Shown in pieces: positions 1 through 33,203 of a stretch of DNA of 33,203 nucleotides. How positions within the stretch are numbered: position 1 is the first letter of the stretch; each line of letters opens with the position of its first letter. Origin of the DNA: Candidatus Saccharimonadota bacterium (lineage in GTDB: Bacteria > Bacteroidota > Bacteroidia > B-17B0 > Aurantibacillaceae); contig CAJCJB010000074.1 of the NCBI GenBank assembly GCA_903970545.1, positions 1 through 33,203 of the forward strand. Reading direction: 5' to 3'. The notes beneath the pieces were generated by a model. It was given only the letters and a program-made list of their open reading frames with translations, was not told where the DNA came from and did not search any database. The translations under genes were made by a program, and so were the position numbers.

Positions 1-984
1 ATGAAAACAGTTGAATTTAGAGAAGCCCTGCGTGAAGCCATGAGCGAAGAAATGCGCCGTGATGAGAAGATATTTTTGATGGGTGAAGAGGTTGCCGAAT
101 ATAACGGTGCCTACAAAGTAAGTAAAGGTATGCTTGCCGAATTTGGTGCAAAGCGTGTGATAGATACTCCCATTGCCGAGCTTGGTTTTGCAGGTATTGC
201 CATTGGTGCTGCCATGAATGGTTTGCGCCCCGTGGTAGAGTTTATGACGTTCAACTTCTCGCTGGTGGCTATAGACCAGGTAATAAATTCTGCTGCTAAA
301 ATGTATAGCATGAGTGGCGGGCAATATAGCGTGCCTATTGTGTTTCGCGGGCCAACCGCGTCTGCCGGGCAACTGGGTGCGCAGCACAGTCAGGCGTTTG
401 AGAACTGGTTTGCAAACTGTCCGGGGTTAAAAGTAGTTGTGCCGTCTAACCCTTATGATGCAAAAGGACTTTTAAAATCTGCCATCCGCGATAACGACCC
501 TGTTATTTTTATGGAAAGCGAGCAGATGTATGGCGATAAAGGCGAGATACCCGAAGGAGAATATATCATACCCATTGGTGTTGCCGATATTAAAAGAGCA
601 GGCACCGATGTTACCCTTGTTACTTTTGGCAAGATTACCAAGGTGGCTTTAAAAGCTGCCGAAGAATTGCAGAAAGAAGGCATCAGTGCAGAGGTTATAG
701 ACCTACGCACGGTGCGCCCTATAGATTATGATACGGTGGTTGCTTCGGTTAAAAAAACAAACCGTTTGGTAATTGTAGAAGAAGCCTGGCCGCTGGCAAG
801 CATCTCTTCAGAGATTACCTATATGGTACAAAAACTTGCCTTCGATTATTTGGATGCCCCCATACGCCGCATTACCACTGCCGATGTGCCTTTGCCTTAT
901 GCCCCAACCCTTATTGAAGAATCGTTACCCAACGTTGCCCGCACCGTTAAGGCAGTAAAAGAGGTGATGTATCAGGTTTCTTAA
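1..984 (+). CDS. pdhB: Pyruvate dehydrogenase E1 component, beta subunit
   Basis: 327 aa, the usual length for an E1 beta subunit. With the E1 alpha subunit it forms the thiamine-diphosphate decarboxylase of the cytoplasmic pyruvate dehydrogenase complex, which converts pyruvate to acetyl groups carried on lipoyl-E2. The N-terminal pyrimidine-binding half contains the family motif around DTPIAELGFAG, with E60 the expected cofactor-activating glutamate. The C-terminal transketolase-like half runs from about residue 200 (VTLVTFG, then VEEAW and the terminal ADVPLPYAPTLE-like segment). The ATG is the first base of the window, so the upstream context is not visible. A branched-chain 2-oxoacid E1 beta is the main alternative, but the sequence reads most like PdhB. 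Confidence 0.93.
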   Translation: MKTVEFREALREAMSEEMRRDEKIFLMGEEVAEYNGAYKVSKGMLAEFGAKRVIDTPIAELGFAGIAIGAAMNGLRPVVEFMTFNFSLVAIDQVINSAAKMYSMSGGQYSVPIVFRGPTASAGQLGAQHSQAFENWFANCPGLKVVVPSNPYDAKGLLKSAIRDNDPVIFMESEQMYGDKGEIPEGEYIIPIGVADIKRAGTDVTLVTFGKITKVALKAAEELQKEGISAEVIDLRTVRPIDYDTVVASVKKTNRLVIVEEAWPLASISSEITYMVQKLAFDYLDAPIRRITTADVPLPYAPTLIEESLPNVARTVKAVKEVMYQVS

Positions 985-990
985 CGTAAT

Positions 991-1076
991 ACTGAGCCTG
1001 TCGAAGTATGGGCGTTCCCTTTGATTACAAAGGTCGGGCTTTACACTTCAATCTTTTGTCGATTACAACAAAAGGA
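991..1076. repeat. Intergenic repeat-like element with hairpin
   Basis: The 191-bp gap after pdhB starts with ACTGAGCCTGTCGAAGTA (991-1008), a string I recall as a dispersed intergenic repeat in Bacteroidota genomes. A hairpin follows: CTTTTGT (1053-1059) pairs with ACAAAAG (1068-1074), extended by one wobble pair. No open frame or promoter is convincing here. The dispersed nature comes from memory, since only one copy lies in this window. Confidence 0.4.
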
Positions 1077-1175
1077 TTTTCGTTGCAATCCCTAACACAA
1101 AAAGAGGAATTGAAAAGTAAAGTATTATCCGAAATAAAAAAAGTGTAGCTTTACCTCTTAACTTTTTTAGAACGT

Positions 1176-2654
1176 ATGTCTAATCTTTTTAGAAAGAAAC
1201 CCATAGAGGCATTTCAGGCTGAAATGAAAAAGAGCGGTTTAAACCGTGTACTTACCAAATGGGGCTTAACATCTTTAGGTATTGGCGCTATTATTGGCGG
1301 CGGTATTTTTACGCTTACCGGTATTGCCGCGCATGATTTTGCGGGACCCGCTTTGGCTCTTTCGTTTGTAATAGCGGGTATCGGCTGTATGTTTGCCAGT
1401 TTGTGTTATGCCGAGTTTGCCTCGGTGCTGCCTGTTGAAGGTTCTGCTTACTCCTATGCATACGGAACTATTGGCGAGTTATTTGCCTGGTTCATCGGTT
1501 GGAATCTTATTTTAGAATATATGATGGGGGCTACTACCGTAGCCGTTGCCTGGAGTGGCTATTTTGTAAAACTACTGCATTTGTTTCATGTAGATTTCCC
1601 TATTTGGTTGTGCAACGATTTAGCTACTGCTACCGAAAAGTGTACTGCCGCTGGATTAGCTATACCAAGTTTTGCTTTCAACCTTCCTGCATTTATAATT
1701 ACCTGGATTGTTACTGCCATCTTAGTAAAAGGCATTAAAGAAGCTGCAAGTACGAACAACATTATTGTAATTGTAAAAATAGCTGTGGTGTTATTTGTAA
1801 TTATTGTAGGTGCTTTTTACATTAACACCGCAAACTGGCATCCGTTTATTCCTGATGAGGTTAAAACCATTACCGATGGGGTAGAGCATGTTAAGTTTGG
1901 TTTTGGTGGCGTGCTTACTGCTGCCACTATTGTGTTTTTTGCCTACATAGGCTTTGATGCAGTATCTACTCAGGCCGGCGAGGCAATTAATCCTAAAAAA
2001 GATGTTCCGTTTGCCATTGTGGCATCGTTAGTAGTATGTACTATATTGTATATTTTAGTATCATTAGTATTAACCGGAATGGTTAGGTACGACCAATTAG
2101 ATAAAGCTGCTCCGGTAGCTTCGGCTTTTTCGGGCATTGGCTTAAACTGGGCGGTTTTCTTTATTACTATTGCTGCAACGGCAGGCTTAACATCGGTAAT
2201 GCTGGTAATGATGTTGGGACAAACCCGTATTTTCTTAGGAATGGCGAAGGATGGTTTACTGCCAAAAGGTTTGTTTGGCACTTTACACCCTAAGTTTAAA
2301 ACACCTTACCGAAGCACGCTTTTAGTCGGTGCTATTATCTCTATTATTGCATCTATCACTCCTATCGAAAAAATATCTGAAATGTGCAGTATGGGAACTT
2401 TATTGGCGTTTGGGATGGTGTGCGTAGCCGTAATGATTTTACGCTACAAAAAGCCTGAATTAGAGCGTCCCTACAAAACCCCTGCTGTTTATTTGGTAGG
2501 CACATTGGGGGTTTCGTTTAATTTATTCTTAATGAAATTCGTTCGCCCTGAGACTTGGGTTGCCTTTTTAATTTGGGGAGCTATAGGCATTATTGTTTAT
2601 TTCTTGTACAGTCGCAAAAGCAGTAACCTTAATAATCCCGATTATAAGCCATAG
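1176..2654 (+). CDS. APC-superfamily amino-acid permease
   Basis: 492 aa, about 12 predicted membrane helices, matching the basic amino acid/polyamine antiporter or cationic amino acid transporter type (YfnA/CAT-like) of the APC superfamily. The first helix carries the family signature GIGAIIGGGIFTLTG, where the unwound glycine-rich stretch forms the substrate site. A second conserved block, FAYIGFDAVSTQAGEAINPKK, is helix 6 and the following loop. It imports or exchanges an amino acid across the inner membrane; the substrate cannot be told from sequence. It is probably its own transcription unit, separated from pdhB by 191 bp of repeat-like DNA and from trxA by 85 bp. Confidence 0.88.
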   Translation: MSNLFRKKPIEAFQAEMKKSGLNRVLTKWGLTSLGIGAIIGGGIFTLTGIAAHDFAGPALALSFVIAGIGCMFASLCYAEFASVLPVEGSAYSYAYGTIGELFAWFIGWNLILEYMMGATTVAVAWSGYFVKLLHLFHVDFPIWLCNDLATATEKCTAAGLAIPSFAFNLPAFIITWIVTAILVKGIKEAASTNNIIVIVKIAVVLFVIIVGAFYINTANWHPFIPDEVKTITDGVEHVKFGFGGVLTAATIVFFAYIGFDAVSTQAGEAINPKKDVPFAIVASLVVCTILYILVSLVLTGMVRYDQLDKAAPVASAFSGIGLNWAVFFITIAATAGLTSVMLVMMLGQTRIFLGMAKDGLLPKGLFGTLHPKFKTPYRSTLLVGAIISIIASITPIEKISEMCSMGTLLAFGMVCVAVMILRYKKPELERPYKTPAVYLVGTLGVSFNLFLMKFVRPETWVAFLIWGAIGIIVYFLYSRKSSNLNNPDYKP

Positions 2655-2682
2655 TGGCAGATTAATAAGATTGGAAAGAAAT

Positions 2683-2715
2683 TTGATACTGGAATAGAAC
2701 AAATCAGTAACTTTA
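2683..2715 (+). promoter_or_regulatory. Possible trxA promoter
   Basis: TTG (2683-2685), 22 bp, then TAACTTTA (2708-2715), one base from the Bacteroidota -7 consensus TAnnTTTG. It would give a leader of about 20 nt before the thioredoxin ATG. The last base is non-consensus, so support is moderate. Confidence 0.35.
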
Positions 2716-2739
2716 TAACTCATTAAAAGCAAAAATATC

Positions 2740-3057
2740 ATGGCAGTAGAAATCACAGATGGCAACTTTGAAACCGTTGTAAAAAATTCAGATAAAGTAG
2801 TGTTAGTAGATTTTTGGGCAGAGTGGTGTGGTCCTTGCCGCATGGTAGGTCCTATAGTAGAAGAATTGGCTAAAGAATATGATGGCAAAGCGGTTATCGG
2901 TAAATTAAATGTAGATAACAACCCCAACGTATCTATGGAATTTGGTGTGCGCAACATACCAACTATTTTATTCTTTAAAAACGGTAAAGTAGTTGATAAG
3001 CAAGTGGGCACTGTGCCAAAAGCACAATTGGCCGCTAAGCTGCAAGCACAACTTTAA
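2740..3057 (+). CDS. trxA: Thioredoxin
   Basis: 105 aa, standard thioredoxin length. The active-site motif WCGPC sits at about residues 30-34 in FWAEWCGPCRM, with the conserved cis-proline region NIPTILFFKNGK further on. It is the cytoplasmic disulfide reductase that, with thioredoxin reductase, reduces ribonucleotide reductase, peroxiredoxins and other proteins. It has no signal peptide, unlike the periplasmic thioredoxin-like resA/dsbE proteins. It is monocistronic as far as the sequence shows: a palindromic repeat follows directly and the next gene starts 83 bp on. Confidence 0.96.
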   Translation: MAVEITDGNFETVVKNSDKVVLVDFWAEWCGPCRMVGPIVEELAKEYDGKAVIGKLNVDNNPNVSMEFGVRNIPTILFFKNGKVVDKQVGTVPKAQLAAKLQAQL

Positions 3058-3060
3058 TTT

Positions 3061-3129
3061 TAGTTAATAGGTATAGCGAATAGTTATTTGTTTACGAGTT
3101 GTTATCTAGTAACTATTGCCTATTAACTA
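3061..3129. repeat. Imperfect inverted repeat between trxA and the DUF58 gene
   Basis: The arm TAGTTAATAGG...AATAGTTA (3061-3086) is mirrored by TAACTATTGCCTATTAACTA (3110-3129), giving a long imperfect hairpin. It lies 3 bp after the trxA stop, so it could act as a terminator or mRNA-stabilising stem. It has no clear U-tract. It resembles TAGTTAATAG-type intergenic repeats and may instead be a dispersed palindrome. Confidence 0.5.
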
Positions 3130-3140
3130 TTCACTTGAAA

Positions 3141-4076
3141 ATGCCCATTCTTCATCCTCAATACATTCAAAAGTATTCTGCTTTAGAGCTATTGGCCAAG
3201 CAGGTGGTAGAGGGTTTTATAACAGGCTTGCATAAAAGTCCGTTTCATGGTTTCTCGGTTGAGTTTGCCGAACATCGTATTTACAACCCCGGCGAAAGCA
3301 CCAAGCATATAGACTGGAAATTATATGGGCGCAGCGATAAACTTTTTATCAAACGCTACGAAGAAGAAACCAACCTGCGTTGTCAGTTGGTTATAGATGC
3401 TTCCTCATCTATGTACTATCCTGTAGATACAAAAGCTGCTGCCGAAGAACAAAACAATAAAATTAATTTCTCTATTAAATGTGCGGCTGCCTTATCAGAG
3501 TTGTTATTGCGACAACGAGATGCCGTTGGTTTAAGTATTTTTTCTGATAAGCTGAACTTTCATGCACCTGCGCGTTCGAGCACGGCGCAAAAAAAGATGC
3601 TGTTTCAGGAGTTAGAAAACTTACAGAAACAATACAACCCAAAAGCCACTGCCGAAACCTTTGCCGGAACGCTGTTAGACCAAATAGCAGAGATAACCCA
3701 CAAGCGCTCGCTCATTATTATTTTTAGCGATATGTTTGATAATGCCGAACGAGAAGATGTTTTATTTTCGGCCCTGCAACATTTAAAACACAAAAAGCAC
3801 GAAGTACTTTTGTTTCATGTGCACGATAAGAAAAGCGAACTGAACTTTGATTTTGAAAACCGCCCCCACCATTTTATAGATATGGAAAGTGGCGAAGAGA
3901 TAAAGCTAAACCCCCAACAGGCTAAAGATAATTACCTAAGCCGCATGAACACCTACATAAGCGATTTAAAAACCAAATGCGGACAATACAAAATAGATTT
4001 TATACAAGCCGATATTGCCGAAGGGTTTGATAAGGTGCTGTATGCCTATCTTGTTAAACGGGCAGCTATGCTTTAA
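3141..4076 (+). CDS. DUF58 domain protein (vWA-like)
   Basis: 311 aa from the ATG at 3141 (MPILHPQYIQK). An upstream in-frame ATG at 3099 lies inside the preceding palindromic repeat and is unlikely to be used. The family signature YNPGESTKHIDWKLYGRSDK, followed by the MIDAS-like DASSSM at about residue 86, marks the DUF58/von Willebrand A-like fold. Such proteins usually pair with MoxR AAA+ ATPases and BatA-type membrane proteins in metal-ion-dependent chaperone-like complexes; none of those partners is next to it here. There is no signal peptide, so it is cytoplasmic. Its molecular function is not established. Confidence 0.85.
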   Translation: MPILHPQYIQKYSALELLAKQVVEGFITGLHKSPFHGFSVEFAEHRIYNPGESTKHIDWKLYGRSDKLFIKRYEEETNLRCQLVIDASSSMYYPVDTKAAAEEQNNKINFSIKCAAALSELLLRQRDAVGLSIFSDKLNFHAPARSSTAQKKMLFQELENLQKQYNPKATAETFAGTLLDQIAEITHKRSLIIIFSDMFDNAEREDVLFSALQHLKHKKHEVLLFHVHDKKSELNFDFENRPHHFIDMESGEEIKLNPQQAKDNYLSRMNTYISDLKTKCGQYKIDFIQADIAEGFDKVLYAYLVKRAAML

Positions 4077-4222
4077 TTTTAAATTACGGAAGACTAACGC
4101 AAATAACAAACCTTTTGCTTATTACATGCGCGTTCCAGCATTTTCAAACAGCAATCATAAAACTTTATACTCCAATAATATTTTTCAGGGATGTTAATCT
4201 CTAAATTGTTTAATTTTAGTCC

Positions 4223-5884
4223 GTGCTTAAAAAGCTTCACATAAAAAACTACGCCCTGCTGGAAGAAGTAACCATTGGCTTTGATAAATCGCTAACGGTA
4301 ATTACGGGTGAGACGGGCGCGGGAAAATCTATTATGCTGGGTGCTTTGGGTTTGGTGCTGGGCGAGCGTGCCGATATGGCCGTGCTGCGAGATAAACAAA
4401 AGAAGTGCATTGTTGAGGCAAGTTTTTTAATCGACTCGTATTCGTTAGAGAACTTTTTTACAGAGAACGAACTGGATTATGAAGCCGAGACTACCATACG
4501 CAGGGAGATTGCACCTGATGGGAAATCGCGTGCGTTTATTAATGATACACCCGTTAATCTTAATGTATTAAAAAGCCTGTCTCAGTTTTTGATTGATGTG
4601 CATTCTCAGCATGAGACCTTGCTTTTAAACCAGGCATCATTCAGGTTTAATATGGTTGATGCGTTTGCGAATTGTATTGAAGAGAGAAAACAATACAATG
4701 GTTTCTTTGTGCAGTTAAAAGAAAAAGAAAAGAAGCTGAACGAGCTACTGACTTTTGAACAACAGGCAAAAAAGGATTTTGATTATTACCAGTTTCAGTT
4801 TACCGAGTTAGAACAGGTAAACCTGAAGGAAGGAAACCTGCAGCAATTAGAGCAAGAGTACGATACGCTGAACAATGCCGAGTTCATTAAACAAAATTTA
4901 GTGAAGGCTTCGGCAAGTATAGATGGTGGGGAGGAGAATATTTTACCGCACCTGTCGGCTTTAAAAAGCAGTTTGGCACAACTTACCCGATATGGCAAAA
5001 CCTATGAGGAGCTTGCTGCGAGGGTGCAATCGGTGTATATAGAACTAAAAGATATTTCGGCAGAAGTAGATAATGTAAATGATAAAGTTGTTTTCGACCA
5101 GCAAAAACTGGAGGACATTACCACCCAATTAGACTTGCTAAACCGACTGTTGAAGAAACACGGTGCAAGCAACGAGCAAGAACTGATAAAAGTAAAAGCT
5201 GAGATAGAAGAAAAACTTAGTCAGTTTAATTCTATAGAAGAGCAGATACAAAAACTACAGACCGAGATTAAAAAACTAAACGAAAGCGTTTGGACAAAAG
5301 CCAAAGCCCTGTCGGATAAAAGAAAGAAGGTGATACCGGTTATACAAACATCTGTGCGCAACATGCTTGCCGATTTAAGTATGCCTAATGCGCAACTGGT
5401 TATTAATTGCAAGCCTACTGAAACACTTGGTAATTATGGATCAGATGAGTTGCAGTTCTTATTTTCTGCCAACAAAGGGTTGCCACTTAGTGAGCTACAC
5501 AAGGTAGCATCGGGCGGAGAGTTATCTCGTTTAATGCTTTGCTTAAAATCTCACCTTGCCGAAAAGACCGCCTTGCCAACCATCATCTTTGATGAGATAG
5601 ATACAGGTGTTTCCGGCGATGTTGCACATAAAATAGGAACTATACTTTTAAAAATGGGTAGCACCATGCAGGTTATAGCCATTACCCATTTACCTCAGCT
5701 GGCATCTAAAGGTAAACAGCATTTGTTTGTATATAAACAGGATATTAAGGAGCAAACACAATCGGAAATTAAAACACTTACTGCCGAAGAGCGCGTAGTA
5801 GAAATTGCCAAAATGCTAAGTACCGGAAAACCCACTGAATCTGCGCTGTTGAACGCTAAAGAGCTTTTGAGTTTAAGGAATTAA
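4223..5884 (+). CDS. recN: DNA repair protein RecN
   Basis: 553 aa, normal RecN length. It starts at a GTG (LKKLHIKNYALLEEV), the conserved N terminus of this SMC-like ATPase. Walker A GETGAGKS lies at residues 29-36. A coiled-coil arm fills roughly residues 150-380. The ABC signature VASGGELSRLMLCLKS and Walker B IIFDEIDTGVSG follow in the C-terminal half. RecN joins broken DNA ends and helps RecA-dependent double-strand break repair. It converges with the S41 protease gene, only 2 bp apart, with no visible terminator hairpin. The last 146 bp upstream hold no other gene. Confidence 0.95.
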   Translation: MLKKLHIKNYALLEEVTIGFDKSLTVITGETGAGKSIMLGALGLVLGERADMAVLRDKQKKCIVEASFLIDSYSLENFFTENELDYEAETTIRREIAPDGKSRAFINDTPVNLNVLKSLSQFLIDVHSQHETLLLNQASFRFNMVDAFANCIEERKQYNGFFVQLKEKEKKLNELLTFEQQAKKDFDYYQFQFTELEQVNLKEGNLQQLEQEYDTLNNAEFIKQNLVKASASIDGGEENILPHLSALKSSLAQLTRYGKTYEELAARVQSVYIELKDISAEVDNVNDKVVFDQQKLEDITTQLDLLNRLLKKHGASNEQELIKVKAEIEEKLSQFNSIEEQIQKLQTEIKKLNESVWTKAKALSDKRKKVIPVIQTSVRNMLADLSMPNAQLVINCKPTETLGNYGSDELQFLFSANKGLPLSELHKVASGGELSRLMLCLKSHLAEKTALPTIIFDEIDTGVSGDVAHKIGTILLKMGSTMQVIAITHLPQLASKGKQHLFVYKQDIKEQTQSEIKTLTAEERVVEIAKMLSTGKPTESALLNAKELLSLRN

Positions 5885-5886
5885 AA

Positions 5887-7506
5887 CTACTGGTTTAAGT
5901 CTTTTATAGCTGCGCGGTAAACATTATCTTCTTTCAGCAGCACGAGGTAGTAAGCATTGTTATCGAATAAATTGCGCCCTATCAATGCTTTGATTTGAGT
6001 AAGCAAATAACCAGATGATTTCTTTAATTGCGCTTCATTCTTTGGGATACCATTTTTTTCGGCAAAGGCGACAAATTCATTTAGTAATGCAAAGGTAGGT
6101 GCGTAGTCCTTTACAAAATCGGCAGCAGTTTTATAGGAGGCAAAAGATGCGCGGTGTTTATCGGCATAACTGAATGCAAAATCGTTTACAAGCCCTTTAT
6201 AGAATACTTTATTCAAATAAGTGGAGCGGTAAGAGGTATCAATAGGGACAAAAATATCCGGCATGATGCCACCTCCGCCATATACGGTTCTGCCGGAAAC
6301 AGTTTTAAACTTAAGACTATCCGCAAAGTGGATGCTATCTGAATGCAACATTTCTCCATTTTCATAACGCTCGTACTCTTCGCTATAATAAGCCTCTAAA
6401 CCTTTGTTATATGGCTTTTGAATGCAACGCCCGCTTGGGGTGTAGTAACGGGCGACAGTTAAACGGATGGCAGAACCATCAGGTATTTCAATTTGTTCCT
6501 GCACCAAGCCTTTACCAAAAGAGCGACGACCGATAATGGTTGCTCTGTCATTATCCTGCAAAGCACCCGAAACAATTTCGCTGGCAGAGGCAGAGCCTTC
6601 ATCAATTAAAACAACCAGCTTATTCGCTTCGAAGCTGCCTTTTTCAGTAGCCACATATTTTTTCATGGGACTGCTCTTACCTTTGGTATATACAATCAGC
6701 ATTCCTTTGCTTAGGAATTCATCGGCAATATCAACTGCTGCATTAAGATAACCACCACCGTTTCCGCGCAGGTCAATAATGAGTTTTTTCATACCCTGTT
6801 TGGTAAGTTTGTTAAATCCTTTCCTGAACTCATCATAAGTAGCCGAAGCAAAACGACTAACTTTGATATAGCCCATACCGGGTTCTGTTAAAATACTGAC
6901 ATCAACACTGTAAATAGGTATCTCACCACGGGTAATAGTGAAATCGAGTAATTGTTTTTGCCCCTCGCGCTTAATGCTAATATTTACTTTAGTATCTTTC
7001 TGTCCGCGAAGCATCTCAAACACTTTCTTATTGGTAATTTTTATACCAGCAACGTTTTTTCCTTCAACCTTTACAATCCTGTCTCCGGCTTTAAGACCTA
7101 ATCTCTCAGAAGGGCCACCCTCTATGGGATGCACCACACAAATGGTATCATTAACAATATTAAACTCAATACCTATACCATGAAAGTTGCCTTGCAGCGG
7201 TTCGTTTACTTCCTCTAATTCTTTTGCAGGGATATACTCAGAGTGTGGGTCTAACTGATGGAGCATGGCAGTAAGTGTACTTTCTTCCAGCTTTTTACGG
7301 TTGATGGTATCTACGTAATTATCTTCAATAAAATTTAACACATTATCCAGCTTCCCTGTTTTTTGATGGGGTGATGCAATATTGGCAGCATTTTGACGTT
7401 TAACCGTCAGCAAAGAACCTAATACAACTCCGGCAATAAGCAGGCAGGAATAGATAAGAGGGTTAAGCCATTTGCGGGGTGAAGAATTGTTAATAGGATC
7501 TTCCAT
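5887..7506 (-). CDS. S41 family C-terminal processing peptidase
   Basis: 539 aa. One N-terminal membrane anchor (about residues 16-34) precedes an export-oriented protease of the CtpA/Prc type. A PDZ domain covers about residues 100-185 (GLKAGDRIVKVEGK). The peptidase core contains the Ser/Lys dyad: S307 in GSASASEI and K332 in FGKGLVQ. These enzymes trim unstructured C termini of periplasmic proteins. The C-terminal ~170 residues are an extension common in Bacteroidota homologues. It is transcribed divergently from the lipoprotein gene, with back-to-back -7 elements between them. Confidence 0.93.
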   Translation of the reverse strand: MEDPINNSSPRKWLNPLIYSCLLIAGVVLGSLLTVKRQNAANIASPHQKTGKLDNVLNFIEDNYVDTINRKKLEESTLTAMLHQLDPHSEYIPAKELEEVNEPLQGNFHGIGIEFNIVNDTICVVHPIEGGPSERLGLKAGDRIVKVEGKNVAGIKITNKKVFEMLRGQKDTKVNISIKREGQKQLLDFTITRGEIPIYSVDVSILTEPGMGYIKVSRFASATYDEFRKGFNKLTKQGMKKLIIDLRGNGGGYLNAAVDIADEFLSKGMLIVYTKGKSSPMKKYVATEKGSFEANKLVVLIDEGSASASEIVSGALQDNDRATIIGRRSFGKGLVQEQIEIPDGSAIRLTVARYYTPSGRCIQKPYNKGLEAYYSEEYERYENGEMLHSDSIHFADSLKFKTVSGRTVYGGGGIMPDIFVPIDTSYRSTYLNKVFYKGLVNDFAFSYADKHRASFASYKTAADFVKDYAPTFALLNEFVAFAEKNGIPKNEAQLKKSSGYLLTQIKALIGRNLFDNNAYYLVLLKEDNVYRAAIKDLNQ

Positions 7507-7517
7507 ATATTCGTGCG

Positions 7518-7525
7518 CAAAAGTA
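7518..7525 (-). promoter_or_regulatory. -7 element for the S41 protease gene
   Basis: On the minus strand this reads TACTTTTG, an exact TAnnTTTG match, about 12 bp upstream of the ATG. No well-placed -33 TTG is visible. It lies only 6 bp from the opposing -7 element of the lipoprotein gene, so the two promoters probably compete. Confidence 0.45.
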
Positions 7526-7531
7526 ATTGTT

Positions 7532-7539
7532 TAATTTTG
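7532..7539 (+). promoter_or_regulatory. -7 element for the Rieske-like lipoprotein gene
   Basis: TAATTTTG matches TAnnTTTG exactly and ends 1 bp before the first in-frame ATG. If used, transcription would begin at about 7544, at or inside the possible start codons, giving a leaderless or near-leaderless message. Confidence 0.4.
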
Positions 7540-7540
7540 T

Positions 7541-8023
7541 ATGGTGATGAGTAAAGTTAGATACGGCGTGTTTTTGGTTTTAGCGGCAATGGGGCTTGTT
7601 ATTCTTTCTTGTAAAAAATCCACAACGCAGCAAAGTTCAAATAATGCAGTGCTTAATCAGGCAGCTAACACACACTTTACGACTAACGTTTATTTATCCT
7701 CGCACCCTAACCTTACTGTGCCAGGTGTTGATACTATTTCTCAAAACCCTAATGTGGGAATTAGGGGTCTTTTAATTTATCGTGCAACAGAGACGGAGTT
7801 TTATGTATATGAAAGAGCTTGCACCTATGATGGCTTATCAAATGTGAAAGCAAAGGTTTTTTCGGCACAAGGTAGTTTTACCTGCACCGATAATGTTTGT
7901 GGCTCTGTATTTACGATTGCAGATGGCTCAGGGCAGCCCACACATGGACCGGCTACCTATGCTTTAAAGCAATACAAATGGACTCTTGACGGCACAGGGA
8001 ATGTACTGACTATTAGCAACTAA
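7541..8023 (+). CDS. Lipoprotein with degenerate Rieske-like fold
   Basis: 160 aa. A signal peptide with lipobox (VILSCKK) predicts an acylated, membrane-anchored protein. ATG codons at 7541 and 7547 are both possible starts; the second fits the adjacent promoter better. The segment YERACTYDG..., FTCTDNVCGSVFTIADGSGQ and THGPATYALKQYKW follows the layout of Rieske-type proteins (first ligand loop, CxxCG loop, then the conserved GPAxxxLxxY strand). The histidines that bind the 2Fe-2S cluster are missing from both loops, so no cluster is expected. Bacteroidota carry many such Rieske-like lipoproteins of unknown role. It converges with the TPR gene with no gap. Confidence 0.7.
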   Translation: MVMSKVRYGVFLVLAAMGLVILSCKKSTTQQSSNNAVLNQAANTHFTTNVYLSSHPNLTVPGVDTISQNPNVGIRGLLIYRATETEFYVYERACTYDGLSNVKAKVFSAQGSFTCTDNVCGSVFTIADGSGQPTHGPATYALKQYKWTLDGTGNVLTISN

Positions 8024-8779
8024 TTATTTTAGGATGGCTAATTGTGTTTTTGCCTGTGCGGCATAAAAGCCTTGTGCATCAGCAATGTGCTGAAGCAGGG
8101 TTTTAGCCTCATCATTCTTTTGCAAATCAATAAAACATAATGCTTTGTACCAATAAGCTTCTTGCTTAAACACATTGTTTGGTAAGTTACCAATACGGTT
8201 TAGCATAATTAAAGCCTGTGCATAATTCTTTTGATAAAAGTGTGCAGCTCCTGTATAAAAAAAGGCATTCGGGTCGTCGCGGTTTAATAAAGGTTTTAGT
8301 TTAGTAATAGCCACATCAAACTTTTGCGCACTGAAGTTTTTCATTGCCTGATTAATTAAATTAGGCGCAGCCGTATCGCTTATGCTTAGTGCAGTTCCAT
8401 CGGGATTGTAATACAGCTTTTGATAATCGGTAACTTTTAAATCGTATAAATAAATTACAGGCGAGTTGGGTAATAATTCAATCAGTTTACGTTCTCTATC
8501 AGTAGGGTTACCCTTTTCGAGCATGCTTTCTTCCTCGGGCATCAATACAATAGCCTCGGCATCTTTATCAATATGCATGTGATGATGTATCCTGTAAAAA
8601 TGTTCTCCGCCAAAAATAGAACTGTCTTTATTAAGTTCTTTATTTTGTTCTGATGATATACTGTTGTTGTTCTGTTTGTGGTGAGTAAACAGATATACCA
8701 AACCACCTGCAATAAGTAAACCACTTACAAAAGCTAAGAGTGTTCTTTTATGGTTAGGGGAGCCTGAATTTGTATTCAT
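8024..8779 (-). CDS. Membrane-anchored tetratricopeptide-like protein
   Basis: 251 aa. A single hydrophobic helix near the N terminus (TLLAFVSGLLIAGGLVYLF) anchors the protein with its bulk outside the cytoplasm. The C-terminal half (about residues 140-250) has helical TPR-like repeats: NQAMKNFSAQKFDVAITKLKPLL, AFFYTGAAHFYQKNYAQALIML and AYWYKALCFIDLQKNDEAKTLL. That suggests a protein-interaction scaffold. It starts 36 bp after the paaD stop in the same direction, so the two are probably co-transcribed. No specific function can be assigned. Confidence 0.75.
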   Translation of the reverse strand: MNTNSGSPNHKRTLLAFVSGLLIAGGLVYLFTHHKQNNNSISSEQNKELNKDSSIFGGEHFYRIHHHMHIDKDAEAIVLMPEEESMLEKGNPTDRERKLIELLPNSPVIYLYDLKVTDYQKLYYNPDGTALSISDTAAPNLINQAMKNFSAQKFDVAITKLKPLLNRDDPNAFFYTGAAHFYQKNYAQALIMLNRIGNLPNNVFKQEAYWYKALCFIDLQKNDEAKTLLQHIADAQGFYAAQAKTQLAILK

Positions 8780-8815
8780 AACGTCAAAGATAATTTTATA
8801 ACAGATATAATCTTG

Positions 8816-9307
8816 TTAAATGCACTTAAAATAATCAAAAGGCTCAAAGCAATCTTTGCATTTGTATAGTGCTTTGCAGGCAGTAGAGCCAAACTGACTA
8901 ACCAATTCAGTATGTAAAGAGCCACAACGCGGACACTTAATTTGTTTGTGCTTGCCTGTTATAAAAGATTTATCGCTGGTGCTTTCCTGTGGAGGGGCAA
9001 TGCCGTATTTACGTAAACGTTCTTTAGCATCATCACTAAGCCAATCGGTTGTCCAGGCAGGGGTGTAAACCATTTTAATGTGGATGTTCTCAATGCCCAT
9101 TTTTTTGAGGGTAGATACAATATCATCTTCCATTTGTTTCATGGCAGGGCAACCGCTATAGGTGGGGGTTATAGCAACCTCAACACCTGTGGGCAATAAA
9201 GTTATTTTGCGGATAACCCCCAAATCTACAATACTGATTACAGGAATTTCGGGGTCAGGAATTGCTTTTAGTGCCTCTAATATGCTTTGCTCGGTATGGG
9301 TTTGCAT
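8816..9307 (-). CDS. paaD: PaaD-like protein (phenylacetyl-CoA epoxidase subunit D / MIP18 family)
   Basis: 163 aa. The MIP18-like domain (DPEIPVISIVDLGVIRKI, then TYSGCPAM) occupies the first ~100 residues. The C terminus has four paired cysteines (CPRCG near residue 125 and CKDC near 152) typical of PaaD. In other bacteria PaaD helps mature the ring-1,2-phenylacetyl-CoA epoxidase PaaABCE, probably in iron centre assembly. None of those genes is in this window, so here it may sit apart from its operon or serve general Fe-S/diiron maturation, as SufT-type relatives do. It is followed by the TPR-like gene. Confidence 0.85.
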   Translation of the reverse strand: MQTHTEQSILEALKAIPDPEIPVISIVDLGVIRKITLLPTGVEVAITPTYSGCPAMKQMEDDIVSTLKKMGIENIHIKMVYTPAWTTDWLSDDAKERLRKYGIAPPQESTSDKSFITGKHKQIKCPRCGSLHTELVSQFGSTACKALYKCKDCFEPFDYFKCI

Positions 9308-9346
9308 GCCATAAAGGTAAGCTTTCCTAGCAATGAAAGCGGTAAT

Positions 9347-10085
9347 TTATCGTACTATAACCACCCGTTTATTTACTACGCCCTCTGCACTTTGCAAACT
9401 TATGTTATAAACACCCTCATTTAAGCTGCTTGAATCTATACTTGTTTTGCCGCTTATGGTTTGGCTTAATACAAGCTTACCAGTTACATCATAAACCTGC
9501 ATGGTTTGTTTGGTTGCGCTGTTTGGCTCTATAACAAAACTACCGTTGTTGGGGTTTGGGTAAATGTTTACCTCATTCTTGTTTGTACTAAATTGTTGCA
9601 CACCTGCAATGCAAGGGTCAGGATAAACATAAATACTAAAAGTACTATCCGGTCCCTGACATCCATTTAATGTAGCAGTAACTGTATGTAATAGTTGAAA
9701 CAATAGTTACCAAAGAAGTATTAACCGTTATAAAAGAAGGCACATCACCGGTTTGTGTACCACCTACTCCACCTAAACCAGTCCATGTAAACACTGGGTT
9801 CCCTCCGGAAGGAAGGAAAACAAAGTTTATGGGAGATGTAGTTTGATTAGGACAATAAAAATAATTTGGTACAGGGGCTACAAGTGGTGTGGGTTTAATA
9901 TTAATCGTATCTATAGCAGGTACCCCAACACAACCACTTAAAATGGGCGTGTATGTTACGACACCAATTTGGTTAGTTAAAGTCGTGTTGCTTGGTGCTA
10001 CATATGCAGCAGGTATACCCGTACCGAATACCGGCATACCTATATTCGTATTATTAGACTTAAAATTCAACATTAAGTTTAGGTT
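9347..10085 (-). pseudogene. Broken T9SS-secreted protein: 5'-truncated and frameshifted
   Basis: The remnant reads in two frames. The upstream part (10073 down to about 9690) encodes PKD-like surface-protein repeats (GTGIPAAYVAPSNTTLTNQ, then FTWTGLGG). The downstream part (about 9690 to 9347) finishes that domain (TVTATLNGCQGPDSTF) and ends in a clear T9SS sorting domain (NEVNIYPNPNNGSFVI ... GVVNKRVVIVR). The frames join if two bases are restored near 9684, where ACACAG has become ACAG. Nothing upstream supplies a signal peptide or start, and the coding stops next to the first 21-bp array. It was once part of a large secreted adhesin-like protein. Confidence 0.75.
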
Positions 10086-10104
10086 AACAAAGAGGGCGGT
10101 TTGG

Positions 10105-10244
10105 TGTTTTTGGCATCAACAGTGGCTATTTTGAAAGGAACCGCGGCTACTTCGAGAGAAACCGCGGCTATTTTGAAACAAACCGTGGTAATTTTGCAAT
10201 TAACCGTTGCTACTTAGAAAAAAACCGGCGTGTGCATAAAAATA
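10105..10244. repeat. 21-bp tandem array 1 with conserved leader
   Basis: Five to six units in exact 21-bp register begin at 10119, 10140, 10161, 10182, 10203 and 10224, with consensus near ACCGCGGCTATTTTGAAA plus three variable bases. The sequence TGTTTTTGGCAT...AGTGG (10105-10125) precedes and overlaps the first unit. It recurs at the head of the larger array near 21212. Because 21 bp is seven codons, one frame reads NRGYFER-type heptapeptides, but no start codon exists between its upstream stop (10085-10087) and the array. A hairpin (ATTCTTA/TAAGAAT, 10294-10312) lies downstream. The array fills the 312-bp gap before the DsbD-like gene. Confidence 0.8.
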
Positions 10245-10397
10245 AAAAGCATCTCTGCCAAAGAAACCAACTCGCTAAGAGAATAAATGGCTAATTCTTA
10301 CGTTATAAGAATGTAGTTTGCTGTAACCATTAAATAAACCCTTATAAATATTCTATCAATTTGTAATTTTTTACCTTTACACTCGTCTAATTGCATT

Positions 10398-12470
10398 ATG
10401 GCTAAATCGTTTTTAAGGAGTATTCTTTTCGTCTTTTTAATCTTAGGTCTCGTATCTCAGGTCTGCACCGCGCAAGATAAAGACCCCGTTAGTTTTAAAA
10501 TAGAAGCTAAAAAGGTTTCGGCTACCGAGTATGATATTGTTTTTAATGCCGCCATTGATGAAGGCTGGCATGTATATTCTATAGTGCCGGCAGATGGCGG
10601 ACCTAACCCTACCACGATTACCGTAAACAAATCAGCCGACTATGATTTGGTTGGTAAAGTAAAAGAAAGCAAGCCTATTGAAGAAATGGATAAGGTTTTT
10701 GATATGAAGGTGCAATACTTTAAGCACAAAGCCACCTTTACCCAACGCATAAAAGTAAAAACCGATAAGACCTTTAAAGTATCAGGTAAATACGAATATC
10801 AAACTTGTACCGATGAGAAGTGCATGTTTCCACCTGCTAAAAAATTCTCGCTTACTATTGAGCAGTTAGCGGTTAGCGTTAAGCCTTTAGCTGATAGCAG
10901 TAAAAAGTTGGCGGTAAACAGTAAACAAGATACAGCATACACGGTACAAGATACAAGCAAAAAAATTGCTACCGCTCAATCGACAAATCAACCAATCGAC
11001 CAATCTACCAATTCTTCTACAGATACTCCCTGGTGGATGATATTTTTAAAAGGAATTGGTTTTGGGTTAGCTGCTTTAATTACCCCTTGTGTATTCCCCA
11101 TGATACCTATGAACGTGAGTTTCTTTTTAAAGCGTAACAAAAAGCGCAGCGGTGCTATTAAAGAAGCTTTGTTCTTTATGCTCAGCATCATTGTTATTTA
11201 TACGGCGTTAGGTTTATTAATTACCGCCGTCTTCGGCGAAACCGCTTTAAACGCCATAGCCTCCAGCGCATCATTCAATATCTTCTTCTTTATCATGCTC
11301 ATTATTTTCGGTATCAGTTTCTTGGGTGCCTTCGAAATTGTATTACCCAACTCTTGGCTCAATAAAATGGATGCACAGAGCGATAGGGGTGGTTTCCTTG
11401 GTATCTTCTTTATGGCAACAACGTTGTCGTTAGTTTCATTCTCCTGCACAGGTATTTTTATTGGTAATTTAATTCCCTTGGTAAGCAACTCACCAACCGG
11501 TCCCTTCTTTGGTTTTTTAGGTTTTGGTTTAGGCTTTGCACTTCCCTTTGGTTTGTTTGCCATTGTACCCAGTTGGTTAAACAGCATGCCAAAATCGGGC
11601 GGATGGTTAAACACCGTTAAAGTTACACTTGGTTTGCTGGAATTGGCACTTGCCTTAAAATTCGCTTCCAATGCAGATTTGGTATATGATATGCACATTC
11701 TTACCCGCGAGGTCTTCCTTACCTTATGGATTGTTTTATTCGCCATCACCGGAATTTATTTAATGGGGTGGTTCAAACTTAGTCACGATACCCCTGCCCC
11801 TTTCATCACCATTCCCCGCTTGTTCTTCGCCATCTTTGCTTTTGCCTTCACGGTATATATGATTCCCGGCTTGTGGGGCGCACCTTTAAAATTACTAAGT
11901 GGTGTTATTCCTCCTTCCACCTATGCTGAATGGAAACCACAAACGGCAACGGTTGTGCAATCTGGGAATCAAAACTCATCTGCCTTAGCTACTAAAATGA
12001 TTGATGGTCCGGATGGATTAAAGGTTTTTCATAATGATTATGAAAGTGCTTTAGCCTATTCAAAAGAAGTGCACAAGCCATTGATGATTGATTTTACAGG
12101 CCATGCCTGCGCTAATTGCCGTAAGATGGAAGACAACGTGTGGGTAGAACCCGAAATAAAAAATATCTTGGCAAATGATGTGGTGATTGTTTCTTTGTTT
12201 GTTGACGATAGAAAAGAACTGGCTAAAACTGAACAGAAAGAAGTTGATTGGAGTGGAGATAAAGTAACCCTTGAAACCGAAGGAATGAAGTGGGGCTTTA
12301 TGCAATTAAGCAAATACAAAATAAGCTCTCAACCTTATTATGTTATTGTAAACGATGATGAATCGTTACTAAGCAACAATGGCATTGGTTACGATACGGG
12401 TAAAGACCTGCCTGTTTTTAAAACATGGCTTACCACTGCCATTGCCAAATACAAAGAGAAGCATCCTTAA
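10398..12470 (+). CDS. dsbD: DsbD-like thiol:disulfide interchange protein
   Basis: 690 aa with the three-part DsbD layout. A signal peptide leads to an N-terminal periplasmic alpha domain (to about residue 155, with YQTCTDEKCMFPP holding its cysteine pair). A Ser/Thr/Asn-rich linker follows. The central eight-helix CcdA-like domain has cysteines C231 (TPCVFPMIPMNVSFF) and C350 (SFSCTGIFIG). The C-terminal thioredoxin domain has the CxxC pair C571/C574 in HACANCRKM. It carries electrons from cytoplasmic thioredoxin across the inner membrane to periplasmic or c-type cytochrome maturation partners. A near-consensus TACCTTTA lies just upstream at 10372-10379. Confidence 0.92.
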   Translation: MAKSFLRSILFVFLILGLVSQVCTAQDKDPVSFKIEAKKVSATEYDIVFNAAIDEGWHVYSIVPADGGPNPTTITVNKSADYDLVGKVKESKPIEEMDKVFDMKVQYFKHKATFTQRIKVKTDKTFKVSGKYEYQTCTDEKCMFPPAKKFSLTIEQLAVSVKPLADSSKKLAVNSKQDTAYTVQDTSKKIATAQSTNQPIDQSTNSSTDTPWWMIFLKGIGFGLAALITPCVFPMIPMNVSFFLKRNKKRSGAIKEALFFMLSIIVIYTALGLLITAVFGETALNAIASSASFNIFFFIMLIIFGISFLGAFEIVLPNSWLNKMDAQSDRGGFLGIFFMATTLSLVSFSCTGIFIGNLIPLVSNSPTGPFFGFLGFGLGFALPFGLFAIVPSWLNSMPKSGGWLNTVKVTLGLLELALALKFASNADLVYDMHILTREVFLTLWIVLFAITGIYLMGWFKLSHDTPAPFITIPRLFFAIFAFAFTVYMIPGLWGAPLKLLSGVIPPSTYAEWKPQTATVVQSGNQNSSALATKMIDGPDGLKVFHNDYESALAYSKEVHKPLMIDFTGHACANCRKMEDNVWVEPEIKNILANDVVIVSLFVDDRKELAKTEQKEVDWSGDKVTLETEGMKWGFMQLSKYKISSQPYYVIVNDDESLLSNNGIGYDTGKDLPVFKTWLTTAIAKYKEKHP

Positions 12471-12478
12471 ATTTTTTG

Positions 12479-12486
12479 TAACTTTG
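12479..12486 (+). promoter_or_regulatory. -7 element of the toxin-antitoxin operon
   Basis: TAACTTTG matches TAnnTTTG exactly, starting 9 bp after the dsbD stop and ending 22 bp before the antitoxin ATG. No clear -33 TTG is at the usual distance. It suggests the pair has its own promoter. Confidence 0.45.
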
Positions 12487-12508
12487 TAATACAATTAATT
12501 GCATACCA

Positions 12509-12724
12509 ATGAAACAAGTTACCTTACATATTACCGATAAAAAATACCCTCTCTTTATGGAGTTAGTTAAGAGCCTTGATTTTGTGAAGAAAGTAGAAGC
12601 TGATGATGAACCTACTAAAGCAGAGATTTTAGAAGGCTTAAAACAAGCCGTAGAAGAAATGAAACTTATTAAAGCAGGCAAATTAAAAGGTCGTCCCGCC
12701 GAAGAACTATTTAATGAGTTATAA
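12509..12724 (+). CDS. Antitoxin-like protein (DUF2683-like)
   Basis: 71 aa. The N terminus MKQVTLHITDKKYPLFMELVKSLDFV resembles small Bacteroidota proteins annotated as DUF2683. The rest is a charged helix that could wrap a toxin (KAEILEGLKQAVEEMKLIKAG). Its stop overlaps the start of the RelE/ParE-like gene by 11 bp (12714-12724), the usual tight coupling of type II toxin-antitoxin operons with antitoxin first. The antitoxin role rests on that position and size; DNA binding by its N terminus is an inference. Confidence 0.75.
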   Translation: MKQVTLHITDKKYPLFMELVKSLDFVKKVEADDEPTKAEILEGLKQAVEEMKLIKAGKLKGRPAEELFNEL

Positions 12725-13040
12725 AGTAATTACCATTCCACGATTTGATAAGGAGTTAAAAAAACTTGCCAAAAAATATCCTTCTCTAAAAAAAGAATAC
12801 ATCGAACTTGTTCAGGAGCTTAAAGAAAGCCCCAACCAAGGAATGCCAATTGGTGGTAATTGTTTTAAAATACGTTTGGCTATTGCCTCAAAAGGAAAAG
12901 GTAAAAGCGGAGGCGCAAGAGTAATTACATACATTGTTATAGAAGGTAAAACAGTGTTTTTGTTATCTATTTATGATAAATCTGAGCAATCAACCATTAT
13001 CGATAAGGAATTACAATCCATTCTAAAGTTTATTCCTTAG
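12714..13040 (+). CDS. RelE/ParE-family toxin
   Basis: 108 aa. Layout and motifs fit the RelE/ParE/HigB fold: the N-terminal helix FDKELKKLAKKYPSLKKEY, the strand FKIRLAIASKGKGKSGGARVITY with its basic residues, and the C-terminal strand TVFLLSIYDKSEQSTI. Members either cleave mRNA at the ribosome or poison gyrase; this sequence does not decide which. The YDKSEQ motif is common in the RelE/HigB group. It overlaps the antitoxin gene by 11 bp. It has no visible truncation, so it is probably functional. Confidence 0.82.
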   Translation: MSYKVITIPRFDKELKKLAKKYPSLKKEYIELVQELKESPNQGMPIGGNCFKIRLAIASKGKGKSGGARVITYIVIEGKTVFLLSIYDKSEQSTIIDKELQSILKFIP

Positions 13041-13049
13041 ACTTTCATC

Positions 13050-13394
13050 ATGCAAACCAAGCCTAAAAGCGAGTGGACTATCCTTACTGAAACGCTTGCT
13101 GAAAAGTTTGGCATGGAGCCAGACTTGCATAACATTATCTTTTTAGTAGGTGTGCAGGAACTTGGTATGGGCTACAAAAAATTTAAGAAAGACGAGAAGG
13201 TAAACGTGATGCATATTGCCATTTGTACTTTGTTAGAGCCTTATGGTTACTATGAGTTTGAAGGTCGAGATGCAGATGGCTGGCCACACTTTAAAACCAA
13301 AGAACAATTACCTTTTTTGAAACCTGCCGAACAAAACAACTTGATGATTAAGGCAGTGATAGAATACTTTAAGAAGAATGAGCTTATCGGTTAA
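13050..13394 (+). CDS. Conserved hypothetical protein
   Basis: 114 aa, no signal peptide or membrane helix. Recognisable stretches (FGMEPDLHNIIFLVGVQELG, then HIAICTLLEPYGYYEFEGRDADGWPHF) recur in small Bacteroidota proteins of unknown function. I do not recognise a catalytic motif. It begins 9 bp after the toxin stop and could be read from the same transcript, and it converges with pyrD with a 2-bp gap. The spacing alone does not show that it belongs to the toxin-antitoxin system. Confidence 0.65.
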   Translation: MQTKPKSEWTILTETLAEKFGMEPDLHNIIFLVGVQELGMGYKKFKKDEKVNVMHIAICTLLEPYGYYEFEGRDADGWPHFKTKEQLPFLKPAEQNNLMIKAVIEYFKKNELIG

Positions 13395-13396
13395 GC

Positions 13397-14437
13397 TTAT
13401 TTTATCTCCGAAAGAATACGTTTATTGATTTTCTTTATTAGCGCCGGGCCTTTGTAAATAAAGCCTGTGTATAGTTGAATTAAATCTGCACCCGCGTTTA
13501 GTTTGTCTATAGCATCTTGTGCGCTGTGTATTCCTCCCACTCCAATAATGGCAATATGCTTATCTAATTTACTTCGCAGAAACTTTATTACATTGGTGCT
13601 TCTTGTAGTGAGAGGTTTCCCGCTCAACCCACCTGCACCCATATCTGTAACCTCTTGCTTAGATGTAATTAAATTATCTCTTGAGATGGTTGTATTCGTT
13701 GCAATTACGCCTGCAATTTTTGTTTCGATAACAATCTCAACAATATCTTGTAATTGTGTATCCGTTAAATCAGGAGCAATCTTTAAGAAGATAGGCTTGG
13801 GTATTTTCTTCTTTGCATTCTCCTGTTGAAGTGTACTCAGTATATTCGTTAGTGGTTCTTTTTCTTGTAGTTCACGTAAATTGGGTGTGTTAGGCGAACT
13901 TACATTCACTACAAAATAATCTACTACCTCATATAAATCATTAAAGCAAAGGATATAGTCCTGTGTGGCACTTTCATTCGGAGTAGCTTTATTCTTACCA
14001 ATGTTCCCACCAACGATAATATTTTTATTCCTTCTCTTTGCTAAACGAATGGCAGCTGCACTTGCCCCATCATTATTAAAACCCATTCGGTTTATTAAAG
14101 CCTCATCTTTAGGTAAACGAAACAAACGGGGTTTATCATTACCGGACTGAGCTTTAGGTGTAACCGTACCAATCTCTATAGAACCAAAACCTAAACAAGC
14201 CAACTCATCAACTAATAAAGCATTCTTGTCTAAACCTGCTGCAAGTCCTACCGGATTAGGGAAACTTAAACCTGCTATATTTCTTACCAGCTTATTTGAT
14301 TTAACCACAAAAAGAGACGAGGTTATTTGCTTAGCAAAAGGAATACACAGAAAGAACCTCAATAAAGAAAAGGTAATATGATGGGCCTTCTCCGGATTAA
14401 ATAAAAACAGAAAAGGTTTTATAAATAACTTGTACAT
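13397..14437 (-). CDS. pyrD: Dihydroorotate dehydrogenase (quinone), class 2
   Basis: 346 aa from the ATG at 14437 (MYKLFIKPF). It oxidises dihydroorotate to orotate in pyrimidine synthesis and passes electrons to the quinone pool. Features are those of class 2: an N-terminal amphipathic membrane-binding extension (about 1-45), the FMN/substrate segment [21 protein letters not shown], the catalytic-serine motif [11 protein letters not shown], the lysine in [10 protein letters not shown], and IIGVGGI near the phosphate site. A TTG nine bases further upstream is a less likely start. An exact TAnnTTTG sits just before the ATG, so the message may have almost no leader. It follows the PspC gene by 30 bp. 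Confidence 0.95.
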
Positions 14438-14443
14438 AAAGTA

Positions 14444-14451
14444 CAAAGTTA
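14444..14451 (-). promoter_or_regulatory. -7 element of pyrD
   Basis: On the minus strand TAACTTTG, an exact -7 match, ends 6 bp before the pyrD ATG. By analogy with rnpB (start about 4 nt after the element) transcription would begin within about 3 nt of the start codon. No suitably spaced -33 TTG is visible. Confidence 0.4.
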
Positions 14452-14467
14452 TTTATTTAAATAATCT

Positions 14468-16189
14468 TTATTTCTTCTCCTCAACATTAATTCCGTCAGA
14501 AGATATTTTTATGTGCGCTTCTTTGGAGTTTACTTCTATACCGTATTTATCAATTTTTACACGCGCATCACTGTCGTTAATGTTTATTTCATTTTTCACA
14601 TTCATCAAATCTTCTTTAGTGCAACTAAGACAGGTTAATCCGTTTCCGGTCATTTTCCAATACTTGTTTCCCATTTCAGAATCGGTGATACCGTTTGTGT
14701 TTTCAATATCATACAATAAGCGTTTCAGGTTATCATCTAAATAAATGATTTTGTTTTTTGGTAACTTAATCAACACCTCTACTTCCTGATTTCTGAATTT
14801 ATCTGTGCTGTTAAAAGAAAAATAATTATCAATTAATAAAGCAGCATCTTGTTGAGCCAGTTTGTAGTCTATTTTCTTTGCGCGTTGTGCAGCATCAGGT
14901 TTATCAGTACCTTCAGATGATTTTAAGATAAAAACTGAAAGGCTGTCATTCTCTGAAGTGATAATTTTAATACGTGGTTTTCCCCACCATATAGGAGGGT
15001 TTTGAGTAGAATTAATTAACCAACGATTACGATTCCATCCAAAATCAATATCGGTTACTAAGCCCGAATGATTATTGTTGGCTTTAATAAATAAGGTATC
15101 TTTTGTATTTGTTTTTATTTCAATCTGTTCTTTTAATTGCGTCTCTGCTGAATAATCGTTTAAAAGATTTAGCCCCAAGTATAAGCAAATGGTTAAGCCT
15201 ACAAACCATAAAATACCAGCAGATAAATTAAGCCACTTGTATCTTACTCTGATTCCTAAAATAAGTTTCATGCCTTTATAAACCAACATACATAAAGGAA
15301 TTCCAACACACATAACCAAACCTAATTTAAAGAATGTAAAAGAAAAAGTTTCTCCTCCAATGGCTGAAAAGAAGTTGTGTATACTCAAACCGTCAATAGT
15401 GCCAATGCCGAATATTACGCAAAGTAGTGCGGCAAAAAGACAGATACCAAACAATACAAAAAAGACACCTGCTATTTTCGAAATAACTTTAAAGATACCA
15501 CTGAATATGGTATAGATAAGATTGCCTATTTTATTTCCTATACTTTGATTATGGTATTGGTTTTTAATCCCACTGCCAAAGTCTTGCACACGATTCTTTA
15601 ATTGCTCTGCCTCTTCCTTTATAGTCTGACTGATGGTATTTATATCAATCGGGTCACCACGCATCTCAAGCTTTTCAGCTGTTGTTTTGGCTTCAGGTAT
15701 TATTATCCAAAGTACAATGTATAATAAGAACCCGCTGCCAAATCCAAAGAACAGAACTACCAGTATTAAACGTATCCATAAAGGGTCGGTATCAAAATAG
15801 TTTGCAATACCCGAGCAAACTCCTCCTAACACTTTACTATCACCATCTCTAAAAACACGACGAGTCTTGCTTTTATATTGGTGGTTTTTTTGTTCCTGCG
15901 CAGATGAATTGTTTTGGTTTTCTGTACCATCTGTAAAATCCTCAGGCTTTCCCATAGTATTTATAGCCTCATTAATATCAGCCTCTACCAAAACTTGTTT
16001 GCCTGCATGTGTTTTAGCTTTTAGCAATTCTGCTAACCGAGCTTCAATATCAGCTACTATTTCTTCACAGCCTTCTTCATTTGCAAAGTGGTTTTTAATA
16101 GCCGACAAATAGTCCTTTAGTATTTGGTAAGCCGATTCTTCGATATTAAAAACTAATCCGGCAAGGTTTATGTTTACTGTCTTGTTCAT
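14468..16189 (-). CDS. PspC domain membrane protein
   Basis: 573 aa. Residues 1-100 form a soluble N-terminal segment of a type often fused to PspC in Bacteroidota (VEADINEAINTMGKPEDF). The PspC domain at about 110-170 has the signature VLGGVCSGIANYFDTDPLWIRL and a membrane helix. Three or four more helices follow to about residue 345. A C-terminal extracytoplasmic region rich in short strands resembles the LiaF/putative adhesin-like domains. The family senses or responds to envelope stress, but the signal here is unknown. It lies 18 bp after padR, so PadR probably regulates it. Confidence 0.85.
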   Translation of the reverse strand: MNKTVNINLAGLVFNIEESAYQILKDYLSAIKNHFANEEGCEEIVADIEARLAELLKAKTHAGKQVLVEADINEAINTMGKPEDFTDGTENQNNSSAQEQKNHQYKSKTRRVFRDGDSKVLGGVCSGIANYFDTDPLWIRLILVVLFFGFGSGFLLYIVLWIIIPEAKTTAEKLEMRGDPIDINTISQTIKEEAEQLKNRVQDFGSGIKNQYHNQSIGNKIGNLIYTIFSGIFKVISKIAGVFFVLFGICLFAALLCVIFGIGTIDGLSIHNFFSAIGGETFSFTFFKLGLVMCVGIPLCMLVYKGMKLILGIRVRYKWLNLSAGILWFVGLTICLYLGLNLLNDYSAETQLKEQIEIKTNTKDTLFIKANNNHSGLVTDIDFGWNRNRWLINSTQNPPIWWGKPRIKIITSENDSLSVFILKSSEGTDKPDAAQRAKKIDYKLAQQDAALLIDNYFSFNSTDKFRNQEVEVLIKLPKNKIIYLDDNLKRLLYDIENTNGITDSEMGNKYWKMTGNGLTCLSCTKEDLMNVKNEININDSDARVKIDKYGIEVNSKEAHIKISSDGINVEEKK

Positions 16190-16207
16190 GTTTTTTATAT
16201 TAATATG

Positions 16208-16558
16208 TTATTTGTGTTTATTCTCTTTCAAAAGTTTATTTACCGCATCAGCCATTTCATCCCAGGTGTTTTCAAGTTCAGTTAATAGCTTAACACCTTG
16301 TGGAGTTAGTTTATAATATTTGCGTGGAGGACCCGATGTTGATTCTTCCCAACGGTAGGTTAAATAGTTTGCGTTTTTTAATCGTGTTAATAAAGGATAT
16401 AACGTTCCTTCCACAATCATCATTTTAGAACCTTTAAGCTGGTCTATTATTTCGGTAGGATAAGCCTCTCCCATGGCTAACACTGATAAGGTACACAACT
16501 CCAACACGCCTTTGCGCATTTGCGATTGTGTGTTTTCTGTATTTATGGTTTGTGTCAT
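16208..16558 (-). CDS. PadR family transcriptional regulator
   Basis: 116 aa winged-helix repressor. The conserved PadR layout is plain: KGVLELCTLSVLAMGEAYPTEI, then the recognition-helix region EGTLYPLLTRLKNANYLTYRWEES, the wing GPPRKYYKLTPQG, and a C-terminal dimerisation helix. PadR proteins often repress the operon that holds them and the adjacent membrane or efflux gene. Here it heads a padR-pspC operon (18-bp gap), so the likely target is its own promoter. A well-formed TTG-N21-TAnnTTTG promoter precedes it. Confidence 0.92.
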   Translation of the reverse strand: MTQTINTENTQSQMRKGVLELCTLSVLAMGEAYPTEIIDQLKGSKMMIVEGTLYPLLTRLKNANYLTYRWEESTSGPPRKYYKLTPQGVKLLTELENTWDEMADAVNKLLKENKHK

Positions 16559-16599
16559 TTATATAATTTGTTTAGACAGTTTACTAGTTAATTGCATGG

Positions 16600-16631
16600 C
16601 AAAGATAAGGGTTTAATTTACTACTATGCAA
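16600..16631 (-). promoter_or_regulatory. padR-pspC promoter
   Basis: Minus strand: TTG (16631-16629), 21 bp, then TATCTTTG (16607-16600), an exact -7 match. Predicted start is near 16596, giving a leader of about 38 nt. The spacing is identical to that of the rnpB and phospholipase D-like gene promoters in this window. Confidence 0.65.
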
Positions 16632-16728
16632 CACATAATACCTGTTTATGTATTATATTACTGAAAATCAATGAGATTAATTTTAAAAGAGAAGGTAAGA
16701 AGGGGGTGATTTTTACTGAAAACCTTAT

Positions 16729-18243
16729 TTATTTAAGCTTCAATACCTGCCCGATAGAGATTACGGCGTTCTTGCTAAGCCCGTTTAACTGAAGTAAATC
16801 AGCTACACTCATATTATGTTCGCGAGCTATCTTATAGAAGTAGTCTCCTTGCTTTACGGTATATGTAACCTCATTTGTTGTGCCGGTAGGAGCATTGCTG
16901 CTTATATTTTCAGCCAGTTGCTTTTTATCAGCCGTTTGCTGTGTTGGTGTTGCTTCATTCTTTTTATTTGCCAATACGGAGTCTTTAGGCACTATAGGTT
17001 TTTCTGTTTTATAAATAACAAGTTTTCTGCCCGGCTTCAAGCCTTTCTTGCCTACTAAATTCCAGGTTGTAATATCACTTACAGAAACTCCATATTTACG
17101 TGCAACGGTACTTAGTCTATCGCCTGGTTTTACTACATAAGTAATTTGAACTTCTTTAACCTGAGTTAGTGCAAGGTTTTTTTGTTCTTCGTTTTGTTTA
17201 CGAAGCATGGCGTAAATCTCTTCTTCATTGGTAACAAATTTCCCGATTACATTTTTAGGCATGGTAAGCACATTGCCTCCTGCCGGTATAATTTGTTTTT
17301 TATAAACCGGATTAAAGAATTGTATCTCTTCTACCGTTACATCTAAAACCCCTGCCAGTTGCTGAAAAGAAAGCGGTTCTTTAATAATAACCGTATCCAA
17401 CTCAAAATAGGTTTTACGCGGAACATCCGGATAGAGATTATGTTCGGGATAATAATTCATCACATAATTGGCAGCTATAAAAGCCGGTACATAGGCCTGA
17501 GTTTCTAAAGGAAGATAAGGGCGTATTTCCCAATACGTTTTTTTACCTCCGCTACGACGGATGGCGCGGTTAATAGTTCCCGGACCTGCATTGTAAGCAG
17601 CCAAAACCATTTGCCAGTCGTTAAACATTTTATATAAATCTTTCAGGTATTCTGCAGCAGCTATGGTCGCTTTATAGGGGTCAGAACGCTCATCAATATA
17701 GGAAGTTACGTTTAAACCATACAGCTTTCCGGTGGGGTACATAAACTGCCAAAGACCTGCTGCACCTGCTCTTGAACGAGCTATAGGACTTAACGCGGAT
17801 TCTATTACAGCCAGATTCTTTAACTCTAAAGGAATATTGTACTTATCAAATATCTGCTCGAACATGGGGTAATATAGCTGAGATGAACCCAGTATTTTGC
17901 ACATTAGGCTTCTCTTTTTTATGGCATAAAGCTCTATATAAGGCTTTACAGTGGCATTAAACTGCAAATCAAACGGAGAGGCCGCATCTAATTTGGCAAG
18001 ACGATTTTCATATACAAAATCCTCAAAACGGGGTATAGAATCAGGTGCATAATTGTATTTGTTCTTTTGTGCAGAAGGCTTGGCGTATAGTTTATCCAGT
18101 ATTTTTTGGGTAGAAAGGCTATCTAATGCAGCGGCAATAGGGTCGTCCTGCATGGTTTGTTGGGCAAAGGCCTCACCCCCAGCCCCTCTCCAAAGGAGAG
18201 GGGAGAGCATAAAAGCAAACAGATATATAATAAAGCCCCTCAT
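16729..18243 (-). CDS. MltD-like lytic transglycosylase with two LysM domains
   Basis: 504 aa from the ATG at 18243 (MRGFIIYLF); an ATG 18 bp upstream is also in frame. A signal peptide is followed by an SLT domain: the catalytic glutamate is in AVIESALSP (about residue 148), with GAAGLWQFMYPTG and the conserved AAYNAGPGTINRAIRR. Two LysM domains bind peptidoglycan, at about 366-410 (YVVKPGDRLSTVARKYGVSV) and 457-504 (YTVKQGDYFYKIAREHNMSV). It cleaves the glycan backbone in the periplasm. The signal peptide contains an in-frame GC-rich palindrome, encoding LSPLLWRGAGGE, between its hydrophobic core and the likely AFAQQ cleavage site. Confidence 0.92.
   Translation of the reverse strand: MRGFIIYLFAFMLSPLLWRGAGGEAFAQQTMQDDPIAAALDSLSTQKILDKLYAKPSAQKNKYNYAPDSIPRFEDFVYENRLAKLDAASPFDLQFNATVKPYIELYAIKKRSLMCKILGSSQLYYPMFEQIFDKYNIPLELKNLAVIESALSPIARSRAGAAGLWQFMYPTGKLYGLNVTSYIDERSDPYKATIAAAEYLKDLYKMFNDWQMVLAAYNAGPGTINRAIRRSGGKKTYWEIRPYLPLETQAYVPAFIAANYVMNYYPEHNLYPDVPRKTYFELDTVIIKEPLSFQQLAGVLDVTVEEIQFFNPVYKKQIIPAGGNVLTMPKNVIGKFVTNEEEIYAMLRKQNEEQKNLALTQVKEVQITYVVKPGDRLSTVARKYGVSVSDITTWNLVGKKGLKPGRKLVIYKTEKPIVPKDSVLANKKNEATPTQQTADKKQLAENISSNAPTGTTNEVTYTVKQGDYFYKIAREHNMSVADLLQLNGLSKNAVISIGQVLKLK
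18172..18206. repeat. GC-rich REP-like palindrome inside a signal peptide
   Basis: CCCCTCTCC (18183-18191), AAA, GGAGAGGGG (18195-18203) is a perfect 9-bp stem, preceded by CTCACCCCCAG. It is far richer in GC than its surroundings. Read on the minus strand it adds about 12 residues (LSPLLWRGAGGE) in frame to the transglycosylase leader. I recall the same SPLLWRGAGGE string in many Bacteroidota proteins and intergenic regions, as expected of a dispersed element. Confidence 0.65.
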
Positions 18244-18395
18244 TATTATGCAATAACGCACATTCTTTAAAAATGTTGTATGTGCAATGATATTAATATA
18301 ATCTTAAATATACGACTTTTTTAGCTGTACTTATCAAAGCAAGAGTGTTAAATAACCTTATTCACTTATTAATTTCATTAGAAAATCCCTTATAT

Positions 18396-18671
18396 TTTCT
18401 TTTTCCTTGACGAAAAAGAAACAAAAAGTCAAGACCAAACGATCTGCCACGCACAAGCCAAACTGCTCCGCGTTCGGTCGAGCTGCCCGCTGTTTCAAAT
18501 AAGGTTAATCTAAACTTTATGATTCGCTGAGTGCGGCTGGCGTCCACGAAAGGTGCGAACCGAAAGTTTTCTGGGCGATGCAGGGTTGTTTGTGTACCAA
18601 GAAAAGCTTTGGGTTGGCTTTCGTGGGGCACTTTCTTTGCTTCGTTTCTTTGGGCAAACAAAGAAATGAAG
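18396..18671. repeat. Hairpin-ended intergenic element upstream of recA
   Basis: The 614-bp gap between the transglycosylase and recA holds no convincing gene. A segment of about 276 bp is bounded by two strong hairpins: TTTCTTTTTC/GAAAAAGAAA (18396-18421, loop CTTGAC) and CTTCGTTTCTTTG/CAAAGAAATGAAG (18640-18671, loop GGCAAA, one wobble). The interior is clearly more GC-rich than its flanks. Open frames run across both strands but have no initiation signals. I recall similar sequence being over-annotated as short hypothetical proteins in Bacteroidota. It may be a non-autonomous mobile element or a structured RNA. Confidence 0.5.
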
Positions 18672-18844
18672 AAGAAAAAAGCAGCCAATTACAGAATTAA
18701 ACAACTTTGTTTTAATTGCAAATTATTTTAGCACATAATTCTGTTGTAAAACAATGATAAAATTAATTATACTGAAAATCAACTATATATAACAATATAT
18801 TGCTAATATTTTTAGTTTTTTAAAATTCGTGTTGTTCTTTAGCA

Positions 18845-18852
18845 TACCTTTG
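18845..18852 (+). promoter_or_regulatory. -7 element of recA
   Basis: TACCTTTG, an exact TAnnTTTG match, ends 23 bp before the recA ATG. The expected -33 region is AT-rich without a clean TTG at 20-22 bp. No LexA-type palindrome is evident between it and the start. Confidence 0.5.
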
Positions 18853-18875
18853 CCGAACCAAAACTTATAAATATC

Positions 18876-19931
18876 ATGGCTAAGAAAAACGAAGAAGCAA
18901 ACGATTCAAAAAAGATTAACGTAGAAAAGCTAAAAGCCCTACAACTTACTTTAGATAAGCTTGAAAAAACATACGGTAAAGGTACCGTAATGAAATTAGG
19001 CGATACCCAAACCGAAGCCATGGAAGTTATCAGTACAGGTTCTCTTGGACTTGATATTGCACTGGGCGTTGGCGGTTTACCTAAAGGACGCGTAATAGAA
19101 ATTTACGGGCCTGAATCATCGGGTAAAACTACCATGACCATACATGCCATTGCCAATTGCCAAAGAAATGGCGGTATTGCAGCCTTTATAGATGCCGAAC
19201 ATGCTTTCGATCGTTTTTATGCCGAGAAGTTAGGTGTTGATACACAAGGTCTTTTAATATCGCAACCCGATAACGGCGAGCAGGCTTTAGAAATTGCCGA
19301 AAACCTAATCAGCTCGGGTGCTATTGATTTAATTGTAATAGATTCTGTGGCGGCGCTTACCCCAAAATCGGAGATTGAAGGGGAGATGGGCGACAGTAAA
19401 ATGGGTTTACATGCCCGCTTAATGAGTCAGGCATTGCGCAAGCTTACCAGCGTTATCAGCAAAACAAATTGCTGCGTTATTTTCATCAACCAGTTACGCG
19501 AAAAAATTGGTGTAATGTTCGGTAACCCCGAAACCACTACCGGTGGTAACGCCCTTAAATTCTATGCTTCGGTACGTTTGGATATACGCCGTATAGGACA
19601 AATTAAAGACGGAGAAAACGTGGTAGGTAACCGCGCCCGTGTAAAGGTTATTAAAAACAAAGTGGCTCCTCCTTTCCGTCAGGCAGAGTTTGATATTATA
19701 TTCGGAGAAGGCATCAGCAAAACAGGCGAGATTATTGACCTGGGTGTAGAGCTTAACGTAATTAAAAAGAGCGGCTCGTGGTTTAGCTACGGCGATACCA
19801 AACTTGGACAAGGGCGCGACTCGGTTAAACAAATATTTAACGACAACCCCGAGTTAGCTGCCGAAATAGAGCACGTTATAAAAGAAAAAATAGTAGGGCA
19901 TGCCGAGCCTGTATTAGCAGCAGTTGAATAA
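18876..19931 (+). CDS. recA: Recombinase RecA
   Basis: 351 aa, full length. It catalyses homologous strand exchange and, in organisms with LexA, SOS co-protease activity. Walker [10 protein letters not shown] at about residue 78, the [10 protein letters not shown] Walker B strand, the MAW-like [19 protein letters not shown] segment and the L2 region [27 protein letters not shown] are all intact. A short lysine-rich N-terminal extension (about 12 residues) precedes the core. The gene is monocistronic, with its own -7 element and a strong terminator 35 bp after the stop. Confidence 0.98.
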
Positions 19932-19966
19932 TTATTATCATTGCCATGGTAATCTTTATATAAAAG

Positions 19967-19991
19967 AACCCTTGCTTCGGCAAGGGTTTTT
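19967..19991 (+). terminator. recA intrinsic terminator
   Basis: AACCCTTGC, a TTCG tetraloop, GCAAGGGTT, then a T-tract (19987-19991): a perfect 9-bp stem directly after recA. It isolates recA from the AT-rich gene that follows. Confidence 0.9.
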
Positions 19992-20035
19992 CATTTGGGT
20001 GTTCTAACAGGTTTAATTAATAAATTGTATAAAAC

Positions 20036-21163
20036 ATGAAATTAGTAATACTTGGTGCCGGTGCTTCTTATGATGCATTTTATTGGTATAGAGATGAAAA
20101 TACTTTTAAGAATTGGAGAGCACCATTAGCTAATGAGATTTTTGAACAAAGACCTGATTTTTTAAATATTATTGATACATATCCAGGTTCTCATAGCGTA
20201 TTTAGCCAAATAGGTACAGTAGGAGATATAGAAGCTTTTTTCCAGGAACGTTATGAAAATTCTGTTAAGCATGGTAACATTAATGTAGAAAAGCAATTAA
20301 TAAACTTAAAGTTCTTTTTACAGCATTTGTTTTATCAAATATCGGAGAAGCTAAATTATGCTGGTAATAGCAATTTAGTGAAACTTATTACCCATATAGA
20401 TGACTATATTGCTAAAACAAAAGAAGATGTTTTAATAATTAGTTTTAATTATGATTTACTCATGGAACGTGCACTTTGTGAGCATTATTATGGTAAGGCT
20501 AAAAGCGATTATGATATAGGAGATTACTTATTAAACAAGATTAAGCTTATAAAACCTCATGGTTCCTGTAATTGGTTTAGGGTATCTTGTATTAATCAAG
20601 ATACAATAACGCCTCGTATGTCGTTTTCTGATTATTTGTTTAAGAATAATTTCACTCAAGAATATATAAATAGACAACTTGAAAAAGAATTTATCTGTGC
20701 ACCATATAGTGCTGGAAGCTTCCATAAAGGGACTAATAATAATTTTTATATGTTTCCTCAAATACATATTCCTTTAAAAGAAAAGGATGAGTTTACTATG
20801 CCTAAAGAACAAGAAGATTATTTAAATGAATACTTACCGAAAGTTGATGAAGTATTGATTGTAGGATGGAAGGGAAGTGAACAACATTTTAATAGAAAAT
20901 TGAAAGAACATTTAGGGAATAAAACTTTAAAAATCCAAGTTGTTAATGGTCCAAATCATATAAACCCAGCAATAGTTTTATATAATTTAAAAGATTCTAT
21001 AAATACAAATAATTCCAGTTTGTTTTTGGATGATTACTCTTTAGAGGGGATAAATGGCACAAAAGAATTTCTTACCTTTCTTTCAGAAAATAAGCAGGAA
21101 GGTTCTCTTACTTCCTTTTTAATTAAATTGGAACAAGGAAGAACAAAATCAATTTTTGATTAA
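20036..21163 (+). CDS. SIR2-like NAD-binding domain protein
   Basis: 375 aa, stand-alone. The motifs of the SIR2-like (STALD-type) fold are visible: the nucleotide-binding loop LGAGASYD (residues 6-13), PLANEIF (30-36), ISFNYDLLMERAL (135-147) and KPHGSCNW (173-180), which carries the histidine of the catalytic region. Such proteins hydrolyse NAD or act as NAD-consuming effectors in several bacterial anti-phage systems (Thoeris, DSR, SIR2-HerA). No partner (HerA, pAgo, TIR or NLR) lies nearby, so a defence role is inferred from the family only. It is clearly richer in A+T than recA, and it ends 48 bp before the leader of the large 21-bp array. It is probably acquired DNA. Confidence 0.75.
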   Translation: MKLVILGAGASYDAFYWYRDENTFKNWRAPLANEIFEQRPDFLNIIDTYPGSHSVFSQIGTVGDIEAFFQERYENSVKHGNINVEKQLINLKFFLQHLFYQISEKLNYAGNSNLVKLITHIDDYIAKTKEDVLIISFNYDLLMERALCEHYYGKAKSDYDIGDYLLNKIKLIKPHGSCNWFRVSCINQDTITPRMSFSDYLFKNNFTQEYINRQLEKEFICAPYSAGSFHKGTNNNFYMFPQIHIPLKEKDEFTMPKEQEDYLNEYLPKVDEVLIVGWKGSEQHFNRKLKEHLGNKTLKIQVVNGPNHINPAIVLYNLKDSINTNNSSLFLDDYSLEGINGTKEFLTFLSENKQEGSLTSFLIKLEQGRTKSIFD

Positions 21164-21211
21164 TACTACCTAATCCCCCACAACCCTCTGCCAACTTTAA
21201 AGCAAGCAAGC

Positions 21212-21749
21212 TGTTTTTGGCATAAATAGTGGTAAAATCAACGTTATGCTTGCATCGCTCGTTAGCATCCTTACATCGCTTCACGCGATGCTTGAATGAT
21301 TGAAGATTTTGCTTACATCGCTTTCAATTATCCTTGCATCGCTTCACGCATTGCTTGAATGATTGAAGATTTTGGTTGCATTGTGTTTAATTATCCTTGA
21401 ATGATTAAAGATTTTGCTTGCATCGCTTTCAATCATCCTTACATCGCTTCATGCGTTGCTTGAATGATTGAAGATTTTGGTTGCATTGCGTTCAATTATC
21501 CTTGCATGCTTTAAAGCTATCCTTGCATCGCTTTCAATCATCCTTACATCGCTTCACGCGATGCTTGAATGATTGAAGATTTTGCTTGCATCGCGTTCAA
21601 TTATCGTTGCATCGCAACAAGCTGTTCAAGCATCGCGTTAAGCGGAGGGAGGTTGCTGCAAAATTATGCTTGCATCGCGTTCGATTATCCTTTCATCGCT
21701 GCAAGCGATGAAAGTATCGCTACGAGCTATGTGAGGTTGCTTCAAACCG
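21212..21749. repeat. 21-bp tandem array 2 with conserved leader
   Basis: From 21246 to 21749 the sequence divides into 24 consecutive units of exactly 21 bp, without a single register slip; a 25th starts at 21750. There are three unit types: A near TTGCTTGCATCGCTTTCAAT, B near ATCCTTACATCGCTTCACGC, and C near ATGCTTGAATGATTGAAGAT. They follow one another as B-C-A, a 63-bp higher-order repeat seen from 21267, 21330, 21435 and 21540. After 21603 the units diverge. Hairpins form within it: CATCGC/GCGATG (21274-21290, again 21547-21563) and a perfect 10-bp stem TTTCATCGCT/AGCGATGAAA (21691-21713). The leader TGTTTTTGGCAT...AGTGG (21212-21232) matches that of array 1. Confidence 0.9.
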
Positions 21750-21863
21750 ATGTCTGGTTGGGGTTAGAGCATTAACGAAACGTTAAAGAACACTTCAGCA
21801 TAGCTTCGGATGATGTTTATTCTCAGCTACGTGATAAGGGAAATGCATAAAGCTATCGGCAAG

Positions 21864-21895
21864 TTGGATTTAGGGATGTTTTTTACCTACCTTTG
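21864..21895 (+). promoter_or_regulatory. rnpB promoter
   Basis: TTG (21864-21866), 21 bp, TACCTTTG (21888-21895). The exact -7 element ends 3 bp before the first paired base of the RNase P RNA, which fixes the start site at about 21899-21900 and calibrates the spacing for other promoters here. A small palindrome, TTAACG/CGTTAA (21772-21786), lies between the array and this promoter. Confidence 0.75.
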
Positions 21896-21898
21896 CGC

Positions 21899-22252
21899 TA
21901 AGCAGGCCGTTCTATCGCTGCGGGAATACCCGCAGAGGAAAGTCCGGACAACACAGAGCACCTAACCTTTTGAAAAAGAGGGTATGCAAAGGGCAACTTA
22001 GCATAACAGATAGTGCCACAGAAAATATACCGCCATGCTTCGGCAGGGTAAGGGTGCAAACGCGAGGTAAGAGCTCACGCACAACGGCAGCAATGCTTTG
22101 TGAGGAAAACCTTAGGGGTTGAAAAGCCAAATAAGTTGCGGTTTAAGCAGCTCGCTTATGTTTACTTCGGTAAACGCCGCAATGGGTAGGCCGACCAGAT
22201 AAATGATAGAAGCCGCGCAAGCGGAACAAAACCCGGCTTACAGGCCTGCTTA
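21899..22252 (+). ncRNA. rnpB: RNase P RNA
   Basis: About 354 nt, the catalytic RNA that matures tRNA 5' ends. The hallmark conserved segments appear in order: GAGGAAAGTCCGGAC (21936 onward), ACAGAAAATATACCGCC near 22018, GGTAAGGGTGCAAACG and GAGGTAAGAGCTCACGC near 22060, and AAATGATAGAAGCC followed by ACAAAACCCGGCTTACAG near the 3' end. The terminal P1 helix pairs TAAGCAGGCC (21899-21908) with GGCCTGCTTA (22243-22252). It is a type A RNA. An open frame on the opposite strand inside it is not a gene. A T-rich stretch follows the 3' end. Confidence 0.97.
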
Positions 22253-22300
22253 TTTTTTGTTTTACGAAGTAATGTCTCTTAAAGAGAGGTTATATAAACC

Positions 22301-23722
22301 CTACTTAATAAGTTTTTGGGTGTATTGATTATTGCCGGTAGTAACGGTAACAAAGTAAACCCCTGCACTTAATGCGCCCAGGTTAAGTTGCATTTTATCA
22401 GTTTGGTTTACTGTGTTTTCAATAAGAACTTTTCCAAGCTGGTCTGTTACTTTTACTGATAAAGTTTCTCCTGCATTTTTTACGTTGATGTTTACAGCAT
22501 CCATAAACGGATTAGGGTAAACAGCTACTTGTTGATTACCTAAATCATATTTTTCAATACCCACACCGGCTACACAAGCTACACCGCCTAAGCTTGCAAA
22601 ATCTGCACATAGTGATTGGTAATACTCATTTGCAACCGTGGCATCATGTATTACCATAAAGTTTTCATCGCTGGTAAAAGAAGCTGTAGAAGTCCAGTTG
22701 TAAGAACCACAACCCACCTGAGGGTCAGAAGTTGGATTGTTAGGGTCTACACATATCATTTTATTATGATAAATGTAAGAGCCTGTATAAATTTTTAAGT
22801 TAGCACCCATAGATGAAGTAAGGGCAGTATATGCACTGCTGCCATTAGACTGCTGATCCATAATACCAAAACCCGTTGCACCTGAGCTATATCTACTTTG
22901 CATTGCAGATGAAACAGAACTCATGGTAAAATCATAAATACCAAAATATAATCCATCATTAGCAGAGTTTACCACATTGGTTAAAGCAGTGCCAGCCTGG
23001 TCTTGCGGACTAAAAAACACATCTATAGGTGTGCCATTAACTGTGAAGCTGGTTACTGCAGAAGGAGTTTTTGAAGTACTAAACTTTGGAGAAGCACCCG
23101 GAATAGAATCTGAACCACCCCACATTTGGTTAAACTGAGAATCATAATCTTGAGCTAAAGGCTGGTTTTGAATAACCACCATATTATTATAATCATCGCT
23201 AGCCATTGAACTACTCCAATCAAAAGAAGAAGTAGAAATGATAGCCTGATTTGAATCGGGAGAATTGGCATCTATAACCACAAATTTATTATGCATAATA
23301 TACCCATTACCTCCTGTTTGATTAGGAGCAGACTCGGTATGAACGCGGGAACCGCTAAGTTCGCTTAAGCCGGAGTTTGGAGTACCATTAGCCGTATTAT
23401 TATATATCCACCTAACTATAACGCCTCTGGCTGCAGCATTTTTACAGGCTGTTGCAATACAGGAAAGTAAATCTCCGGCAGAAGAAGTATAATCATACTG
23501 GGCTATATCAACCGAATATTTTGCACTATCTATTAATTTCGCTACCGTATCCTGAAAATACTGTGTATAATAGGGGTTTGTACCCGTTGAAACCGCATTA
23601 TTTGGATGATGATTAAAGTAAACCTTAATCTTTGGATTTTGGGCTTTAGCATTAAAACTAAAGGCAATTAAAACTACTAGAACAAGTGTTTTAGCAAAGT
23701 TTTTTATTGTAAATTGTTTCAT
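22301..23722 (-). CDS. T9SS-secreted phospholipase D-like protein
   Basis: 473 aa. An N-terminal signal peptide (cleavage near AKAQ) precedes two PLD-type halves. Each has an HxK(x)4D motif: H144/K146/D151 in MHNKFVVID, and H319/K321/D326 in YHNKMICVD, each followed by a serine-rich strand. Both halves are intact, so phosphodiesterase activity is plausible on phospholipid or nucleic acid. The C terminus, from about residue 395 (VAVYPNPFMDAVNINV ... TQKLIK), is a type A T9SS sorting domain that sends the protein to the cell surface or medium. It has its own well-formed promoter. Confidence 0.9.
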   Translation of the reverse strand: MKQFTIKNFAKTLVLVVLIAFSFNAKAQNPKIKVYFNHHPNNAVSTGTNPYYTQYFQDTVAKLIDSAKYSVDIAQYDYTSSAGDLLSCIATACKNAAARGVIVRWIYNNTANGTPNSGLSELSGSRVHTESAPNQTGGNGYIMHNKFVVIDANSPDSNQAIISTSSFDWSSSMASDDYNNMVVIQNQPLAQDYDSQFNQMWGGSDSIPGASPKFSTSKTPSAVTSFTVNGTPIDVFFSPQDQAGTALTNVVNSANDGLYFGIYDFTMSSVSSAMQSRYSSGATGFGIMDQQSNGSSAYTALTSSMGANLKIYTGSYIYHNKMICVDPNNPTSDPQVGCGSYNWTSTASFTSDENFMVIHDATVANEYYQSLCADFASLGGVACVAGVGIEKYDLGNQQVAVYPNPFMDAVNINVKNAGETLSVKVTDQLGKVLIENTVNQTDKMQLNLGALSAGVYFVTVTTGNNQYTQKLIK

Positions 23723-23783
23723 GTTTTTATTTTTTTAGTAATTAAAATTCTTTCAGCTTTAGTGCTAGGGCACAATGTACAAT

Positions 23784-23815
23784 CAAAAATAAGTAAAATC
23801 AAGTTTTTTCGACAA
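23784..23815 (-). promoter_or_regulatory. Promoter of the phospholipase D-like gene
   Basis: Minus strand: TTG (23815-23813), 21 bp, TATTTTTG (23791-23784), exact -7. The predicted leader is about 58 nt. It lies 55 bp outside the left arm of the split terminator. Confidence 0.6.
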
Positions 23816-23869
23816 AATTGACATCTTAATTTTGATTGCTTTTTACCATAAAAGATAAATAATCCCAAC

Positions 23870-23889
23870 AAAAAAGCCCCGCTTAAATA
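23870..23889. terminator. Left arm of a terminator split by transposon insertion
   Basis: AAAAAAGCCCCGCTTA (23870-23885) is the exact reverse complement of TAAGCGGGGCTTTTTT (30618-30633), the right arm 6.7 kb away. Removing the transposon and one TA rejoins them as a 16-bp stem with a six-base loop and a T-tract. The most likely original role was to end transcription of the T9SS gene now at 30651-32234. Confidence 0.7.
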
Positions 23890-23918
23890 ACCTTAATTAC
23901 GCAAGTCTCAATTAAGGT
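23890..23918. repeat. Left terminal inverted repeat
   Basis: 29 bp, starting ACCTTAATTACGCAAG and ending AATTAAGGT, identical in reverse complement to 30585-30613. It contains its own imperfect dyad. Confidence 0.85.
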
Positions 23919-23940
23919 AATTTGGCAGAGCAAAAAAAGC

Positions 23941-23970
23941 AGAAAGGAGTCTAATTTTGGACTCCTTTCT
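23941..23970. repeat. Left subterminal hairpin
   Basis: AGAAAGGAGTC (23941-23951), an 8-nt loop, GACTCCTTTCT (23960-23970): a perfect 11-bp stem. It matches in sequence and position the hairpin near the right end (30538-30566). It could block read-through into the element or be bound by transposase. Confidence 0.7.
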
Positions 23971-23976
23971 TATTTA

Positions 23977-24007
23977 TTGGTCATTTAATTTCGATTTCTT
24001 ACCTTTA
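23977..24007 (+). promoter_or_regulatory. Possible transposase promoter
   Basis: TTG (23977-23979), 20 bp, TACCTTTA (24000-24007), one mismatch to TAnnTTTG. Transcription would begin at about the ATG (24012), which would keep transposase expression low. Confidence 0.35.
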
Positions 24008-24011
24008 ATTT

Positions 24012-25376
24012 ATGAGAAAGTATCAGAAATTCGTCCCTGATGAAAGAATTCGTATTGTTTTTAAGGGATTAAGCAAAAAAACCACCGTTTCAAGACTTTG
24101 TATTGAGGAAGGAGTTAGTACAAGTCAATTTTATAACTGGAAAAATTTAATACTCGAAGTTGTTAAAAATAATATCCCTAAAAAAACTAAAATATTAATA
24201 GAAGAAAAAAGTCTTATCGAAAAACAAAAGAAGATTATTAGTACTCTTGAAGAGAAAAACAGGTTACTTAAAAATTATATTAGAAATAGTGGGTTGGAAA
24301 AAAGATATTTTCGATATAGTTTCCTTCAAAAGAAAAAAATAATAGAAGTAGTCGAAAAATCTAATTTATCCCTAAACGATACTTTAAAATGCTTATATGT
24401 ATATAGAAGCAATTTTTACAAGTGGAAAAAAGAAATGGAACTTAATCCTGACGGTAAACACCTCTTTGAAAAAGTAAAACGCAAATTTCAATTGCCAATT
24501 TATAGAGATGCTGTTTTTTCTATTTTACATTCTCCTCCAAGAGCCCATGGATTTAATAGAACAACTTGGAGAATGCATGATTTGCAAAAAACCATGCATG
24601 AGAGAGGGTTAGGAATAGGTAAACATTATATTAGCAGAATAATAAAAAACGAAGGATATAGATTTCTAAAAGCACGTAAAGTGTTGACCAGCACTGACCC
24701 AGAGTATAAGGAGAAGCTAAAAAGAATCACAGAAGTTTTATTGAATTTAAAACATGATGAAAAATTCTTCTCTATAGATGAGTACGGTCCATTTGCTGTT
24801 AAAATTCAAGGTGGACGCTCGCTTACACCCCCAGGACAGTATTATACCTATCCTCAATTTCAAAAGAGCAAGGGTTGCTTGATATTAACTGGTGCGCTTG
24901 AATTATCTACCAATCAATTTACCCATTTTTATTCTTTGAAAAAGAACACGGAGGAAATGATTAAACTTCTTGAAATATTGGTTGCAAAATATAAGTCTCA
25001 AAAATGTATATACTTATCATGGGATGCTGCTTCATGGCACGCATCAAAAGAACTTTATAAAAAGGTTGAAGGATTAAATAAAAGTAAAAATTCCCCAACA
25101 GTTAAATTAATCCCATTGCCTGCCTGCGCTCAATTTTTAAATGTCATAGAATCTGTATTTAGCGGAATGGCTAAGGCGGTTATTCACAACAGTAATTACT
25201 CCTCGAAAGAAGAATGCATGTCAGCAATAGACCGACATTTTCGTGAGAGAAATGAATTCTATTTAAAAAATCCCAAGAGGGCTGGGAAAAAACTATGGGG
25301 TAAGGAATTAGTAGTACCTGTATTTAATGAGAGTAATAACTGCAAAGACCCAAAATATCAACATGATTATAAATAA
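24012..25376 (+). CDS. IS630-like DDE transposase
   Basis: 454 aa, longer than the usual ~340 aa of IS630 transposases. An N-terminal HTH of the kind seen in IS3 OrfA (FVPDERIRIVFKGL ... GVSTSQFYNWK, residues 7-44) is followed by a coiled coil (about 62-92) and a second helix-turn-helix region (about 102-140). The IS630 block SPPRAHGFNRTTWRMHDL (174-191) comes next. The DDE_3 catalytic core shows D256 (SIDEYGPF), D338 (LSWDAASWH) and E380 (LNVIESVFSGM). All three acidic residues are present, so it may be active. Known IS630 relatives insert at TA, which agrees with the flanks here. Confidence 0.85.
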   Translation: MRKYQKFVPDERIRIVFKGLSKKTTVSRLCIEEGVSTSQFYNWKNLILEVVKNNIPKKTKILIEEKSLIEKQKKIISTLEEKNRLLKNYIRNSGLEKRYFRYSFLQKKKIIEVVEKSNLSLNDTLKCLYVYRSNFYKWKKEMELNPDGKHLFEKVKRKFQLPIYRDAVFSILHSPPRAHGFNRTTWRMHDLQKTMHERGLGIGKHYISRIIKNEGYRFLKARKVLTSTDPEYKEKLKRITEVLLNLKHDEKFFSIDEYGPFAVKIQGGRSLTPPGQYYTYPQFQKSKGCLILTGALELSTNQFTHFYSLKKNTEEMIKLLEILVAKYKSQKCIYLSWDAASWHASKELYKKVEGLNKSKNSPTVKLIPLPACAQFLNVIESVFSGMAKAVIHNSNYSSKEECMSAIDRHFRERNEFYLKNPKRAGKKLWGKELVVPVFNESNNCKDPKYQHDYK

Positions 25377-25451
25377 ATATACTTCACATAACTCCAAACA
25401 CCTTTAGCCCGTTTCTTTTGAAAACAGGCAAACAATCCTCCTAAATTCACA

Positions 25452-26207
25452 TTACATTAATTTTTCATATTCGATAGTAAGAAATTCATATAGTTTCTCG
25501 GCTTTGGTGCCGCTGAGTTTTTGGTTTTGTACTATTTCAAAAACCTTAAGTAGACCATAACGTAGAGTTAATACTAACTGACGGATGGCCTCTGGTTCAA
25601 ATACACATATCCATACGCCATCTCTCAATCCAAACTTGCCTGGCATATCTTTTGGCATAACTGCTGTTATAATAACCATCACATTACACTTAGCCTGCAG
25701 GTTATCGGTTTTAAGTTTGGTAATCCAATCTTCAGAAAAGGATTTAACCCTCTTGCATTCAAATAGGATTGAGCCTATTTCCGTTCCGTTGTTGCTGCGC
25801 ACATGCAAGGTACAATCGGCACCACGTATGCCTTTGCCAACTGGTTTAACATGGTCAGTTGGGAAGGTATCTTCAAGGATTGATTCAAGTTCCAATTCCT
25901 GGACTTCACCAATCAGTTGCTGGCTATTGTTTTCAAGCTTTTCCCTAACCTTGGTAAGCTGGTCTTTGAGGTCAGAGATAAGTTTTTCCTTACCCTTAAT
26001 CGTAAGCAGAGACTCGTTTCTGGTTTGTTCTCTGATTTCGTTTGTGGCACGTTCAAGCTGAGCGGAGAATTCTTCTTCTCTTCTTTTGTATTCAGTTTCC
26101 ACGTCTTTTTTGATTGAATTACGGAAGTCCTGGATGATGGAGTCATTCAGGTCGATGTCATTTTCAGTTCCGCAACTTTTGCATTTCCATTTTACATTTG
26201 TTTCCAT
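25452..26207 (-). CDS. DUF2130 family protein, short form (PD-(D/E)XK nuclease-like)
   Basis: 251 aa from the ATG at 26207; a start 24 bp upstream is also open. A zinc-ribbon-like KCKSCGTEN (residues 8-15) leads into a charged coiled coil (about 35-95). The DUF2130 core then shows GADCTL (D131) and ILFECKRVKSFSEDWI (E150, K152), the acidic-acidic-lysine pattern of PD-(D/E)XK nucleases. Typical DUF2130 proteins run to about 400 residues with another helical region, and this one stops soon after the core (LYEFLTIEYEKLM). It may be a truncated or compact form. The family's function is unproven. Its 3' end converges with the transposase gene. Confidence 0.75.
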   Translation of the reverse strand: METNVKWKCKSCGTENDIDLNDSIIQDFRNSIKKDVETEYKRREEEFSAQLERATNEIREQTRNESLLTIKGKEKLISDLKDQLTKVREKLENNSQQLIGEVQELELESILEDTFPTDHVKPVGKGIRGADCTLHVRSNNGTEIGSILFECKRVKSFSEDWITKLKTDNLQAKCNVMVIITAVMPKDMPGKFGLRDGVWICVFEPEAIRQLVLTLRYGLLKVFEIVQNQKLSGTKAEKLYEFLTIEYEKLM

Positions 26208-26337
26208 TACACATAGTTTTAAGTTAAACATTTATTACCCGTTTAACTCTTCCCGTATCAAGAGGAGCCTATTGTGTGTAGTTTGAAAAACGGTTTTATC
26301 CATTTTCTGAATACTTATACGTAAGAAAAAGAAAAAA

Positions 26338-26353
26338 GTTACAAATTTGTTAC
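26338..26353. promoter_or_regulatory. Operator-like palindrome upstream of XRE gene 1
   Basis: GTTACAAATTTGTTAC has dyad symmetry at 7 of 8 positions and lies directly upstream of the -7 element. It is suited to a small XRE dimer repressing its own gene; that role is inferred. Confidence 0.5.
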
Positions 26354-26363
26354 TTTATTTTTT

Positions 26364-26371
26364 TATATTTG
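26364..26371 (+). promoter_or_regulatory. -7 element of XRE gene 1
   Basis: TATATTTG, exact TAnnTTTG, 10 bp after the palindrome. Predicted leader is about 36 nt to the ATG at 26412. Confidence 0.5.
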
Positions 26372-26411
26372 CTCTATCTTATTGAAAAACAGTAATTTTA
26401 ATTTCAATAAA

Positions 26412-26636
26412 ATGACGGAAAAAAAGTATTTAAAGGAACTGGGAAAGAGAATCTCGGAAAAAAGAGAGGCATTAGGTTTATCTGCACAGGAGCTTGCAGA
26501 GAAAATAGACTTAAGTAAAGTTCACGTATATAGAATTGAGGCAGGCGAGCACTCTACCAATATTCTTATACTGCGGAGAATAGCAAAAATCTTTAGGATT
26601 GGGTTGGAAGATTTGGTAACTTTTAAGGAGCGATAG
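26412..26636 (+). CDS. XRE-family HTH regulator 1
   Basis: 74 aa from the ATG at 26412 (MTEKKYLKELGKRI). It is a single HTH_3 domain: LGKRISEKREALGLSAQELAEKIDLSKVHVYRIEAGEHSTNILILRRIAKIF is the classical five-helix core, with the recognition helix near SKVHVYRIEAG. Size and position suggest autoregulation or control of neighbouring cargo genes. It is a paralogue of the regulator at the right end of the element (both open with KKYLKE-G). Its 3' end overlaps the convergent 234-aa gene by 14 bp, so transcription of one may impede the other. It could be an antitoxin, but no coupled toxin is seen. Confidence 0.85.
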   Translation: MTEKKYLKELGKRISEKREALGLSAQELAEKIDLSKVHVYRIEAGEHSTNILILRRIAKIFRIGLEDLVTFKER

Positions 26637-27327
26637 ACTTTGCGTGTTCCGCTTTCAAAAAAGAAATTAAGGCTTTTGATAAAGATTCGGCTTCACAATG
26701 CTTAACAGGATTTACACTATTTGTCGGAGCTGCTAAAACATGCTTTCCCCTAATTTCCTTATTGTACTTATAATAGCCTTCTCTGTGTTCTGTTGCTATT
26801 TTTTGAGCATTCAACCAATCATCTAAATATTTCTTTTTACTTTCATCTGTAACATCTGGCCAAGAATCAGCGTCTACTAACTTATAATTGAACGAGTTTA
26901 AAATAGCTAAAACAAAAATGGCACAATTTATTACGGCACAATTTATTACGGATTCCGAGCCATCATTTGTTACAAAAATCCCATCTGCATATTCAAACTT
27001 TCCATTTGTAAAAACCGCACTTTCAGGATTTAATATCAATGTATTAACTTTATTATCAATTATTCTTTTTAAAAGGGGCTGTAAAGAATATATTAGGTCC
27101 TTATTGAAATTGGTAATCTTATTAAAATAAAATTTTTTAATAATACCATCATCACTTATTCGATTGAGTAAAATTTGATTTGTAGCATTTAGATGAACAA
27201 TCTCATCTTTACCGTCAAGCATCCAGAATAAACCAACATGACAAGACTCCCTATGTGGAACATAAATCCCACAAACACCAACTCCTTGATATTCTTCCAG
27301 TAAAAATGAATCTCTATCGGGAATCAT
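26623..27327 (-). CDS. Uncharacterised protein, possible permuted papain-like fold (operon gene 3)
   Basis: 234 aa, no signal peptide or membrane helix. I do not recognise the family with confidence. VGVCGIYVPHRESCHVGLFWML ... IVHLN (residues 16-47) followed by INCAIFVLAIL (133-143) has the His-then-Cys order of permuted NlpC/P60- or LRAT-like thiol enzymes, with H30 and C135 as candidate catalytic residues. That is a weak structural guess. A 15-bp perfect tandem duplication (26921-26950) repeats VINCA at exactly this cysteine. It is the third gene of a tight operon with the 115-aa and 105-aa genes (16-bp gap). Confidence 0.6.
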   Translation of the reverse strand: MIPDRDSFLLEEYQGVGVCGIYVPHRESCHVGLFWMLDGKDEIVHLNATNQILLNRISDDGIIKKFYFNKITNFNKDLIYSLQPLLKRIIDNKVNTLILNPESAVFTNGKFEYADGIFVTNDGSESVINCAVINCAIFVLAILNSFNYKLVDADSWPDVTDESKKKYLDDWLNAQKIATEHREGYYKYNKEIRGKHVLAAPTNSVNPVKHCEAESLSKALISFLKAEHAKSIAP

Positions 27328-27343
27328 AAAATTGAGAACAATC

Positions 27344-27691
27344 CTAACTTAGTAATTGATTCAATTTGCTTTCTACTCTTGTTCTGAGTGAAGAAATATT
27401 ATCTATGTTCTTAATACTTTCAGTCATCAATAAAATTGTTTTTAAAATTGAAGGTGGACATTCAAAAAGATATTCGCTTTCAAGTAATTTTATAATAACT
27501 TCATAGTTCTTATCAAGAACTAATGTATCTATATAGCCATATAGAAAGTCATTTTTTTCAAATAAATCTATCTCTTGGCTAAAAATTTGTCCAAATACAA
27601 AAGTTATTTCGTTTGAACAACTATCTATTGGTTCTTCAACTTCCATATAATTAATGGATGGGTTTTCATATAATTCAGAGCTATTTTTCAT
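27344..27691 (-). CDS. Uncharacterised acidic protein (operon gene 2)
   Basis: 115 aa, rich in Glu/Asp, no signal peptide. Mostly helical in appearance (FEKNDFLYGYIDTLVLDKNYEVIIKLLESE, then PPSILKTILLMTESIKNI). I do not recognise a family. Its start overlaps the end of the 105-aa gene by 11 bp and it ends 16 bp before the 234-aa gene, so the three are almost certainly co-translated. An acidic helical middle partner could be an inhibitor or adaptor; this is conjecture. Confidence 0.6.
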   Translation of the reverse strand: MKNSSELYENPSINYMEVEEPIDSCSNEITFVFGQIFSQEIDLFEKNDFLYGYIDTLVLDKNYEVIIKLLESEYLFECPPSILKTILLMTESIKNIDNISSLRTRVESKLNQLLS

Positions 27692-27998
27692 TTAACGCTT
27701 TTTTTAAAAATTCATATAATCCCTTGGCAGCTTGACGACTCATGTATACGCCTAACTCTATTTCCTTTATGACTCCAACTTTTGAGTCCCCACTAACTGC
27801 AATTTTTTTTCCGAGACCACCTTCATCTGTTAGCTCAAAATCTACAGATTTAGGTATTGTATTTCGAGTTGCATAGAAAGAAATATTAATTTGATTTGCA
27901 GGTGTTGTCCCTCCAATTATACCATCAGAATATATTGTCCTATATAATGGGTTCTTATGGTAATGTACCCTTACGGCTTTGCGTTTATTTTCTTCCAT
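27681..27998 (-). CDS. Conserved uncharacterised protein (operon gene 1)
   Basis: 105 aa. The pattern VHYHKNPLYRTIYSDGIIGGTTPANQINISFYATRNTIPKSV, ending in IELGVYMSRQAAKGLYEFL, matches a widespread family of small beta-rich bacterial proteins of unknown function, often found in accessory islands. I know no biochemical role. It is the first gene of a three-gene minus-strand operon and overlaps the next by 11 bp. The 110 bp upstream separates it from the methylase remnant and has no exact -7 match. Confidence 0.7.
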   Translation of the reverse strand: MEENKRKAVRVHYHKNPLYRTIYSDGIIGGTTPANQINISFYATRNTIPKSVDFELTDEGGLGKKIAVSGDSKVGVIKEIELGVYMSRQAAKGLYEFLKKALNEK

Positions 27999-28108
27999 GA
28001 TATAAATAGTTTAAGCTAAAATAGTAAGCATTTCCACTAAATAAATATACAAAAAAATTACTTATTAAAAGTATACTGTTAAATGAAAGCATATGTTAAA
28101 TTTTCCTT

Positions 28109-28599
28109 CTAATTTTTTGACGGATTTATTATTGAAGGGAATTCTAATCCCTTACTGAAAAACATTACTTCTTTTCCATGACTGGCATTTGCAGCACTAT
28201 AATTAAGCTCATACTCTAATTTATTATATCCTTTATATAGGGATTTAATCTCTGGAGTACTATCATATGAAACAATCCAATTATGTGCAGTTAATTTTGA
28301 AATTTTCTGGGCAACAGCCTCATGGTCATTATGCTTATAATGATTAACATAAAGTTCCTTTCCTTTAACGTAATAAGGTGGGTCAAAATAGAAAAGCGCT
28401 TTAGAAGAAATTTCTTTTTGGACTTTATCCAGTAAATCACACGCGTCCAGGTTAAATAATTTTATCCTATCACGATAATCAGCTATCCGTTCAATTCTTG
28501 CGATTAAATCTTTTTTATTAAATCTCGCATCTATTTTCCACTCACCCATTTGCTTTATTCCACCTATTGCACCAGCACTTATAATCCCAGCGTAACAAC
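28109..28599 (-). pseudogene. D12-class N6-adenine DNA methylase, 5'-truncated
   Basis: Only the C-terminal ~60% of a Dam-like (D12 class) methylase remains. Reading from about 28599: GIISAGAIGGIKQMGEWKIDARFNK, then motif IV as FYFDPPYY, ending in a normal C terminus. The N-terminal SAM-binding motif I (FxGxG) is absent. The first ATG (28549) lies well inside the domain, so any product of 146 aa would lack cofactor binding. The upstream edge fuses out of frame to the ParB-like gene at about 28585-28600. Confidence 0.8.
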
Positions 28600-29313
28600 T
28601 TTTGTCAATCCCTTTACAACTTCTGGTTGTTCAAAGTGACTCTGTAGTACACCATTTTGTTGACTTAATCCAAGGAAATCTCTAAACTCTGGGTCACCGA
28701 CTAATCTACCAAGATTTGTTGCACGCACATCTTTTAATTTTGGCTTTAAAGCTTTATCGAAATGAGGAGACTTGTTTAAAAAATCTATGACTTGTATAGC
28801 TATGGCTGGAGCTTTACCTTCAACCTTTGCATCAAAACGTCCCTGCTGTTGGGTATCCCACTCAACAGTACCAACACCACCATTTTGTCCAGTATGTTTA
28901 AGTTTTATCCATTTATTAGCTTCTTTTGGGTCAACGAAAATAGTACACGGAACTTCTTTAATAGGATTCTTTTTAAAAAGAAGGGAAAGCTTTTTTATTT
29001 TGTTTGTTAAGTTTTTATATTGAGCATCAATAAGAGCAGGTGTTGTAAGAATTTTAAGAGCTGTAATCCGTCTGTTACCTTCCAAAACTTCAAACCGCCC
29101 GTCTTCCCTCTCGCTTGGTGTGACCATTGCTAATTCTGAAGGATTTAAACCATTTTCAACAATATGTTGGGCCAATTGATATAATTTATCACCTTGGTCT
29201 TCAATCATTTTTTGAATTACATCCCTTTGATTGCCACCCATATCAAAGCGAGGATTCTCAATATTTAATAAAAGAACTGAAAGTTTAATGTTTTCTTTTG
29301 TTGGCTTTTTCAT
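28579..29313 (-). pseudogene. ParB-like nuclease domain protein, 3'-truncated by deletion
   Basis: 244 residues from the ATG at 29313 (MKKPTKENIKLSV). The ParB/Srx domain is clear: the N-terminal strand LSVLLLNIENPRF, then LAQHIVENGLNPSELAMV and the signature FEVLEGNRRITALKIL (about residues 76-91). The reading frame continues to EVVKGLTKVV, then meets methylase sequence in another frame and stops four codons later. Stand-alone ParB-like proteins of this type often neighbour DNA methylases in accessory islands, so the two were probably adjacent before a deletion. The ParB domain itself is intact and could still fold. Confidence 0.7.
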
Positions 29314-29405
29314 ATAAACAGAATAATAAACGAAAGCTAAGATAAAGAAATTATCGCACAACCGCCTTTAATTTATAATTAAAGCCTTCACATAGATTTC
29401 ATTTA

Positions 29406-30158
29406 TTAATGCCTACCACTATTCCAAGATTCTTCACAGCACTTAATTGTGCATTGATGGTCGGTTCTTTCCCATCCATTTGTGGCCATTGAGCAATTGT
29501 CCCCGATGTGCATATAACCGTTTCCAGTATAACTCTTACCGCACCATGTACACGTATGACTTGCCATACTACTTCCTCCAGTAGTTGATTTGCGGTTTGT
29601 ACACCAATAGGCAATACCAAAACAAAAAACCAACATAATAATAATTGATGCCCTCTTAATCTTCTTATCCTGCTTATATTCCTTTTTTTCTGCTTCCGTC
29701 ATTTCTCTTGCTCCAGCCTTCTTAAGCAATTCTATTATCTCCGTATTCTTCTTCTCTTCCGCCATGAAGAGGGCATTTGCTTTTACTTTGGTTAATGCAT
29801 TTACATTGGCACCGTTTTCGATTAGAAATTTCACAACATCTGCTTTACCAGCATTAATAGCATCATGCAAGGCTGTATAACCTTCTTCATCAACTTGGTC
29901 AATATTAGCACCATATTCCAAAAGCATTTTTAAGCAAGGAATATCACCAAATATGGCGGTGTTTTTAACAGTGTAAACCTTTTTATTCTTTGAATTGACA
30001 TATATTTCATTTGGATTAACTCCTCCAATTAAAAGTAATTCTACTTTATTTATGTCTTTTATCTGTGCATAATAGGCAAGATTTTGTGCAATAGCTGGAA
30101 TATCCATTTGCTCAAGCATCTGAAGTGCTTCTTTTTGTGTTAGTTTTTGTTTTTCCAT
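29406..30158 (-). CDS. Ankyrin-repeat membrane protein with Cys-rich C terminus
   Basis: 250 aa from the ATG at 30158 (MEKQKLTQKEAL). An ATG 36 bp upstream lies inside an operator-like palindrome and is less likely. Three to four ankyrin repeats span about residues 22-145 (GDIPCLKMLLEYGANIDQVD, then EGYTALHDAINAGKADVVKF). A charged linker leads to one membrane helix (about 170-187, ASIIIMLVFCFGIAYW). The C terminus has a compact Cys/His cluster (CTWCGKSY, MHIGDNC, CTIKCCEE), likely zinc-binding or disulfide-bonded. It is divergent from the second XRE gene. A role as membrane-bound sensor or effector is inferred. Confidence 0.75.
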   Translation of the reverse strand: MEKQKLTQKEALQMLEQMDIPAIAQNLAYYAQIKDINKVELLLIGGVNPNEIYVNSKNKKVYTVKNTAIFGDIPCLKMLLEYGANIDQVDEEGYTALHDAINAGKADVVKFLIENGANVNALTKVKANALFMAEEKKNTEIIELLKKAGAREMTEAEKKEYKQDKKIKRASIIIMLVFCFGIAYWCTNRKSTTGGSSMASHTCTWCGKSYTGNGYMHIGDNCSMATNGWERTDHQCTIKCCEESWNSGRH

Positions 30159-30188
30159 AAGCTTTGTTTTTTTAAGATTATAAATTAG

Positions 30189-30204
30189 CCCCATATATAG
30201 GGTT
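30189..30204. promoter_or_regulatory. Operator-like palindrome, ankyrin side
   Basis: CCCCATATATAGGGTT is an imperfect dyad near the predicted start site of the ankyrin gene, whose exact -7 element TATATTTG lies at 30215-30208 on the minus strand. It resembles the palindrome at 30234-30249 (CCCTAT...ATAGGG), so one regulator probably binds both. Confidence 0.55.
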
Positions 30205-30207
30205 ATG

Positions 30208-30215
30208 CAAATATA
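30208..30215 (-). promoter_or_regulatory. -7 element of the ankyrin gene
   Basis: Minus-strand TATATTTG, an exact match between the two palindromes. A start near 30204-30203 leaves about 45 nt before the preferred ATG. Confidence 0.5.
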
Positions 30216-30233
30216 TGTGTTTTTTAAATATAT

Positions 30234-30249
30234 ACCCTATGTATAGGGT
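30234..30249. promoter_or_regulatory. Operator-like palindrome, XRE side
   Basis: ACCCTATGTATAGGGT: perfect 7-bp arms around GT. It lies in the upstream promoter region of both divergent genes. The predicted ligand is the XRE protein encoded at 30285. Confidence 0.6.
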
Positions 30250-30284
30250 GGTTTATATATCATGGTTAGCTCACCTTTGTTTCC

Positions 30285-30509
30285 GTGATAAATGTTCGAG
30301 ATAAGAAATACTTAAAGGAATTTGGCAAACATCTGCGTCAAATTAGACTTGAATCTAAAATTAGCCAAGAGGCACTCGGATTAGATGCAGGACTCGGTAA
30401 AAATCAGGTAGGATTAATTGAAAGAGGAGAGGTTAACGTTACCATAAGCACAATTAAGAAGCTTGCCAAAAAGCTTGAAATCCAGCCAAAGGATTTGCTG
30501 GATTTTTAA
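30285..30509 (+). CDS. XRE-family HTH regulator 2
   Basis: 74 aa, starting at GTG (VINVRDKKYLKEFGKHLRQIR). It is a single HTH_3 domain with the recognition helix near GKNQVGLIERGEVNVTISTIKKLAKKL. A near-consensus CACCTTTG (30272-30279) ends 5 bp before the GTG, so the message may be leaderless. It sits opposite the ankyrin gene, with two similar palindromes in the shared 126-bp gap, and is the natural candidate to repress both. A strong terminator hairpin follows. It is a paralogue of the 26412 regulator. Confidence 0.85.
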   Translation: MINVRDKKYLKEFGKHLRQIRLESKISQEALGLDAGLGKNQVGLIERGEVNVTISTIKKLAKKLEIQPKDLLDF

Positions 30510-30537
30510 GGTGTATTATATTGATAATCATTAAATT

Positions 30538-30566
30538 AAAAAGGAGTCCGATTTGGACTCCTTTTT
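30538..30566 (+). terminator. Right subterminal hairpin / terminator of XRE gene 2
   Basis: AAAAAGGAGTCC (30538-30549), loop GATTT, GGACTCCTTTTT (30555-30566): a perfect 12-bp stem ending in T's, 28 bp after the XRE stop. It mirrors the hairpin at the left end of the transposon. Confidence 0.85.
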
Positions 30567-30584
30567 GTTTCTTGACCCTGCATC

Positions 30585-30613
30585 ACCTTAATTGAGACTT
30601 GCGTAATTAAGGT
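30585..30613. repeat. Right terminal inverted repeat
   Basis: 29 bp, ending GCGTAATTAAGGT, identical in reverse complement to 23890-23918 over all 29 positions, followed by TA. Confidence 0.85.
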
Positions 30614-30633
30614 TAAATAAGCGGGGCTTTTTT
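30614..30633. terminator. Right arm of the split terminator
   Basis: TAAGCGGGGCTTTTTT (30618-30633) lies 17 bp from the stop of the minus-strand T9SS gene. Its partner arm is at 23870-23885. With the partner displaced, the gene has lost its terminator hairpin. Confidence 0.65.
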
Positions 30634-30650
30634 ATTTAAAGGATTAAATA

Positions 30651-32234
30651 TTATTGTTTAATAACCTTTACCAATTGTGTGTTGCCATCAGCAATAATTT
30701 TTACCAAATAAACACCTGAAGCTAAACCACTAATATCATTTATAGCTATTGTGCTACCAGATAGGTTATTCATAGTCATAACTTCTTTACCTAATACATC
30801 GGTAAACGATATATTTACCTGACTTGCAATAAGCGGAAGTTTAACGGTTAACTGGTTATTTAACGGATTAGGATAAACATCGGCATGCAAGTTGTTATTA
30901 TAATTTTGAATTCCTGCGCTCGATGCCAAGCATGCAGATGCAAGTTCTGCTCCTGTTAAAGTAGTACAGTTAAGAACTACATCAGTAGAGCAACGTGGCT
31001 CGATATTATAACCGAAATTTGTATAAACGTTACCTATAAAACAATACATGTCTCCGGTAATAGGCTGATAACCCGGGTTACCTGATGAACCTGAAGTTGC
31101 AGTACCGCTTGGAGGATAGAAGCCGTCTTTCAAATCGGCTTCACCTGCTACACCCGATGCATCGGTAATAGTTGCCTGCCCGTAAGAAGCGGTATAAGAA
31201 TTAACAGTTGCGCCCTGTATGTTAATAAGCGTAGACTCATACATTTCCTGAGCATATGTTTGCGTAGTTAAAGCATGAGAAGGGATGTTATAGGTATGGC
31301 TTGTTGCGGTAGATACATCTGTAAAATTAACAATCTGCTGAAACTCAGTCATACTAAAATATTCGGTAACTGCACAACCAAAATTAACGCTATCTCCTAC
31401 TTGCACAAGTGGCGCACTGTTATAATCATACACATAACCGGCAGCCCATAAAGTATCTCCGGCACCTGTGTTTTGTATGTAATAAGCTGTAGCACCAGTA
31501 GCGTCATAATTTATTCCGGTTACAATACCACCTGTCATAGCAACCTGCTGACCCCAAAAAGGTGAGTTGCCATTTGAAGCAGTAGTGTATTGAAGAGAGT
31601 ATAAATTAACAAAAGGTTGTGGAGTATATGGTCTTATCACAACGCTATCAATATCTACGCCCACAATACCAGGAGCCGGGAAAGTTGAGCTGGTATACGT
31701 ACCGGTACTTTTTATTTTTAAAAAGAACTGTGCATTGTTAGTTGTAGTTGGTGCAATAACGGTTAAGTAATTAGGATACCAGCTTTTGCTGCTAATAACA
31801 GCCGGAGGTGCAGCAGCCCAGGTAGATGAAGTAGAACCACCATCGGTAACACCTGCAGCAATATCTCCTTTACCGCGTGCATAAAATGAAATAGCATAGG
31901 CAGTACCTGCAGTAACGCTATAAGTGGTATCAGTAGTTAAGTAACCATAAGTAGTGTTCGTATAGGTAACTTTGACAGCATAGTTACCCGATTGTACAGC
32001 TAGTGTAGGGCTATATGTAGCATTAGTAACTTGAGTAACATGACTTGCTGTAATAGTGCTATTTGCGCCTCCCCAATTGGTTGGTTGGATAGGTGATCCC
32101 GTTGTCCAATGTTCGAAGCCGTCATCTATTACATTGGCACTATACGTGGCAGGTGAATAGATAGCTTGTGCCTGCGTTTTAATGCTGAATAGCATTAACG
32201 CGGCTGCTGTTAGGTTTAATAGTTTTGATTTCAT
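30651..32234 (-). CDS. T9SS-secreted surface protein
   Basis: 527 aa. A signal peptide (MKSKLLNLTAAALMLFSIKTQAQA) precedes a carbohydrate-binding-module-like jelly-roll region (about 30-200: DDGFEHWTTGSPIQPTNW, then AYAISFYARGKGDI). The middle part (about 205-420) reads like an OB-fold domain of the kind found in secreted nucleases and DUF5689 proteins (AYYIQNTGAGDTLWAAGYVYDYN, VGDSVNF, ITDASG). A type A T9SS sorting domain ends it (HADVYPNPLNNQLTVKL ... TQLVKVIKQ). Likely exported to the surface; ligand unknown. It precedes the transposon at its 3' side and follows the next gene by 78 bp. Confidence 0.85.
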   Translation of the reverse strand: MKSKLLNLTAAALMLFSIKTQAQAIYSPATYSANVIDDGFEHWTTGSPIQPTNWGGANSTITASHVTQVTNATYSPTLAVQSGNYAVKVTYTNTTYGYLTTDTTYSVTAGTAYAISFYARGKGDIAAGVTDGGSTSSTWAAAPPAVISSKSWYPNYLTVIAPTTTNNAQFFLKIKSTGTYTSSTFPAPGIVGVDIDSVVIRPYTPQPFVNLYSLQYTTASNGNSPFWGQQVAMTGGIVTGINYDATGATAYYIQNTGAGDTLWAAGYVYDYNSAPLVQVGDSVNFGCAVTEYFSMTEFQQIVNFTDVSTATSHTYNIPSHALTTQTYAQEMYESTLINIQGATVNSYTASYGQATITDASGVAGEADLKDGFYPPSGTATSGSSGNPGYQPITGDMYCFIGNVYTNFGYNIEPRCSTDVVLNCTTLTGAELASACLASSAGIQNYNNNLHADVYPNPLNNQLTVKLPLIASQVNISFTDVLGKEVMTMNNLSGSTIAINDISGLASGVYLVKIIADGNTQLVKVIKQ

Positions 32235-32312
32235 TTTGATTTGGTTTTTTTGATTTGGTTTTTACTTATTTAGATTTATGTTTTATTTTACTTATGTTAT
32301 TTGATTTCTTGT

Positions 32313-33203
32313 TTAATAATTTCTAAGAACTAAGGTGCCTAACCAATAAGTACTCCCTGTAGAATCGGGATACAGAGTTTCATTGACCGTACTGCTTTGA
32401 TACCTGAAAGCTAAATAAAAATGAGGTTGTGGATTTGCTAGATGAATAGCAACAGGTCCTGCAGTAAATGGACCCGGGCGAGTACTACTTGCATATTGAA
32501 AGTTAGGAGAACTGGCCGTACCTGAAGTATGAGGGATATAAGAAAATTGACTGGATATGTCTGTCCATTGAGAAGGAATTATATGTGTGCCATCAAAGGT
32601 ATTAGATACCAGTACGCTCAGCAATCTGTCGTTTGTTCCATAGGTTAACCCACATGAAAAATCAATATATTTTGATGGGTTTGTTCCGGTAGCACCACTG
32701 GTAGCATAGTTATGATCAACAATAGGGGGGCTTATCAACCAAATATCATTTCTAACCGTGCTTGTGTTATAATTAGAAACCGAAGGGTTGTAACTAAAAT
32801 TAGGTGTATTAGGGGTGGTAGGTGGGTTACAAAATTGGCAATTGGTTACAGTTGGGCTCCCCCATTTACCTCCAACCCAACACATGTTACCCTGTATATC
32901 GAAGGTTTGCCATCCGGCAGTCATTACAGTATAGTTACTTACTAAGCCTGCACAAGAAAAGTTTTGGGTAATAGAGTCATAAACCGTTTGGAAGTAAGGT
33001 GCGGTGTAAGGTGCAGTTGCAGTATTAGCCCAACTCATATCGGCATAAGAACGGATGTTTAGCTGCATAGTGCCATATAAATTAGCAATAGCCACAATAT
33101 TGCCACTATTATTAGGAATAAGATAAGAATTGTTTGCAAAGTTAGAGTAACCACTGTTATAAGCCACAAAAGTATTTCCGGCAGCATCGCACACAAATTT
33201 ATT
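32313..33203 (-). CDS. Secreted DUF5689 / choice-of-anchor J protein, 5' end outside window
   Basis: At least 296 codons; the frame is open to the window edge (NKFVCDAAGNTF), so the start and signal peptide lie outside. The N-terminal part (NIVAIANLYGTMQLNIRSYADM) is OB-fold-like, as in DUF5689. The C-terminal part (WLISPPIVDHNY, KYIDFSCGLTYGTNDRLLSVLVS, then HFYLAFRYQSS) matches the choice-of-anchor J jelly-roll of Bacteroidota surface proteins. There is no T9SS sorting domain at its C terminus, in contrast to the downstream gene. Both lie in the same direction and may be co-expressed. Confidence 0.75.
   Translation of the reverse strand, partial: NKFVCDAAGNTFVAYNSGYSNFANNSYLIPNNSGNIVAIANLYGTMQLNIRSYADMSWANTATAPYTAPYFQTVYDSITQNFSCAGLVSNYTVMTAGWQTFDIQGNMCWVGGKWGSPTVTNCQFCNPPTTPNTPNFSYNPSVSNYNTSTVRNDIWLISPPIVDHNYATSGATGTNPSKYIDFSCGLTYGTNDRLLSVLVSNTFDGTHIIPSQWTDISSQFSYIPHTSGTASSPNFQYASSTRPGPFTAGPVAIHLANPQPHFYLAFRYQSSTVNETLYPDSTGSTYWLGTLVLRNY

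Follow-up and report, generated by a model that had tools for sequence, protein, structure and literature searches.

The window, by which we mean the whole analysed stretch of 33,203 nucleotides, carries two arrays of imperfect 21-bp units, some 11 kb apart (Table 1). The first lies between a degraded gene and a dsbD-like gene. The degraded gene is broken into a fragment that carries a Por_Secre_tail domain (9347-9703, minus strand) and an upstream piece in a different frame, without family match (9645-10073, minus strand). A preliminary description had set the array against the truncated edge of a T9SS pseudogene; the neighbour is indeed a gene fragment of this kind, but its presence looks incidental. 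The second array has a SIR2-like domain protein (SIR2_2, 20036-21163, plus strand), possibly defence-related, closely upstream, and a class A RNase P RNA gene (21899-22256, plus strand) directly 3' of it. A transposase with DDE_3 and HTH_Tnp_1 domains (24012-25376, plus strand) is also close.

Table 1 Features at the two array loci of the window.
Feature	Position	Strand	Description
T9SS-cargo gene remnant	9347-10073	-	Frameshifted and truncated; adjoins first array (context)
Left flank AACATTAAGTTTAGGTTAACAAA	10069-10091	+	Conserved; also adjoins the orthologous, different array of G005 (L199)
Leader unit GGTGTTTTTGGCATCAACAGT	10103-10123	+	In 21-bp register; leader common to 21214, C209, C259, C319 and C163
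Five 21-bp units, GGCTATTTTGAAAGGAACCGC type	10124-10228	+	Detected by TRF; lag-21 identity above shuffle maximum
dsbD-like gene	10398-12470	+	Pfam DsbD_TM, DsbD_N; downstream of first array
Leader TTTTTGGCATAAATAGTGG	21214-21232	+	Ahead of second array; matches the leader of the first
Second array	21231-21746	+	In 21-bp register; 42/63/105-bp higher-order repeats; unit unlike that of the first

TRF describes positions 10124-10227 as a repeat of period 21 with 5.0 copies, 73% matches, 0% indels and a score of 96. Across 10103-10228, 73 of 105 comparisons at lag 21 are identical (0.695), against a highest identity of 0.44 in dinucleotide shuffles (n = 2000, lags 8-42). The 21-bp array seen initially is therefore genuine. 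Its extent had been given as 10119-10244, with five to six units: it comprises one leader unit plus five units, and the register begins slightly upstream, at 10103. Both arrays share a leader (TTTTTGGCATCAACAGTGG at 10107, TTTTTGGCATAAATAGTGG at 21214), and the similarity of their unit profiles is at chance (p 0.64), in line with the earlier observation of one period with two different units.

The census of such arrays rests on samples: stretches were picked without regard to arrays, and every lag was scored. In 437 kb of the window's own genome (G000), window included, lag 21 accounts for 22 arrays and lag 20 for one, with none at any other lag from 15 to 31. A second genome of the same genus, G005, yielded 25 arrays at lag 21 and one at lag 27 in 413 kb, over the same range of lags. 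The scan proposed in the preliminary description, run on these samples, thus returns further 21-bp arrays, both in this genome and in a relative, rather than the absence it had named as fatal to the idea. One G005 array inside a 1908-codon open reading frame (L172) was left out of the array set; without it, lag-21 and lag-42 arrays jointly number 49. By extrapolation from the sample, the whole genome is estimated to hold about 170 arrays.

Other congeners gave a different picture. No lag-21 array occurs in the sampled stretches of G002 (124 kb), G004 (80 kb), G003 (134 kb) or G001 (53 kb), and the single one in G006 (24 kb) looks coding, given its long open frames. A 42-bp repeat of G006 (L219, 2882-3214), with a long open frame and serine-rich heptads, is probably coding and outside the array class. 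Altogether, the ~415 kb sampled from these five congeners contain no intergenic array, so that dense arrays are, as far as sampled, confined to G000 and G005, with low or zero numbers elsewhere. One 14-unit array was found in G001, at a locus targeted via a flank motif. Several arrays lie at contig ends (L128 1-410, L134 1-218, L170 1-120, L183 18874-19159, and L002), a sign that draft assemblies may be broken by them.

The units themselves are mostly, but not wholly, specific to their locus. Among 1770 array pairs, 43 exceed the 1% level of unit similarity where ~18 are expected, and 11 exceed the 99.9% level of the null where 1.8 are expected; L002, L043 and L004 are related in this way to the first array of the window. 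The view that units are unrelated among loci accordingly holds for most pairs, which stay at chance, and fails for this excess. Within arrays, mismatch among units is ~25%. Unit identity is 0.68 at distances of 21/42 bp and declines to ~0.62 by 147-168 bp, a sign of local homogenisation. A 42-bp higher-order repeat is present in many arrays.

As 21 is divisible by 3, the arrays could in principle code for heptapeptide repeats. The first array has an open frame, reading GYFERNR-GYFERNR-GYFETNR, and some of its unit differences fall at third positions. We regard this reading as the least credible of all and reject it on the codon-phase test, in which the concentration of variation, 0.410 over 47 arrays, is below the null of 0.425. 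Moreover, the frame of the first array meets stops in others, such as the one near 21.2 kb, and nearly all arrays sit between genes. Neither are the arrays of CRISPR type: their units are head-to-tail and imperfect, with no alternation of repeat and spacer.

Sequence is better kept at the edges. About six or seven of the arrays seen begin with the GGCAT leader, six of them in register. Of the two traits first suggested to define the class, spacing is strongly supported in G000 and G005, and the leader only in part. A mismatch-tolerant search for the leader retrieves arrays in C209, C259, C319 and C163; all of them keep the 21-bp register, and the unit differs from one to the next. Across loci, the GGCAT-leader arrays agree best in the leader unit (identity 0.79); the value drops to 0.47 in unit 1 and to ~0.34-0.44 further in, the edge being kept and the interior replaced. 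When 84,980 genomes were scanned for exact copies of the leader, 19 scattered matches appeared, with a lag-21 array in none of the DNA fetched, and we rejected the leader as a broad marker. A resemblance of TTGGCAT to a sigma-54 promoter was dismissed by eye, the -12 GC being missing from most copies.

As for flanks, which are of several types, 23 of 43 testable arrays have a flank element in common with another array, and about half have no common flank. One of these elements is a 27-bp ACGGT-dimer motif, ACTTTTTNAACGGTCGTTTTTAACAAA, present in G000, G001, G002, G004 and G005 (5 of 7 congeners) and not found in G003, G006 or four other genera. At 24 of 30 sites its second CGGT box lies exactly 21 bp past the first. 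Within ~130 bp downstream of the motif, an array begins at 9 of 15 examined sites in G000 and G005, and at 0 of 15 in G001, G002 and G004, a lag-63 match at L252 of G001 being left out of the latter count. One of the nine motif-adjacent arrays (L244) has period 20. The same period is seen in L125 (2617-2847), and both adjoin the motif.

The structured RNA Flavo-1 (RF01705) touches six arrays or lies at most 45 bp from them, in one relative orientation in all six. It has 38 matches in the own genome, 52 in G005, 77 in G001 and none in G003; the copy in the window (1028-1100, minus strand) has no array close by. The fixed orientation might be taken to mean that transcription of the arrays yields repetitive small RNAs, acting as decoys or guides. 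We consider this very unlikely, as no Rfam family matches inside the arrays at the loci searched.

Homologous loci show that units turn over. Upstream of dsbD an array is present in both G000 and G005, next to a flank in which 21 of 23 bases are identical (AACATTAAGTTTAGGTTAACAAA and, at L199, AACATTAAGAATAGGTTAACAAA), and its units are unrelated (p 0.58). The dsbD proteins of the two genomes are 88-89% identical, and the orthologues in G001, G002, G003, G004 and G006 have no upstream array. L103, L105 and L116 likewise have segments of both leader and trailer flanks in common and unrelated units. The recent duplicates L142 (6018-6133) and L178 (8807-8901) of G005, with flanks 96-98% identical, differ in unit number. 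No clean pair of empty and filled sites was obtained, the neighbouring genes being rearranged in nearly every case compared. A search of the 120 bp next to each array end found no terminal inverted repeats: inverted similarity is 15.2 for the two ends of one locus and 16.4 across loci, and none is above the 99th percentile.

Indels are few in arrays. Relative to their own consensus, arrays contain 3020 mismatches and no more than 47 indels, of which many are probably alignment artefacts, while noncoding background between G000 and G005 has 102 substitutions and 13 gaps. The ratio of indels to substitutions is therefore about eightfold lower in arrays, relative to a small background of 617 columns. 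The deficit is suggestive of selection on spacing, not proof of it, given so small a background and the inflation of both array counts by copied units.

All arrays are intergenic except L172. Where both neighbours are known (n = 39), 18 arrays lie between tandem genes, 16 between divergent ones (L172 counted here) and 5 between convergent ones, against intergenic length shares of ~55-61%, ~25-30% and ~13-15%, respectively. Arrays may be mildly over-represented between divergent genes (16/39 against ~25-30%), a possible pointer to regulation. They often sit close behind the stop codon of the upstream gene, and most end at least tens of bases short of the next start codon. This placement fits an insertion tolerated outside promoters and is not in itself proof of function.

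One rival explanation is that spacing is the function. An oligomerising protein that binds in steps of two helical turns, be it a nucleoid or silencing protein or a promoter-upstream regulator, would select for 21-bp spacing and tolerate nearly any unit. It would account for the scarcity of indels, for an array kept at the orthologous dsbD position despite its replaced sequence, for tandem-pair arrays being nearer to the upstream stop codon with a gap before the next start codon, and for a related motif with two CGGT boxes 21 bp apart. However, no motif common to all arrays was found, and it is hard to see how arbitrary units would be read by a protein. Enrichment of dyads in units is marginal (5.62 versus 5.40 expected, ~2 sd); single units do have clear ones, but we discarded dyad binding sites as a general rule. 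W/S autocorrelation at lags 10-11 is about -0.02, and this lack of a 10-11 bp A/T periodicity speaks against phased-bend, curved-DNA arrays. Array positions track intergenic length, with a divergent bias that is mild at most. We hold this explanation to be unlikely.

Still less probable is a copying machine with a 21-nt ruler (a polymerase, reverse transcriptase or integrase) that makes arrays from local sequence, the enzyme rather than descent setting the period. A uniform period with mostly unrelated units, few indels and dense arrays in just two sampled congeners are what it would produce. Against it, L125 and L244 have period 20, and related units and common leaders across loci show that existing arrays are copied; no candidate enzyme was identified in a less than genome-wide search. 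Put more generally, spacing may be the conserved trait itself, with a two-helical-turn activity, either a DNA-coating protein or a copying enzyme of 21-nt step, building or maintaining well over 100 arrays per genome. We give this broader proposition a minor but real weight; if it holds, array sequence may be replaced altogether from one sister species to the next.

The explanation that we favour, with somewhat better than even confidence, is a dispersed family of noncoding intergenic minisatellites, expanded within one sub-lineage of a Bacteroidota genus, whose interiors are rewritten while the 21-bp spacing is inherited. It brings together the common period, the dispersal, the common leaders and flanks, the noncoding character, the turnover of units at an orthologous site and the few indels, all of them observed. 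Spread, rewriting and period are seen as patterns, from which we infer the individual steps. Copies would spread as a flank or leader with a few 21-bp units. Their interior would then be quickly rewritten by whole-unit amplification and deletion and by point mutation, so that ancestral sequence would survive longest at the array edges, beside the leader. The period would descend from a founder, possibly one with boxes 21 bp apart, because whole-unit exchange keeps the spacing; residual purifying selection on spacing may add to this. We propose that the array itself, lying upstream of promoters, is for the most part selfish or neutral, a passenger with no function tied to its locus.

Dispersal is supported by the common leaders and flanks and by the excess of related units. 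The CGGT boxes 21 bp apart, also present in congeners without dense arrays, possibly support the founder spacing. As most pairs have no detectable unit homology, common descent of all arrays is an extension of what the related ones display. A transposition step stays conjectural, given that neither terminal inverted repeats nor a clean empty/filled pair was found. Finally, indels are fewer than a purely neutral satellite predicts, which counts against the minisatellite reading, as do the arrays without a common flank and the possible mild excess between divergent genes.

Dispersed repeats in bacteria are usually identified from their sequence. The present class is visible by period alone, and sequence-based repeat annotation would therefore not group its members; in the literature searched, of partial coverage, we found no report of such a period-defined class. 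G000 and G005 offer a natural test of how bacterial minisatellites start, spread and get rewritten, and of whether spacing alone can be selected.

Among known systems, the BOX elements of Streptococcus pneumoniae are modular and intergenic, their flanking modules enclosing internal tandem units that vary in number. Their internal unit is a single, conserved one of ~45 bp, whereas the 21-bp arrays have just spacing in common. Flavo-1 RNA is, like the arrays, dispersed and intergenic in the same genomes, and lies beside six sampled arrays; unlike them, it is a structured single-copy motif, and it is abundant in G001 (77 matches), whose random stretches lacked arrays. The TAACTGA direct repeats of Beggiatoaceae, Cyanobacteria and some Bacteroidetes also form many short intergenic arrays per genome, with long ones in some Bacteroidetes, but consist of a fixed 7-bp word and, in the Beggiatoa genome, lie mostly closely upstream of start codons (PMC4679880). 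The 21-bp units are varied in sequence and mostly upstream of the promoter region.

The minisatellite/MITE BrickBuilt of Porphyromonas gingivalis repeats the same 23-nt unit, with 0-11% mismatch, at each of its 19 loci and has inverted-repeat ends, and a leader and tail of which one or both are missing in some copies (PMC4596501). It resembles the 21-bp arrays in belonging to Bacteroidota, in its intergenic, imperfect tandem units of similar length and in its many dispersed copies; its leader and tail may have a partial counterpart in the flanks that 23 of 43 arrays have in common with another. Fixed-length intergenic imperfect tandem units are found here too, as the lag-21 peak attests. The arrays differ in their locus-specific units with ~25% mismatch, their estimated 170 loci, their several flank types and the lack of detected terminal inverted repeats. 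Having neither one unit everywhere nor such repeats, they are not members of BrickBuilt but are like it in anatomy, and it is the nearest described element.

What the first reader, a model, noticed from the sequence alone, without database searches (positions are those of the whole stretch)
21246..21749. Twenty-four consecutive 21-bp units with no register slip
Seen directly: units can be cut every 21 bp from 21246 to 21749 with no insertion or deletion, while the bases themselves vary a lot. There is a 63-bp higher-order pattern (B-C-A). Keeping length through that much sequence change means the 21-bp spacing is maintained by replication slippage of whole units, or is selected. 21 bp is two turns of the DNA helix, so bound proteins would all lie on one face; it is also seven codons. 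No CRISPR-type invariant repeat exists. Function unknown.
Basis: seen in the sequence. Interest (0 to 1): 0.85.

Follow-up and report, generated by a model that had tools for sequence, protein, structure and literature searches.

The report
Genome-wide 21-bp arrays with changing sequences
The array is one of what extrapolates to well over a hundred non-coding intergenic arrays in this genome, all built in exact 21-base steps but nearly all with unrelated sequences; in a sister species the same two gene gaps hold 21-base arrays of unrelated sequence, so the length of the step is kept while the sequence is replaced.

Summary
In detail: 24 units of exactly 21 bp (z = 40 against shuffles). It is not a lone oddity. 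In this Bacteroidota genome and one sister species (G005), period-21 arrays occur about 50 and 75 times per Mb in intergenic DNA, and almost no other period occurs outside reading frames. Sixty-seven arrays fall into 56 sequence clusters, so the period is shared and the sequence is not. A ~65-bp leader, also found in G005, abuts many arrays. The leader upstream of rnpB is 90% identical between the two species over 50 bp and is followed in both by a 21-bp array (24 and 26 units) of unrelated sequence. A second orthologous gap (upstream of dsbD) shows the same. Other genus members sampled lack such arrays or have almost none. Arrays are non-coding and in all gene orientations. Register shifts are rare (1 per 100-380 substitutions). 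Best reading: a satellite-like repeat class that expands, spreads and turns over in whole 21-bp units. The step is fixed by a length constraint, most plausibly DNA helical phasing (2 x 10.5 bp); that last step is inference. The closest known element is the BrickBuilt minisatellite of Porphyromonas gingivalis, which uses one 23-bp unit throughout.

The parts
21169..21235 (+). Leader, about 65 bp (CTAATCCNCCACAAACCTTTGCGTTTTTAAAAGCAAGCAAGCTGTTTTTGGCATNAATAGTGG), reading into the array
   Evidence: Homologous leaders abut arrays of unrelated sequence in this genome and in G005; 90% identical over 50 bp at the orthologous rnpB site of G005
21214..21232 (+). Leader core TTTTTGGCATNNNNAGNGG
   Evidence: All six exact matches in this genome abut 21-bp arrays; one match, away from any array called, in 86 other family genomes
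21246..21749 (.). Main array, 24 units of 21 bp, non-coding
21899..22256 (+). RNase P RNA gene (rnpB) downstream of the array; anchor for the orthology comparison, not itself part of the element
   Evidence: Rfam RF00010, 199 bits
10107..10125 (+). Leader core of the second array
   Evidence: Exact match
10124..10228 (.). Second array of the window, 5 units of 21 bp (GGCTATTTTGAAAGAAACCGC), upstream of the dsbD-like gene

Best explanation
The array belongs to a lineage-specific class of non-coding intergenic satellites. Shown: the class is spread through the genome, the period is 21, most unit sequences are unrelated, a conserved leader adjoins many arrays, and array contents at two orthologous sites differ completely between sister species. 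Inferred: arrays start next to a leader or by copying from another array, grow and shrink by whole-unit duplication and deletion, and overwrite one another by recombination, so their sequence changes within a genus. Only copies in exact 21-bp register persist, because the step is constrained by length and not by sequence. The most likely constraint is helical phasing: 21 bp is two turns of B-DNA and the smallest integer that is an exact multiple of 10.5, so units stay on one face for a cooperatively binding, largely sequence-blind protein, or for the enzyme that copies the units. The helical step is the least certain part.
For: Period: in G005 all 26 arrays called outside long reading frames have period 21 and all 16 repeats of other period lie in frames; 36 period-21 arrays in 471 kb of G005 and 10 in 191 kb of G000 (one G005 array, L311, later seen to be coding). 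Sequence: 67 arrays form 56 clusters. Register: 35 raw register changes against 3449 substitutions, about nine of them clear internal shifts, 27 of 48 arrays with none. Leader. Replacement at orthologous sites: rnpB and dsbD; paralogous flanks 75-85% identical enclosing unrelated arrays. Copying between sites: main array and C333, G005 C16 and C29, and others. Non-coding. No gene-orientation preference. Dyad symmetry of units above controls.
Against: No 10.5-bp phasing of base composition. No binding protein or copying enzyme identified. A shared ancestral 21-bp array could explain the common period by descent. Only two orthologous pairs were available. rnpB and dsbD lie about 11 kb apart, so the two sites are not far separated.
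Confidence: 0.5

Rival explanations
1. A purely mutational satellite. All arrays descend from one ancestral 21-bp array; slippage and unequal exchange add and remove whole units, and point mutation plus copying between loci make the sequences diverge. No selection on spacing and no function.
For: Some arrays are related within and between species. Both array ends are slightly more diverged than the middle, as expected of unequal exchange. The arrays are absent or nearly absent in other genus members without apparent loss. No gene-orientation preference.
Against: Indels should accumulate along with substitutions, but are rare: at most about 1 per 100 substitutions, probably fewer. Array sequence at orthologous sites is unrelated while the leader is 90% identical.
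Confidence: 0.3
2. A regulatory element: rows of binding sites for transcription factors or sigma54 activators, spaced two turns apart, acting on the neighbouring genes.
For: Sigma54-like sites are over-represented next to arrays (8 near against 0.4 expected in G000, most of them the leader core itself), some reading out of the array. rpoN is present in all seven genus genomes. Dyad symmetry in part of the arrays.
Against: Arrays also lie between convergent genes. Unit sequences differ at almost every site, and at orthologous promoters between sister species. The leader core lacks the usual -12 bases. rpoN is also present in the array-poor species.
Confidence: 0.1
3. Coding repeats (seven-residue units) in overlooked small proteins.
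For: 21 is seven codons; some arrays have an open frame.
Against: The main array has at least six stops in every frame, most arrays have stops in all or nearly all frames, and variability shows no consistent three-base pattern. A true coding repeat stays alignable between the same two genomes.
Confidence: 0.02
4. Assembly artefact.
For: Arrays are enriched at G005 contig ends (8 of 42 ends against 0.75 expected), so they do disturb assembly.
Against: Two separate genomes, many arrays inside contigs with genes on both sides, diverged rather than identical units, and the same two orthologous sites occupied in both genomes.
Confidence: 0.02

Closest known systems
BrickBuilt minisatellite/MITE of Porphyromonas gingivalis (PMC4596501)
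   Same: Bacteroidota; intergenic, dispersed, tandem units of similar length (23 nt) without spacers, leader on one flank, copies varying from 1 to about 23 units
   Different: BrickBuilt has one unit sequence in all 19 copies, a tail and terminal inverted repeats; here almost every array has its own unit, the period is 21, no systematic inverted repeats were found, and the estimated copy number is about ten times higher
Prokaryotic satellites as surveyed by Subirana and Messeguer (PMC6749651; parts 1-2 of 5 read)
   Same: Short non-coding tandem arrays; in some species many unrelated satellites are scattered through the genome
   Different: Reported satellites vary in repeat length; a single fixed period across unrelated sequences is not described in the parts read
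Tandem repeats of Borg elements (PMC9879509; abstract read only)
   Same: Pervasive, fast-evolving tandem repeat regions that arise independently
   Different: Borgs are archaeal extrachromosomal elements; the repeats here are chromosomal-type intergenic arrays of one fixed period
REP/BIME elements made by RAYT (Y1) transposases (own knowledge)
   Same: Intergenic, dispersed, partly palindromic short units
   Different: REPs share a sequence within a family; no Y1 transposase was found in the array-rich species G005

Membership tests
BrickBuilt-type MITE minisatellite | Same repeat unit in all copies | tested here: not met
   67 arrays in 56 sequence clusters
BrickBuilt-type MITE minisatellite | Conserved leader flanking the repeats | tested here: met
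   Leader homologous across arrays and two species; only a subset of arrays carries it
BrickBuilt-type MITE minisatellite | Terminal inverted repeats at both ends | tested here: not met
   Leader core found at both ends of one of 18 arrays
CRISPR array | Invariant repeats alternating with unique spacers | tested here: not met
   Contiguous variable units with no invariant repeat
CRISPR array | Adjacent cas genes | not tested
   No cas family search was run; the ten window proteins scanned include none
Coding tandem repeat | Open reading frame through the array | tested here: not met
   At least six stops in each of six frames of the main array
REP/BIME with RAYT | Y1 (RAYT) transposase in the array-bearing genomes | tested here: not met
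   Two matches in G000, none in array-rich G005
Intergenic satellite (minisatellite) | Head-to-tail non-coding units with whole-unit turnover | tested here: met
Phased protein-binding array | A protein bound in 21-bp register | not testable with these tools
   Only indirect: period 2 x 10.5 bp and rare register shifts; no compositional phasing

The most novel reading that the evidence does not exclude
A bacterial system that writes and overwrites intergenic arrays in a fixed 21-bp step regardless of sequence, often beside a conserved leader: either an enzyme with a built-in 21-bp ruler, or a chromosome-organising protein that selects for two-turn phasing at hundreds of intergenic sites.
Probability: 0.25. 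Interest if true: 0.93.

Novelty: new variant of a known kind. Interest (0 to 1): 0.72.

Why it matters
Families of repeat arrays normally share a sequence. Here the length of the unit is constant and the sequence is free, at many sites in one genome, with complete replacement at two orthologous sites between species whose rnpB is 95% identical. That separates spacing from sequence as the conserved property of non-coding DNA. It also makes the question of what enforces a two-turn spacing testable, by comparing array-rich and array-poor members of one genus.

Tried and rejected
Coding heptads (stops in all frames of the main array). Intrinsic curvature from phased A-tracts. A common RNA fold (strong only in a subset). 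Terminal inverted repeats. REP/RAYT as maker; reverse transcriptase as maker is not distinguishing, being present in array-rich and array-poor species alike. Leader-to-tail polarity. A gap-counting alignment over-called indels even on gap-free simulations and was replaced by a register model. Leader core in GTDB contigs: 83 stretches that look like chance matches, none shown to have comparable arrays; L117 (Peribacillus) is the one with a 21-bp array overlapping the match and was not followed further. Leader in plasmids, phages and viral contigs: none. Leader in 395 class genomes: one further hit, G217, no array beside it and apparently coding. Several other candidate orthologous sites turned out to be rearranged or coding.

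Full report
1. Observation. The window array at 21246-21749 can be cut into 24 units of exactly 21 bp. Identity at multiples of 21 is 0.557 against 0.264 in dinucleotide shuffles, z = 40. The strongest higher-order lag is 105 bp, then 168, then 63. The final units are poor copies. The array lies 150 bp upstream of RNase P RNA and about 80 bp downstream of a gene with a SIR2-like domain.

2. It is one of many. A second array of the same period but unrelated unit lies at 10124-10228 in the same window. A related copy of the main array lies on contig C333, 86% identical over 354 bp. Stretches of the same genome showed further period-21 arrays, most with their own unit. In a census with one method throughout, the genome (window included) has 10 such arrays in 191 kb, and the sister species G005 has 36 in 471 kb, of which one (L311) was later seen to be coding. 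Without the window the first figure is 8 in 158 kb. By extrapolation this is about 165 and 300 per genome; that is an estimate, not a count. In G005 all 26 arrays called outside long frames have period 21, and all 16 repeats of other period lie in frames. The one non-21 array outside a long frame in G000 (L193) is a short coding repeat, judged from its translation and its conserved G005 ortholog.

3. Distribution. Other members of the genus have no period-21 array called outside long reading frames in the samples read: G003 in 189 kb, G001+G002+G004 in 207 kb, and G006 in 79 kb, where one array was seen that overlaps an open frame. Seven further genomes of the family have none in 400 kb. One 42-bp (2 x 21) array was seen in another family, G027, and 83 GTDB contig pieces gave almost none. 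DsbD identity to the window is 89% in G005, 81-83% in G001, G002 and G004, and 72% in G003 and G006. So the class is dense in one small clade.

4. Sequence is free, length is not. 67 arrays (including the coding L311 repeat) form 56 clusters. A register model found 35 raw register changes in 14.1 kb carrying 3449 substitutions; 27 of 48 arrays had none. By my reading of the list about nine are true internal one- or two-base shifts; the rest lie at array edges or are out-and-back jumps. Simulated arrays with one indel per 100 substitutions gave 24 changes per 2669 substitutions, so the real rate is at or below that. The flank alignments suggest roughly one gap per 25-35 substitutions in neighbouring DNA, a rough comparison because parts of those flanks are coding.

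5. Leader. Several arrays are preceded by a conserved leader of about 65 bp ending in TTTTTGGCATNNNNAGTGG. All six exact core matches in the genome abut arrays. A search with the leader alone in the genus found arrays at most listed G000 and G005 hits and at none in the other five genomes. The core lies at one end only, with one exception among 18 arrays. Many arrays, for example C250, C188 and C16, have no recognisable leader. The leader was not found in plasmids, phages or viral contigs, and not convincingly elsewhere in the class (that search scored only two candidates per genome). The core resembles a sigma54 promoter in spacing, rpoN is present and sigma54-like sites are over-represented beside arrays, but most of those are the core itself, which lacks the usual -12 bases, so I do not claim a promoter.

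6. Replacement at orthologous sites. In G005 the region upstream of rnpB has the same leader (90% over 50 bp), then 26 units of 21 bp whose sequence is unrelated to the window's. An open frame of about 200 codons lies between that array and rnpB. Upstream of dsbD, the window has GGCTATTTTGAAAGAAACCGC x 5 and G005 has about 14 units of an unrelated sequence, with matching outer flanks; five other genus members have no array there. rnpB is 95% identical between the two genomes. A coding repeat orthologous between the same genomes stays alignable. In this genome, arrays on C5, C7, C18 and C286 share with one another flanks of about 75-90% identity, up to 209 bp long, yet have different units. Conversely, related arrays occur at non-orthologous sites. 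The simplest account is that arrays are copied between places and replaced in place.

7. What it does. Not coding. No preference for promoters or gene ends. No 10.5-bp phasing of base composition. Units have a modest excess of dyad symmetry, strong in about a quarter of arrays, and some fold well, so hairpin formation may help units duplicate. There is no gradient from the leader. I read this as a satellite-like element class with whole-unit turnover. What needs explaining is the fixed 21. I think a length constraint is most likely, with helical phasing its natural form, but that is inference. Pure descent from one ancestral array is the main rival.

8. Known relatives. BrickBuilt (PMC4596501) is the nearest in architecture, but this class fails its tests of a shared unit and of terminal inverted repeats. 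General prokaryotic satellites (PMC6749651, first two of five parts read) cover the kind but not the fixed period. Literature searches found no description of a 21-bp class; only open-licence papers were searched.

9. Limits. The organism could not be named with the tools used. The genome is a fragmented assembly. Densities are from samples. Only two orthologous pairs were available, and they lie in one syntenic block. No expression or binding data exist here.

Noticed in passing
window 18400-18680: A dispersed repeat of up to about 280 bp lies upstream of recA; copies of 79-95% identity, mostly partial, occur in one other G000 stretch and at several places in G005.
   Followed up: partly
window 9347-9703 (-): DNA encoding a C-terminal sorting-like domain recurs at about 71-85% identity in many places of both genomes.
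   Followed up: no
window 1028-1100 (-): Flavo-1 RNA (Rfam RF01705, 57.7 bits).
   Followed up: no
window 24012-25376 (+): Transposase with HTH_Tnp_1 and DDE_3 domains, within 3 kb of the array; not linked to it by any evidence.
   Followed up: no
L180, L190, L065 (array ends): Sigma54-like sites TTTGGCAC-N5-TTTG (or GTGGCAC) read outward from these arrays; L180 and L065 point them towards paralogous genes of unknown function.
   Followed up: partly
G005 contig ends (L168, L305, L306, L314, L315, L318, L319 and others): Arrays are about ten-fold enriched at contig ends, so the true copy number is probably higher than sampled.
   Followed up: yes
L117 3310-5372: A Peribacillus tepidiphilus contig has several arrays of period 20-21 in one region; relation to the class unknown.
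   Followed up: no
L216 306-600: A genome of another family (G027) has a 42-bp (2 x 21) array.
   Followed up: no

Follow-up and report, generated by a model that had tools for sequence, protein, structure and literature searches.

Two arrays of 21-bp units within the stretch of 33,203 nucleotides analyzed here (the window) were found to begin with the same leader, which is best read as a conserved, non-coding DNA motif of approximately 20 bp representing the first repeat, or edge, of one array subfamily. With moderate confidence, this subfamily is placed in a family of non-coding 21-bp satellite repeats that occur in intergenic regions throughout the genome and change by whole-unit slippage or recombination, in which position, period, and symmetry are kept and the sequence is not. 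The window belongs to a 3.1-Mb draft genome consisting of 393 contigs (G000), whose closest relative is a sister species of the same genus (G005). So far, the array family is known from only one genus, and no account of a family of arrays with a fixed 21-bp period was found in the literature (open-licence PMC papers).

Leader copy A (TGTTTTTGGCATCAACAGTGG; positions 10105–10125, plus strand) is the first 21-bp unit of array A, which comprises approximately five units of the GGCTATTTTGAAAGAAACCGC type (10126–10234, plus strand). Array A is bordered by a gene region featuring a T9SS-type sorting domain, recognized by eye (9347–10073, minus strand), and is followed downstream by a DsbD-like gene (10398–12470, plus strand). 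Leader copy B (TGTTTTTGGCATAAATAGTGG; 21212–21232, plus strand) is located directly before array B, consisting of approximately 24 units of the ATCCTTGCATCGCTTTCAATC type (21233–21760, plus strand). This array lies between a SIR2-like gene, also recognized by eye (20036–21163, between recA and the array), and the downstream RNase P RNA gene rnpB (21899–22256, plus strand; RF00010, 199 bits). It features higher-order repeats of 42 and 63 bp, and a dyad symmetry z value of 3.6. The flank upstream of leader B, approximately 42 bp in length (21170–21211, plus strand), is still alignable in the sister species, where rnpB is 95% identical and a different gene is located between the array and rnpB. 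Both the DsbD-like gene and rnpB served as anchors for comparisons of orthologous sites. Furthermore, a Flavo-1 RNA (RF01705) was located at positions 1028–1100 of the window (minus strand).

The two leader copies are identical at 19 of 21 bases, with the next base also differing (C/T); hence, the sequence-only reading was right about the shared leader, whereas its count of 18 matches in 20–21 bases needed correction. Dinucleotide shuffling of the window (100 replicates) gave an expectation of 0.04 matches with up to three mismatches, compared to two actually observed, so that a chance origin of the pair is unlikely. Behind both leaders, the 21-bp units continue in register. Similarity between loci is limited to the leader unit (on average, 17.2 of 21 matches, versus 6–9 of 21 in every flanking unit) and drops sharply at both leader ends. 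A pattern search for TTTTTGGCATNNANAGNGG located the leader at six array loci in G000, namely twice on the window's contig C74 and on contigs C209, C259, C163, and C319, the last of these carrying a second, degraded copy 63 bp (three units) inside the array. Three copies were found in G005 (contigs C4, C57, and C43), with those on C4 and C57 being copies of one locus. The sequence-only reading had advised asking what follows the leader in relatives, and every copy at the six G000 and three G005 loci indeed precedes a 21-bp array. Leaders are directional and always occupy one array edge, but they do so in a minority of cases, most arrays having no leader at all.

A sequence-only profile search added weak matches only, the best of which (17.2 bits, contig C51 of G005) also lies in an array region. 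Beyond the genus, the leader was matched exactly, among the species genomes and viral contigs, only in one Prolixibacteraceae contig and three viral contigs, all without an array. Among the one-mismatch matches in 199 relatives whose flanks were examined, a clear array was present only in G005, while the match in another genome (G001) showed a weak coding-type signal. Between the two species, leader identity amounts to 80% at non-orthologous loci, compared to 62% at fourfold-degenerate sites of dsbD (G000 versus G005). Together with the sharp similarity edges, this suggests that the leader motif is likely under constraint; late copying between the species could also account for its conservation.

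The extent of the array family was determined by a de novo scan based on autocorrelation of sampled stretches, in which the leader was not used and a threshold of 0.58 was applied. In 400 kb of G005, 26 strong arrays were detected, all featuring a period of 21 bp or multiples thereof except one of 20 bp, and no period other than 20 or 21 (or multiples) exceeded the threshold there. Eleven arrays were detected in 191 kb of G000. These densities of approximately 65 and 58 arrays per Mb, respectively, correspond to approximately 265 arrays in the genome of G005 and 180 in that of G000, provided that the samples are typical. A few arrays were seen in G001 and G006, and none in 160, 129, and 160 kb of G002, G003, and G004, respectively, for which the density in G005 would predict 8–10 arrays each. 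The median array length is approximately 14 units; neighboring units are contiguous, with a mean identity of 0.61, and the base composition equals that of the flanks (A 0.31, T 0.32). Units are mostly locus-specific, only 1.3% of the array pairs exceeding the 99.9% null, and arrays with a 20-bp period are rare. The arrays are intergenic, the exceptions being a signal within a gene of G005 and another within the dsbD-like gene of the window. Since the genes flanking the arrays may be divergent, convergent, or tandem, a promoter or terminator role tied to orientation was rejected.

Several arrays adjoin a multi-copy gene family of unassigned function (...AGHHEWEMSKDM...NLPSTSTSK...; stretches L006, L108, L111, L113, L133, L144, and L152). 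A second dispersed intergenic element, approximately CTTTTTTAACGGTCGATTTTAACAAAAAAACGGTCAA, contains two or three CGGT motifs spaced 21 bp apart and was counted 32 times in G000, 46 times in G005, and 18 times in G001, with almost no copies in G003 and G006 (examples are L276, L286, and L296). It usually precedes, by approximately 85–250 bp, a gene whose reading direction points away from the element. About half of its best-scoring copies in G000 and G005 have a neighboring array, and several of the 20-bp arrays adjoin it. In addition, sequences similar to the Flavo-1 RNA of the window (GTTAGGGAT...GCCCGAC) were noticed by eye in the flanks of several G005 arrays (L131, L132, and L137).

Comparison of the two species revealed that the relative also possesses an array at 8 of 14 tested orthologous sites, usually composed of unrelated units, the expectation estimated from array density being approximately one in ten intergenic regions. 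The conserved positions are those at dsbD, rnpB, nuoA, SPOR/OmpA, an ABC gene, prfC/START, miaB, and one TPR-like locus. At dsbD, rnpB, and nuoA, the G005 array is found in the corresponding position, is built from other units, and lacks the G000 leader. Units at orthologous sites mostly resemble one another no more than expected by chance, with some residual similarity at prfC/START. At the remaining six sites, no array was found in the other species, and gene order had changed at several of them. The SPOR/OmpA arrays differ in period by one base at an orthologous intergenic site (20 bp in G000, L153:10770–11095; 21 bp in G005, L201:919–1289), indicating that the repeat period is able to change and does not depend on codons. 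Some loci share unit families, namely array A with the leader-bearing arrays on C163 and C209, array B with that on C259, and L126 with L130 in G005, which supports copying of arrays from site to site.

The degree to which a unit agrees with the remaining units of its array, followed along the array length, amounted to 0.48, 0.54, 0.58, 0.60, 0.59, 0.60, 0.60, 0.57, 0.52, and 0.46. The profile is thus symmetric, with a uniform middle and degenerate edges, and not polarized from the leader. Identities at lags of 42 and 63 bp often exceed those at 21 bp. The symmetric profile and the higher-order repeats of 42 and 63 bp point to whole-unit slippage or unequal crossing-over, and homogenization of the arrays by whole-unit change is supported. 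The G005 arrays on C4 and C57, paralogous copies of one array, differ in unit number, each species being represented by one genome. Whole-unit change explains how the period is inherited while the sequence is not. The features by which minisatellites and satellites are recognized, i.e., contiguous head-to-tail units of approximately 10–60 bp, a homogenized center, degenerate edges, and whole-unit change, were found in the arrays.

Averaged units were dyad-symmetric above column-permuted controls (mean z of 1.9 over 46 arrays, 27 of them with p < 0.05), as exemplified by TTAATTtgcAATTAA on C209 and CTCTTCgtgcGAAGAG upstream of rnpB in G005. Covariation of paired positions among units was stronger for the dyad axis than for alternative axes (p = 0.0002; paired p = 0.002), values for which the kinship of units is ignored; quasi-palindrome or hairpin-templated mutation could produce such covariation. 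No sub-period of AA/TT/TA at 10–11 bp (10.5 bp) was observed within the arrays, and intrinsic curvature is therefore not indicated. Intrinsically curved DNA, which is recognized by AA/TT runs phased at 10–11 bp, was rejected as a candidate for this reason.

Two proposals of the sequence-only reading were not supported, the one being a translated leader or a coding origin. As it had pointed out, copies A and B differ only synonymously in the frame VFGINSG (three third-codon changes), and this frame follows shortly after a TAA with no ATG in between, as can be read directly at both loci (10085–10087, six to seven codons before leader A; 21198–21200, four to five codons before leader B). However, the synonymous pattern was lost once further copies were included. 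The distinct copies read VFGINSG, VFGINSG, IFGIHSG, VFGIISG, IFGINRG, IFGIHSG, IFGINSA, and VFGVNSD; these eight contain at least six changes at first or second codon positions and six at third positions, and six of them alter an amino acid besides the first V/I. Variable columns comprise four of seven third positions versus five of fourteen others (Fisher p = 0.40), with variation extending beyond third codon positions. Moreover, TTT and GGC show no variation at their third positions, and seven of nine reading frames hit a stop within 16–28 codons, no open frame with a synonymous pattern running through leader and array. A coding or formerly coding leader was rejected on these grounds and because of the 20-bp arrays, one of which lies at a site where the sister species has 21 bp; the leader thus appears to be conserved as DNA. 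Heptapeptide repeats, translated now or formerly, would agree with a unit of seven codons, the synonymous differences in the window, the frame on C259 that stays open for at least 90 codons, and the proportionally greater change of third positions in the VFGINSG frame than in the other two, which leaves some room for an ancient coding origin. Set against the evidence from the other copies, this explanation is largely contradicted already and is the most improbable of those considered. The other proposal is a system adding or swapping units at the leader, in which an enzyme (a reverse transcriptase, an integrase, or a telomerase-like protein) would add 21-nt units there. It could explain why a conserved, directional leader at one edge stands beside locus-specific units of fixed length, but unit similarity peaks mid-array and falls symmetrically, showing no polarity, and the leader is missing from most arrays. 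A reverse transcriptase was matched once each in G000, G005, and G006; G003, in which no array was detected, likewise yielded one match, and Y1 transposases are absent from the array-rich G005. Among the genomes compared, the presence of arrays is not paralleled by that of any transposase or reverse transcriptase, for which reason spread driven by a reverse transcriptase or Y1 transposase was rejected, and unit writing is very improbable.

Arrays transcribed into RNA hairpins, each unit forming a small stem-loop that acts on neighboring mRNAs or as a small RNA, would account for the self-complementary units and their covariation, but the genes flanking the arrays occur in all orientations, and no Rfam match was obtained in the arrays of the window. 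Although DNA and RNA readings fit the present data alike, we regard this alternative as unlikely, and a DNA-structural role of the arrays may be put forward as the leading guess. Purely neutral minisatellites deserve more weight, their probability being somewhat below even: one ancestral 21-bp repeat would have spread and persisted by slippage alone, with the period inherited, the palindromes arising by hairpin-templated mutation, and the leader being an old edge unit. This explanation shares the evolutionary half of the favored one and denies constraint. Unit families common to several loci, whole-unit higher-order repeats, the inverted-U homogeneity along arrays, a composition equal to the flanks, and the occupation of all gene orientations agree with it, whereas the leader identity between species (80% versus 62% at fourfold sites), positions kept over that same divergence, and dyad symmetry with covariation across arrays of unrelated units do not. 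A bolder and rather doubtful possibility is that hundreds of position-conserved intergenic elements are defined by geometry (21-bp, two-turn spacing and dyads), with units freely rewritten and read by a protein or a DNA structure sensing phasing and symmetry, the leader being the entry site in one subfamily.

Like bacterial minisatellites and VNTR loci, the arrays are intergenic, consist of head-to-tail units of tens of bases, and change by whole units; in contrast, nearly all of them (likely 180–265 per genome) have one exact period, their units are mostly of unrelated sequence, and many positions are retained from one species to the other. In eukaryotes, satellite DNA undergoes concerted evolution, in which monomer length is conserved and sequence turnover is fast, with a homogenized center, degenerate edges, and higher-order repeats. 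The arrays share all of these features, but are short and scattered through intergenic regions of a bacterial chromosome. A leader beside a repeat array is reminiscent of CRISPR; however, instead of identical repeats with unique spacers, contiguous units approximately 61% identical to the next were found, growth is not polarized at the leader end, and many arrays with locus-specific units occur per genome. BOX elements of Streptococcus pneumoniae combine a conserved end module with a variable number of tandem modules, are dispersed between genes, and are base-paired (PMC3049150), features that have parallels here. However, boxB is one recognizable module and boxC an end module (PMC3049150), whereas here units differ by locus, no tandem module is common across loci, no common 3' module was seen at the arrays, and the leader, as an end module, is present at six G000 and three G005 arrays and absent from most. 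Borg tandem repeats likewise form many loci per genome in a single lineage, each with its own unit, but are perfect, A-enriched, of many lengths, recently formed, and located in genes in about half of the cases (PMC9879509); the present arrays are degenerate, unbiased in composition, intergenic, fixed at 21 bp, and in many cases old enough to be common to both species.

According to the favored satellite-family explanation, arrays would spread by copying between intergenic sites and then grow, shrink, and homogenize in whole-unit steps via replication slippage or unequal recombination, a process retaining the period despite drift of the sequence. Units at the edges would escape homogenization, and the leader is proposed to be retained at the edge because it is also constrained. 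More tentatively, selection or a mutational mechanism might maintain the geometry of two helical turns and self-complementary units. The arrays, if functional at all, may be DNA-structural or protein-binding elements rather than peptide genes or a memory of acquired units, and heptapeptide open reading frames that gene prediction reports for genomes of this kind are likely to be spurious.

In bacteria, tandem repeats usually occur in small numbers and vary widely in unit length. In the two species studied here, nearly all strong arrays have one period and mostly unrelated sequences, and some members of the genus seemingly have no arrays. Whether a repeat period is selected or merely inherited thereby becomes directly testable in a bacterium, and the arrays offer a natural setting in which concerted evolution of the satellite type can be studied outside eukaryotes.
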